NCBI GenBank assembly: GCA_948467675.1
Contig: CAOKFI010000024.1
Span: 1 to 43,315, forward strand
Source of the DNA: an uncultured Porphyromonadaceae bacterium
Lineage (GTDB): Bacteria > Bacteroidota > Bacteroidia > Bacteroidales > Muribaculaceae
Direction: 5' to 3'
Length of the DNA: 43,315 nucleotides
The notes under the pieces were generated by a model. That model made no database searches, had not been told where the DNA came from, and saw nothing but the letters and a program-made list of their open reading frames with translations. Of this stretch, positions 1 through 43,315 are shown piece after piece (the stretch's first letter is position 1; each line of letters begins with the position of its first letter). A program made the position numbers and the translations under genes.

Positions 1-80
1 TAACTCAATTCTATCACTATATCTTTCCGCATTTCACTTTTTTGTAGTAACTTTACAATCTGATAAAACCGTAATATATT

Positions 81-692
81 ATGTTTTCAGGAATAGTAGA
101 AGAAGCAGCTCCGCTGCTCGACATAGAACGTGACGGCGGCAACGTGCACCTCACACTCCGTTGTTCATTCGCCGACGAGCTCACCATCGACCAGTCTCTG
201 GCCCACAACGGCGTGTGCCTGACAGTGGTTGCGCTCGACTCCGAGCAGCACACATATCGCGTCACCGCCATACAGGAGACCCTCGACCGGTCCAATCTGG
301 GACTCCTCAAGCCCGGCGACCTCGTCAACCTCGAACGCTCCATGCGGATGGACGGACGCCTGGACGGACACATCGTGCAGGGACACGTCGACTGCACGGC
401 CACATGCACCGACATCGAGGAAGTCGACGGAAGCCGATACTTCCGGTTCTCATATCCCGTAGACAAAGCCATGGCTGCACAGGGATACTGTACCGTCGAA
501 AAAGGATCGGTGACAGTCAACGGCGTGAGCCTCACAGTATGCGACTCGCGCGAGGACTCCTTCCGCGTAGCCATAATTCCATACACACTCGAACACACCA
601 ACTTCCGAAACATCGAAGTAGGCACAAAGGTCAACATCGAATTCGACATCATCGGCAAATATCTTGCCCGTCTGGCAGGTTTCCGCCGATAA
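81..692 (+). CDS. ribE: Riboflavin synthase, alpha chain
   Basis: Cytosolic enzyme that dismutates two 6,7-dimethyl-8-ribityllumazine molecules to riboflavin. The 203-residue length and the MFSGIVEE N-terminus are typical of the family. The two internally similar lumazine-binding (Lum_binding) domains are visible: GVCLTV at residues 44-49 in the first and GVSLTV at 148-153 in the second, with GHVD at 101-104 at the start of domain 2. The start ATG is the first in the frame and sets the canonical N-terminus. The leader in the window is only 80 bp; TAACTTTA at 48-55 could be a poor -7 box. No FMN riboswitch is visible in this leader, but the window starts too close to exclude one. dapA downstream has its own promoter, so this looks monocistronic. 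Confidence 0.96.
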   Translation: MFSGIVEEAAPLLDIERDGGNVHLTLRCSFADELTIDQSLAHNGVCLTVVALDSEQHTYRVTAIQETLDRSNLGLLKPGDLVNLERSMRMDGRLDGHIVQGHVDCTATCTDIEEVDGSRYFRFSYPVDKAMAAQGYCTVEKGSVTVNGVSLTVCDSREDSFRVAIIPYTLEHTNFRNIEVGTKVNIEFDIIGKYLARLAGFRR

Positions 693-717
693 TCGCAAAA
701 AAACGGAGGCAGGGGTA

Positions 718-748
718 TTGGCGACATCGAACAATATCCCTACCTTTG
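718..748 (+). promoter_or_regulatory. Promoter of dapA
   Basis: TTG at 718-720, 20 bp, then TACCTTTG at 741-748. This is an excellent match to the Bacteroidota primary sigma consensus (TTTG / TAnnTTTG). It lies 40 bp before the dapA ATG and outside the upstream CDS. Confidence 0.8.
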
Positions 749-787
749 CATTTAGTCTATATAAGATTCACATTTTTCCGTCACCTT

Positions 788-1672
788 ATGGCCCGCATCA
801 ACCTGAAGGGCATGGGAGTAGCTTTGATAACTCCTTTTCGCTCCGACAAAACAATAGATTTCGACGCCCTCGCACGGCTCCTTGAATATCAGATCAAGAA
901 CGGCACCGACTACCTGGTTGTGCTCGGTACCACAGCCGAAACACCGGCGCTGACTCCGGACGAAAAACGACAGGTTCGCGAATTCGTGGCTGAAAGAGTA
1001 GCCGGAAGAATACCGCTTGTGATCGGAATCGGAGGCAACAATACCGCTGCCGTGGTCAACGAACTGCAGACCACCGACCTGAGCGCATACAGCGCGGTTC
1101 TGTCGGTGGTTCCGTACTACAACAAGCCCTCGCAGGAAGGCATATACCGCCACTACGAAGCCATTGCCACGGCATCGCCGCTACCGGTGATACTCTACAA
1201 CGTGCCCGGACGTACAGGTGTAAACATGAGCGCCGATACCACATTGAGGCTCGCAAGAGACTTCCATAACATCATAGGAGTAAAAGAAGCCTCCGGCAAC
1301 ATCACACAGATGGACGACATCATCAAGCGCAAGCCCGAGGAATTCATGGTCATATCCGGCGACGACGGCATCACATTCCCGCTTATCACTCTCGGTGCCG
1401 TGGGTGTAATTTCCGTCATCGGAAACGCATTCCCTAAAGAATTCTCCCGGATGGTACGGCTCGCTCTGAGCGGAGACTATCAGAGAGCGCTGACCATACA
1501 CCACCGTTTCACGGAATTGTTCAGCCTCCTGTTCGTCGACGGAAATCCGGCCGGTGTGAAATGTCTGCTCCACGCAATGGGATATATCGAGAACGAACTG
1601 CGCCTGCCGCTCGTTCCCACACGGATCACCACTTACGAAAAGATACGACAGGTTCTCAACTCCCTCAACTGA
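788..1672 (+). CDS. dapA: 4-hydroxy-tetrahydrodipicolinate synthase
   Basis: Condenses pyruvate with L-aspartate-semialdehyde, the first committed step of the lysine/diaminopimelate pathway. The product is a 294-residue TIM barrel. The GTTAETPAL motif at 48-56 binds pyruvate, Tyr137 lies in YNVPGRT (137-143), and the Schiff-base lysine is Lys166 in GVKEASG. The frame is open further upstream, but homology begins at MARINLKG and a good promoter lies directly before this ATG, so the upstream extension is rejected. The stop overlaps the ATG of the next gene (ATGA), which indicates translational coupling. Confidence 0.96.
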   Translation: MARINLKGMGVALITPFRSDKTIDFDALARLLEYQIKNGTDYLVVLGTTAETPALTPDEKRQVREFVAERVAGRIPLVIGIGGNNTAAVVNELQTTDLSAYSAVLSVVPYYNKPSQEGIYRHYEAIATASPLPVILYNVPGRTGVNMSADTTLRLARDFHNIIGVKEASGNITQMDDIIKRKPEEFMVISGDDGITFPLITLGAVGVISVIGNAFPKEFSRMVRLALSGDYQRALTIHHRFTELFSLLFVDGNPAGVKCLLHAMGYIENELRLPLVPTRITTYEKIRQVLNSLN

Positions 1673-2460
1673 TGGAACTCCCCGACCTGACTTCTGCCGA
1701 CCTCCGCGACCTGCTCGACCGGGAGGCCGCACGCATCAACTCTCCGGCATTCATTGCCGACGATCCCGTACAGTTTCCACGACGGTTCAGCTCGGTACCC
1801 GACATAGAGATAGCCGGACTCCTATCGGCCACCATAGCATGGGGCAACCGACGCATGATCTGCAACAACTGCAACCGTCTGCTCTCCCTGATGGACAACT
1901 GCCCCTACGACTATCTCATGGACGAAGGCTACGAGGATCTCCCTCCGGAACAGAACATACACCGCACATTCTTCGGACGCAACTTCCGGCACATGATGCG
2001 CGGGCTGCGGCGGATATATGCACGTCACGGATCGCTCGACGCATTCAGCGCCGCCTGCGGAGCCCCTGCCGCCGAAACACCGGCATGGCACCTGGCGGCA
2101 GCATTGAACGCACAGCTAAGCGAAGCCAACGGAGGTGTATCCGACAGCCGCTGTCTGCCACTCAACCTCGGCAACTCCGCGCTGAAACGACTCAACATGG
2201 CTCTGCGATGGTTTGTGCGCGACGACGGCATAGTAGACCTCGGAATCTGGAAATCACTCAGGCCATCGCAGCTCTACATCCCGCTCGACGTACACGCCGG
2301 CAACACCGCACGGGCGCTCGGGCTGCTGAAACGGCGCGCCAACGACAGGCGTGCGGTCATGGATCTTACCGATGCCGTACGCCCCATGCGTCCCGGCGAT
2401 CCGGCATTCTACGACTTCGCGCTGTTCGGCATAGGCATAGAATCCAGACTGAAAGCCTGA
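1672..2460 (+). CDS. TIGR02757 (DUF2400) family protein
   Basis: A 262-residue conserved protein of the TIGR02757 family, common in Bacteroidota and of unknown function. It starts inside the dapA stop codon (ATGA overlap), so it is translationally coupled to dapA. No signal peptide or membrane segment is visible. The stretch PLDVHAGNTARALGL at about 204-218 resembles the VDTH...R..LGL segment of HhH-GPD DNA glycosylases. The following DPAFYDFALFGIGI would then match the glycosylase C-terminal region. That relationship is my inference from motif shape and does not show glycosylase activity. Upstream ATGs in this frame lie within dapA and are not used. Confidence 0.85.
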   Translation: MELPDLTSADLRDLLDREAARINSPAFIADDPVQFPRRFSSVPDIEIAGLLSATIAWGNRRMICNNCNRLLSLMDNCPYDYLMDEGYEDLPPEQNIHRTFFGRNFRHMMRGLRRIYARHGSLDAFSAACGAPAAETPAWHLAAALNAQLSEANGGVSDSRCLPLNLGNSALKRLNMALRWFVRDDGIVDLGIWKSLRPSQLYIPLDVHAGNTARALGLLKRRANDRRAVMDLTDAVRPMRPGDPAFYDFALFGIGIESRLKA

Positions 2461-2524
2461 CTCACAAGGCCGGAGAAAATCAAAAGCGCCACACAGCCGT
2501 TAACTGTTTTTAGCGCGTCTGCGG

Positions 2525-2555
2525 TTGGCCGTTACGCAAGAAAACTATAATTTTG
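2525..2555 (+). promoter_or_regulatory. Promoter of the lipoprotein / SUI1 / helicase operon
   Basis: TTG at 2525-2527, 20 bp, then TAATTTTG at 2548-2555. It lies 36 bp upstream of the ATG at 2592, in the only gap before three closely packed genes. Confidence 0.75.
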
Positions 2556-2591
2556 TGATTACGCCCGTCTCCAAACAGGGTGCCCGAACTT

Positions 2592-3011
2592 ATGAGAAAC
2601 GTGTTCGCCATACTCATCTCCACAGTATTGTGGGCGGTATCATGCTCGTCGCCGCGCACAGTAGCCGACGAACTTGCCGATGCATCGGCAGCGATATCCG
2701 GTGCCTACTACAGCCGCGCAGGAGCAATATGCCAGAAGATCCTGAACGATTACCCGATGGAAAAAATCCCCGCTCAGGATCTATGCACTATGGCAGTGAT
2801 TCTATTCAAGGCTTCAGAACATGCCGATGCCGAGGAAAACGCAGCATCGGCCGTACGCTGCTATCACTACGTGACGAAAGCGAAACCCGACTCCGCCGCA
2901 GAATGCTGGGGTGAGATGCCATCGGAAGACTTCCAGTACGTATTTCTCCTGAACAATCTCAACACATCGCTGACAGCGGCATCCGACCCGACATCAATAC
3001 CTGAAGAATAA
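2592..3011 (+). CDS. Small conserved lipoprotein, function unknown
   Basis: Predicted 139-residue lipoprotein. The N-terminus MRNVFAILISTVLWAVSC is a type II signal peptide with Cys18 as the lipidated residue. The remainder is helical in character and suggests one or two TPR-like helix pairs (GAYYSRAGAICQKILNDYP, then a second pair rich in Ala and Glu), though no family is recognised. A GTG at 2580 would add four residues (MPEL), but the ATG at 2592 gives a better signal peptide. The stop overlaps the ATG of the SUI1 gene by one base, so it belongs to that operon. A link to the cytosolic products downstream is not obvious. Confidence 0.8.
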   Translation: MRNVFAILISTVLWAVSCSSPRTVADELADASAAISGAYYSRAGAICQKILNDYPMEKIPAQDLCTMAVILFKASEHADAEENAASAVRCYHYVTKAKPDSAAECWGEMPSEDFQYVFLLNNLNTSLTAASDPTSIPEE

Positions 3012-3352
3012 TGGCTACTGACTGGCAAGACGCACTCAGGGCACTCCTGCCTGACCAACCGGCTGAAGACACCGCACGCGAGGAATCCTACGCAACGGAA
3101 CCGGCCGAAGCACAACAGAGAGAACGGCTCGACATCGTACTCGAACGGAAAGGGCGTGCCGGAAAGACAGCCACCATAGTGACCGGGTTCACAATACCCG
3201 ACGAAAGCGTACGCCGGATTGCCGCGCAGCTGAAAAGCGCACTCGGCACAGGAGGCTCGGCCCGGGGAGGCGAGATACTGGTCCAGGGCGACCGCCGCAA
3301 CGACGTGTTGCGCCTGCTTACATCATTCGGCTACCGCGCCCGCATCATCTGA
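3011..3352 (+). CDS. SUI1/eIF1-family translation factor (YciH-like)
   Basis: A 113-residue protein of the SUI1 (eIF1/YciH) family. The C-terminal SUI1 fold is recognisable: GRAGKTATIVTGF at about 49-61, then RIAAQLKSALGTGGSARGG and the ending EILVQGDRRNDVLRLLTSFGY. In bacteria these proteins bind the small ribosomal subunit and influence start-site selection. The N-terminal 45 residues are Glu/Ala-rich and probably disordered. Its ATG overlaps the preceding stop, and the helicase-nuclease gene follows after 16 bp. Confidence 0.9.
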   Translation: MATDWQDALRALLPDQPAEDTAREESYATEPAEAQQRERLDIVLERKGRAGKTATIVTGFTIPDESVRRIAAQLKSALGTGGSARGGEILVQGDRRNDVLRLLTSFGYRARII

Positions 3353-3368
3353 CAACAGCACAGACCGC

Positions 3369-6300
3369 ATGCTAACCGTATACAAAGCATCGGCCGGATC
3401 CGGCAAGACATTCACACTCGCGTTCGAGTTCATAAAACATCTGCTCGGACAGCGCGTCGAAGACACAGGTACATTCCGTCTGCACAAAAACGGACTGGGC
3501 GAACGGCACCGCTCGATACTCGCCATTACATTCACCAACAAGGCTACCGAGGAGATGAAACGGCGTATCGTGCGCGAACTGGCCGTACTGGCAGGCGCAC
3601 CGCTCGTGGCGCACCGGCGGAGCGACTACAGCCAGCGGCTCACCGAGACATTCCGGTGCACGACCGACGAACTGCGCGAAGCCGCATCGGTAGCCCTGAG
3701 AGGGCTTCTTTTCGATTTCAACTTCTTCAACGTGTCGACGATCGACGCGTTTTTCCAGAACGTGCTGAGAGTATTTGCCCGCGAAGCCGAACTGACCGGC
3801 AACTACGACGTGGAACTCGACGACCGCACAGCCATCGAGACTGGAATATCCGACATGCTCGCGTCGATCACCGCCGGACGCGGACGCCCGCGGCTGGAGG
3901 CATGGCTCGAACGGTACATGAAATCCCAGTTCGACTCAGGCCTGACTTTCAATCTGTTCAACCGCGCAGGTGCGCTCAGGCGCGATCTCGTCAGATTCGT
4001 CGGCGATCTTACAGGCGAAGACTACAAAATGCACGCAGCCGAGATGACGGCATACTTCGACGACCCCACACGCATCGAGCGGTTCGAGGAAGCTCTGAGG
4101 GGTGTGCGCGACGCCGCTGTGGAGCATACGAGAACCTTGATCGTGCGGCTTACCGACATAATGGACGCACACGGCATGCCTCCGGAAGGATGCATAAACC
4201 GTTATGCCTGGGCTACACTGTCGTCATGGCTGGAGCGAAAGCCGAAAGCCCCGTCCGACTCCGTGCGCGCTCTACCGGAGGCCGAGCAGAAGAAACGATA
4301 TTATGCCGCATGGGCGAAAAAAGGGATCCCCGATGCTGTTGACAGCGCCTTGATCGACGCCCTGCAGGCAGTCGCCGGAGCATGGGACAGAATCACATAC
4401 ATGGATCTCGTAGGTAAACAGCTGTTCCGCCTGGGCATGCTCGCCGACATACTCCGGCATGTGATGGCATTCCGTCAGGACAACAATCTCATACTCCTCT
4501 CCGATACCAACGATCTGCTCCGGCGCATTATCGGCGGCGACGACACTCCGTTCATATACGAACGAATCGGCCTGTGGCTCCGACATTTTCTTATCGACGA
4601 ATTTCAGGATACATCGCGGCTGCAGTGGCAGAATCTCGAACCGCTCGTGGCACAGAGTCTGTCGGAAGGCAACGACAGCCTGATCATAGGCGACGAGAAG
4701 CAGTGCATATACCGCTTCCGCAACAGCGATCCCACGCTGCTGCAAAGCCAGGTTCAGCTCTGTTTTCCGGGGCGTACCGCCATCGAAGGCAATACCCCCG
4801 GAGCCAACACCAACTGGCGCAGTTCGGCCGATGTGATCGGATTCAACAACACACTGTTTTCGATGCTTGCCGAAGATACCGGTCTGACCGAACTGTATGC
4901 CAACGTGCGTCAGGCCGTACCCGAGAGCCATGCCGGATACCGCGGCTATGTACGCATGAGCCGCATCGAGGGCGATGCCGAAGAATTTGCCGCGGCCAGC
5001 CTGCGCCTCATGGCTTCCGAGATATGCCGTCAGCTCGACAGCGGATACTCGCAGCGCGACATTGCCATACTTGTACGCAAAAAGAAACAGGCCGCCGACG
5101 TGATCGACTACCTTCTCGATACGGCTCCGCAGGAATATCCGCGGCTGGCCGGACTGAACGTACTCTCCGACGAAGCCCTCCTCGTATCAGCCTCTCCGGC
5201 AGTCAAAGTCATAGTAAGCGTGCTCAGGACCATGGACAAGCCCGTTCCGGAGACAGAACGGGGATACAACATCTCGGAAGGGGAGTTTGCCGCTGTGATA
5301 CGCGCATATCATCAGGCCGTGGCCGACGGACTCGATCCTTCAGGAGCCATAGACGCGGCCGTGGAAGCAAGCAGACACAAACCGGAATCTCCCACATCCG
5401 CGTCCGACTCATGTGCCGTCAGCCTTACATCGCTCACCGAGAATCTTATACGAGACTGCCTGTCAGAATCCGTACGCGATCGCGACGCCATATATATAGC
5501 TGCTTTCCAGGATCTTGTCATTGACTTCTGTTCGCGCGGCCCTGCCGACATACACTCATTCCTGACGTGGTGGGACACTCGCGGCTGTTCCGAGTATCTG
5601 TCGACAGCCCCCGATATCGACGCCATACGCATCATGACAGTCCACAAATCGAAAGGCCTGGAATTCCCATGCGTACATATACCTTTCGCCAACTGGCGCT
5701 GGATCGACCTGCAGGGTGTGAAATGGTTTCCCGCAGCAGGGTTCGACGGCATAGATCCGGAGATTGTACCGCCCATGGTAGCCGTGGAACCGAACAAAGC
5801 ACTGGCCACAGGTCCGCTGGCCGACGAATACAACCGTCTGCGCCGTGAGAGCATGATCGATGAGCTCAACGCCACATACGTGGCCTTTACACGCGCTGTC
5901 GACGAACTTATAGTCAACTACGACACCCGTACGCTGAGCGATACCACATGCTGGCTGGGGGCGCTGCTGTCGGCTGCCGCCGACGCTATGGAGCCGGACA
6001 ACACGCATGCCGTCGACGCCGACGGAGTACTCACGTTCGGAGCCCCAACCACACGGGCCAGAAAGTCGGCTTCCGCCATAGCCCCCGACGAGCCGGTACC
6101 ATACGACATCATGTCGTACCGTGTGACAGACCGTCACGACGTATGGAGCCGGATACATGTAGCGGATCCTACAGAAAACAACGAACACCGCGTACGCGGC
6201 ATCATGCTTCACGACATTCTGGCACAGATACGTACGGAAGCCGATATCCCGCGGGCCGTGAGGCGCGGCGCGGCGGCCGGAATGCTGCGCGGCATAGCCA

Positions 6301-6617
6301 CACCCGACGAGGCGGAGGAGATGCTTCGCCAGGCTGTGACAGATCCGCGCGCGGCGCGCTGGTTCGATCCGGCGGCATCCCGCATAGTGACAGAACGCAC
6401 CCTTACACGTCCCGGCGAGGGCAACTACCGTCCCGACCGGATAGTATGGACGGCTGAGGGTACCGTCGATGTCGTCGACTACAAATTCGGCGAGGAGAAA
6501 CCCGGCCCATACGGACGCCAGCTCCGCAGATACATGAACATGCTGCAGGAGATGGGACACAGCCCAGTACGAGGTTACATCTGGTATGTCGATTCGGGTG
6601 TCATCGACGAGGTATGA
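3369..6617 (+). CDS. UvrD/RecB-like helicase-nuclease, AddA type
   Basis: A 1082-residue superfamily 1A helicase with a C-terminal nuclease, expected to process DNA double-strand breaks for recombination. Helicase motifs in order: Walker A ASAGSGKT (7-14, Lys13), Ia ITFTNKATEEMKRR, Walker B LIDEFQD (Asp410-Glu411), III IGDEKQCIYRFR, IV TNWRSS, V MTVHKSKGLEFP and VI YVAFTRAVDEL. The C-terminal PD-(D/E)XK nuclease has its upstream His (His948 in GIMLHDIL) and VDVVDYKF with Asp1034/Asp1037 and Lys1039, so it looks active. An AddB partner usually lies next to such genes in Bacteroidota. None is present here: the next gene is an AraC regulator with its own promoter. Confidence 0.93.
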   Translation: MLTVYKASAGSGKTFTLAFEFIKHLLGQRVEDTGTFRLHKNGLGERHRSILAITFTNKATEEMKRRIVRELAVLAGAPLVAHRRSDYSQRLTETFRCTTDELREAASVALRGLLFDFNFFNVSTIDAFFQNVLRVFAREAELTGNYDVELDDRTAIETGISDMLASITAGRGRPRLEAWLERYMKSQFDSGLTFNLFNRAGALRRDLVRFVGDLTGEDYKMHAAEMTAYFDDPTRIERFEEALRGVRDAAVEHTRTLIVRLTDIMDAHGMPPEGCINRYAWATLSSWLERKPKAPSDSVRALPEAEQKKRYYAAWAKKGIPDAVDSALIDALQAVAGAWDRITYMDLVGKQLFRLGMLADILRHVMAFRQDNNLILLSDTNDLLRRIIGGDDTPFIYERIGLWLRHFLIDEFQDTSRLQWQNLEPLVAQSLSEGNDSLIIGDEKQCIYRFRNSDPTLLQSQVQLCFPGRTAIEGNTPGANTNWRSSADVIGFNNTLFSMLAEDTGLTELYANVRQAVPESHAGYRGYVRMSRIEGDAEEFAAASLRLMASEICRQLDSGYSQRDIAILVRKKKQAADVIDYLLDTAPQEYPRLAGLNVLSDEALLVSASPAVKVIVSVLRTMDKPVPETERGYNISEGEFAAVIRAYHQAVADGLDPSGAIDAAVEASRHKPESPTSASDSCAVSLTSLTENLIRDCLSESVRDRDAIYIAAFQDLVIDFCSRGPADIHSFLTWWDTRGCSEYLSTAPDIDAIRIMTVHKSKGLEFPCVHIPFANWRWIDLQGVKWFPAAGFDGIDPEIVPPMVAVEPNKALATGPLADEYNRLRRESMIDELNATYVAFTRAVDELIVNYDTRTLSDTTCWLGALLSAAADAMEPDNTHAVDADGVLTFGAPTTRARKSASAIAPDEPVPYDIMSYRVTDRHDVWSRIHVADPTENNEHRVRGIMLHDILAQIRTEADIPRAVRRGAAAGMLRGIATPDEAEEMLRQAVTDPRAARWFDPAASRIVTERTLTRPGEGNYRPDRIVWTAEGTVDVVDYKFGEEKPGPYGRQLRRYMNMLQEMGHSPVRGYIWYVDSGVIDEV

Positions 6618-6705
6618 TATGACAGCGGCATCGCATCGATCGGACACCACCCATGCACAGGATCATCGGCTTTATGGCGGATTTGGTCTATGATTCGATT
6701 TTGAT

Positions 6706-6799
6706 GGTCATAATATCGCTTTTTCGGAAATAAACGATAACAACAGCGTAGAAGTAGGTATATTTGTGCCATAATATACCAACACATGATATTATGACC
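6706..6799. promoter_or_regulatory. AraC gene promoter enclosed by two nested inverted repeats
   Basis: The -7 box TATATTTG lies at 6759-6766, with no TTG at -33. It overlaps the left arm of GGTATAT-N10-ATATACC (6757-6763 / 6774-6780). Outside this is a second, perfect 12-bp inverted repeat: GGTCATAATATC at 6706-6717 and GATATTATGACC at 6788-6799. The right arm of the outer repeat spans the start codon at 6794. The arrangement looks like operators for autoregulation, with a regulator binding site over the promoter and a distal partner; the binding protein is inferred, not shown. Confidence 0.55.
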
Positions 6800-7699
6800 A
6801 GAGTTACCCAGATACACGATATAGCCCCGATCAAAAATATGTCGACCGAATACTCCCGTCTCGGTGACGACTACATACTGTCACGAATGACGCGGCGCAG
6901 CGACATACGTGCCGACATGACGCTGTCGTTGCGCTTCAGCGGCGTGTTCATGATGCTCGTGCGCAAAGGCAATCTTACTCTCGACATAAACCTCGAACGC
7001 CAGGAACTTCATCCCGGCTCGCTCATAATCATGGGGCCACAGACCATAATGGGCGTCAGCGAGATGCAGGATGACGACATAGATGTGTATACACTTTTCA
7101 TATCGGAGAAATTCATGCACGATGTCAACATCGACATGAATGTGCTGAACCTGTCGCATATCTCGCATGTGCCACACAGATCGCCGGTACTGAATCTGAC
7201 CGGCGACGAATGCGACCTGCTCGCACACTATTTCACGCTGCTGCATCTCAACACCAATGTCAACACCACCGAGATGTATATCAAGAGCATAGCCCGCAAT
7301 CTGGTGGCTTCGGTTGTATATCAGCTTCTGCAATTCGATGCGAAACGCACCGACAAGGATGAGATCCAGCGGCCGCTGAGCCGCCGGCTGAGCTATGTGC
7401 ACGAATTCCTGCGGCTGGTGCAGAAATACCATACACAGGAGCGTTCCGTAGGATTCTACGCCGGCAAACTGTTCATATCGCCCAAATATCTGTCGCTTGT
7501 CATCAAAGAAGCTACAGGCAAATCGGCCGCCGACTGGATCGATGACTGCGTGATACTCGAGGCAAAGAACATGCTCCGGTTCTCAGGCAAGAACATACAG
7601 CAGGTCGCATACGCTCTCAATTTCACCAACCAGTCGTCGTTCGGCAAATATTTCAAGCATCTCACCGGCATGTCGCCAAGCGAATTCCTGCGGTCCTGA
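6794..7699 (+). CDS. AraC-family transcriptional regulator
   Basis: A 301-residue regulator. The N-terminal half resembles the AraC cupin-like effector domain (short beta-strand pattern up to about residue 140). The C-terminal ~100 residues form an AraC HTH pair: helices around YAGKLFISPKYLSLVIKEAT and the signature NIQQVAYALNFTNQSSFGKY-F, ending in GMSPSEFLRS. The frame is open from 6764, but that start lies inside the -7 box, so the ATG at 6794 is chosen. The gene is convergent with the GH13 gene, 10 bp away at the stops, so a role in controlling the carbohydrate gene is possible but not shown. Confidence 0.9.
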   Translation: MTRVTQIHDIAPIKNMSTEYSRLGDDYILSRMTRRSDIRADMTLSLRFSGVFMMLVRKGNLTLDINLERQELHPGSLIIMGPQTIMGVSEMQDDDIDVYTLFISEKFMHDVNIDMNVLNLSHISHVPHRSPVLNLTGDECDLLAHYFTLLHLNTNVNTTEMYIKSIARNLVASVVYQLLQFDAKRTDKDEIQRPLSRRLSYVHEFLRLVQKYHTQERSVGFYAGKLFISPKYLSLVIKEATGKSAADWIDDCVILEAKNMLRFSGKNIQQVAYALNFTNQSSFGKYFKHLTGMSPSEFLRS

Positions 7700-7709
7700 C
7701 TCACCGGCC

Positions 7710-9149
7710 TCAGTCCACATATACCATGTGCGCTCCCGGCATAAGATATCCGGGCAAAGCCTCATGCCTTCCGGTAAACAGGTTGACCGATGACTTCGAA
7801 AGCACCGGAGCCTCTCCGGTAAATTCCACGTACGTGTCGCCCTTGCCGATATTGACTATCACTGTCACGGTATGGCCGTCGGCCGTACGCGAGAACGCAT
7901 AGATATCAGGATTAGCGGTAGGATAGCGGACTATATCGCCGCCCTCCACACCGGCACGCAGTGCCGGATGGGTATGCTTCAGATGATTAAGAGCCTTGTA
8001 GAAGTCGAAATACTCTTTCACCCGCGGTTCCCACTGCGGTGGCAGATCTTTTTCGAAAAACTCAAACGGGCGTGCAAACCCTGTTTCCTGCCCGGTATAG
8101 ATCAGCGGCATGCCAGGCAATGTATATGTGAGCACGGCAAACGGTTTCGCCAATATTCCCAGACGGTCGAACTCGGTGCCTTCCCAGGAGTTCAGATCGT
8201 GATTGGAGGTCATATTCATCAGATATGTATCCTTCGGATACTGTCTTGCCTGCAGCGCCAGCAGCGAGTCGATATCTGTGGCATGCCGCTCCGGAAAGGC
8301 GCGTACGGTGCCCTCACCTTCTTTCTTGAAGAAATATTGTCCTGAAGTGGCGGCAATCTCACTGAAAAGATCTTTCATCGGCCAGTTATATCCCATGTCG
8401 AAAGCATTTTTCTGAAGTTCAGGCACACTCGCTTCGGCAAGCATGAACAGATCCGGCTTACCTTCCTGCAACTGCGGTCTGGCCCAGTCCCAGAAATCGA
8501 CAGGCACCTCTCCGGCTACATCGCAACGAAAGCCGTCGACACCTACCTCGTCAACCCAATACCGCATGGCATCGACCATGGCACGGCGCATCTGCCGATT
8601 AGAGTAGTCGAGTTTATATGTATCGGTCCAGTCGTACGGCCCCACCATACGGCCGAGCGAGTCGCGCACATACCAGTCGGGATGTTCCTGCACCCATATA
8701 TTGTCGCAGCCTGTATGGTTCGCCACCCAGTCGATAAGCACTTTCATGCCCATGCGGTGGGCGGTACCGACCAGTTTCCGGAACTCGTCGACAGTACCGA
8801 ATTCCGGATTGAATCCGGTATAATCCCTGACGGCATAGTAGCTTCCGAGAGTCCCTTTGCGGTTAAGCTCGGATATAGGATGCACAGGCATGAACCACAA
8901 CACATCCACACCCAGCTCCTTCAGACGTGGCAGCTCTCTGGCAAATGCCTCTACGGTACCTTCGCGGGTGTACTGGCGCAGGTTCACTTCATATATCACG
9001 GCATTGCGGCTCCACTCCGGATGCCGCAGCGTTGTGAACGTAGAGTCCCGCTCTATATTTTTCGATGACGACGCACCTCGGCATCCTGCCATCACGGCTA
9101 CGGCAGCCACAATACCAACAGCCAGTGGAAGAACGATAAGATTTTTCAT
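7710..9149 (-). CDS. GH13 alpha-amylase-family lipoprotein
   Basis: Exported glycoside hydrolase of family GH13, 479 residues, expected to cleave alpha-1,4-glucans at the cell envelope. The N-terminus is a lipoprotein signal ending VMAGC (Cys23). The catalytic triad is complete: nucleophile Asp210 in DGFRCDVA, acid/base Glu239 in LFMLAEAS, and Asp318 in TSNHDLN. Region I is LIDWVANHTG at about 138-147. The C-terminal 80 residues look like the usual beta-sandwich domain C. A TTG six bases upstream is also open, but the ATG gives a standard signal peptide. It follows the methyltransferase gene by 25 bp and may be the last gene of the aroQ operon. Confidence 0.93.
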   Translation of the reverse strand: MKNLIVLPLAVGIVAAVAVMAGCRGASSSKNIERDSTFTTLRHPEWSRNAVIYEVNLRQYTREGTVEAFARELPRLKELGVDVLWFMPVHPISELNRKGTLGSYYAVRDYTGFNPEFGTVDEFRKLVGTAHRMGMKVLIDWVANHTGCDNIWVQEHPDWYVRDSLGRMVGPYDWTDTYKLDYSNRQMRRAMVDAMRYWVDEVGVDGFRCDVAGEVPVDFWDWARPQLQEGKPDLFMLAEASVPELQKNAFDMGYNWPMKDLFSEIAATSGQYFFKKEGEGTVRAFPERHATDIDSLLALQARQYPKDTYLMNMTSNHDLNSWEGTEFDRLGILAKPFAVLTYTLPGMPLIYTGQETGFARPFEFFEKDLPPQWEPRVKEYFDFYKALNHLKHTHPALRAGVEGGDIVRYPTANPDIYAFSRTADGHTVTVIVNIGKGDTYVEFTGEAPVLSKSSVNLFTGRHEALPGYLMPGAHMVYVD

Positions 9150-9174
9150 TGTCAATATCCTTTGTTTGTCTTTT

Positions 9175-9819
9175 CTATAGTTTACGGATCACTGTAAGGC
9201 CGTCGCGCACAGGCAGTATCACTTTCGAGACCCTCGTATCGGCCGCCACCATGTCGTTGAATGCCATGATTCCCGAAGTCTGCGCATCGCGGTTCTCACC
9301 AGGATGCAATATCTTGTCGCTCCACAAGGTATTGTCGGCAAGTATAAACGCACCCGATGGCATGCGATCCATCAGCAGTTGATAATATTCGACATACCGG
9401 CGCTTGTTGGCGTCGATAAACGCCATATCCCACGGGCCTCCCAGTTTTACTATGGCCTGCTCGGCATCGTCGATATGCAGCCGTATCTCCACTCCGGGGG
9501 TATCGGCGCAGGCAAAACGTTCGTTCAGCTCATCGGCACTCTCGTCGTTGATCTCGATAGTATCGATGACCCCTCCGCCGCAGGCAGCCATGGCTTCGGC
9601 TATGCACAGCGTCGAATAGCCGGTAAACGCACCCAGTTCCACTACTCTCCGAGGTCGTATCATAGAGGTGATCATGGCGAGCAGACGTCCCTGCATGTGC
9701 CCTGAACACATGTTTCCGTACAGATGATGTATCTGAGTATAGCGGTTCAGCGCTGCCAGATGCTCAGGCTCCGCATCGATATGGGCTGCTATATAATCGT
9801 CGAGTTTCTGATCCTTCAT
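9175..9819 (-). CDS. O-methyltransferase, caffeoyl-CoA OMT-like
   Basis: A 214-residue class I SAM-dependent methyltransferase of the Methyltransf_3 (caffeoyl-CoA/catechol OMT-like) family. Motif I is VVELGAFTGYSTLCIAEAM. The metal-binding/acidic segment is WDMAFIDANKRRYVEYY, and FILADNTLWSDKIL is typical of the family. The substrate is unknown; bacterial members act on catechol-like small molecules. The start ATG overlaps the aroQ stop (ATGA), which fixes the N-terminus at MKDQKL; the longer frame upstream is within aroQ. Co-transcription with a shikimate-pathway enzyme is seen, but a functional link is only inference. Confidence 0.9.
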   Translation of the reverse strand: MKDQKLDDYIAAHIDAEPEHLAALNRYTQIHHLYGNMCSGHMQGRLLAMITSMIRPRRVVELGAFTGYSTLCIAEAMAACGGGVIDTIEINDESADELNERFACADTPGVEIRLHIDDAEQAIVKLGGPWDMAFIDANKRRYVEYYQLLMDRMPSGAFILADNTLWSDKILHPGENRDAQTSGIMAFNDMVAADTRVSKVILPVRDGLTVIRKL

Positions 9820-10253
9820 CACACAAGTTTTGGCGATACAATGGCTTCTACACCGAGTCGATAGCTGTCGAGGCCGAAACCGGCTATCACACCAGCGCAC
9901 ACTCCCGATATCATCGAGCGGTGGCGTACCTCTTCGCGTGCATGTACATTCGATATATGAACTTCGATGACTGGAACCTCTATGGCCGCTATCGCATCGG
10001 CCAGCGCCAGCGATGTGTGGGTATATGCCCCGGCGTTGAGCACTACACCGGCATATTCGCCAGAGAATCCGACGGCATGCAGACGGTCTATAAGTTCGCC
10101 TTCATGGTTTGACTGAAAATATTCTAAAGTCACACCGGAAAAGCGTCCGCGCAAGGCTTCCAGACAGCGGTCCATACCGGCAGAGCCATAGACAGCCGGC
10201 TCACGCCGCCCGAGGAGATTCAGATTCGGGCCATTCATTATCAGTACTTTCAT
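9819..10253 (-). CDS. aroQ: 3-dehydroquinate dehydratase, type II
   Basis: Converts 3-dehydroquinate to 3-dehydroshikimate in the shikimate pathway; type II enzymes are small flavodoxin-fold dodecamers. The 144 residues carry the family signatures: NGPNLNLLGRREPAVYG at the N-terminus with the catalytic Tyr in the VYG turn, FQSNHEGELID, VLNAGAYTHTSLALADA, and EVHISNVHAREEVRHRS with the catalytic His. It has a clear promoter upstream and is the first gene of a likely operon with the O-methyltransferase and GH13 genes. Confidence 0.96.
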   Translation of the reverse strand: MKVLIMNGPNLNLLGRREPAVYGSAGMDRCLEALRGRFSGVTLEYFQSNHEGELIDRLHAVGFSGEYAGVVLNAGAYTHTSLALADAIAAIEVPVIEVHISNVHAREEVRHRSMISGVCAGVIAGFGLDSYRLGVEAIVSPKLV

Positions 10254-10275
10254 AACATCGATATATATTCATCGG

Positions 10276-10305
10276 CAAATATAGCCAAAGATCCGCGCTT
10301 GCCAA
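10276..10305 (-). promoter_or_regulatory. Promoter of aroQ
   Basis: On the minus strand TTG (complement of 10303-10305), 19 bp, then TATATTTG (complement of 10276-10283), 22 bp before the aroQ start. The TTG lies at the edge of the terminator tract of the upstream tRNA gene, so the two units abut. Confidence 0.7.
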
Positions 10306-10346
10306 AAAATAAAGACGGCCTCCCCGGATATTGGGAAGCCGTCTTT
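10305..10346 (-). terminator. Rho-independent terminator after tRNA-Glu
   Basis: Read on the minus strand, AAAGACGGC and GCCGTCTTT pair as the outer stem, with TTCCC / GGGGA extending it inward, followed by ATTTTTT. It starts 8 bp after the tRNA 3' end. Confidence 0.85.
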
Positions 10347-10354
10347 GAAGCATG

Positions 10355-10427
10355 TAGCGAATCCGGGACTCGAACCCGGGTTTCCGCCGTGAGAGGGCGG
10401 CGTGCTAGGCCACTACACTAAATCGCC
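10355..10427 (-). tRNA. tRNA-Glu (anticodon CTC)
   Basis: A 73-nt cloverleaf on the minus strand. The anticodon stem CCGCC/GGCGG encloses loop CTCTCAC with anticodon CTC. The D stem is GTG/CAC, and the T stem CCGGG/CCCGG encloses TTCGAGT. The 7-bp acceptor GGCGATT pairs with ATTCGCT, with a terminal G-U pair and one T-T mismatch at the sixth pair; the discriminator base is A and CCA is not encoded. The 4-nt variable loop fits tRNA-Glu. It has its own promoter and terminator. Confidence 0.95.
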
Positions 10428-10441
10428 TCGCATTTACGATG

Positions 10442-10472
10442 CAAAGGTAAAACTAAATTTTATGATATGCAA
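10442..10472 (-). promoter_or_regulatory. Promoter of tRNA-Glu
   Basis: On the minus strand TTG (complement of 10470-10472), exactly 20 bp, then TACCTTTG (complement of 10442-10449), 14 bp before the tRNA 5' end. Confidence 0.8.
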
Positions 10473-10615
10473 TACCCTGACTCATTTTTTATATTTTTTC
10501 GCATCTATACACGATATCGGCATGAATACCGAAGGATATGTATTGCCCGCACGGAATCCGTACGGCGCGCCACTGGACGGTTTTGGCAAAAGTGACTCGC
10601 TCGGCATACGGGCAT

Positions 10616-10657
10616 AAAAAAAGACGGGAGAGAACGTGTTCTCTCCCGTCTTTTTTT
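10616..10657. terminator. Bidirectional terminator downstream of the foldase gene
   Basis: A perfect 20-bp stem (arms 10616-10635 and 10638-10657, core GACGGGAGAGAAC) with an A7 tract on one side and a T7 tract on the other. It can terminate in both directions and lies 25 bp past the foldase stop. Apart from this and the tRNA promoter, I see nothing in 10473-10682. Confidence 0.9.
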
Positions 10658-10682
10658 ATGCTGTTTTACGGCTGTGATGTGA

Positions 10683-12746
10683 TCAGCGGGCGTAGAATTT
10701 GAGTATACGGTTGTCGACTTTCTCGCGACCCTGGAGCAGACGGCCCATGCGGCTGCCGAGCGCCTGCGCGCCACGGTAGTTGTCGAATGTCATGCGATAC
10801 TGCTCTTCGTTGAACGGTGTAGCCGTTTTGTCGATTTCGGTAACGTAGTAAACCACTACGCTGTTGCCGGAATGGATCGGGCCTACGAGGTCGCCTTTAT
10901 TGCCTGCGGCCACGCTTGCGGTGAGAGCAGCCTGTCCCATGCCGAGACCCGGGATGAACTGCTGTCCGAAGTTGACGGTAGTGGTATCGGCTGTAGCACC
11001 CATAGCTGCGGCGTATCCTGCTATATCGTTGGCTTTGCCGGCATAGTCGGCGATAAGCTTTCCGGCCTTCTTGTCGGCAAGCGCGCGAGCCTGAAGATCG
11101 CGGTTTACGTCGGGATTGGTTGCAGGCACATAGTCTTTGTATACGTCGACGATAGCGACTGCTGTAAGACGGCTGTTGCGGTCATCGGAGAATATGGGGC
11201 TTACGGCTCCTTTCTTGCCTTCCATAACCCAACGCACGATATCGCGACTGTCGGAGAGGCCGGCAATGGATGGAGTCGACGGGGTCACGAAAGCATTGTT
11301 GGCGCTGAGGCCGTGGCGCAGGGCATTTTCCATCGTGAACGCTTCTGCTGTCGTAACAGTGTCGAGAAACTCCTTGAGTTGAGCCTGAAGAGCATTGTAG
11401 GTGTTCTGCGAGGGCTCTACGTTGTATGTTGCTGTAGCATATTCATAAACGGTCACGGGAGCTTTGCGTTCTGAAACCTTTGCGATCAGAGCCTGTCCGT
11501 CGACTTGCTGCAGAACGAAGAACTGACCGATAGGCTCCGTGCGGAGCTTAGCCTTGAGGTCTTCGGGATCATTGCTGTCCACAAGCGATACCCACTGGTC
11601 GGGATTCACGCCCATCACTCCGGCTACGGATGCAGGATCCTCAGCCGATGCAAGTGCTGTCAATACACTGTCGGGTGTGCCTTCGAACGCGATCTGAGCC
11701 ACAGTGACCTTGATGGAGTCGACCATCTGCGAGCGTCCGAGGTTCTTGGCTATTGTATAAACATTTCCGGTAGATGATATCAGGCGCACTGCGTTTGTGG
11801 CAGAATCGGTAACGAACGAGCGGAGGTTGGCGGGATTGATTTTAGAAGCCACGCTCTGATTGCGGTCAACAATAAATGCAGGATCGACCGACACGCCTTC
11901 CATAGCGGGCTGAGTGCGCAGGTTGACGATGGCTTTCTCGACACGCTGCTGGGCGTCCATGCGATCCTGGGCTGAGGGAGCCACAGGTATATTGATATAG
12001 TTTACGACGCGGGTCTCCTCGTCGATGGCATACATAGGTTTCTGGCTGTCGTAGAGGGCACGGATATCGTCTGAAGCTACGCTGACTGCCGAATCAGGGA
12101 CAGCAGACAGGTCTTTGCGCACGTAAGCGATGGTGTAGGTGTCGGCACCCTCGTCGAAAAGCGCGCGGGTATCGAGTTTGTTAGCTGTAATCGCACCGGC
12201 AAAGAGATTGTAGTATTTCTGACGGGCAAGGAGCTGCTCCATATTGTGTTCCATGTTGATCCACTCCTGCTGCAACTGTGTTGACTGCTCGAGGTCTATG
12301 CCATACTGTGCGGGATTGAATGCCATGTCATGCAGCTCACGCGCCGATGGAGCGCCGAGGCTATTGGCCCATTGTGTAATATATGGATGAGGCGTGTCGC
12401 CCACCATAGCTTCTGTAAGCTCACCGTCGGTTACGGTGATGCCGAGAGCATCGAGCTCGTCGGCAAGAAGCGCTTCCTCGACCATGCCCTGAAGCACCTG
12501 CTGCTGCAGCATGGCGTTGTCGATGTCGGAGCGACCCTGCTGCTGCAGGGCATGCGACTGCTGCTCAACCCTACGGCCGAATTCCTCGACGGATATCTTA
12601 TGGCCGCCGACACGCGCTACCGAGGTGTTGTCCTGGAACATAGCCCATGGATTGTCGACCAACGTGATGATAAACAGAACTAAGGCGAAGCCGATCACAC
12701 TCACAAGCAAGACTGACTTGCTGCGGATTTTCTCTAATGTTGCCAT
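10683..12746 (-). CDS. PpiD/SurA-type periplasmic folding factor
   Basis: A 687-residue inner-membrane-anchored foldase. The N-terminus has a short cytoplasmic stretch with Lys/Arg and one membrane helix at about 11-31 (VLLVSVIGFALVLFIITLV). A SurA_N-like domain follows (ISVEEFGRRVEQQ...MVEEALLADELDALGITVTD), then a long Ala/Asp-rich periplasmic part. The order matches PpiD-like peptidyl-prolyl isomerases of Bacteroidota. A parvulin (PpiC) core is not obvious to me in the middle region, so isomerase activity is uncertain and a chaperone role is as likely. It has its own promoter and a strong terminator, so it is probably monocistronic. Confidence 0.88.
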   Translation of the reverse strand: MATLEKIRSKSVLLVSVIGFALVLFIITLVDNPWAMFQDNTSVARVGGHKISVEEFGRRVEQQSHALQQQGRSDIDNAMLQQQVLQGMVEEALLADELDALGITVTDGELTEAMVGDTPHPYITQWANSLGAPSARELHDMAFNPAQYGIDLEQSTQLQQEWINMEHNMEQLLARQKYYNLFAGAITANKLDTRALFDEGADTYTIAYVRKDLSAVPDSAVSVASDDIRALYDSQKPMYAIDEETRVVNYINIPVAPSAQDRMDAQQRVEKAIVNLRTQPAMEGVSVDPAFIVDRNQSVASKINPANLRSFVTDSATNAVRLISSTGNVYTIAKNLGRSQMVDSIKVTVAQIAFEGTPDSVLTALASAEDPASVAGVMGVNPDQWVSLVDSNDPEDLKAKLRTEPIGQFFVLQQVDGQALIAKVSERKAPVTVYEYATATYNVEPSQNTYNALQAQLKEFLDTVTTAEAFTMENALRHGLSANNAFVTPSTPSIAGLSDSRDIVRWVMEGKKGAVSPIFSDDRNSRLTAVAIVDVYKDYVPATNPDVNRDLQARALADKKAGKLIADYAGKANDIAGYAAAMGATADTTTVNFGQQFIPGLGMGQAALTASVAAGNKGDLVGPIHSGNSVVVYYVTEIDKTATPFNEEQYRMTFDNYRGAQALGSRMGRLLQGREKVDNRILKFYAR

Positions 12747-12831
12747 TTAATTATGCTGAATAATTTTTTGTTTTCGTGATAATTGACAATTGGTTACAAA
12801 CGTTCTGCCCTTATTCGGGCAAAGAAGCGCA

Positions 12832-12862
12832 CAAAGATACATTTTTTTCAGCATCCTCCCAA
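12832..12862 (-). promoter_or_regulatory. Promoter of the PpiD-like gene
   Basis: On the minus strand TTG (complement of 12860-12862), 20 bp, then TATCTTTG (complement of 12832-12839). It gives an approximately 80-nt leader. The rest of 12747-12988 is AT-rich and contains no gene I can support. Confidence 0.75.
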
Positions 12863-12988
12863 AAAAATTTAGGCTATCAGCCATTTATGGTGCGGGGCGA
12901 TGTTGAAACAGCTATCAATCGCATATTATCCCGCACCTGTGATAATTGGACAATTCTATACTATTTTAAGAAGGTTATGATCCGTTTA

Positions 12989-13327
12989 TCAATACATTCC
13001 AACATATTTTCGAGGACCAGCAATAAGTAAGACTATCATTATCAAAACCGGAGTAAAAACGAATGACAAAAGCACCCACAAGGCTGCATCACGATTACGT
13101 TTTTTAGCCATTCCGGCCACAATGACATAAAGTCCAACTATAGCAGCAAATATACCCGCTATACATAATACAGACAAGATCATCCCCAAGCCTCCAGCCA
13201 AAACACCAAATATAGTATCATCAATAGGTTCTTTTTGCGAGTCATCCGTTTCAGACAAAGCATTGGTATTGTAGGCATTGAGCAGAAAACGCAATAAGCC
13301 CAATAAAAATTATCCCAAGCGTTTCAT
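12989..13327 (-). pseudogene. Small membrane protein gene, start region apparently frameshifted
   Basis: The frame ending at 12989 encodes two clear membrane segments: GGLGMILSVLCIAGIFAAIV and WVLLSFVFTPVLIMIVLLIA. The only start in the intact frame is a TTG at 13303. An ATG at 13327, 10 bp after the DUF2442 stop, is in the same frame but meets TAA after five codons (MKRLG). Reading one frame over after MKRLG gives IIFIGLIAFSAQC, a convincing signal-peptide core. This suggests a lost base in the G-run near 13314-13316 and a second compensating change near codon 20. The alternative is an intact TTG-started 104-residue protein. No family is recognised, and the region is much more AT-rich than its neighbours. 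Confidence 0.5.
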
Positions 13328-13337
13328 AATATTTCAA

Positions 13338-13571
13338 TCAAGCCGCTGTACCTATCTCATACAAAAACTCCGGAGCCAAATCTGCCCCATTAGCCCACTC
13401 TATAGTAATCCGAGTAAGACCATACTGCACAAATTTAGCTGGGTCAAGAAGCTCACCAAACACCTTTCCGGTCAAATAAGGCTTCAGATCCACCCGTTTT
13501 TTCACGCCATTGCTAAAAGCGATCAGCAATTCATATCCTCCAACGTAATCAACATCAACAATTCGTAACAT
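13338..13571 (-). CDS. DUF2442 domain protein
   Basis: A 77-residue protein of the DUF2442 family. The core pattern is recognisable: a strand with YELLIAFSNGVKKRVDL, then LTGKVFGELLDPAKFVQYGL, and TIEWANGADLAPEFLYE, the family's W..G.DL.PE.LYE signature. It lies 7 bp after the DUF4160 gene on the same strand, an arrangement often seen in mobile, toxin-antitoxin-like cassettes. The biochemical function is unknown. The low GC compared with folB and the foldase gene suggests recent acquisition. Confidence 0.88.
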   Translation of the reverse strand: MLRIVDVDYVGGYELLIAFSNGVKKRVDLKPYLTGKVFGELLDPAKFVQYGLTRITIEWANGADLAPEFLYEIGTAA

Positions 13572-13578
13572 ATCGGTA

Positions 13579-13836
13579 CTATTTTAATGGTGCTATTCTG
13601 TTTAATTCCTCTCCTCTCTGCGCTTTTTCCCACAAAGACAATATCTCCTGCTCATGCAGATCCATCCATTCATTAACCTTAACAATCACTTTGGATGGAG
13701 CGCTACCTTGCACGATACGGTCGATAACACTAATCGTACACTCAAAGTCTCCATACGAAAAATGGATATGAGGAGGATTATGATCCCGCCAGAACAATGA
13801 AATTATAATTCCATAAAAACGACTTATCTCAGGCAT
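13579..13836 (-). CDS. DUF4160 domain protein
   Basis: An 85-residue DUF4160 protein. Family features are MPEISRFYGIIISLFWRDH at the start, then NPPHIHFSYGDFECTI with the conserved HxHxxY pattern, and a C-terminal EWMDLHEQEILSLWEKAQRG helix. The frame is open to 13878, but MPEIS is the usual family start, and a TATATTTG box (complement of 13865-13872) lies in the extension. It is paired with DUF2442; such pairs have been suggested as toxin-antitoxin-like on the basis of gene context only. It is the first gene of a three-gene AT-rich unit. Confidence 0.88.
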   Translation of the reverse strand: MPEISRFYGIIISLFWRDHNPPHIHFSYGDFECTISVIDRIVQGSAPSKVIVKVNEWMDLHEQEILSLWEKAQRGEELNRIAPLK

Positions 13837-13933
13837 ATTATCAGATTTCAGATTCTCACATATGCAAATATAACACAATCATATAAATATAAAAAAAATG
13901 ACACTAACTTTTTTCCATATTTTTATGACGAGG

Positions 13934-14290
13934 TTACCATGTGAGTGCGACGCCGGCGCCGGCGGTCTCGACGCCGAGCGGGGGTGTGAGTTTGGTGAGG
14001 CGGACGGTGCCGCCGGTGACCTGCGGCCAGCGGTCGATGAGCGAGCGGCGCAGGCGGGCGGCGGCGTGTTCGAGCAGCTGCGAGGGGACGGCCATCTCGC
14101 GCCGGGCTATGGCCACGACCTCGCCATAGTCGACTGTGCCGTCGAGCCGGTCATGTCGCGTGGCGGCTACAGCGGCATCCATACTGAGCTCGATGTCGAG
14201 TTCGAATGTGTTGCCTACGATACGCTCCTGCTCCAGAACTCCATGGCGGGCCTCGATACGCAGCCCTTTTACAAATACAGTCATTTTCAT
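13934..14290 (-). CDS. folB: Dihydroneopterin aldolase
   Basis: Converts 7,8-dihydroneopterin to 6-hydroxymethyl-7,8-dihydropterin and glycolaldehyde in folate synthesis. The 118 residues match the family length. Signatures are VFVKGLRIEARHGVLEQER near the N-terminus, NTFELDIELSMD, the DRLDGTVDYGEVV segment with the conserved Tyr, and the late catalytic Lys region RLTKLTPPL. The frame is open to 14353, but the extension runs into the palindromic element, so the ATG at 14290 (MKMTVFVKG) is chosen. A second ATG two codons later is equally possible. Confidence 0.93.
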   Translation of the reverse strand: MKMTVFVKGLRIEARHGVLEQERIVGNTFELDIELSMDAAVAATRHDRLDGTVDYGEVVAIARREMAVPSQLLEHAAARLRRSLIDRWPQVTGGTVRLTKLTPPLGVETAGAGVALTW

Positions 14291-14325
14291 AGTCAGTGGA
14301 TTTTGCGGACCAATACGCGTTTGCC

Positions 14326-14416
14326 GCGCATCTGAGATGCGCTTTCTGTACAAAGGATAGTCAGAACCCCACGTGCAAGCACGCGGGGTTTAGCATATTG
14401 CGCATCTCAGATGCGA
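14326..14416. repeat. REP-like palindromic element with terminal inverted repeats
   Basis: Three palindromes lie between folB and frr. Left: GCGCATC-TGA-GATGCGC (14326-14342). Centre: ACCCCACGTGC-AA-GCACGCGGGGT (14366-14389, one mismatch). Right: GCGCATC-TCA-GATGCGA (14400-14416). The right one is the reverse complement of the left one, including its 3-nt loop, so the element has inverted ends. The 7-3-7 hairpins and an ACCCC..GGGGT centre recur in the array at 43089-43315, so both belong to one family. Confidence 0.75.
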
Positions 14417-14437
14417 CATGATGGCGGTTGGCGTAGA

Positions 14438-14998
14438 TCAGACGGTCAGGATCTCCTTTTCCTTGGCAGCAAAGAGATCGTCGATCTGGCGCAGGAAGCG
14501 GTCGTGAAGTTTCTGGGCTTCGTTCTCTGCATCTTTCTCAACATCCTCGGGCATGCCGTTCTTTACAGCCTTCTTCAGTCCGTCGATGGCGTCACGCCGT
14601 GCGTTGCGCACCGACACCTTGGCCTGTTCGGCCTCGGCCTTCGACTGCTTGACGAGCTGCCGGCGGCGCTCTTCCGTCAGCGGCGGAATAGAGAGTCTGA
14701 TAACCTCGCCATTGTTTTCAGGCATTATGCCAAGCTCAGAATCTATGATCGCTTTCTCGATGACACGGAACATGGTTTTCTCCCAAGGAGTGATCACAAT
14801 GGTACGTGCATCGGGAACCGAGACATTAGCCACCTGCGATACCGGCACCAGCGAACCGTAATAGTCCACACGTATGCCGTCGAGGATCTTGGGATTAGCC
14901 TTGCCGGCGCGGATATGGGCCAGCGATTCATCGAGATAAGCCACGGCCATCTCCATTTTTTCCTGGGCCGGGTCGAGATAAGTGTTCACGTCATTCAT
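14438..14998 (-). CDS. frr: Ribosome recycling factor
   Basis: Cytosolic factor that, with EF-G, splits the post-termination ribosome. It is 186 residues, the standard length. Conserved parts include the N-terminal helix [25 protein letters not shown] with the RxGxAxP-type motif, the domain II segment [14 protein letters not shown], and [15 protein letters not shown] followed by NARRDA. A TATCTTTG box (complement of 15025-15032) lies 27 bp upstream, without a clear TTG. Confidence 0.97.
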
Positions 14999-15042
14999 GA
15001 CTCTGCGGTTTTATTGTTATGGCACAAAGATAATGAAACTTT

Positions 15043-15930
15043 TTAATCTATGCGGTGCAGACCGTCGATGGAGTTGTAATGCTCCTTGATACCGATCTCA
15101 TCCATCCAGCGGCGGGTCTGAACGGTCGTATACGGGCCGGTATTGAAGCCTCCGCCCACGTCGTTGTTCCATACCCATGTGGCTGTCGGCCACAGACACG
15201 CACGGAACTTAATGCTCTTATAGAATTCTTCGGTGCATCCGTTCTGTCCGTGATGAGCCATCTGCAGATAGTCGCAGTCGAGATATGGGCGGTATTCGGA
15301 CGCGAGTAGCTTGTCGCCTCCTTCCACACCGAGGTCGCCCAGAAACACTACGGATTTTGAGTCGTCCTCGACACGCATGGCCATGGACGAGTTGTTGTAG
15401 AGATTACGGGAGATCTCCGGGTTCTTTTCCGACAGGATCTTAAACAGCACACCGTCGATTACCAGTTCGTCGCCGGCATGCAGATCGGTGACCGGAATAT
15501 CGGGAAGGGAATCGACAGTCGCGTTCCACAGAGTGGCCTGACGCGGCTTTTCCACACCCTGACGCGGCACGAGCATACTATCGGTAAAACGCGAATGATA
15601 TATGTGCCCGATACACATGCCCTGGCGGTCGGCGAGAATCTCACGGGCAGCGCCTACGTGGTCGAAGTGGGGGTGTGTGAAGATCCAGGCGGAGATCCTG
15701 TTGCCAAGAGCGCCGACGAATCCGCGCAGATAGGCGGTCTCTGCGACTTTACCTCCGTCGATGACGATGATGCTGTCGTTGGCGGTACGTATCACATAGG
15801 AGTTGCCGTGGTCGTCGACTACAGAGGGAAGCTGCCACAATGTGAAGTGCCCCGACGGACGGGCTCCGCAGGCGAGAGCCGCAACAGCTGCGGCTCCTAC
15901 CAGTACAGACCGGAAAAAGTTAATAGCCAT
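15043..15930 (-). CDS. Metallo-beta-lactamase-fold lipoprotein (copy 1)
   Basis: A 295-residue exported MBL-fold hydrolase. A lipoprotein-type signal ends ALACG (Cys21). The metal site motif is THPHFDH with His86, His88, Asp90 and His91. The later strand FLGDLGVEGG and YLQMAHHGQNGC resemble the ComEC-type MBL domain (GD...HHG). The substrate is unknown. It lies 7 bp after a close paralogue and is clearly the product of tandem duplication: FTLWQLPS.VDDHGNSYVI and the following ~60 residues are nearly the same in both. The ending differs slightly (HYNSIDGLHRID against HYVSVDGLQRID). Confidence 0.9.
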   Translation of the reverse strand: MAINFFRSVLVGAAAVAALACGARPSGHFTLWQLPSVVDDHGNSYVIRTANDSIIVIDGGKVAETAYLRGFVGALGNRISAWIFTHPHFDHVGAAREILADRQGMCIGHIYHSRFTDSMLVPRQGVEKPRQATLWNATVDSLPDIPVTDLHAGDELVIDGVLFKILSEKNPEISRNLYNNSSMAMRVEDDSKSVVFLGDLGVEGGDKLLASEYRPYLDCDYLQMAHHGQNGCTEEFYKSIKFRACLWPTATWVWNNDVGGGFNTGPYTTVQTRRWMDEIGIKEHYNSIDGLHRID

Positions 15931-15937
15931 ACCCGTA

Positions 15938-16834
15938 TCAGTCTATGCGTTGGAGGCCATCGACCGAAACATAATGCTCGGTTATCCCTTTCTCATCCAT
16001 CCAGCGGCGGGTATCGGCAGTGGCGTATGGTCCGGTACCGGGACCCTGGCCGAGGTCGTTGTTCCATATCCACGAAGCTGTGGGCCACAGACATGCTTTG
16101 AAATTGATGGTCTTGTAGAATTCCTCGTTGCATCCGCGCTGCCCGTGGTGGGCTATCTGGAGATAGTCGCAGTCGAGATCGGGACGATATTCGGATGCGA
16201 GCAGTTTCTCACCGCCTTCCGCGCCGAGATCGCCAAGGAACACGACCGACTTTACATCATCCTCGACGCGTACCACCATGGATGAATTGTTATATACATT
16301 GTCGGTGATTTCGGGATTGATCTCAGAAAGGATCTTAACGCGCACGCCGTCGATCGTGAATGTGTCGCCTGGATGCGATTCTATCACAGGAATATCCTTT
16401 ACGGAATCGATCGCCGCGTAGTAGTCGACGGCCCAATGGCTGTGGACAGGATCGGCCGCTATCATCTCGGGAGTGAAACGGCTTTCGTATATGCCTCCGA
16501 TCTCCATGCCCTGGCGGTCCCACAGGATGTGTGTCAGAGCCTCCACGTGGTCGAAATGAGGATGAGTCACGATCCAGGCGCTGACATTGTTGCCGAGGGC
16601 TCCTATGAAACCGCGCAGATATTCTGTCTCGGGCGCCTTTCCACCGTCGATCACGATCAGGCTGTCGTTGGCGGTACGTATCACGTAGGAATTGCCGTGG
16701 TCGTCGACCATGGACGGAAGTTGCCACAATGTGAATGTCTTTTCAGAAGCCGAATCGCCGTCGGCCTTAGGCGCGCACGAGGCCATAGCTGCCACCAGAG
16801 CCACGCCTGCAAGCATTGTAAATGTCTTAGTCAT
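15938..16834 (-). CDS. Metallo-beta-lactamase-fold lipoprotein (copy 2)
   Basis: A 298-residue paralogue of the following gene. The lipoprotein signal ends MASC (Cys20). The metal site is THPHFDH with His91, His93, Asp95 and His96, and FLGDLGAEGG plus YLQIAHHGQRGC complete the ComEC-like fold. It is the first gene of the pair; a TATCTTTG box (complement of 16875-16882) lies about 40 bp upstream. The main differences from copy 1 are the linker after the Cys and the loop near residues 110-140 (VHSHWAVDYYAAIDS here), which may set substrate range. Both copies keep all visible metal ligands. Confidence 0.9.
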   Translation of the reverse strand: MTKTFTMLAGVALVAAMASCAPKADGDSASEKTFTLWQLPSMVDDHGNSYVIRTANDSLIVIDGGKAPETEYLRGFIGALGNNVSAWIVTHPHFDHVEALTHILWDRQGMEIGGIYESRFTPEMIAADPVHSHWAVDYYAAIDSVKDIPVIESHPGDTFTIDGVRVKILSEINPEITDNVYNNSSMVVRVEDDVKSVVFLGDLGAEGGEKLLASEYRPDLDCDYLQIAHHGQRGCNEEFYKTINFKACLWPTASWIWNNDLGQGPGTGPYATADTRRWMDEKGITEHYVSVDGLQRID

Positions 16835-16895
16835 AAGTGTGATTATGTTGGTTAAGTATAGTCATTGCTTTCTGCAAAGATATGAAAATAAAATA

Positions 16896-16944
16896 CACAA
16901 AGCGGGGGACACATCCATTTTTCAGATGTGTCCCCCGCTTTGTG
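16896..16944. repeat. Perfect 20-bp inverted repeat upstream of the MBL pair
   Basis: Arms CACAAAGCGGGGGACACATC (16896-16915) and its exact reverse complement (16925-16944) enclose a 9-nt loop. No T tract follows on either side, so a simple terminator is unlikely. It occupies the -33 region expected for the TATCTTTG box at 16875-16882. Otherwise 16945-17150 holds only a 12-bp palindrome, GACGTTAACGTC at 17000-17011, and no gene. Confidence 0.7.
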
Positions 16945-17150
16945 CAACCGGTCTGGAATCGGAAGGAGCCGGCTGCATACATGAATGAGGCTATGTCCGG
17001 ACGTTAACGTCTGTCGGTTCCATATTTATCAGTTTGCCTCTCAGATATAATCTCTATTGTTCAGTAGCACTAATTTTTGCCATACAGACACCGTTTTGTT
17101 TACTTACAGCTGTCTTAAAAAAAGAATCACATCACCCATGAGACAGACTA

Positions 17151-17657
17151 TCAACGGTAGTCGCTGAAACGCTCCTGCAATTTCTTGCGGGCGAAAAAGA
17201 TACGGCTCTTTACCGTACCGAGCGGCAGATCCATTTTTTCGGCTATCTCATTGTATTTGTATCCGGCCACATGCATCGAAAACGGTATACGGTACTCGTC
17301 GGGAAATGCGTTGATGGCATCGGTTATCTCGTTGGCACCGAAAGCGCCTTCCGGAGTCTCAAGCCCTGAATCCTGCGAGAGATTGAGATGGTAAAGGTCT
17401 TCGGTCTGATCCACAATCGTAGCCGAACGGGCTACGCGGCGGTAGTTGTTGATAAAAATATTGCGCATGATAGTGAACACCCATCCCTTGAAATTGGTAT
17501 TCTCTATGTACTTCTCCTGATTGTCGAGCGCTTTCAGAGTCGTGTCCTGCAACAGATCGTATGCATCGTCGCGGTTAGAGGTAAGCATATAGGCAAAGTT
17601 CAGAAGATTGCCCTGCAAGTTCATCAGATTGTTCTTAAAATTCTTGTTCGATTCCAT
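17151..17657 (-). CDS. ECF-type RNA polymerase sigma factor
   Basis: A 168-residue sigma-70 family factor of the extracytoplasmic (sigma-E-like) type. Region 2 is seen at about 10-75 (NLLNFAYMLTSNRDDAYDLLQDT, then GWVFTIMRNIFINNYRR). Region 4 is at about 115-165 (FPDEYRIPFSMHVAGYKYNEIAEKMDLPLGTVKSRIFFARKKL), with a helix-turn-helix. No anti-sigma gene is adjacent on either side, so it may belong to the widely conserved stand-alone Bacteroidota sigma factors. It has a good promoter of the primary sigma type, about 80 bp upstream. Confidence 0.93.
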   Translation of the reverse strand: MESNKNFKNNLMNLQGNLLNFAYMLTSNRDDAYDLLQDTTLKALDNQEKYIENTNFKGWVFTIMRNIFINNYRRVARSATIVDQTEDLYHLNLSQDSGLETPEGAFGANEITDAINAFPDEYRIPFSMHVAGYKYNEIAEKMDLPLGTVKSRIFFARKKLQERFSDYR

Positions 17658-17737
17658 TGTATCAGTGCTTTAATGTTAATGAATTTCTGTCTGTTTTTTT
17701 TGTTCTGTCAACCCTTGTTATTTTTTGTTTGACGATT

Positions 17738-17767
17738 CAAAGGTAGAGCCATAAAATAGAAAATCAA
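17738..17767 (-). promoter_or_regulatory. Promoter of the sigma-factor gene
   Basis: On the minus strand TTG (complement of 17765-17767), 19 bp, then TACCTTTG (complement of 17738-17745). The following 17768-18024 is very AT-rich; I see no gene in it. Confidence 0.7.
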
Positions 17768-18024
17768 TAACCAGCAAGTTAATAAATATTAAATCAAATA
17801 ATATCACATCAACTATGCATATAAAACATTAATTTATACTCAGTTAAATATTATATATTTTTGTTACACAATTGTTACATTACGTACACATAGCTATAAC
17901 ATTCAATTATACAAATTAAAATATAGTTGTTTTTAACTTTACATAACACTATTTCGGGAGAGTTCCCGGAGTAATGCGAAGCACATTTCTTTTCATGGCA
18001 GACACAAGGAGACCAACACAACAT

Positions 18025-18057
18025 GCCTGCAGCTGCATTGTCTGGTGCAGCCGCAGG
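18025..18057 (-). terminator. Hairpin just after the LD-carboxypeptidase gene
   Basis: GCCTGC-A-GCTGCA pairs with TGCAGC-C-GCAGGC around an 8-nt loop, 20 bp beyond the stop. It has no T tract, so it may act as an mRNA-end stabiliser or as a Rho-dependent end rather than an intrinsic terminator. Confidence 0.5.
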
Positions 18058-18076
18058 CAATACAGACCATAACCGT

Positions 18077-18979
18077 TCAGAACGCCAGACGGCTCATGCC
18101 GTCTCCTACCGACAGAGTGGCAACCGCACCGTGCAGCAACGGCACATTGTGGTCGACATGTCCCACAGGAGCTCCGAATGACACCGGATAACCGTAGTCT
18201 GCTGTCATATCGTATATCATAGCCTCCATATCACGGTAATTACGGTCGGGGCGATATTCGGTGAACCGCCCTACGACAAGACCGGCAAGCGCAGGAAGCA
18301 CGCCGCTCAGCCTCAACTGCCATAATATACGTTCCACCTTATATATAGGCTCGGCAATATCCTCTATAAACAGGATGGTCCCGGGGCTGAAAAGATCGTA
18401 TGGCGTAGACACAAGTCCGGCTATCACAGCCAGATTGCCGCCTACAAGCAGACCCGATGCCTCTCCCTGACGGCTGCCGGCACCGCTGGTCCAACTGTAT
18501 TGCGGCCTGCCCCCCTCCAGAATATCCCACAGAGCGGCATTGTCGGCATCACCGTCGGGAAACAGCGCCAGATGCTTCGCCATCGATCCATGGACCGATA
18601 CAATACCCTTGCTCCGCCACAGCGCATGAAGCGCCGACACATCGCTGAATCCTACGATCCACCGCGGATCGGCCGGATCGACCGCATCGGACAACCCTTC
18701 GAGCAGATGAACACAACCATAGCCTCCGCGGCTACACAGTACAGCACGGACACACGGATCAGCCAGGACACCACGCAGATCGGCCAGGCGGTCAGCAGCA
18801 CTGCCGCTATAGCTGCCCGACACGCCGAGGGCGTGCTCGGCCACCAGCGCGCGATAACCCCGCGAGCCTATGGCAGCGACAGCACCTTCTAAAAGCGCGG
18901 GATCTATGACACTCGCAGGCGACACGATAGCGACAGTGTCGCCTTTACATAACGGACGGGGAAACAGACAGGACTCCAT
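18077..18979 (-). CDS. ldcA: LD-carboxypeptidase, peptidase family S66
   Basis: Serine peptidase that removes the terminal D-Ala from the L-Lys/mDAP-D-Ala bond of muropeptides during peptidoglycan recycling. It is 300 residues. Motifs: GDTVAIVSPAS near the N-terminus, CSRGGYGCVHLLE, the nucleophile Ser in VGFSDVSALH, the catalytic Glu in ILFIEDIAEP and the His in PVGHVDHNVPL, the Ser-Glu-His set of S66. No signal peptide is visible, consistent with a cytosolic enzyme. It starts 4 bp after the radical SAM stop, so the two are co-transcribed. Confidence 0.93.
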   Translation of the reverse strand: MESCLFPRPLCKGDTVAIVSPASVIDPALLEGAVAAIGSRGYRALVAEHALGVSGSYSGSAADRLADLRGVLADPCVRAVLCSRGGYGCVHLLEGLSDAVDPADPRWIVGFSDVSALHALWRSKGIVSVHGSMAKHLALFPDGDADNAALWDILEGGRPQYSWTSGAGSRQGEASGLLVGGNLAVIAGLVSTPYDLFSPGTILFIEDIAEPIYKVERILWQLRLSGVLPALAGLVVGRFTEYRPDRNYRDMEAMIYDMTADYGYPVSFGAPVGHVDHNVPLLHGAVATLSVGDGMSRLAF

Positions 18980-18983
18980 AACA

Positions 18984-19763
18984 TCAGCTTACGGTCACAT
19001 CCATACCGGTCTCCCGGCGTATCCTGCCGGCAATCGCCTCCAGCTCCTCACGAGGCACTTTCTGCAGATTCTCCTCGGGTGTCTTGCGGTCTATGGAATA
19101 GATCATGATCTGCCGCGGCGCAATACGGCGGTATGCTCCGATCAGCGCATCGATCTCCTCATCCGTAGTATTGTCGACAGAAACCCCGTCATGACTGCCC
19201 CGGAGGAGCATGGTCTGCACGATACAGTCACTGCCGAACGCGGCTATACGCTCTATCAGCTCCTCCGACGACAGCGAGGCAGACCCCGGACGGTCGAGCA
19301 TACGCATGGTCCGGGTTATGGCCGAATCGAGTTTGAGCAGATTGTTGTCGACACGGCGCAACGCCCCGCACACCAGGGGATCGGACAGGCGCGTCGAATT
19401 GCTCAGCACGGATATCTTCACCTGCGGAAACCACCTGTCGCGCAAACGTATGGTATCGTCGACGATGGCAGCAAACTCGGGATGTAGCGTAGGCTCGCCG
19501 TTGCCAGAAAAGGTTATCACGTCGAGATGATCGCCCGCCTCTTTCATAGATCGCAGTTTATCTTCGAGCAGACGCGCCACATCGGCACGCGACGGCAGGC
19601 CGGACGTACCGGGCCCCTGCGCATTGAATCCGGCCTCGCAATACAGACAGTCGAACGAGCACACCTTGCCGTCGACAGGCGAAAGATTGACCCCGAGCGA
19701 CACACCCAGACGGCGGCTGCTGACAGGCCCGAATATAGTGGAATGAAACAATACTCTCTGCAT
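18984..19763 (-). CDS. Radical SAM protein
   Basis: A 259-residue radical SAM enzyme. The cluster motif is CSFDCLYC, with Cys35, Cys39 and Cys42 binding the 4Fe-4S cluster. It is preceded by STIFGPVSSRRLGVSLGVN, typical of small radical SAM proteins with the FGP.pSRRLG.SLG N-terminus. VITFSGNGEPTLHPEF is the GGEPL-like motif. The substrate is unknown. The open frame extends to 19862, but the extension contains the promoter region and the divergent LOG gene start; MQRVLFHSTIFGP is the family start. A TATTTTTG box lies at the complement of 19793-19800. Confidence 0.92.
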   Translation of the reverse strand: MQRVLFHSTIFGPVSSRRLGVSLGVNLSPVDGKVCSFDCLYCEAGFNAQGPGTSGLPSRADVARLLEDKLRSMKEAGDHLDVITFSGNGEPTLHPEFAAIVDDTIRLRDRWFPQVKISVLSNSTRLSDPLVCGALRRVDNNLLKLDSAITRTMRMLDRPGSASLSSEELIERIAAFGSDCIVQTMLLRGSHDGVSVDNTTDEEIDALIGAYRRIAPRQIMIYSIDRKTPEENLQKVPREELEAIAGRIRRETGMDVTVS

Positions 19764-19821
19764 AGGTAAGATATATGAAGTATAATCGTATGCAAAAATA
19801 CAGCTTTCCATCCGAAATGCG

Positions 19822-19829
19822 TAACTTTG
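19822..19829 (+). promoter_or_regulatory. -7 box of the broken LOG gene / DUF4271 operon
   Basis: TAACTTTG ends 5 bp before the LOG ATG at 19835, so the original transcript would be leaderless or nearly so. No TTG is found at the right distance. It faces away from the radical SAM promoter. Confidence 0.55.
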
Positions 19830-19834
19830 CGCCC

Positions 19835-20028
19835 ATGAATGGAGAGCAACCGTCACCGACATTATCGCGCGCAGTCACCGTATACTGCGCCAGCAGCCCC
19901 GATGCACCCGCCGCAATGATGCAGGCAGCCTACAGGCTCGGACAGGCCTGACAGGCGCCGCGCTATATATCGTGGCCCGAACTCCCGAAGAATCCCTCGA
20001 CATAATATTCCCCTCCGACAATGCCTGA
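19835..20028 (+). pseudogene. LOG-family (TIGR00730) gene with internal deletion
   Basis: The first 38 codons (19835-19951) encode a LOG-family N-terminus with AVTVYCASSPDAPAA and MMQAAYRLGQA, and then stop. From 19951 a different frame reads LYIVARTPEESLDIIFPSDNA and stops at 20028, matching the C-terminus of the same family (usually ~180-195 residues). About 115-130 central codons are missing, including the PGG.GT.EE nucleotide-binding core. At the joint the sequence is GGACAGGCCTGACAGGCGCC with ACAGGC twice, consistent with a deletion between short repeats. LOG proteins release active cytokinin-type nucleobases from nucleotides; this copy cannot function. Confidence 0.8.
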
Positions 20029-20905
20029 AACCGCACTCACCGACACCGCCGCAGCCGCAACCGACACGACCTCCATGCCGGCACCGGACTCCGTGGCAGC
20101 AATCGTCAGGCAGCCGGTACCGAAACTGCCATGGTCGGCCACATGCCCGGAAGCATCGGCACCGTCGGCTCCGTCCGACAGCATATTCCGCATCGAGATA
20201 GCCACCGACTGGCTCGCAGGCATGGCCGGCACGCAGCGGCCAGTGCGTCCCGGATACGACTCCGGAGTGCTGACCCTGCTACTCTGCTCATTCCTTATCG
20301 TAGCAATGGGCTTCCACCGCGGAGCCCGTCTGTGGAAAAGCCTTATACACGACCTGACCGACATACGGCGCCGATCCAACGCATTCGACGACCGCACCAC
20401 CGGAGAGACATGGGTGATCAGCGCCATGATACTTCAGAGCTGCATCTATACAGGCCTCATGATCTATGCGCTTCTCGGCATACAGGGGGAGCAGCAGACA
20501 GGCAAACCGGTATTCGCATCGGTAGCCGCGATGACAAGCATAGCCATAGGACTGTATCTGTTCCGGCTCTGCGGATACTGGGTAACGGGATATGCGTTCA
20601 CCGACCACATGGGGCGCCTCCAGTGGATACGCGGATTCAACGCCTCGCAGATCATGCTCGGATGTCTGCTGACACTCCCCTCGCTCATTGCCATCTTCTA
20701 TCCTGATGCCGCTCCGGCCATGCTGATCATAGCATCAGTATCCTATATAGCAGCCGAATCAGTGTTCATTTGCAAGGGTTTTAGGATTTTTTACCACCAT
20801 TTTGAATCGTTGCTTTATTTTATTTTGTACCTTTGCGCCCTTGAAATCATACCTGTGATTTTAGCCTTTTACGGAGCCGTAAGTTTGTATCGGCTCATCA
20901 CATAA
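20021..20905 (+). CDS. DUF4271 membrane protein
   Basis: A 294-residue integral membrane protein of the DUF4271 family, which in Bacteroidota is usually encoded directly before hemD, as here. The N-terminal 75 residues are Ala/Thr/Pro-rich and poorly conserved. After that I count about six or seven hydrophobic segments, such as LTLLLCSFLIVAMGF, MILQSCIYTGLMIYALLG, SIAIGLYLFRLCGYW and LLYFILYLCALEIIPVILAF. The ATG overlaps the last codons of the broken LOG gene by 8 bases. The last ~100 bp are AT-richer and carry the hemD -7 box. The function is unknown. Confidence 0.88.
   Translation: MPETALTDTAAAATDTTSMPAPDSVAAIVRQPVPKLPWSATCPEASAPSAPSDSIFRIEIATDWLAGMAGTQRPVRPGYDSGVLTLLLCSFLIVAMGFHRGARLWKSLIHDLTDIRRRSNAFDDRTTGETWVISAMILQSCIYTGLMIYALLGIQGEQQTGKPVFASVAAMTSIAIGLYLFRLCGYWVTGYAFTDHMGRLQWIRGFNASQIMLGCLLTLPSLIAIFYPDAAPAMLIIASVSYIAAESVFICKGFRIFYHHFESLLYFILYLCALEIIPVILAFYGAVSLYRLIT
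20828..20835 (+). promoter_or_regulatory. -7 box before hemD, inside the DUF4271 gene
   Basis: TACCTTTG lies within the 3' coding part of the DUF4271 gene, 91 bp before the hemD start. TTG triplets occur nearby but at spacings of 15 or 23 bp, so the promoter is less certain. Confidence 0.45.
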
Positions 20906-20925
20906 ACACAAACTACAAAGCAAGA

Positions 20926-21675
20926 GTGAAAGTCAAAAAAGTATTAGTTTCACAACCGAAACCATCTTCCGAGAAATCGCCCTACTACGAAATTGCTGAA
21001 AAATATGGCGTAGAAATCGAATTCCGGCCCTTCATAAAAGTCGAAGGGCTGACCGCCAAGGAATTCCGTCAGTCGAAAATTTCAATACCTGACTTTACTG
21101 CTGTCATTTTCACCGCCCGTACGGCCATAGACCATTTCTTCCGCCTCTGCGAGGAAATGCGCTATACCGTACCCGACACCATGAAGTACTTCTGCACTAC
21201 CGAATCCATCGCCCTTTATCTGCAGAAATACATAGTCTACCGCAAACGCAAGATCTTCCATGGCGACACAGGCAAACTCGAAGGCCTGCTGCCGGCTCTG
21301 AACAAACACAACCGAGAGAAATTCCTCTACGCGGTGTCCGACGTCCACAAAGAAGATCTGAACGTACTCGACCGCACCGGCATCAACTACACCAAAGCCG
21401 TAATGTACCGTACTGTGAGCAACGATTTCGGACCTGACGAGAAGTTCGACTACGACATGCTCATATTCTTCAGCCCCGCAGGCATACAGTCGCTTCTTAA
21501 AAATTTCCCTGACTTCAATCAGGAAAATATCAAGATCGGAACGTTCGGCGCAACCACAGCACAGGCTGTGCGCGACGCCGGTCTCCGTCTGGATGTGGCG
21601 GCACCGTCGCCCGAGGCTCCGTCCATGACGACAGCGCTCGACCTGTTCCTGCGCGACGAAACACGCAACAACTGA
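20926..21675 (+). CDS. hemD: Uroporphyrinogen-III synthase
   Basis: Closes hydroxymethylbilane into uroporphyrinogen III, the branch point to haem, sirohaem and cobalamin. The 249-residue protein has the two-lobed HemD layout: a first lobe from VKKVLVSQPKPSS, a hinge, and a second lobe with YDMLIFFSPAGIQSLLKNFP and KIGTFGATTAQAVRDAGLRL. It starts at GTG (20926); no in-frame ATG gives the conserved VLVSQP strand. This family is divergent; the DUF4271-hemD-rnpA order, typical in Bacteroidota, supports the call. Confidence 0.93.
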   Translation: MKVKKVLVSQPKPSSEKSPYYEIAEKYGVEIEFRPFIKVEGLTAKEFRQSKISIPDFTAVIFTARTAIDHFFRLCEEMRYTVPDTMKYFCTTESIALYLQKYIVYRKRKIFHGDTGKLEGLLPALNKHNREKFLYAVSDVHKEDLNVLDRTGINYTKAVMYRTVSNDFGPDEKFDYDMLIFFSPAGIQSLLKNFPDFNQENIKIGTFGATTAQAVRDAGLRLDVAAPSPEAPSMTTALDLFLRDETRNN

Positions 21676-21695
21676 TCCTCTTATATCCAGGCACC

Positions 21696-22160
21696 GTGGC
21701 CTCCTTCCGGCTATACAAAAGCGAGAAGCTCTGCTCCCAGACCGCCATCGACCTGCTGTTCGGCCGCAGGCAGACCACCATATGTGCCAATGAAAAAACT
21801 ACCGAGACAACAGAATCCGGCGACCGCCCTGGCGGCTCGCTGGCATTTCCGTTGCGCGCCGTATGGCGTCATAATCCGGGACGCACCCGCGGGTCGGACG
21901 TACAGTTTCTCATATCCATACCGAAAAAGCGTCTGCGCCATGCCGTAGACCGGGTCACAATGCGCCGGCGCGTACGCGAAGCCTACCGGCTCAACCGTCA
22001 TCTGCTTGACTCTGTTCCCGACGGAATGCACATAGATGTGGCTTTCATATATGTCGCGCCTACGCTCCAGCCATACGCCTCCGTAGAGCAGTCGGTATGC
22101 CGCCTGCTCCGCCGCATGGCCCGCAGCTTCACTCCCTCCGACAATGAACATCCTGAATAA
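21696..22160 (+). CDS. rnpA: Ribonuclease P protein component
   Basis: Protein subunit of RNase P, which removes 5' leaders from tRNA precursors. It is 154 residues, longer than the usual ~120; the extra length is a Thr/Glu/Gly-rich insert at about 25-50. Core features are [19 protein letters not shown] at the start, [19 protein letters not shown] and the RNA-binding RNR motif [13 protein letters not shown]. It starts at GTG (21696), 20 bp after hemD. The stop lies 17 bp inside yidD, so translation is coupled. The usual rpmH neighbour is absent; the gene is linked to hemD instead. Confidence 0.93.
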
Positions 22161-22374
22161 AGCCGCCGCTGCTCTGCTAATATTGCCAGTACGGTTCTAT
22201 CAGCTAAGCATATCGCCGATGCTGCCTCCAAGCTGCCGGTTTACACCTACATGCAGCCAGTACGCCATAGAGGCCCTGCGGAGACACGGTGCCGTGCGCG
22301 GCACACTGCTCGCATTGCGGCGGCTCCTGCGCTGTCATCCGTGGGGAGGCAGCGGCTATGATCCTGTGCCATGA
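22144..22374 (+). CDS. yidD: Membrane protein insertion efficiency factor YidD
   Basis: A 76-residue YidD-family protein (formerly DUF37) that helps YidC-dependent insertion at the inner membrane. The full signature is visible: [40 protein letters not shown] and [18 protein letters not shown], with three conserved Cys. The N-terminus [19 protein letters not shown] is an amphipathic membrane-binding helix. It overlaps rnpA by 17 bp and its stop overlaps the next ATG (ATGA). Confidence 0.96.
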
Positions 22375-22964
22375 TCCAGCTTCCGCCAGATATACATACC
22401 CACGATCCCGAACGCCACGATGCCGTGATACAGCTTACACCCGGCCGGGACATGGCCGACGACGGGCGCGTATATTCCATCGGCATACACCCATGGGACA
22501 CCACCGTCACCGACGCAGACTGGGAACAGCTTCTGGACGAAGTGTCACGCACATCATCAGACCGGCGCATAGTCATGATCGGCGAAACCGGAATCGACAG
22601 CCTCCGCGGAGGATCGATACCCCTGCAGACCATGCTCCTGCGACGGCAGGCGGAAATATCCGAAGCCTGCGGCAAACCGCTGCTGCTGCATGTGGTCAGG
22701 GCGTGGCCACGGGTACTCGCGCTCCGCCGCCGGATGCGCCCGTCACAGCCGTGGATAGCCCACGGCTTCCGTGGAAAACCGCAGCTCGCAGCCGAACTGC
22801 TCCGCTCAGGCATAGACATATCGCTCGGCGAACACTTCAATCCGGAGACCGCCGCCATGATACCTGCCGGACGACTATATACCGAAACAGACACATCGCC
22901 GGCGGGCATAGACGAGATCAGACAACGGATCAATGCTTTCCGTAGTGAAAAAAAATTTAATTAA
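22371..22964 (+). CDS. TatD-like metal-dependent hydrolase
   Basis: A 197-residue protein of the TatD amidohydrolase superfamily, shorter than classical TatD (~260). The metal-binding HxH is His9/His11 in DIHTH, followed by IGIHPWD, the Glu in [17 protein letters not shown] and the His in WIAHGFRG, and Asp in [10 protein letters not shown]. All expected metal ligands appear present, so it is probably active; TatD proteins are 3'-5' exonucleases or D-aminoacyl-tRNA deacylase-like. The start overlaps yidD by ATGA. It is the last gene of the operon. Confidence 0.88.
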
Positions 22965-22987
22965 TCCCTCTAAATCAACACTCGATA

Positions 22988-23016
22988 TTGTATTACGGAA
23001 ATTTTTCGTAATTTTG
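22988..23016 (+). promoter_or_regulatory. Promoter of gapA
   Basis: TTG at 22988-22990, 18 bp, then TAATTTTG at 23009-23016, leaving a 65-nt leader. Confidence 0.7.
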
Positions 23017-23045
23017 CATCGCTCCATTGAAAGGGGTATTATTAA

Positions 23046-24092
<1,047 letters not shown>

Positions 24093-24128
24093 TAACCGTT
24101 ACCGCCTTACAATAAAGACGAAACCCAC

Positions 24129-24167
24129 AGCGGGGCGCCCAACCACGGGCGCCCCGCTTTTCTTTTG
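24129..24167 (+). terminator. Terminator of gapA
   Basis: AGCGGGGCGCCC and GGGCGCCCCGCT form a perfect 12-bp stem around a 6-nt loop, followed by TTTCTTTT, 36 bp past the gapA stop. Confidence 0.92.
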
Positions 24168-24186
24168 GTCGCCCGACACCGCACTG

Positions 24187-24387
24187 TTGGCCGGACCACA
24201 TATAATTGCTATATTTGGTTCACATAATTGGCTCCGCCACCGCGAACCGCCCTTCGGGCGACATACGCTATTATGTTTCATCGAATATTCTCCGTATATT
24301 TGGTTCACATAATTGGCTCCGCCACCGCGAACCGCCCTTTGGGCGACATCCGCTATTATGTTTCATCGAATATTCTCCGTATATTTG
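24187..24387 (+). promoter_or_regulatory. metH promoter region with three TATATTTG boxes
   Basis: TATATTTG occurs at 24210-24217, 24295-24302 and 24380-24387, exactly 85 bp apart. The first box has TTG at 24187-24189 with ideal 20-bp spacing. The other two have no TTG. The last box is 20 bp before the metH ATG. Confidence 0.65.
24210..24379 (+). repeat. 85-bp tandem duplication upstream of metH
   Basis: Two full copies (24210-24294 and 24295-24379) differ at only two positions; a third copy begins with TATATTTG at 24380 and is lost after it. Each unit holds a -7 box, GGTTC/GAACC arms and a small hairpin, CGCCC-TTC-GGGCG or CGCCC-TTT-GGGCG. The duplication therefore repeats both a promoter element and a possible leader structure. 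Confidence 0.9.
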
Positions 24388-24407
24388 TAATAATATATTA
24401 TGTAGTA

Positions 24408-27400
24408 ATGAAAGCTATTGATGTGATCGGATACACACCCGCGGCCTGCGAACTGCTCAAGGCCATCAACGAAAAGATACTCGTGCTCGACGGAGCCATG
24501 GGCACAATGATACAGCGTCTCGGTCTGGACGAAACCGGATTCCGCGGCAGCGAGTTCGCATCGCACCCGTCGTCACTGAAAGGGTGCAACGATCTGCTCG
24601 TGCTCACCCAGCCGCATCTGATCGAAGATATACACCGGCAGTATATCGATGCCGGTGCCGACATAATAGAGACCGACTCCTTCAATGCCAACGCATTCTC
24701 TCTGGCAGACTATGGCCTCGGAGATCTCGTGGACCGCATAAACCGCGCCGCCGCCGCAATAGCCCGCAGTGCGGCCGATGCCGCCATGGCGGCCGATCCT
24801 TCGCGCCGCCGCTGGGTGGCCGGAAGCATGGGACCTACAAGCAAATCGCTCTCAATGGCCGCCGAACTCGACGAAAGTGGATCAGGAGCGACATTCGACA
24901 CACTTGCAGAAACATATCAGACTCAGGCATACGCCCTGATCGACGGCGGGGTCGACGCTCTGCTGATCGAAACCATATTCGACGGTCTAAATGCAAAGGC
25001 TGCCGTATACGGCGCGCGCCGGGCTATGGAACAGGCCGGACGACGTGTCCCCATAATGATTTCGGTGACTCTGACCGAAGCCGGACGCACTCTTTCCGGG
25101 CAGACCATGGAAGCGCTCGTAGCCTCTGTGGCGCATGCCGAACCCCTGTCGATAGGCCTGAACTGCGGTTTCGGTACCGACGGAATGGTGCCGTACCTCG
25201 ACAGGCTGCAACAGATGCCGTATGCAGTGAGCCTGTATCCAAATGCCGGACTGCCGAACGCGCTCGGCCAATACGATGAAACTCCGGAGACAATGGCCGG
25301 AAAACTGCATCCGCTTCTGGCCGGAGGCCTCATCAACATAGCAGGCGGATGCTGCGGCACCACTCCGGAACACATAGCGGCAATAGCGGCAATAGCGGCG
25401 GAGTGCACCACGCGCCTGATTCCGTCGGATAACGGCAACGACCGCCTTACACTCGCCGGTCTGGAGGCCATGACCGTAGATCCGTCGGGATTCACTGTGA
25501 TCGGCGAGCGGTGCAATGTGGCCGGAAGCCGCAAATTTCTCCGCCTCATCAAAGAAGGATCCATCGACGAAGCAGTAGAAATAGCACGCAAGCAGGTCGA
25601 TGCCGGTGCCATGGTAGTGGATATCAACATGGACGACGCTATGCTCGACGCCCCTGCCGAAATGAACCGGTTCGTGAGCCGCATAGGCATGGAACCCGAT
25701 GTTGCGAAGGTTCCGCTGATGATCGACTCGTCGGACTGGCAGGCCATACTTGCCGGACTGAAAGCAGCGCAAGGGCGACCGATAGTCAACTCCATAAGCC
25801 TAAAGGCCGGCGAGGAGCTGTTTCTCGAACACGCGCGCCAGATCCGGGAACTCGGTGCGGCAATGGTCGTAATGGCATTCGACGAACAGGGACAAGCCGA
25901 CACTTACTTGCGGAAGGTAGAGGTATGCACCCGCGCCTACCGTCTTCTGACTGAAAAAGGAGGAATTCCGGCTACCGACATCATATTCGATCCAAACGTG
26001 CTCACTGTAGCCACAGGCATAGACACCCACCGACGCTACGGCATAGACTTCATCGAAGCCGTAGGCGAGATACGCCGCACATGTCCGGGAGCACACTGCA
26101 GCGGCGGTGTCAGCAACCTGTCGTTCGCGCTGCGGGGAAACAACTATGTGCGAGAGGCCATGCACGCCATATTTCTTGACCGCGCGCGTTGCGCCGGACT
26201 CGACATGGCCATCGTCAATCCGTCGGCATCAATCTCCGCCGGCAGCGTAGCGCCCGACCTTGCGGCCGCCATAGACGATGTGCTGCTCGACCGCGGTGCC
26301 GATGCAACCGACCGTCTCGTAGAACTCGCTGCCGGAATCATGGCAGCCAGACCGGAATCCGGCAAAGCCGCCGCAGCCAGCACACCGACGGAACAGACAC
26401 CCGCCGAACGCCTTGAGAATATGGTGGTGCGCGGGCTTACCGACGGCATGGAACCGCTGCTGGAACAAGTCCTGGCATCGGCCGGAAGCGCAATGGCCGT
26501 AATAGAGGGACCGCTGATGAACGGCATGAACCGCGTAGGCGAACTGTTCGGTGCCGGCAGGATGTTCCTTCCCCAGGTCGTGAAGACCGCCCATTCCATG
26601 AAACACGCCGTAGCATGGCTCACTCCGCATATCGAAGCCGAAAAAGCGGCATCCGGCCACGGATCGGCCGCCAAAATGGTGATCGCCACAGTCAAAGGCG
26701 ATGTCCACGACATAGGCAAGAACATAGTATCGGTGGTGATGAACTGCAACGGCTTCGACATGATCGATATGGGCGTGATGGTTCCAGGTGAAGACATAGT
26801 GCGTCGGGCGGTAGCCGAACATGCCGACTTCATAGGTCTCAGCGGCCTTATCACCCCGTCGCTCGAAGAGATGTGCCGGGTAGCCCGGCTTATGGAAGCT
26901 GCCGGATTACGCATACCGCTGCTAATAGGCGGAGCCACGACATCCGACCTGCACACAGCCGTCAAGATAGCACCATGCTACGGAGGCCCGGTGATATACA
27001 CACGCGATGCCGCCATGATGCCAGAAGTGGCTCGCCGTCTTCTTCAGGGCGATACAGCCGCCATAGACGAACTCCACCGCCACCAGGAGGAGCTTCGCCG
27101 CCGGCACGCCGGCGAAACTTCCGCGCTGCTCACTCTTGAAGAGGCACGCGCCAGGCGGCTGCCTTACGGACCGGCGGCGACACCGGCTCCCGCTCATCCG
27201 GGACGCCACGACATCAAGGTGTCAGTAGCCGAGGCACGGCTGTTCATCAACTGGCGTGCATTTCTCGCGGCATGGGGTCTGCCTGCCTCAGGCAACAATC
27301 CTGAAGCCGACAGACTCACCGCCGACGCACGCGTTGCCCTCGACCAGATGGAGAAAGCCGGCATACACCTGTCGGCAAGAGTGATACTGACAGAAGCAGG

Positions 27401-28061
27401 ATCGGAAGGCGACGACATACTCTACCGCGATCCATCCGACGGATCGATAGCGCGCATACCAACTCTGCGCCAACAGCACACCACCGACTCCGACGGCCAT
27501 AGCGAGCGTCTGGCTCTCGCCGACTATCTGTTGCCGGTATCGGACGACGGCTCGCTTTCAGACCACATAGGCCTGTTTGCCGTGACATGCGGATCCTATT
27601 TCCCGGATACAGTACAGCACTACCGCACCGAGGGCGACGAATATCGCGCCATACTGTATCAGTCGCTTGCCGACCGGCTCGCAGAAGCAGCGACCGAACT
27701 CGTCCACCGCAAGGTACGCACGGATCTGTGGGGATATGCCCCCGATGAACCGGCTCCGCAGCCTGAAGCCCCGCTGCGCCACTACTACCGCGGCATACGC
27801 CCCGCCATAGGCTATCCGTCACTCCCCGACCAGTCGCTGCTGCGCATCACGGGCGCCACCCTCGGAATCGGCGACCTCGGCATATCCCTTACCGAAAACT
27901 GCGCCATGAGTCCGGCCGCAACCACATCCGGCCTGATGATAGGCCATGAGTCGGCACGCTATTTCGTAATCGGACAGGTCTCCGACAGTCAGCGCGCCGA
28001 CTATGCGCGCCGACGCAATCTGTCAGACAGCGACATAGACCGCTTCCTGCCTCGCCGATAG
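24408..28061 (+). CDS. metH: Cobalamin-dependent methionine synthase
   Basis: Transfers a methyl group from 5-methyltetrahydrofolate to homocysteine through cobalamin. It is 1217 residues with all four modules. The homocysteine domain (1-~325) has zinc ligands Cys253 in LNCGFG and Cys315-Cys316 in GGCCGTTP. The pterin domain (~340-620) includes VIGERCNVAGSRKF. The B12 domain (~650-880) has the cobalt-binding DVHDIG with His767. The AdoMet reactivation domain follows (~900-1217). The frame is open to 24228 but crosses the tandem repeat; MKAIDVIGYTPAA at 24408 is the start. No cobalamin riboswitch was recognised in the leader. Confidence 0.96.
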   Translation: MKAIDVIGYTPAACELLKAINEKILVLDGAMGTMIQRLGLDETGFRGSEFASHPSSLKGCNDLLVLTQPHLIEDIHRQYIDAGADIIETDSFNANAFSLADYGLGDLVDRINRAAAAIARSAADAAMAADPSRRRWVAGSMGPTSKSLSMAAELDESGSGATFDTLAETYQTQAYALIDGGVDALLIETIFDGLNAKAAVYGARRAMEQAGRRVPIMISVTLTEAGRTLSGQTMEALVASVAHAEPLSIGLNCGFGTDGMVPYLDRLQQMPYAVSLYPNAGLPNALGQYDETPETMAGKLHPLLAGGLINIAGGCCGTTPEHIAAIAAIAAECTTRLIPSDNGNDRLTLAGLEAMTVDPSGFTVIGERCNVAGSRKFLRLIKEGSIDEAVEIARKQVDAGAMVVDINMDDAMLDAPAEMNRFVSRIGMEPDVAKVPLMIDSSDWQAILAGLKAAQGRPIVNSISLKAGEELFLEHARQIRELGAAMVVMAFDEQGQADTYLRKVEVCTRAYRLLTEKGGIPATDIIFDPNVLTVATGIDTHRRYGIDFIEAVGEIRRTCPGAHCSGGVSNLSFALRGNNYVREAMHAIFLDRARCAGLDMAIVNPSASISAGSVAPDLAAAIDDVLLDRGADATDRLVELAAGIMAARPESGKAAAASTPTEQTPAERLENMVVRGLTDGMEPLLEQVLASAGSAMAVIEGPLMNGMNRVGELFGAGRMFLPQVVKTAHSMKHAVAWLTPHIEAEKAASGHGSAAKMVIATVKGDVHDIGKNIVSVVMNCNGFDMIDMGVMVPGEDIVRRAVAEHADFIGLSGLITPSLEEMCRVARLMEAAGLRIPLLIGGATTSDLHTAVKIAPCYGGPVIYTRDAAMMPEVARRLLQGDTAAIDELHRHQEELRRRHAGETSALLTLEEARARRLPYGPAATPAPAHPGRHDIKVSVAEARLFINWRAFLAAWGLPASGNNPEADRLTADARVALDQMEKAGIHLSARVILTEAGSEGDDILYRDPSDGSIARIPTLRQQHTTDSDGHSERLALADYLLPVSDDGSLSDHIGLFAVTCGSYFPDTVQHYRTEGDEYRAILYQSLADRLAEAATELVHRKVRTDLWGYAPDEPAPQPEAPLRHYYRGIRPAIGYPSLPDQSLLRITGATLGIGDLGISLTENCAMSPAATTSGLMIGHESARYFVIGQVSDSQRADYARRRNLSDSDIDRFLPRR

Positions 28062-28083
28062 GCCGATATTGCCAAAGAATCAC

Positions 28084-28091
28084 TATCTTTG
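28084..28091 (+). promoter_or_regulatory. -7 box before the small exported protein
   Basis: TATCTTTG ends 7 bp before the ATG at 28099, so the message would be nearly leaderless. No TTG at the right distance; the upstream metH gene ends at 28061. Confidence 0.5.
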
Positions 28092-28098
28092 CACTCCG

Positions 28099-28428
28099 AT
28101 GACAAGACGTTTCTGCCTAATAGCCATACTGTCGGTATGCTGCCTGTCGATGGCGGCAGCCGAATCCGCGACCTGGGAACAGACCGACGCGGTGCCCCGT
28201 ACTGTAGCTATGGAACGTCTCGACACCGAAACCAATACAGCCATAGCCACAGCAGGCGAATATATCTATATCGAGACCGCGCGCCCCATCGAGATCAAGC
28301 TGTTCACCATTCTCGGACAGCTCATAGGACGCCGGCAACTCGAACCGGGAATACACCGCATACGCATAGCCTCGCGTGGAATATACCTTATCAAGGTGGG
28401 TTCCGTAACGCGGCGTGTAGTCATCTGA
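28099..28428 (+). CDS. Small exported protein with T9SS-type C-terminal domain
   Basis: A 109-residue protein: signal peptide MTRRFCLIAILSVCCLSMAAA, a short linker, then a domain from about residue 45 to the end resembling the Bacteroidota type IX secretion sorting domain (type A). The pattern is IKLFTILGQLIGRRQLEPG followed by SRGIYLIKVGSVTRRVVI. No functional domain precedes it, so the gene encodes little more than the sorting-like module. Starting at 28069 would add ten residues and place the -7 box in the gene. T9SS use is not shown; such domains persist in species without T9SS. Confidence 0.75.
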   Translation: MTRRFCLIAILSVCCLSMAAAESATWEQTDAVPRTVAMERLDTETNTAIATAGEYIYIETARPIEIKLFTILGQLIGRRQLEPGIHRIRIASRGIYLIKVGSVTRRVVI

Positions 28429-28509
28429 TCATATCGTGAACTGAACTATAGCAGAGTCCGGTTTGTTTTACATACCGACATACATTTTTTACAGTTCAAC
28501 TCATTTATT

Positions 28510-29052
28510 ATGAAAAAGATTCTACTTACATGCGTAGCGCTCGCGGCTTTGGCTACCGTATCATGCTCACACAAAGAATCAGCAGCCGATGCTGCCGCAT
28601 CGACCCTCACTACCAAAATTCAGAATTGTACCAACCCAGACAGCATAAAAGCATATGTCGAGGAAGCCAAGGCATACGCCGCCAGGCTCGTCAGTGAAGG
28701 CAAAGTCGACGAAGCCCGCAAATACCTCGAAAAAGTAGAGCCCGTAGTCAAAAAATACGCACCCTCTCTTGCCGGGGTAGTTACCACTGCCGAAAATGCC
28801 GCCGACAAGCTCTCCGAAGCTGTAGGCTCCAAGGCCGACAGTGTCTCTGCCGCCGCATCTGACAAAGCATCGGCCGCAGTCGACTCCCTGAAGAGCGCCG
28901 CCGCCGATAAGGCCGACGCTGCCAAGCAGGCAGTCGCCGACAAGGCTCAGGATGTGAAAGATGCCGCTGCCGACAAACTGCAGCAAGCCAAGGATGCCAC
29001 CGCCGACGCAGCCCAGAAAGCCGCCGACAAAATACAGGGAGCTCTGAAATAA
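28510..29052 (+). CDS. Ala/Lys/Asp-rich LEA-like lipoprotein
   Basis: A 180-residue lipoprotein: signal MKKILLTCVALAALATVSC with Cys19. Residues ~25-90 form a helical segment (SIKAYVEEAKAYAARLV...ARKYLEKVEPVVKKY). From ~95 to the end the chain is built of near-repeating 11-residue units such as SDKASAAVDSL, ADKADAAKQAV and ADKAQDVKDAA. These predict one long amphipathic helix, like LEA or apolipoprotein repeats. Such repeats coat membranes or protect against desiccation and surface stress; the role here is unknown. A terminator follows. Confidence 0.82.
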   Translation: MKKILLTCVALAALATVSCSHKESAADAAASTLTTKIQNCTNPDSIKAYVEEAKAYAARLVSEGKVDEARKYLEKVEPVVKKYAPSLAGVVTTAENAADKLSEAVGSKADSVSAAASDKASAAVDSLKSAAADKADAAKQAVADKAQDVKDAAADKLQQAKDATADAAQKAADKIQGALK

Positions 29053-29079
29053 TATCGTCCGATACCAATATGCCTGACT

Positions 29080-29117
29080 ACAGCAGGCGGGTGCCATACA
29101 TCGGCTCCCGCCTGTTG
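29080..29117 (+). terminator. Hairpin after the LEA-like lipoprotein gene
   Basis: ACAGCAGGCGGG pairs with CCCGCCTGTTGT (two mismatches or wobbles in the outer part) around a 14-15-nt loop. There is a weak T-rich tail. Confidence 0.65.
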
Positions 29118-29119
29118 TA

Positions 29120-29436
29120 TATTCATCACAAAAGTCCGATACAAAATGAAAGTGCACTTCTTCACAGAAGCGCACCTCCCTCATAACCAAAATTCAAGTA
29201 TATAGTTAAATGTCTAACAAAACGATGTCCTAAAAGAATTAAAAGAGATTATTTTAAAGTTAATGGATTTCGCCATTATTACGGGTCCTGCGGTCAGAAC
29301 TCATAATAACAACCAGTATCCGCAATATCCGTGACGGGATGTATGCGGCTATCAATCGTCAGATACGTAAATCGGGATGATGTCCTATAGATGTCATGTG
29401 CCTTTAATGATTTAATAAATGTGTAGGTTAGTTCGG
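29120..29436 (-). ncRNA. Putative minus-strand RNA in a 600-bp gap
   Basis: No gene of convincing length is present in 29118-29655. On the minus strand a promoter (29437-29466) points into it. About 125 nt downstream, the sequence at 29276-29309 forms a 15-bp hairpin: TTATTATGAGTTCTG / CAGGACCCGTAATAA with loop ACCG. Two of its three imperfect positions are G-U wobbles on the minus strand but mismatches on the plus strand, so the minus-strand RNA folds better. Only short frames of 12-20 codons occur. The 3' end is not defined; the end given is a guess. Confidence 0.35.
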
Positions 29437-29466
29437 CAAAGTTAATACCATTTTCTCATATTGCAA
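29437..29466 (-). promoter_or_regulatory. Minus-strand promoter in the 600-bp gap
   Basis: On the minus strand TTG (complement of 29464-29466), 19 bp, then TAACTTTG (complement of 29437-29444). The TTG lies in an inverted repeat ATTGCAA-N6-TTGCAAT at 29460-29479, a possible operator. Confidence 0.5.
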
Positions 29467-29609
29467 TTCAATTTGCAATCAAAACGCGCTAATTATTGTT
29501 AATTTCACACATATCCAATCTTTTTGCCAGCATCGCGCCAGATTATCATCCTTAAAATTCAATGCATTCGGAAAAAGAGCGTGAACATCACACCATCAAA
29601 TAATTGTTG

Positions 29610-29617
29610 TATATTTG
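29610..29617 (+). promoter_or_regulatory. -7 box of the endonuclease operon
   Basis: TATATTTG, 38 bp before the ATG at 29656; no TTG at the expected distance. Confidence 0.5.
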
Positions 29618-29655
29618 CAAAATTTGAGATAAAATATCTTTCATAACCTGAATAT

Positions 29656-31353
29656 ATGAACCATATCTTCCGACAGATCCTTACCGTCGCAGCCACGGCA
29701 GCGGTCTCGTTTGCCGCATGGGCAGAGATTCCGGCCGGATATTATTCAAAACTTAACGGCAAAACGGGCTCCGAGTTAAAGACCGCAGTATTCGAGATAA
29801 TAAATCCGCACACAGAAGTCAGCAGCTACTCTGATCTGCCGAAATATTTTCAGCGCACCGACATGTATCCCGAATCCAACCGATGGTGGGACATGTACGG
29901 AAACATACCCCTCTACGGACCTTCGTTCAGCGGCCTCAACCGCGAGCACTCATTCCCCAAGAGCTGGTGGAAAAACACATCCTACGGCTCTGGCGACATC
30001 AATGTCACCTACACTCCGGCATATGTGGACCTCAACCATCTGTATCCTTCGGAAGCCAGAGCCAACCAGGCCAAGAGCAACTATCCGCTCGGCACGGTTG
30101 CCTCTGTTCCCGGCGGCGGATTCGACAACGGTGTGGTCAAGGTCGGCATAGCCGTATCCGGACAAGGAGGAGGCGCAAAATATGTGTTCGAGCCTTCCGA
30201 CGAATACAAAGGAGACTTCGCGCGCACATATTTCTATATGGTCACATGCTACCAGAACCTCACATGGAATCCGTCATACCTGTTCATGCTCAACCAGGGA
30301 GCATATCCCACCCTCAACAAGTGGTCGCAGGATCTGCTGCTGCGCTGGGCCAGGGAAGATCAGGTGAGCCAGAAGGAGATCGACCGCAACGAAGTGGTAT
30401 ACTCCATTCAGAGCAATCGAAATCCGTTCATCGACTTTCCCAGTCTCGCCGACTACATCTGGGGCGACAAAGTGGGCGAACCGTTCTACACCGATATCCC
30501 AGACACTCCTGTAGGCGACCCGACACTGATCACACCCGTACAGGATATGGAACTCGACTTCGGCCAGGTGGCCATTGGCTCGTCGACAACAGCCAAACTG
30601 CATCTGCGCGGCGAAAACCTCACAGGCAATCTCCGACTGCGGATATATAGCGCCGATGCCGCTTGTTTCGCCGTGAGCGACAGCCGTGTATCGGCATCGC
30701 TGGCCAATAATGCCGACGGATACTGGGTGACAGTCACCTACACACCATCGGCACTCGGCATCCACACATCGCGCCTGCTCATCGACTCCGGAGGACTCGT
30801 AGGCTCCATCGGCATAGGCCTGCGTGCCGAATGTCTCGAAGTGCCGGTTCTGTCGCGGCTTACAGCCACAGCGGCTACCGATGTCACCGAAAATTCCTAC
30901 ACTGCGCATTGGGATGCACCCGACGAAGTGGTGGACTACTATGTGGTGACACGCACACGCTACACCGCAGGATCGTCGGCCGAGGAAAAGCTCGTAGCCG
31001 AGGACAATTCCATAGACATAACCGACTTCGATGCGTCGGAATCGGAGAGCTACTACGTACAGTCATCGCGATTAGGATATCTTAGCGAACCATCCAACGT
31101 AGTGTTCGTGTCGCATTCCGGCATACAGGGCGTCGACGATACCGCCAACACCCTCGGGTGGGCCGGCTTCCCGGGCGGCATACGCCTCGTGTGCGGCACG
31201 CCCCATACCGGCGGCATAATCTACGACGCCACAGGACGCACAGTAATGGTGCTGCCCGTGATAGAGAACAATACCGAACTGATGCTGCCGCCAGGCGTCT
31301 ACATAATAGCCACAGACCAGAGCCGCCGTCCGGTCACAGTCATAATCAGATGA
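29656..31353 (+). CDS. Secreted endonuclease I family protein
   Basis: A 565-residue exported nuclease. The signal peptide is cleaved near AWA-EIP (residues 1-23). The endonuclease I (EndA/NucM-like, Pfam Endonuclease_1) domain covers ~25-285: GLNREHSFPKSWW with catalytic His98, then VDLNHLYPSEARANQAKSNY with the metal-binding Asn127-His128 region. Beta-sandwich domains follow, a BACON/HYDIN-type one at ~300-395 and a fibronectin III-like one at ~400-485. The last ~70 residues resemble a T9SS sorting domain. It would cut extracellular DNA for nutrition or biofilm turnover. The stop overlaps the next ATG. Confidence 0.9.
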   Translation: MNHIFRQILTVAATAAVSFAAWAEIPAGYYSKLNGKTGSELKTAVFEIINPHTEVSSYSDLPKYFQRTDMYPESNRWWDMYGNIPLYGPSFSGLNREHSFPKSWWKNTSYGSGDINVTYTPAYVDLNHLYPSEARANQAKSNYPLGTVASVPGGGFDNGVVKVGIAVSGQGGGAKYVFEPSDEYKGDFARTYFYMVTCYQNLTWNPSYLFMLNQGAYPTLNKWSQDLLLRWAREDQVSQKEIDRNEVVYSIQSNRNPFIDFPSLADYIWGDKVGEPFYTDIPDTPVGDPTLITPVQDMELDFGQVAIGSSTTAKLHLRGENLTGNLRLRIYSADAACFAVSDSRVSASLANNADGYWVTVTYTPSALGIHTSRLLIDSGGLVGSIGIGLRAECLEVPVLSRLTATAATDVTENSYTAHWDAPDEVVDYYVVTRTRYTAGSSAEEKLVAEDNSIDITDFDASESESYYVQSSRLGYLSEPSNVVFVSHSGIQGVDDTANTLGWAGFPGGIRLVCGTPHTGGIIYDATGRTVMVLPVIENNTELMLPPGVYIIATDQSRRPVTVIIR

Positions 31354-32033
31354 CACCTGACACCGGCATAATATCGCGCATGCGCTATCTCATGGAGATA
31401 TCGCGCATGTCGCAGGCCGACATGTCACGCCGCCTCGGCATGGATCCGGCCACTCTGTCGAAGATTCTTTCAGGCAAGCTCCCTGTCACCGAAGGGTTCA
31501 TAAACAGGGTCGTGGCCGACATGGGTGTGTCGAAACGGTGGCTCCGCGACGGCGATGACCTGCCTTTCGCCAAACCGGTACGCGCCCGTACCATCGACTC
31601 TCCCGAGATATCTGACGATCTGCCGTGCCGCGGTGTTCCGGTCTACGACATCGACGTCACTGCCGGATTCGGTTCTCTCGACCGCATGTTTACGCAGGAA
31701 CACATAATAGGCATGGTCGATCTGCCGCGCATAAGTCCCGATGCCGCCATAGTGCGTGTCAGCGGCGACAGCATGTCGCCCACCGTACCGTCGGGCGCTT
31801 TCGTAGCGGTGCGCGACGTCACAGCCGCTCCTGCCATATTCTGGGGACAGATCTATGTCGTGGTCATGGACTCCTACCGCATGGTCAAATTTCTGCGCCG
31901 GCATCCGTCGGATCCTTCCATGGTCATACTCCACAGCGACAATCCGGCCTATGACGACATGGACGTGGCTCTGGCCGACATACGCCGTCTGTATATAGTA
32001 GAGGCCATTCTCAACTACGATGTACGATGCTGA
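31350..32033 (+). CDS. S24/LexA-like repressor with XRE-type HTH
   Basis: A 227-residue regulator. An HTH of XRE type lies at ~8-65 (MSQADMSRRLGMDPATLSKI is the helix-turn-helix). The C-terminal peptidase S24 domain has the Ser-Lys pair: Ser141 in RVSGDSMSP and Lys180 in SYRMVKFLRR. TAGFG at 104-108 holds an Ala-Gly bond, a possible self-cleavage site. It starts in the stop codon of the endonuclease gene (ATGA), so the two are coupled; upstream starts are inside that gene. S24 repressors are inactivated by RecA-stimulated cleavage; whether this one is remains open. Confidence 0.9.
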   Translation: MTPDTGIISRMRYLMEISRMSQADMSRRLGMDPATLSKILSGKLPVTEGFINRVVADMGVSKRWLRDGDDLPFAKPVRARTIDSPEISDDLPCRGVPVYDIDVTAGFGSLDRMFTQEHIIGMVDLPRISPDAAIVRVSGDSMSPTVPSGAFVAVRDVTAAPAIFWGQIYVVVMDSYRMVKFLRRHPSDPSMVILHSDNPAYDDMDVALADIRRLYIVEAILNYDVRC

Positions 32034-33166
32034 CTGCAAAAAGACTGGCCGCCGCAGCGCTGTATGTGTATGTATGCACCATATTGCCGGCAGCTGCCGC
32101 CTCATCGCCGGTTTCCGGCGATGAGACCCTGATACTTACCGGCACCGTCGACGGGCCGCGCCTGCGGGCTGTAGCCGACAGCATTCCGTCGCTACGCCGC
32201 CTCGATCTTTCGGCAACGACCATGACATCGCTTCCGGCCTATTCGCTGGCCGCTTCGGCGATAGAGGAAATCATACTGCCCGAATCCCTGACCGCAATAT
32301 GTGAAGGCGCCCTCGCCGGCACTCCGCTGCGATCGCTCACAATCCCGGCGGCTGTCTCTGTCATAGAACCCTATGCCCTAAGCGGATGCACCGCACTCGA
32401 AACAATAGAAGGCGGCTCCGCACTGCGGGTGATCGGCGAAGGAGCCATGAGGCGGTGTACCGCTCTCCGGTCAGTTCCTTTTCCGTCCACTCTCGATTCC
32501 ATAGGACCATCGGCACTGCGCGGATCAGCCATTGTCTCAGCCGACCTGAGCCGATGCACAAGGCTCGCTTCGATAGGAGAATGGGCTATGAGCGGATGCC
32601 TGTCGCTCGAAAGCATATCCCTCCCCGGGAATATGCGGAACATAGGACGCGGAGCATTTTTCGGCGACCGCGCGCTAAGCCGTATCACTATAGCCTCCGG
32701 TCTCGACTCCATATCGGATTTCGCCTTCGCCCACGCTTCGTCGCTATCGGAGGTCGATGCATCGGCGCTCACCAGCATACCGGCTCTGGGCAGCGGCACA
32801 TGGCACGGCACAGACCAGCGTGCGGCCACACTCACCGTACTGGAATCTATGCTCGACGACTTCGCCGCCACCCCGGGATGGAATGAATTCCACATTGCCG
32901 CATACTCATCGGTCATCCCGACAGAAGCGGCTACGGCAGCAGCCCTGACAGCGGCTTTTGCCGGACAGCAGCTCAGAGTCGCCTCACCGGCGCCGGCACT
33001 CACGGTCACAGTCTACAGTACCGACGGACGTCTGCGCCGGTCCTACGACGTGTCAGGGCAAGAATCGCCGTACGCTCTCGACGCATCAGCACTAAACCCG
33101 GAACTGTATATCATAGCCGTGACAATGACCGACGGCTCTATGTCGGCTGTAAAAGCTCGCAAATAA
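32027..33166 (+). CDS. BspA-like leucine-rich repeat surface protein
   Basis: A 379-residue exported protein, overlapping the repressor gene by 7 bp. After a signal peptide (LTAKRLAAAALYVYVCTILPAAAA) come about eight LRR_5 (BspA/TpLRR) repeats at ~45-290, of the form LESISLPGNMRNIGRGAFFG and ALETIEGGSALRVIGEGAM. The last ~65 residues (VTVYSTDGRLRRSY...LYIIAVTMTDGS) look like a T9SS sorting-type domain. BspA-like LRR proteins bind host matrix or other bacteria; the ligand here is unknown. Confidence 0.85.
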   Translation: MLTAKRLAAAALYVYVCTILPAAAASSPVSGDETLILTGTVDGPRLRAVADSIPSLRRLDLSATTMTSLPAYSLAASAIEEIILPESLTAICEGALAGTPLRSLTIPAAVSVIEPYALSGCTALETIEGGSALRVIGEGAMRRCTALRSVPFPSTLDSIGPSALRGSAIVSADLSRCTRLASIGEWAMSGCLSLESISLPGNMRNIGRGAFFGDRALSRITIASGLDSISDFAFAHASSLSEVDASALTSIPALGSGTWHGTDQRAATLTVLESMLDDFAATPGWNEFHIAAYSSVIPTEAATAAALTAAFAGQQLRVASPAPALTVTVYSTDGRLRRSYDVSGQESPYALDASALNPELYIIAVTMTDGSMSAVKARK

Positions 33167-33176
33167 ACTTTTTTGC

Positions 33177-33184
33177 TATCTTTG
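33177..33184 (+). promoter_or_regulatory. -7 box of trmB
   Basis: TATCTTTG, 27 bp before the chosen trmB ATG. It lies between the LRR gene stop at 33166 and trmB; no TTG at -33. Confidence 0.5.
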
Positions 33185-33211
33185 CAGAATAACTATAACC
33201 GACTTGATCCT

Positions 33212-33958
33212 ATGGGAAAAAACAAGCTGCGCAAGTTCAGCGAGATGGCCACAATGGAGCGTGTGCTCCAGTATCCGTTCGGAGTTCTCCGTGAAGAAGG
33301 TTTTCCATGGCGCGGACGCTGGGCGGAATTTTTCGGCAACGGCAATCCTGTGACACTCGAACTCGGCTGCGGCAAAGGAGAGTATGCCGTAGGTCTGGCA
33401 CGCCGGTTTCCGGAACGCAACTTCATAGGCATCGACATAAAGGGAGCACGCATGTATACCGGTGCCACCCAGGCTCGCGACGAAGGTCTCTCCAACGTAG
33501 CGTTTCTGCGCACGAGCATAGAGCTTCTCGAACACTTCTTTGCCCCCGGCGAAGTATCGGAAATATGGATCACATTCCCGGACCCGCAAATGAAGAAAGA
33601 GCGCAAACGTCTGACAGGAACCCGCTTCCTCGAGATGTACCGCCGCCTCATAGCCACAGGCGGACGCATACGCCTGAAAACCGACAGCCCGTTCCTATAC
33701 ACCTATACATCGCTTGTGACCGGCCGCAACAACTTGCCAGTGGAAGCGTCTACCGACGACCTCTATGCCGCTCCAGCCACCGACGGGCTGCCGGAAGCAC
33801 TGCGCTCCATACGCACATTCTACGAGCAGCAGTGGCTTGACCGCGGACTGTCGATCAAATACATCGCATTCGGTCTTGACGGCGACACACCCCTTGTGGA
33901 ACCCGACGAGGAAATACCGTTCGACACATACCGCAGCTTCTCGCGCGGACAACTATAA
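33212..33958 (+). CDS. trmB: tRNA (guanine-N7-)-methyltransferase
   Basis: Methylates G46 in the tRNA variable loop to m7G, using SAM. It is 248 residues. The SAM-binding motif is LELGCGKGEYAVGLARRFP, with FIGIDIKGARM after it. The family-specific IWITFPDPQMKKERKRLTG holds the catalytic Asp, and GRIRLKTDSPFLYTYT follows. The frame is open to 33173, which lies in front of the -7 box, so MGKNKLRKF at 33212 is used. mrp follows 19 bp later. Confidence 0.95.
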   Translation: MGKNKLRKFSEMATMERVLQYPFGVLREEGFPWRGRWAEFFGNGNPVTLELGCGKGEYAVGLARRFPERNFIGIDIKGARMYTGATQARDEGLSNVAFLRTSIELLEHFFAPGEVSEIWITFPDPQMKKERKRLTGTRFLEMYRRLIATGGRIRLKTDSPFLYTYTSLVTGRNNLPVEASTDDLYAAPATDGLPEALRSIRTFYEQQWLDRGLSIKYIAFGLDGDTPLVEPDEEIPFDTYRSFSRGQL

Positions 33959-33977
33959 CGAATTAAAAGACAGCAAT

Positions 33978-35093
33978 ATGCAGACACTATATCCCAATCT
34001 CATACTCGACGCGCTCCGCAATGTGCGTTATCCGGGAACCGGCAAAGACATCGTCGAGTCCGGCATGGTAGAGGACGACCTCCGCATAGACGGCAACAAG
34101 GTCACATTCTCGCTCATATTCGACAAACCGACCGATCCGTTTATCCGCTCGGTAGTAAAAGCCGCCGAGACAGCCATACTCACTTTTGCCGACCCAGACA
34201 TCGACATAAAGGGTAATATCGCCGTCAAAACACGCCAGCCGCTGCCGGAGAAACCGCAGAATCCGCTTCCCGGTGTCCGCAACATCATCGGTGTCAGCTC
34301 AGGCAAAGGCGGTGTCGGCAAATCGACAGTTGCCGCCAATCTGGCCGTTGCCCTCGCCCGTCAGGGCTACAAAGTGGGTCTGCTCGATGCCGACATCTTC
34401 GGCCCGTCGGTACCCAAAATGTTCGGACTCGAGGAGGAGCAGCTGTATATGCGCACCGACGAGGCCACAGGCCGCGACCTCATCATCCCGGCTGAACGAT
34501 ACGGCGTGAAAGTACTCTCCATCGGATTCATGGTGGAACGCGACAGCGCTGTGGTATGGCGCGGATCGATGGCGTCAAACGCACTTCGCCAGCTCATCAC
34601 TGAAGGTGACTGGGGCGAACTCGATTACTTCCTCATAGACATGCCTCCCGGCACATCCGACATACACCTCACACTCGTCCAGACACTCGCCCTCACCGGT
34701 GTGGTCATAGTATCGACACCGCAGCAGGTAGCGCTGGCCGACGCACGCAAAGGCATATCCATGTTTACCGGCGACAAAGTGGCCGTGCCCGTACTCGGTA
34801 TTGTCGAAAACATGGCATGGTTCACACCGGCGGCACACCCCGACGAACGCTACTACCTGTTCGGACACGACGGTGCCGTGCGTCTCGCCGAAGAACTCGA
34901 GGTGCCGCTGCTCGCCCAGATTCCTGTGGTGGCCGACATCTGCGACCGTGGCGACAGCGGAGCACCGGCAGCGCTCGAGGACAATGCCGAAGGTATGGCA
35001 TTCGCAGCTTTGGCAAAAGCCGTGGTAACAGCTGTCGACAACCGCAACGCCACTCTGCCTCCTACCGCCAAAGTAGAGATAACCCGCAAGTGA
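33978..35093 (+). CDS. Mrp/NBP35-family iron-sulfur carrier ATPase
   Basis: A 371-residue P-loop ATPase of the Mrp (ApbC/NBP35) family that delivers Fe-S clusters to apo-proteins. The N-terminal ~85 residues form a MIP18/DUF59 domain. The deviant Walker A is SSGKGGVGKSTVAANLA, Walker B-like LIDMPPGTSDIHLTLVQ follows, and VENMAWFTP is where other Mrp proteins have a CxxC. No CxxC is seen here, as in other Bacteroidota members, so cluster binding may use other residues. The start is the ATG at 33978; the longer frame runs into trmB. Confidence 0.93.
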   Translation: MQTLYPNLILDALRNVRYPGTGKDIVESGMVEDDLRIDGNKVTFSLIFDKPTDPFIRSVVKAAETAILTFADPDIDIKGNIAVKTRQPLPEKPQNPLPGVRNIIGVSSGKGGVGKSTVAANLAVALARQGYKVGLLDADIFGPSVPKMFGLEEEQLYMRTDEATGRDLIIPAERYGVKVLSIGFMVERDSAVVWRGSMASNALRQLITEGDWGELDYFLIDMPPGTSDIHLTLVQTLALTGVVIVSTPQQVALADARKGISMFTGDKVAVPVLGIVENMAWFTPAAHPDERYYLFGHDGAVRLAEELEVPLLAQIPVVADICDRGDSGAPAALEDNAEGMAFAALAKAVVTAVDNRNATLPPTAKVEITRK

Positions 35094-35095
35094 CT

Positions 35096-35935
35096 ATGAA
35101 CATAGCTCGCAAACTCTATTACGCACTCTCTCCTGTCGGCCGCCGACGGGTACGTCGTCTGGTCTACTGGCCATACGACACATACATGTCGCTGACACGC
35201 CGCCGCAACCCTATGGTGCCGCCCAAAGGCAAGATTTTTATCGGATCAGGCGATTTCGTGGCGCAGGGACGTCACATAGCGGCCATGCTTACCGACCTGA
35301 CCGGAATGAAGCCAGACATGGCCGTGCTCGACGTGGGATGCGGCATAGGACGTGCCGCTGTGGCTCTGACATCCGTCCTGTCCGACAAAGGCCGTTACGA
35401 AGGATTCGACATTGTGCGCGACGGCATAGCCTGGTGCAGGGAGCGCATCACTCCGCGACACCCCAACTTCAGGTTCACTCACGTGGATCTGCGCAACGAC
35501 CTTTACAATCTCTCCACCGAGGCCGAGGCCGCCGATTTCAGCTTCCCCTACCCTGACGGATCATTCGACCGCGTGCTGCTCACATCAGTGTTCACCCACA
35601 TGATGCCCGACGATATGTGCAACTATCTCAACGAGATACACCGTGTGCTCCGACCGGGAGGAGTATGCCTCGCCACATACTTCGTGATCGACGGCGAGGC
35701 TCTGCGCCAGATGGAAGCCGGACAGGCATACTTCGACTTCCCGCACGACTTCGGCCACTACCGCCTGCTCGACGCCAACGTGCGCGAGGCCGATGTGGCA
35801 TTCTCATTCGAATGGCTCCGCAGCGCTTTCGACAATGCCGGACTATCTCTGTCGGCATTCCACCGCGGCACATGGGCATGTGCTCCGGCCGCAACTGCCC
35901 CCGACTTCCAGGACGTCATCATACTCACTCGCTAA
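35096..35935 (+). CDS. Class I SAM-dependent methyltransferase
   Basis: A 279-residue methyltransferase that starts 2 bp after the mrp stop and is probably co-transcribed. Motif I is VLDVGCGIGRAAVALTSVL; YEGFDIVRDGI supplies the acidic ribose-binding residue, and LLTSVFTHM with EIHRVLRPGGVCLATYFV are motifs II and III. No signal peptide; the N-terminal ~55 residues are basic (RRRVRRLVYWPYDTYM), a possible membrane- or nucleic-acid-contact region. The substrate is unknown. ATGs further upstream lie in the mrp gene. Confidence 0.88.
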   Translation: MNIARKLYYALSPVGRRRVRRLVYWPYDTYMSLTRRRNPMVPPKGKIFIGSGDFVAQGRHIAAMLTDLTGMKPDMAVLDVGCGIGRAAVALTSVLSDKGRYEGFDIVRDGIAWCRERITPRHPNFRFTHVDLRNDLYNLSTEAEAADFSFPYPDGSFDRVLLTSVFTHMMPDDMCNYLNEIHRVLRPGGVCLATYFVIDGEALRQMEAGQAYFDFPHDFGHYRLLDANVREADVAFSFEWLRSAFDNAGLSLSAFHRGTWACAPAATAPDFQDVIILTR

Positions 35936-36032
35936 AGAGCGGCAATACCGGCTTATTTTCAGCTTTTATAAGCCTGCGGCGTCAACATTTCGGATAAAAA
36001 AATGTTATAGAAGGTAAAACTATTTACTTGTG

Positions 36033-39000
36033 ATGAGCCGTGCCGTAGGGAAAAAAGTATTGAGATGCACGCTGTGGACTCTGGGTGCCGTTGTTGCCCT
36101 GATCTTCGCAGTGCTGATTGCGCTTTACATACCGGCCGTGCAGAGATGGGGCAAGGATTTAGCCCTGGAGAAAGTCAATGCCACCGGCCCGATGCGCATT
36201 TCGGTAGGTGATCTGCGGCTGCGGTTCCCACTGCACGTGAGCGTCGAGGACGTCACCGTCGAAAACTACCCCGGCGACACAATGGCCACTGTAGCCTCTC
36301 TCAGTGCTTCGGCTCGGCTCCTGCCGCTGCTGCGCGGCGTCATATCCATAGACGGCGCCGACGCTTCAGGAGTACGTTACCGCATGGGCACACCCGACTC
36401 TGTGATGTATCTTACTGCCGATGTGCGCTCGCTGCACGTAGGATCAGCCGCCATGCACCTTGCCGGATGGCTTATCGATGTGGAACGCGCCACTCTCGAC
36501 GGAGGACGCGTGAACCTCGACTTGAACAACGATACCACAGCCACACCTGTCGATACTGCGGCATCGCAGCCGCTGACCATACGTGCCGCACTGCTGGAAT
36601 TGCGTTCGGTACACTACTCCATGACCATGGAGGGAACGATCGACTCGCTCGGAGCAAGAATCGGCCATGCAGTGCTGCGCTACGGCGAAGTGGATATGGC
36701 GACACGTACCATAAACGCGCAGTCGCTATCGGTCGACTCGCTCTACGCAGCCTATATTTACCCTCCTGCCGAGACTGCCGCCGATACTCCTGCTCCGGCT
36801 ACCGCCGAAGCCGCTGCCGATTCGGCGATGTGGACAATACGCGCCGACAGTATTAGACTCGACGGCGGACACGCGCTGTATGCGCTGACCGGTGCCCGCC
36901 CAATGCCCGGACTCGACATGAACTACCTGCAGGCCGACGGAGTAGGCATACTCGTGACCGGTTTCTACAACCGCGGCACATCGATCACAGTACCGCTGCG
37001 GAGACTCCATGCCGTAGAGCGCTCCGGACTGCAGCTCGATGCCGACGGCACATTCATGATGGATACGGCAGGAATGTCGGCCCGCGACTTCAGCATCAAC
37101 ACACTCCATTCATCACTTCATATCGACGCATCGGCGGGAATAACTCCGGCACGCCCATTCGAAACAGCTCCGCTAAGCATCGACGGACGCTTGCAGGTGG
37201 GCATGGCCGATGTGGCGACAGCTTTTCCGGCTCTTGCCCCGATGATACGTCAGCTGCCGCAGCGCACACCGCTGCAGGCCGTGATAAGCGCCGACGGACG
37301 CATGGACTCGCTCGCAATCGACACCGCAAGGATATGGATGCAGCGCGTGTTCGACATGGCCGCCGACGGACGTGTCGTCGACATGACCGACATGAACCGC
37401 ATATCGGGACGGATCGGCTTTCGCGGATCGCTGTCAAACACAGGCTTCATAAAGCAGACACTGTTCGACGCCAGGATGCGCCGCACTGTCGACCTCCCTC
37501 CTCTGAGCCTAAGAGCCGATATTGCCGTGAACCGCGGTACCGTAAGCGGTACGATGCGGGCCGTGACCGGATCCGGCCGCATAGCCCTCGACGGAACATG
37601 GACAGGACGCACCACGTCATATTCAGCAAAATTGCGCGCCGACTCGCTGCCGGTCAAGGCATTCCTCCCGACAATGGGTATCGGTGCGGTGACAGCCCGT
37701 GCCGATATCAAAGGCCACGGACTCGACCCGATGTCACCTCGCACGGCACTCACTGCCGGTATCGCGATCGAGCGGGCTGAATATCTCGGTCATGTATACA
37801 GCGACATAGACCTGACAGCCACCCTCGCCGACGGACGTGCGCGCGCACTGCTAAGCAGCGACAATCCCGCCGCCGATCTCGACATGGCCGTCGACGCCAC
37901 TCTTTCACCGACAGAATACACCTGGGAAGCCGACGGCCGTATCCGCAATCTCGACCTGCGCGCGCTCGGCATGGCCGACACGACAATGAGCGGACACCTC
38001 GATCTGCGGTCATCGGGACGCATGCTTCCTGACGACGGTATCATCGACGCATCGGTCGATATCGACAGCCTGTTCTGGTCCATGCCCGGAACCGATCTCC
38101 ACACAGGACCGGTAAAAGCCCTGTTCGCATCGACCGACAGCAGCGTCAGCGCAACCATAGACAACGCGGGACTCCATGCCTCGTTCAGCTCACCGCAGGG
38201 CCTTGATTCACTTATGACACATCTTGCGGCCACAGGACCGATGATGACCCGTCAGATGGCCGACCGCCGTATCGATGTCGAAGCACTGCAGCGCACACTG
38301 CCCCCCATGCGTCTCGACATGCATGCCAGCGGACCGAGCCTGCTCGCCGATTTCCTCAAAGGATCGGGAATGTCGGTCAACGACATTGCCCTGTCGGCCG
38401 CCAACGACTCCCTGCTGAGCCTTAACGCACGCGCGCTCCGCATAAAATCGGGCGACACAAGAGTAGATACGGTGACTGCCGACATACATCAGAAATCGAA
38501 ATTTCTCATCTACAATCTGGCCATGGGCAACCGCCCAGGCACCATGGATGAGTTCGCAAGCGTAAGAGTGCGGGGCTATGTGGCCGACGACAAGCTGGCT
38601 CTGCTCGCCAGGCAGAACAACATCCAGGGAAAGACCGGCTACAAACTGGGTCTGACAGCATCGGCCGACAGCACAGGCATAAACATCAAGCTGACACCCT
38701 ACAAACCGGTCATAGCCTATAAAGACTGGACCATAAATTCCGACAACTTCATACACCTGGACATAGCCCGCAGGCATTTCGACGCCAATCTCGACATGGC
38801 GGGAGCCGGAAGCCGCGTGCGGCTCTATACCGAGCACTCCGACTCCGTGGCCACACAGGAAGACGTGATACTGAAGATCACGGATCTGCAGCTTGCCGAC
38901 TGGCTTGCCATGTCGCCGTTCGCACCGCCGGTAAAAGGCACGGTAAGCTCCGACATGCGTTTCGGATGGGACGAATCGTCGCTCACGGGATCAGGCACAG

Positions 39001-40793
39001 TATCGCTCGACGATCTCGTATACGGACGTGAACGCGTAGGCTCGTTCGACCTCGGTGTCGGCCTGTCGACCTCGGCGGCAGGAGTGATACGCGCCGACGC
39101 CTCGCTGCTCATCGACTCCGTCAAGGTCATCACCGCATGCGGATCGCTCAACGACTCCACCTCGGCCACCCCGTTCAATCTCGACTTCTCAATGATCCAT
39201 CTGCCACTGCGCATACTCAATCCGTTCCTGCCGGCCGACATGGCCAGACTCAGTGGAATGCTCAACGGCGAGATGGATATAACCGGCGACCTGGCGCATC
39301 CGGTATTCAACGGCTACATCGATTTCGACTCCACAGCGGTGCGCGTACCTATGATGGGCACCGATTTCAGATTCTCCGACAACAAGGTGCCTGTAGTCGA
39401 CAACGTGGTAACGTTCGACAACTACACCATAAAGGCTGTCAATGACAATCCGCTGTACATCAACGGCACCGTAGCCTTCCGCGACATAGCCGCCCCGCAG
39501 ATGGACCTGTTGCTCAAGGCCGACAACATGCAGATCGTCGGCAACAAGCGCGGACGCGGAGCCGACATATACGGCAAAGCGTTCATCAACGCCGATGCGA
39601 CAGTGCGCGGCACCATGGCGCTGATGATAATCGACGCCGACCTGTCGCTGCTGCGCGGCACCAATGTCACATATGTGATGAGCACCGATGCCTCCACAGC
39701 CATAACCTCGCGATCGTCGGGCGATATGGTGCGTTTCGTCAATTTCAGCGACTCGCTGGCGATGGCCGAGGCCGACACAATACAGCCTACCGCCATGGGC
39801 ATGGCTCTCGACGCCACACTCAACATTCAGTCCGGAGCGACCGTCAACGTAGACATATCGACCGACGGCAAAAACAAAGTCCAGCTCAATGGAGAGGGAT
39901 CGCTCAACTATGTGTCGTCGCCGCTGGGCGATACCCGACTCACCGGACGCTATACCATCAACTCCGGATTCGTGCGCTACAGCATGCCGATGATCTCCGA
40001 GATGGTGTTCGATTTCAATCAGGACAGCTACGTGGCATTCAACGGCGACATGCTCAATCCAACGCTGCACGTCAGCGCCGTGGACCAGAAGCGCGCCAAC
40101 GTGACACGCGAAGGACAGAACTCCCGCCTCGTCAACTTCGACATCACACTCACCGTGACAGGCACACTGGAGGATATGAACGTGGCTTTCGACCTCTCCA
40201 CGCGCGATGACATCACCGTACAGAACGAGCTCCAGAGCATGAGCGCCGAACAGCGCGCCAACCAGGCCATGAACATGCTTCTCTACAACGTCTACACAGG
40301 ACCCGGCACCAAGGCCAACGCCAATCTCTCGGGAAATCCGCTGTACTCGTTCCTGACATCGCAGGTCAACACATGGATGGCCAACAACATACGCGGTGTC
40401 GACATATCATTCGGCATTGACCAGTACGACCGCACCTACGGCGGAAGCACATCGACAGCCACGAGCTACAGCTACCGGGTGTCGAAGACCCTGTTCAACG
40501 ACCGGTTCAAGATAATAGTCGGCGGCAACTATTCCACCGACGCCGATGCCGACGAGAATTTCTCGCAGAATCTCATCAACGACATATCGTTCGAATACAT
40601 GCTCAACCGCTCTGGATCGATGGTCATAAAGATATTCCGCCATACCGGCTACGAGAGCATACTCGAAGGCGAAGTCACTCAGACCGGTGTAGGCTTCGTG
40701 TACCGACATAAACTCAGCCGCCTGGCCGATATGTTCCGCTTTCTGCGGCCTAAGGAACAAGCTATAAAACCCACCGACGATGAAAACCAGTAA
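36033..40793 (+). CDS. tamB: Translocation and assembly module protein TamB
   Basis: A 1586-residue inner-membrane-anchored TamB (DUF490/AsmA-like superfamily). Residues ~10-32 (LWTLGAVVALIFAVLIALYI) form the anchor. A very long beta-rich repeat region across the periplasm follows, expected to make a lipid-conducting groove, and the conserved TamB domain occupies the last ~380 residues (MLNPTLHVSAVDQKRANVTR, QNELQSMSAEQRANQAMNML, TQTGVGFVYRHKL). A GTG one codon upstream (36030) is an equal start. The stop lies 14 bp inside the next gene. TamB works with TamA, or TamL in Bacteroidota, in outer-membrane lipid or protein assembly. Confidence 0.94.
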   Translation: MSRAVGKKVLRCTLWTLGAVVALIFAVLIALYIPAVQRWGKDLALEKVNATGPMRISVGDLRLRFPLHVSVEDVTVENYPGDTMATVASLSASARLLPLLRGVISIDGADASGVRYRMGTPDSVMYLTADVRSLHVGSAAMHLAGWLIDVERATLDGGRVNLDLNNDTTATPVDTAASQPLTIRAALLELRSVHYSMTMEGTIDSLGARIGHAVLRYGEVDMATRTINAQSLSVDSLYAAYIYPPAETAADTPAPATAEAAADSAMWTIRADSIRLDGGHALYALTGARPMPGLDMNYLQADGVGILVTGFYNRGTSITVPLRRLHAVERSGLQLDADGTFMMDTAGMSARDFSINTLHSSLHIDASAGITPARPFETAPLSIDGRLQVGMADVATAFPALAPMIRQLPQRTPLQAVISADGRMDSLAIDTARIWMQRVFDMAADGRVVDMTDMNRISGRIGFRGSLSNTGFIKQTLFDARMRRTVDLPPLSLRADIAVNRGTVSGTMRAVTGSGRIALDGTWTGRTTSYSAKLRADSLPVKAFLPTMGIGAVTARADIKGHGLDPMSPRTALTAGIAIERAEYLGHVYSDIDLTATLADGRARALLSSDNPAADLDMAVDATLSPTEYTWEADGRIRNLDLRALGMADTTMSGHLDLRSSGRMLPDDGIIDASVDIDSLFWSMPGTDLHTGPVKALFASTDSSVSATIDNAGLHASFSSPQGLDSLMTHLAATGPMMTRQMADRRIDVEALQRTLPPMRLDMHASGPSLLADFLKGSGMSVNDIALSAANDSLLSLNARALRIKSGDTRVDTVTADIHQKSKFLIYNLAMGNRPGTMDEFASVRVRGYVADDKLALLARQNNIQGKTGYKLGLTASADSTGINIKLTPYKPVIAYKDWTINSDNFIHLDIARRHFDANLDMAGAGSRVRLYTEHSDSVATQEDVILKITDLQLADWLAMSPFAPPVKGTVSSDMRFGWDESSLTGSGTVSLDDLVYGRERVGSFDLGVGLSTSAAGVIRADASLLIDSVKVITACGSLNDSTSATPFNLDFSMIHLPLRILNPFLPADMARLSGMLNGEMDITGDLAHPVFNGYIDFDSTAVRVPMMGTDFRFSDNKVPVVDNVVTFDNYTIKAVNDNPLYINGTVAFRDIAAPQMDLLLKADNMQIVGNKRGRGADIYGKAFINADATVRGTMALMIIDADLSLLRGTNVTYVMSTDASTAITSRSSGDMVRFVNFSDSLAMAEADTIQPTAMGMALDATLNIQSGATVNVDISTDGKNKVQLNGEGSLNYVSSPLGDTRLTGRYTINSGFVRYSMPMISEMVFDFNQDSYVAFNGDMLNPTLHVSAVDQKRANVTREGQNSRLVNFDITLTVTGTLEDMNVAFDLSTRDDITVQNELQSMSAEQRANQAMNMLLYNVYTGPGTKANANLSGNPLYSFLTSQVNTWMANNIRGVDISFGIDQYDRTYGGSTSTATSYSYRVSKTLFNDRFKIIVGGNYSTDADADENFSQNLINDISFEYMLNRSGSMVIKIFRHTGYESILEGEVTQTGVGFVYRHKLSRLADMFRFLRPKEQAIKPTDDENQ

Positions 40794-43074
40794 CCGCTTC
40801 GCCATCACCTTAGCATGCGCAGCAGCCCTGTTGCTGGCATCATGCTCCACCACTCGCCGTCTGCCCGAAGGCGAGCAGCTGTATACCGGAATAAAAAAGG
40901 TCGAGATCACACCTCCGGAAGGCACGAAAGTTCCGTCGGGTGTCGACGATGCCGTGCGCACCGCCGTATTCGTAGCGCCCAACAACTACTGGAAACTCGT
41001 GGGCTGGCACTATCCTTTTCCTCTCGGACTATGGGTATACAACAACTGGCCCAATCCGGACAAGGGACTTAAACACTGGATCTTCGACAAACTGGCGGAA
41101 GAACCTGTACTCGTATCGGATGTACGTCCGGCAGTACGCGCCCGGATGATCGACGAGATTCTCGACAACAACGGCTATTTCCGCGGTTCGGCCACCTACA
41201 CTCTGAATCCGGCCAAAAATCCGCGCAAAGCCTCTGTGACATATACCGTCAACACCGGCCCCGCCTATCTGCTCGACAGCATCATGCTTCTGCCAGATAC
41301 ATGCCATCTGTACCATCTGGTCGACTCGATAGCCTCCCGAAGTTCATATCTGCAGCGGGGACAGCGATACTGCACCGACTCGCTCGCTGCAGAACGCACG
41401 CGCATAGCCAACTCCCTGCGCAACCGCGGCTATTACTTCTTCCGTCCGGAATACATAGAGTATCTGGCCGACTCCGTCGTCAACCCCGGCAGCATAGCAC
41501 TGAAGCTCTCCGTAGCACACAATGTCCCGGCTCCGGCTCTGCGCCGGTACCGCACAGGCAACATCACCACACGCATATACCGCAACACCGGAGGAGGTAC
41601 CCCCGATACGATAATGAGCCGCGGAGGAAGCGCCGTGATACAGATGAAGCCGTCGAGGCTGCGCCCCCAGATCATACCGGAATGCGTCACATTCCGGCAG
41701 GGACGCATATTCTCGTTACGCGACATGAACCGCACGCAGACATACCTGTCGCGGCTCGGCATTTTCAATGCCATAAGCATAAACGTGATCCCCGACACCA
41801 CCGGCACTCGCCACGACCTGCTCGATGTCAATATCGACTGTACGATCGACAAGCCTCTCGAAGCAACGGTCGAGGTCAATGCCTCCTCGAAAAGCAACTC
41901 TTATATAGGTCCTGGAATAAGCCTCGGACTTACGAACCGCAATCTGTTCGGCGGCGGCGAACTACTCTCGGTCAACCTCACAGGCACATACGAATGGCAG
42001 ACCGGACGCGACCGCAAAGGCTCCGTGTTCAACTCCTATGAGGCCGCGCTCACGGCTTCTCTGTCATTCCCCCGGCTGCTCGCTCCAGGATTCATACCCA
42101 GGAGCCGCCGATCGGTCAACTGGACGCGCATCACTCTCAACGCCGACCTGCTCAACCGCCCCCATTACTTCAAGATGGCGCAACTCAATGCCTCGTTCAA
42201 CTACGACTGGCAGGCCACACGTCACGCCACAAGCACATTCACCCCGCTGAAACTCACCTACACCAAACTCATACACACAACCGCCGAGTTCGACTCCATC
42301 ATGGATGCCAACCTCGCCATAGCGCAGAGTTTCCGCAACCAGTTCATACCACAGATGTCGTATACCTACACGTATGACCGCGCCTACGGGTCAAGAAACA
42401 CCCTGAACTGGACATTTACCGTATCCGAGGCCGGCAACCTGTTCTGGAGCATCTGGCGGGCATGCGGGGTAAAGGGCGAGAAGAAACTGTTCGGCATGCC
42501 ATTCTCGCAGTTTGTCAAGGCCTCCACACAGCTCGTCTACGGCCGTCGTCTGGCAGGCGACCACTGGCTCGTGAGCCGTGCGGCAATAGGTGCCGCCCAC
42601 GCCTACGGCAACTCCGCACAGGTGCCGTACAGCGAACAGTTCTGGGTAGGCGGCGCCAACTCCATCAGAGCGTTTACCGTACGCTCCATAGGCCCCGGCA
42701 GCTATCACGCGCCGGAGACCGCCAACGGCTACTTCGACCAGACAGGCACATTCAAGCTCGAACTCAACACCGAATACCGTTTTCCGATATTCGGCCCGCT
42801 CCACGGCGCGCTGTTCATCGACGCCGGCAATGTGTGGCTTCTCCGTCCCGATCCGCAGCGTCCGGGCGGCACGCTCCAGGCCCGTTCGTTCCTGCGCGAC
42901 ATAGCCCTCGGCACCGGCGCCGGACTCCGGTTCGACATAAGCATGCTGGTGATCCGCGCCGACCTCGGCATAGGCATCCACGCCCCGTGGGACACCGGGC
43001 GCCGGGGCTACTACAACATGACCTCATTCGGCAATTCCCTCGCCTTCCACCTTGCCATAGGCTACCCCTTCTAA
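40780..43074 (+). CDS. tamL: Lipoprotein BamA/TamA-family outer-membrane protein (TamL)
   Basis: A 764-residue Omp85-family protein whose signal ends LLASC (Cys22), so it is a lipoprotein, the feature that separates Bacteroidota TamL from proteobacterial TamA. POTRA-type domains fill ~35-350. The C-terminal ~400 residues form the Omp85 beta-barrel, with GGANSIRAFTVRSIGPGSY (the conserved R.F-type lid-lock loop) and a final strand ending in Phe (LAFHLAIGYPF). The overlap with tamB indicates a functional pair. It is followed at once by the palindrome array. Confidence 0.93.
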   Translation: MKTSNRFAITLACAAALLLASCSTTRRLPEGEQLYTGIKKVEITPPEGTKVPSGVDDAVRTAVFVAPNNYWKLVGWHYPFPLGLWVYNNWPNPDKGLKHWIFDKLAEEPVLVSDVRPAVRARMIDEILDNNGYFRGSATYTLNPAKNPRKASVTYTVNTGPAYLLDSIMLLPDTCHLYHLVDSIASRSSYLQRGQRYCTDSLAAERTRIANSLRNRGYYFFRPEYIEYLADSVVNPGSIALKLSVAHNVPAPALRRYRTGNITTRIYRNTGGGTPDTIMSRGGSAVIQMKPSRLRPQIIPECVTFRQGRIFSLRDMNRTQTYLSRLGIFNAISINVIPDTTGTRHDLLDVNIDCTIDKPLEATVEVNASSKSNSYIGPGISLGLTNRNLFGGGELLSVNLTGTYEWQTGRDRKGSVFNSYEAALTASLSFPRLLAPGFIPRSRRSVNWTRITLNADLLNRPHYFKMAQLNASFNYDWQATRHATSTFTPLKLTYTKLIHTTAEFDSIMDANLAIAQSFRNQFIPQMSYTYTYDRAYGSRNTLNWTFTVSEAGNLFWSIWRACGVKGEKKLFGMPFSQFVKASTQLVYGRRLAGDHWLVSRAAIGAAHAYGNSAQVPYSEQFWVGGANSIRAFTVRSIGPGSYHAPETANGYFDQTGTFKLELNTEYRFPIFGPLHGALFIDAGNVWLLRPDPQRPGGTLQARSFLRDIALGTGAGLRFDISMLVIRADLGIGIHAPWDTGRRGYYNMTSFGNSLAFHLAIGYPF

Positions 43075-43088
43075 GGCACCCGGCAGCC

Positions 43089-43315
43089 GCGGGTCGGGGA
43101 CCCGCAGGAAAAAAACCGCGCCGCGGCAGCTGCGGGTCGGAGACCCGCAAGATGTGAAACCCCATGCAGTCATGCATGGGGTAGAATCAGCACCCTCATC
43201 TCCAAGCGCGTCGGAGACGCGCAGGAAAAAAAACGCGCCACGGTAGCTGCGGGTCGGGGACCCGCAAGATGTGAAACCCCATGCAGTCATGCATGGGGTA
43301 GAATCAGCACCCTCA
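43089..43315. repeat. Tandem array of palindromes, 117-bp period, truncated by the window end
   Basis: Two units, offset by exactly 117 bp. Each has a 7-3-7 hairpin (GCGGGTC-GGG-GACCCGC at 43089; GCGCGTC-GGA-GACGCGC at 43206), an A-rich spacer, and a second hairpin of TGCGGGTC / GACCCGCA (43131-43149; 43248-43266). A 24-nt palindrome, ACCCCATGCA-GTCA-TGCATGGGGT (43159-43182; 43276-43299), follows, and then AGAATCAGCACCCTCA. The array begins 15 bp after tamL. Frames through it are periodic and do not look like proteins. Confidence 0.9.

Follow-up and report, generated by a model that had tools for sequence, protein, structure and literature searches.

The systems closest to the repeats described here are the REP palindromes and the Y1 transposases. 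For S. maltophilia, PMC8266576 describes the REP as a palindrome of 8 bp around a loop of 3 nt in which the first G is indispensable, and also reports that stem irregularities are read by the known enzymes. Among the Y1 transposases, subclass 1.2 is presented in PMC6006769 as a group from the Bacteroidetes of about 148 aa with the motif Y---Q--HH and the residues WQ, which is tabulated there without REPs and is generally devoid of terminal IS200 hairpins. As to the hairpins themselves, GNA loops on G-C pairs lead to extraordinarily stable DNA mini-hairpins, according to PMC4686876, which cites papers of 1994 and 1997. The array analysed here probably consists of REP-like elements in which a loop of the C(GNA)G type is kept and the arms change together; the two Y1 enzymes encoded in this genome probably recognise such elements in the form of folded single-stranded DNA and would probably mobilise them.

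The array at the end of the window

The window, i.e. the whole stretch of 43,315 nt that was analysed, corresponds to bases 1-43315 of contig C24 in a genome of 2.58 Mb and 60 contigs. Its right end falls inside a repeat, 16 bases past the palindrome of the second unit. The array comprises two 110-nt copies (43089-43198 and 43206-43315; start-to-start spacing of 117) that are 94% identical. Elsewhere in the genome, the element has the order first hairpin (H1), AAGATGTGAAA or similar, palindrome CCCCATGCA..TGCATGGGG, linker, second hairpin (H2) and AGGAAA. The features at the window end are as follows:

40780..43074, plus strand: Omp85/TamA-like gene, 764 aa; the repeat starts 6 bases past its stop codon, and the gene is not part of the element
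43081..43105, plus strand: H1 module with left linker; 26 nt (43081-43106) recur unchanged at C7:113-138 of this genome
43089-43105, plus strand: hairpin within the H1 module, arms GCGGGTC/GACCCGC, loop GGG
43103..43122, plus strand: tail of an H2 module, fused to the H1 hairpin; its 20 nt match C7:209-228 without a difference
43132..43148, plus strand: H1 hairpin of unit 1, GCGGGTC-GGA-GACCCGC, with the GNA loop on the plus strand
43159..43182, no strand assigned: central palindrome P of unit 1, ACCCCATGCA..TGCATGGGGT, ACCCC..GGGGT
43206..43222, plus strand: H2 hairpin of unit 2, GCGCGTC-GGA-GACGCGC
43249..43265, plus strand: H1 hairpin of unit 2, GCGGGTC-GGG-GACCCGC
43276..43299, no strand assigned: central palindrome P of unit 2, ACCCC..GGGGT

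The two units differ at seven of the 110 positions. Two of these, 43092 (G/C) and 43102 (C/G), make up the paired change from GCGGGTC/GACCCGC to GCGCGTC/GACGCGC that the first-pass annotation had pointed out, and both arms are indeed altered; the remaining five differences lie at 43098, 43116, 43123, 43127 and 43141. This annotation had spoken of compensatory changes and had also considered that hairpins are replaced as modules. Since 43081-43106 corresponds to an H1 module and 43103-43122 to the tail of an H2 module, the two hairpins compared appear to be different modules, namely an H1 hairpin in the place of H2 versus an H2 hairpin, and the paired change is best read as the exchange of a whole hairpin rather than as two compensating point mutations. 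Arm pairing is kept, as had been stated, but the window case appears to be a hairpin swap rather than a compensatory change. The idea of modular replacement, on the other hand, agrees well with the 26-nt and 20-nt identities to separate C7 modules and with the chimeric junction between H1 hairpin and H2 tail, which falls into the shared CGCA (4 nt). The exchange could have come about by slippage or through an enzyme acting at the hairpin foot. The paired variation of arms seen throughout the family (see below) is separate from this swap and goes far beyond the controls.

The copies in the window are probably passive and in part decayed, because two of the four loops read GGG and the arms match neither of the resident transposases exactly: GCGGGTC and GCGCGTC differ from the arms that flank the resident genes (GCGCATC type in one case, GTCGTC and ACAACTT type in the other). 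Contig C7 begins in the same repeat array (L010:1-230) in which C24 ends at 43315, and since both contigs break inside this array, they may be neighbours in the genome. A perfect hairpin with GCGCATC arms and a TGA loop was also seen further upstream on C24 (14326-14342), possibly a chance occurrence inside a gene.

The gene preceding the array is the second of a tandem (36030-43074) in which a TamB-like gene (1587 aa) and the Omp85/TamA-like gene overlap by 14 bases. We surveyed 20 Omp85/TamA orthologs from other genera, a further one being left out as its gene end was missing, and none of them had a perfect C(GNA)G hairpin in the 400 bases that follow the gene (0/20; for two, fewer than 200 bases were present). 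For this reason the array, judged from the sequence, appears to be neither tied to its host gene nor a gene-control element.

The repeat family and the resident transposases

The 227-bp array has 24 matches over eight contigs of its own genome. The pattern SRTCGGAGAYS, to which sites with incomplete arm pairing also conform, was found at 123 sites (68 forward, 55 reverse), compared with 12 for the pattern read backwards as a control. In the stretches fetched from this genome, 100 TCGG[AG]GA cores near a palindrome had Watson-Crick pairs at positions 3 to 7 in 59, 98, 94, 89 and 75 cases, respectively, with a further 30 G.T and one T.G at pair 3; for 40 cores elsewhere the numbers were 11, 10, 15, 13 and 14. 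The alignment of 33 distinct sequences, in which the two innermost pairs are fixed by the search anchor, resulted in a covariation score of 0.401 versus 0.146 for shuffled arms (0/500) and at most 0.115 for slid ones. Cells with a change on both sides numbered 38 versus 14.3 upon shuffling (0/500), and the number of pairs with changes on both sides was not above shuffling in these 33 sequences (5 versus 4.0; 150/500). The first-pass annotation had made its reading dependent on further copies in the genome and on paired arm changes in their alignment, and both were found.

The fetched stretches contain 19 clusters, and 68 of the 93 clustered hairpins lie outside the kept open reading frames of at least 150 aa, with 25 inside frames that may be spurious. 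The trait of canonical REPs to occur in many copies outside genes was observed in this genome only. Long hairpin arrays of mixed orientation, which cross open frames of at least 150 aa, are located at C2:46149-49193 and C7:18858-19295 (L041 and L045).

Two PF01797 matches (Y1, IS200-like) were found in the genome, at C21:7922-8257 and C2:694-1023. Each of these genes sits between inverted H1-P-H2 copies, those at the C21 gene having arms such as GCGCATC. The flanks of the C2 gene are built by this grammar as well, but their arms (GTCGTC and ACAACTT) are unrelated and their palindrome is a different one, CCCCAGGT..ACCTGGGG. This arrangement bears out the early guess that the array is a REP-like element with an IS200-type (RAYT-like) transposase encoded elsewhere. 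It also corresponds to the REPtron trait of a transposase gene placed between inverted repeat copies, which we observed for both resident genes and for 102 of the 132 genes considered below.

In the three proteins tested, PF01797 reached 82.7, 64.2 and 88 bits. All three are matched by the NCBIfam IS200 model, two of them above its cut-off, whereas the RAYT model NF047646 gave 30.9 and 23.5 bits, below its cut-off of 80 bits, with the C2 protein not among the matches listed. An AF2 model (pLDDT of 89.6) was related by Foldseek to the TnpA proteins of ISDra2 and IS608 at 3e-8 to 4e-8 (TM about 0.6) and to the RAYT-REP complex 4er8 at 8.3e-6. Residues H53 and H55 (HuH), Y113, Q117, H120 and H121 show no variation across 36 chosen sequences. 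The domain, the predicted fold, the HuH motif and the putative catalytic tyrosine all point to a TnpA of the IS200/IS605 type (Y1, PF01797). The same protein family and fold would be expected if the repeats were the ends of a classical IS200/IS605 insertion sequence accompanied by passive short derivatives. The hairpins of IS200/IS605 elements, however, lie on one strand at both ends, whereas the present ones are inverted and face inward. In addition, the two resident proteins (147 aa each) are 47% identical to each other, so neither gene is a multicopy insertion sequence here. We therefore consider such an origin to be very improbable and continue with recognition of REP-like hairpins by Y1 enzymes.

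Hairpins around related transposase genes

Of 198 genomes sampled within the family, 96 contained a homolog. Set 1 comprises 73 of the best 76 of at least 150 matches listed (three were skipped), minus L106, which is without [ND]HxH, leaving 72 genes at 70 loci; it represents the better-scoring half of the matches listed, with distant homologs under-sampled. For set 2, the 80 best of 142 confirmed places on named contigs were taken, which left 60 other genes after removal of 20 duplicates; two of its rows are short fragments (L119 and L193). The resulting 132 genes include relatives and own genome together.

Inward-facing C(GNA)G hairpins within 300 bp, with at least five of six pairs formed, were found at 124 of the 132 genes (69/72 in set 1, 55/60 in set 2) and on both sides at 102 (56 and 46). 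Outward-facing ones were seen at 32 genes (18 and 14) and on both sides at only three (3 and 0); eight of the 132 genes had no inward C(GNA)G hairpin. The loops show the same polarity. Among perfect stems of at least 6 bp within 300 bp in set 1, 65 of the 102 upstream triloops were GNA and 9 TNC, compared with 7 GNA and 63 TNC among the 83 downstream; the far flanks (>700 bp) had 5 GNA and 9 TNC in 37 triloops, the chance for either class being 4 in 64. In set 2, GNA made up 53/91 upstream, TNC 79/104 downstream, and either class 11/69 far away, with such a hairpin at 52 of the 60 genes. The loop-closing base was C in 185 of 202 set 1 hairpins (stems of at least 5 bp, expected orientation), and the loops of these 202 GNA hairpins were GGA (98), GAA (66), GTA (21) and GCA (17). 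Set 2 also includes a few loci of Bacteroidales from sediment or fen and of one Rhodohalobacter; hairpins are few at these loci, several of them with a T-A closing pair, and L170 lacks them altogether. Two contigs each carry two equal-scoring transposase genes within about 3 kb (L099, G221:C120; L114, G136:C6).

The motif YxxxQxxHH is present in 70 of 72 proteins of set 1 (median length of 147 aa) and 58 of 60 of set 2. A tryptophan followed by G or A was read in 114 of the 132 and WQ in 3, with three unread. In a quick tree of 54 rows, the YxxxQxxHH proteins, together with two in which the motif is incomplete, are set apart from six others (SH-aLRT of 98), and a group of 41 (support of 88) holds the checked hairpin-bearing rows including the three WQ proteins (L054, L173 and L184), which have some GNA hairpins. 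Of seven WQ proteins outside this group, two of them read by eye, six have loci without a GNA hairpin. The seventh, the Y1 gene of L030 (G034), has hairpins with CAACCGC/CACCGC arms on both sides in a single orientation, unlike the inverted layout. Since YxxxQxxHH is shared but WG or WA prevails over WQ, we place the proteins, by their sequences, near subclass 1.2 and do not file them in it.

The arms differ from enzyme to enzyme, and their pairing is retained. In the expected orientation, 261 of 480 C-GNA-G cores in set 1 and 248 of 358 in set 2, collected without requiring pairing, had at least four of pairs 2 to 6, whereas dealing the 3' arms anew gave 16 and 22 on average and never more than 28 and 36. 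Cores in the opposite orientation reached 28/179 and 18/104, and those in the far flanks 55/888 and 32/801. We counted 141 distinct 5-nt arm sequences. The same 5-nt arm occurred on both sides of the gene in 38 of 52 two-sided genes of set 1 (shuffled mean of 3.3, maximum of 10 in 2000) and in 12 of 30 of set 2 (mean of 2.8, maximum of 9). The proportion of gene pairs with an arm in common rose with protein identity, from 2-5% (identity of 30-60%) through 41% (60-70%) and 70% (70-80%) to 94-98% (above 80%); common descent of the locus also contributes to this sharing between related enzymes.

The spacing of the hairpins varies, the commonest bins being 80-89 nt (22/94) and 40-49 nt (16). A CCCC palindrome between hairpin pairs was seldom found outside the own genome. 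Of 56 spans in set 1, four contained CCCC..GGGG and 32 were devoid of any inverted repeat, as judged by a scan for loops of up to 12 nt, which missed longer-looped palindromes including that of C2. Of hairpin pairs 65-110 nt apart, the gene-proximal member was mismatched in 20/43 (set 1) and 17/24 (set 2), mostly at pair 5 and then at pair 3, and the outer one was perfect in 37/43 and 17/24. As to a common 3' foot or cleavage motif at the hairpins, we saw weak preferences only. Counts of GYCGGAGRC in 60 genomes exceeded the control in many, with and without transposases, and were for this reason not taken as evidence.

Exact matches to four arm patterns were looked for in one common panel of 19 genomes. 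GCGCATC arms with a GNA loop were found in the own genome only, nine times, on C2, C16, C21 and C28. GTCAGCC was confined to G158, TTCGCCC to G118 (half of its six hairpins with AAA loops), and ACATGTC occurred in G074 and G093, in each case on the transposase contig. ACATGTC hairpins were also seen at G158:C8:40912-41037; the fetched G158 transposase has GTCAGCC arms, and there is a second transposase match in G158. GCGCATC arms with loops other than GNA are present in G003, G118 and G132. In G003, where we found no PF01797 match, five such hairpins with the loop GGC/GCC are dispersed over C1, C6 and C29. As the exact-arm copies in G074, G093, G118 and G158 (GTCAGCC) lay on the transposase contig only, dispersal beyond this contig was observed in the own genome only, among the genomes tested with exact arms.

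This confinement of the tested arms in four genomes is what one might expect if the repeats were made by the host through slippage and recombination alone, with the copies at transposase genes being mere hitch-hikers, and the window junction within 4 nt of shared CGCA is also of the kind that slippage would give. Such an origin nevertheless appears unlikely to us, considering that the matches of the array are spread over eight contigs of the own genome and that, at diverged genes, the hairpins are placed inward and loop-specifically on both sides in 102 of 132 cases versus 3 outward, with arms that vary by gene. Placement by the enzymes themselves would account better for these observations.

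The polarity of the loops raises the question which strand, and which molecule, is folded. Among hairpins with one mismatch, G.T and T.G numbered 31 versus 4 for A.C and C.A on the GNA strand in set 1 (79 hairpins; three in opposite orientation) and 36 versus 3 in set 2 (106 hairpins; five opposite), i.e. 67 versus 7 overall; G.A and G.G accounted for 26 and 61 of the single mismatches in the two sets. Because the wobbles lie on the GNA strand, this is the strand kept foldable. Folding energies calculated with ViennaRNA did not separate the strands, GNA and complementary loops being identical within each molecule (DNA or RNA).

Wobbles of this kind would suit RNA, in the form of G.U, as well as DNA. 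One could therefore imagine a role at the RNA level, in which the hairpins would terminate or stabilise the transcript of the upstream gene or regulate this gene, all the more as RNA folding is strong and only 6 bases separate a stop codon from the start of the repeat. The survey of upstream-gene orthologs described above argues against such a role, as do the genomic sites in both orientations. Moreover, the inward orientation on either side of the transposase genes implies that a transcript would show the downstream hairpins with the complementary loop, and no Rfam family reached its cut-off within 42900-43315 of the window (17.4 bits versus 50, 16.5 versus 49.5). All this makes a function in RNA improbable. 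A special case would be a decoy for CsrA, a protein that binds GGA in hairpin loops; the TCGGAGA loop exposes GGA in this genome. However, no CsrA (PF02599) was detected in the genome at an E-value of 0.001, a threshold at which 3 of 14 control genomes were positive, and the relatives have GGA in 98 of 202 GNA hairpins and otherwise GAA, GTA or GCA. We thus see practically no prospect for this variant, which is disfavoured already by the absence of PF02599 at that threshold. Instead, we favour the view that the hairpins act as single-stranded DNA, because GNA mini-hairpins are stable as DNA and the inverted layout implies that the gene's own transcript would carry opposite loops at its two ends.

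Proposed mechanism and comparison with known systems

According to our proposal, the stable GNA mini-hairpin would serve as a common handle, and the arm sequence would be the address read by each enzyme. By analogy to TnpA and RAYT enzymes, the transposase might nick close to the foot of the hairpin while the DNA is single-stranded. Such nicking would copy elements to new places and could also swap hairpins between elements. Of the mobile REP-like element put forward in the first-pass annotation, the REP-like build and the linked Y1 genes are borne out here, and its mobility is likely at most; no insertion, excision or cleavage was seen, the relatives drawn being of other genera. A wider proposal, for which we see about as much to be said as against it, is that the fixed GNA handle and the rewritable stem address define a new class of REP/transposase pairs, Bacteroidota-wide and with dozens of codes, which would fill the place of the missing substrate of the YxxxQxxHH Y1 enzymes.

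In most loci examined, Y1 transposases close to a subclass published without REPs sit between inverted hairpins. The question of what a REP transposase reads thereby becomes directly testable on dozens of natural enzyme/hairpin pairs. Provided that the arms determine specificity, these represent ready-made pairs of single-stranded DNA hairpins and HUH enzymes for tagging and DNA writing.

Phage N4 promoters are a natural use of GNA mini-hairpins; in the open-access literature we found nothing useful on a Muribaculaceae repeat or on the N4 hairpins. Within open-access titles and abstracts, a scope that leaves subscription papers and supplements outside, we also saw neither GNA-loop REPs nor REPs belonging to this protein group described. 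The GNA loop on a C-G closing pair is shared with the DNA mini-hairpins of PMC4686876, which are presented there as chemistry and as an aptamer tool. With the GTAG- and CGTC-tagged REPs (PMC3733652), the repeats have in common short palindrome families with variable stems, some of which are without a known transposase; here, by contrast, a transposase is linked and no unpaired GTAG or CGTC tag is enriched. The 5' foot GT[AG]G of canonical REPs occurred at 25 of 407 hairpins, compared with 29 when reversed and 29.7 when shuffled, and at 8 of 141 within paired elements; CGTC was found at 13 of 407 5' feet (reversed, 10).

Subclass 2.6 of TnpA_Y1, as characterised in PMC6006769, is likewise found in Bacteroidetes and has atypical hairpins beside the gene with copies elsewhere in the genome. 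It is set apart, on the descriptions, by YIH[QN]NP and about 179 aa, compared with YxxxQxxHH and a median of 147 aa here. Subclass 1.2 (PMC6006769) agrees in the motif Y---Q--HH, in the size of about 148 aa and in the occurrence in Bacteroidetes, but in the present proteins WG or WA prevails (WQ in 3/132) and hairpins flank the genes. Finally, the repeats resemble the REP/RAYT systems (TnpAREP), as portrayed in PMC6006769 and PMC8266576, in their short inverted hairpins around a Y1 gene and in the further genomic copies; they differ in that a GNA loop closed by C-G is kept while the arms are free, and in that the proteins are of the YxxxQxxHH type.
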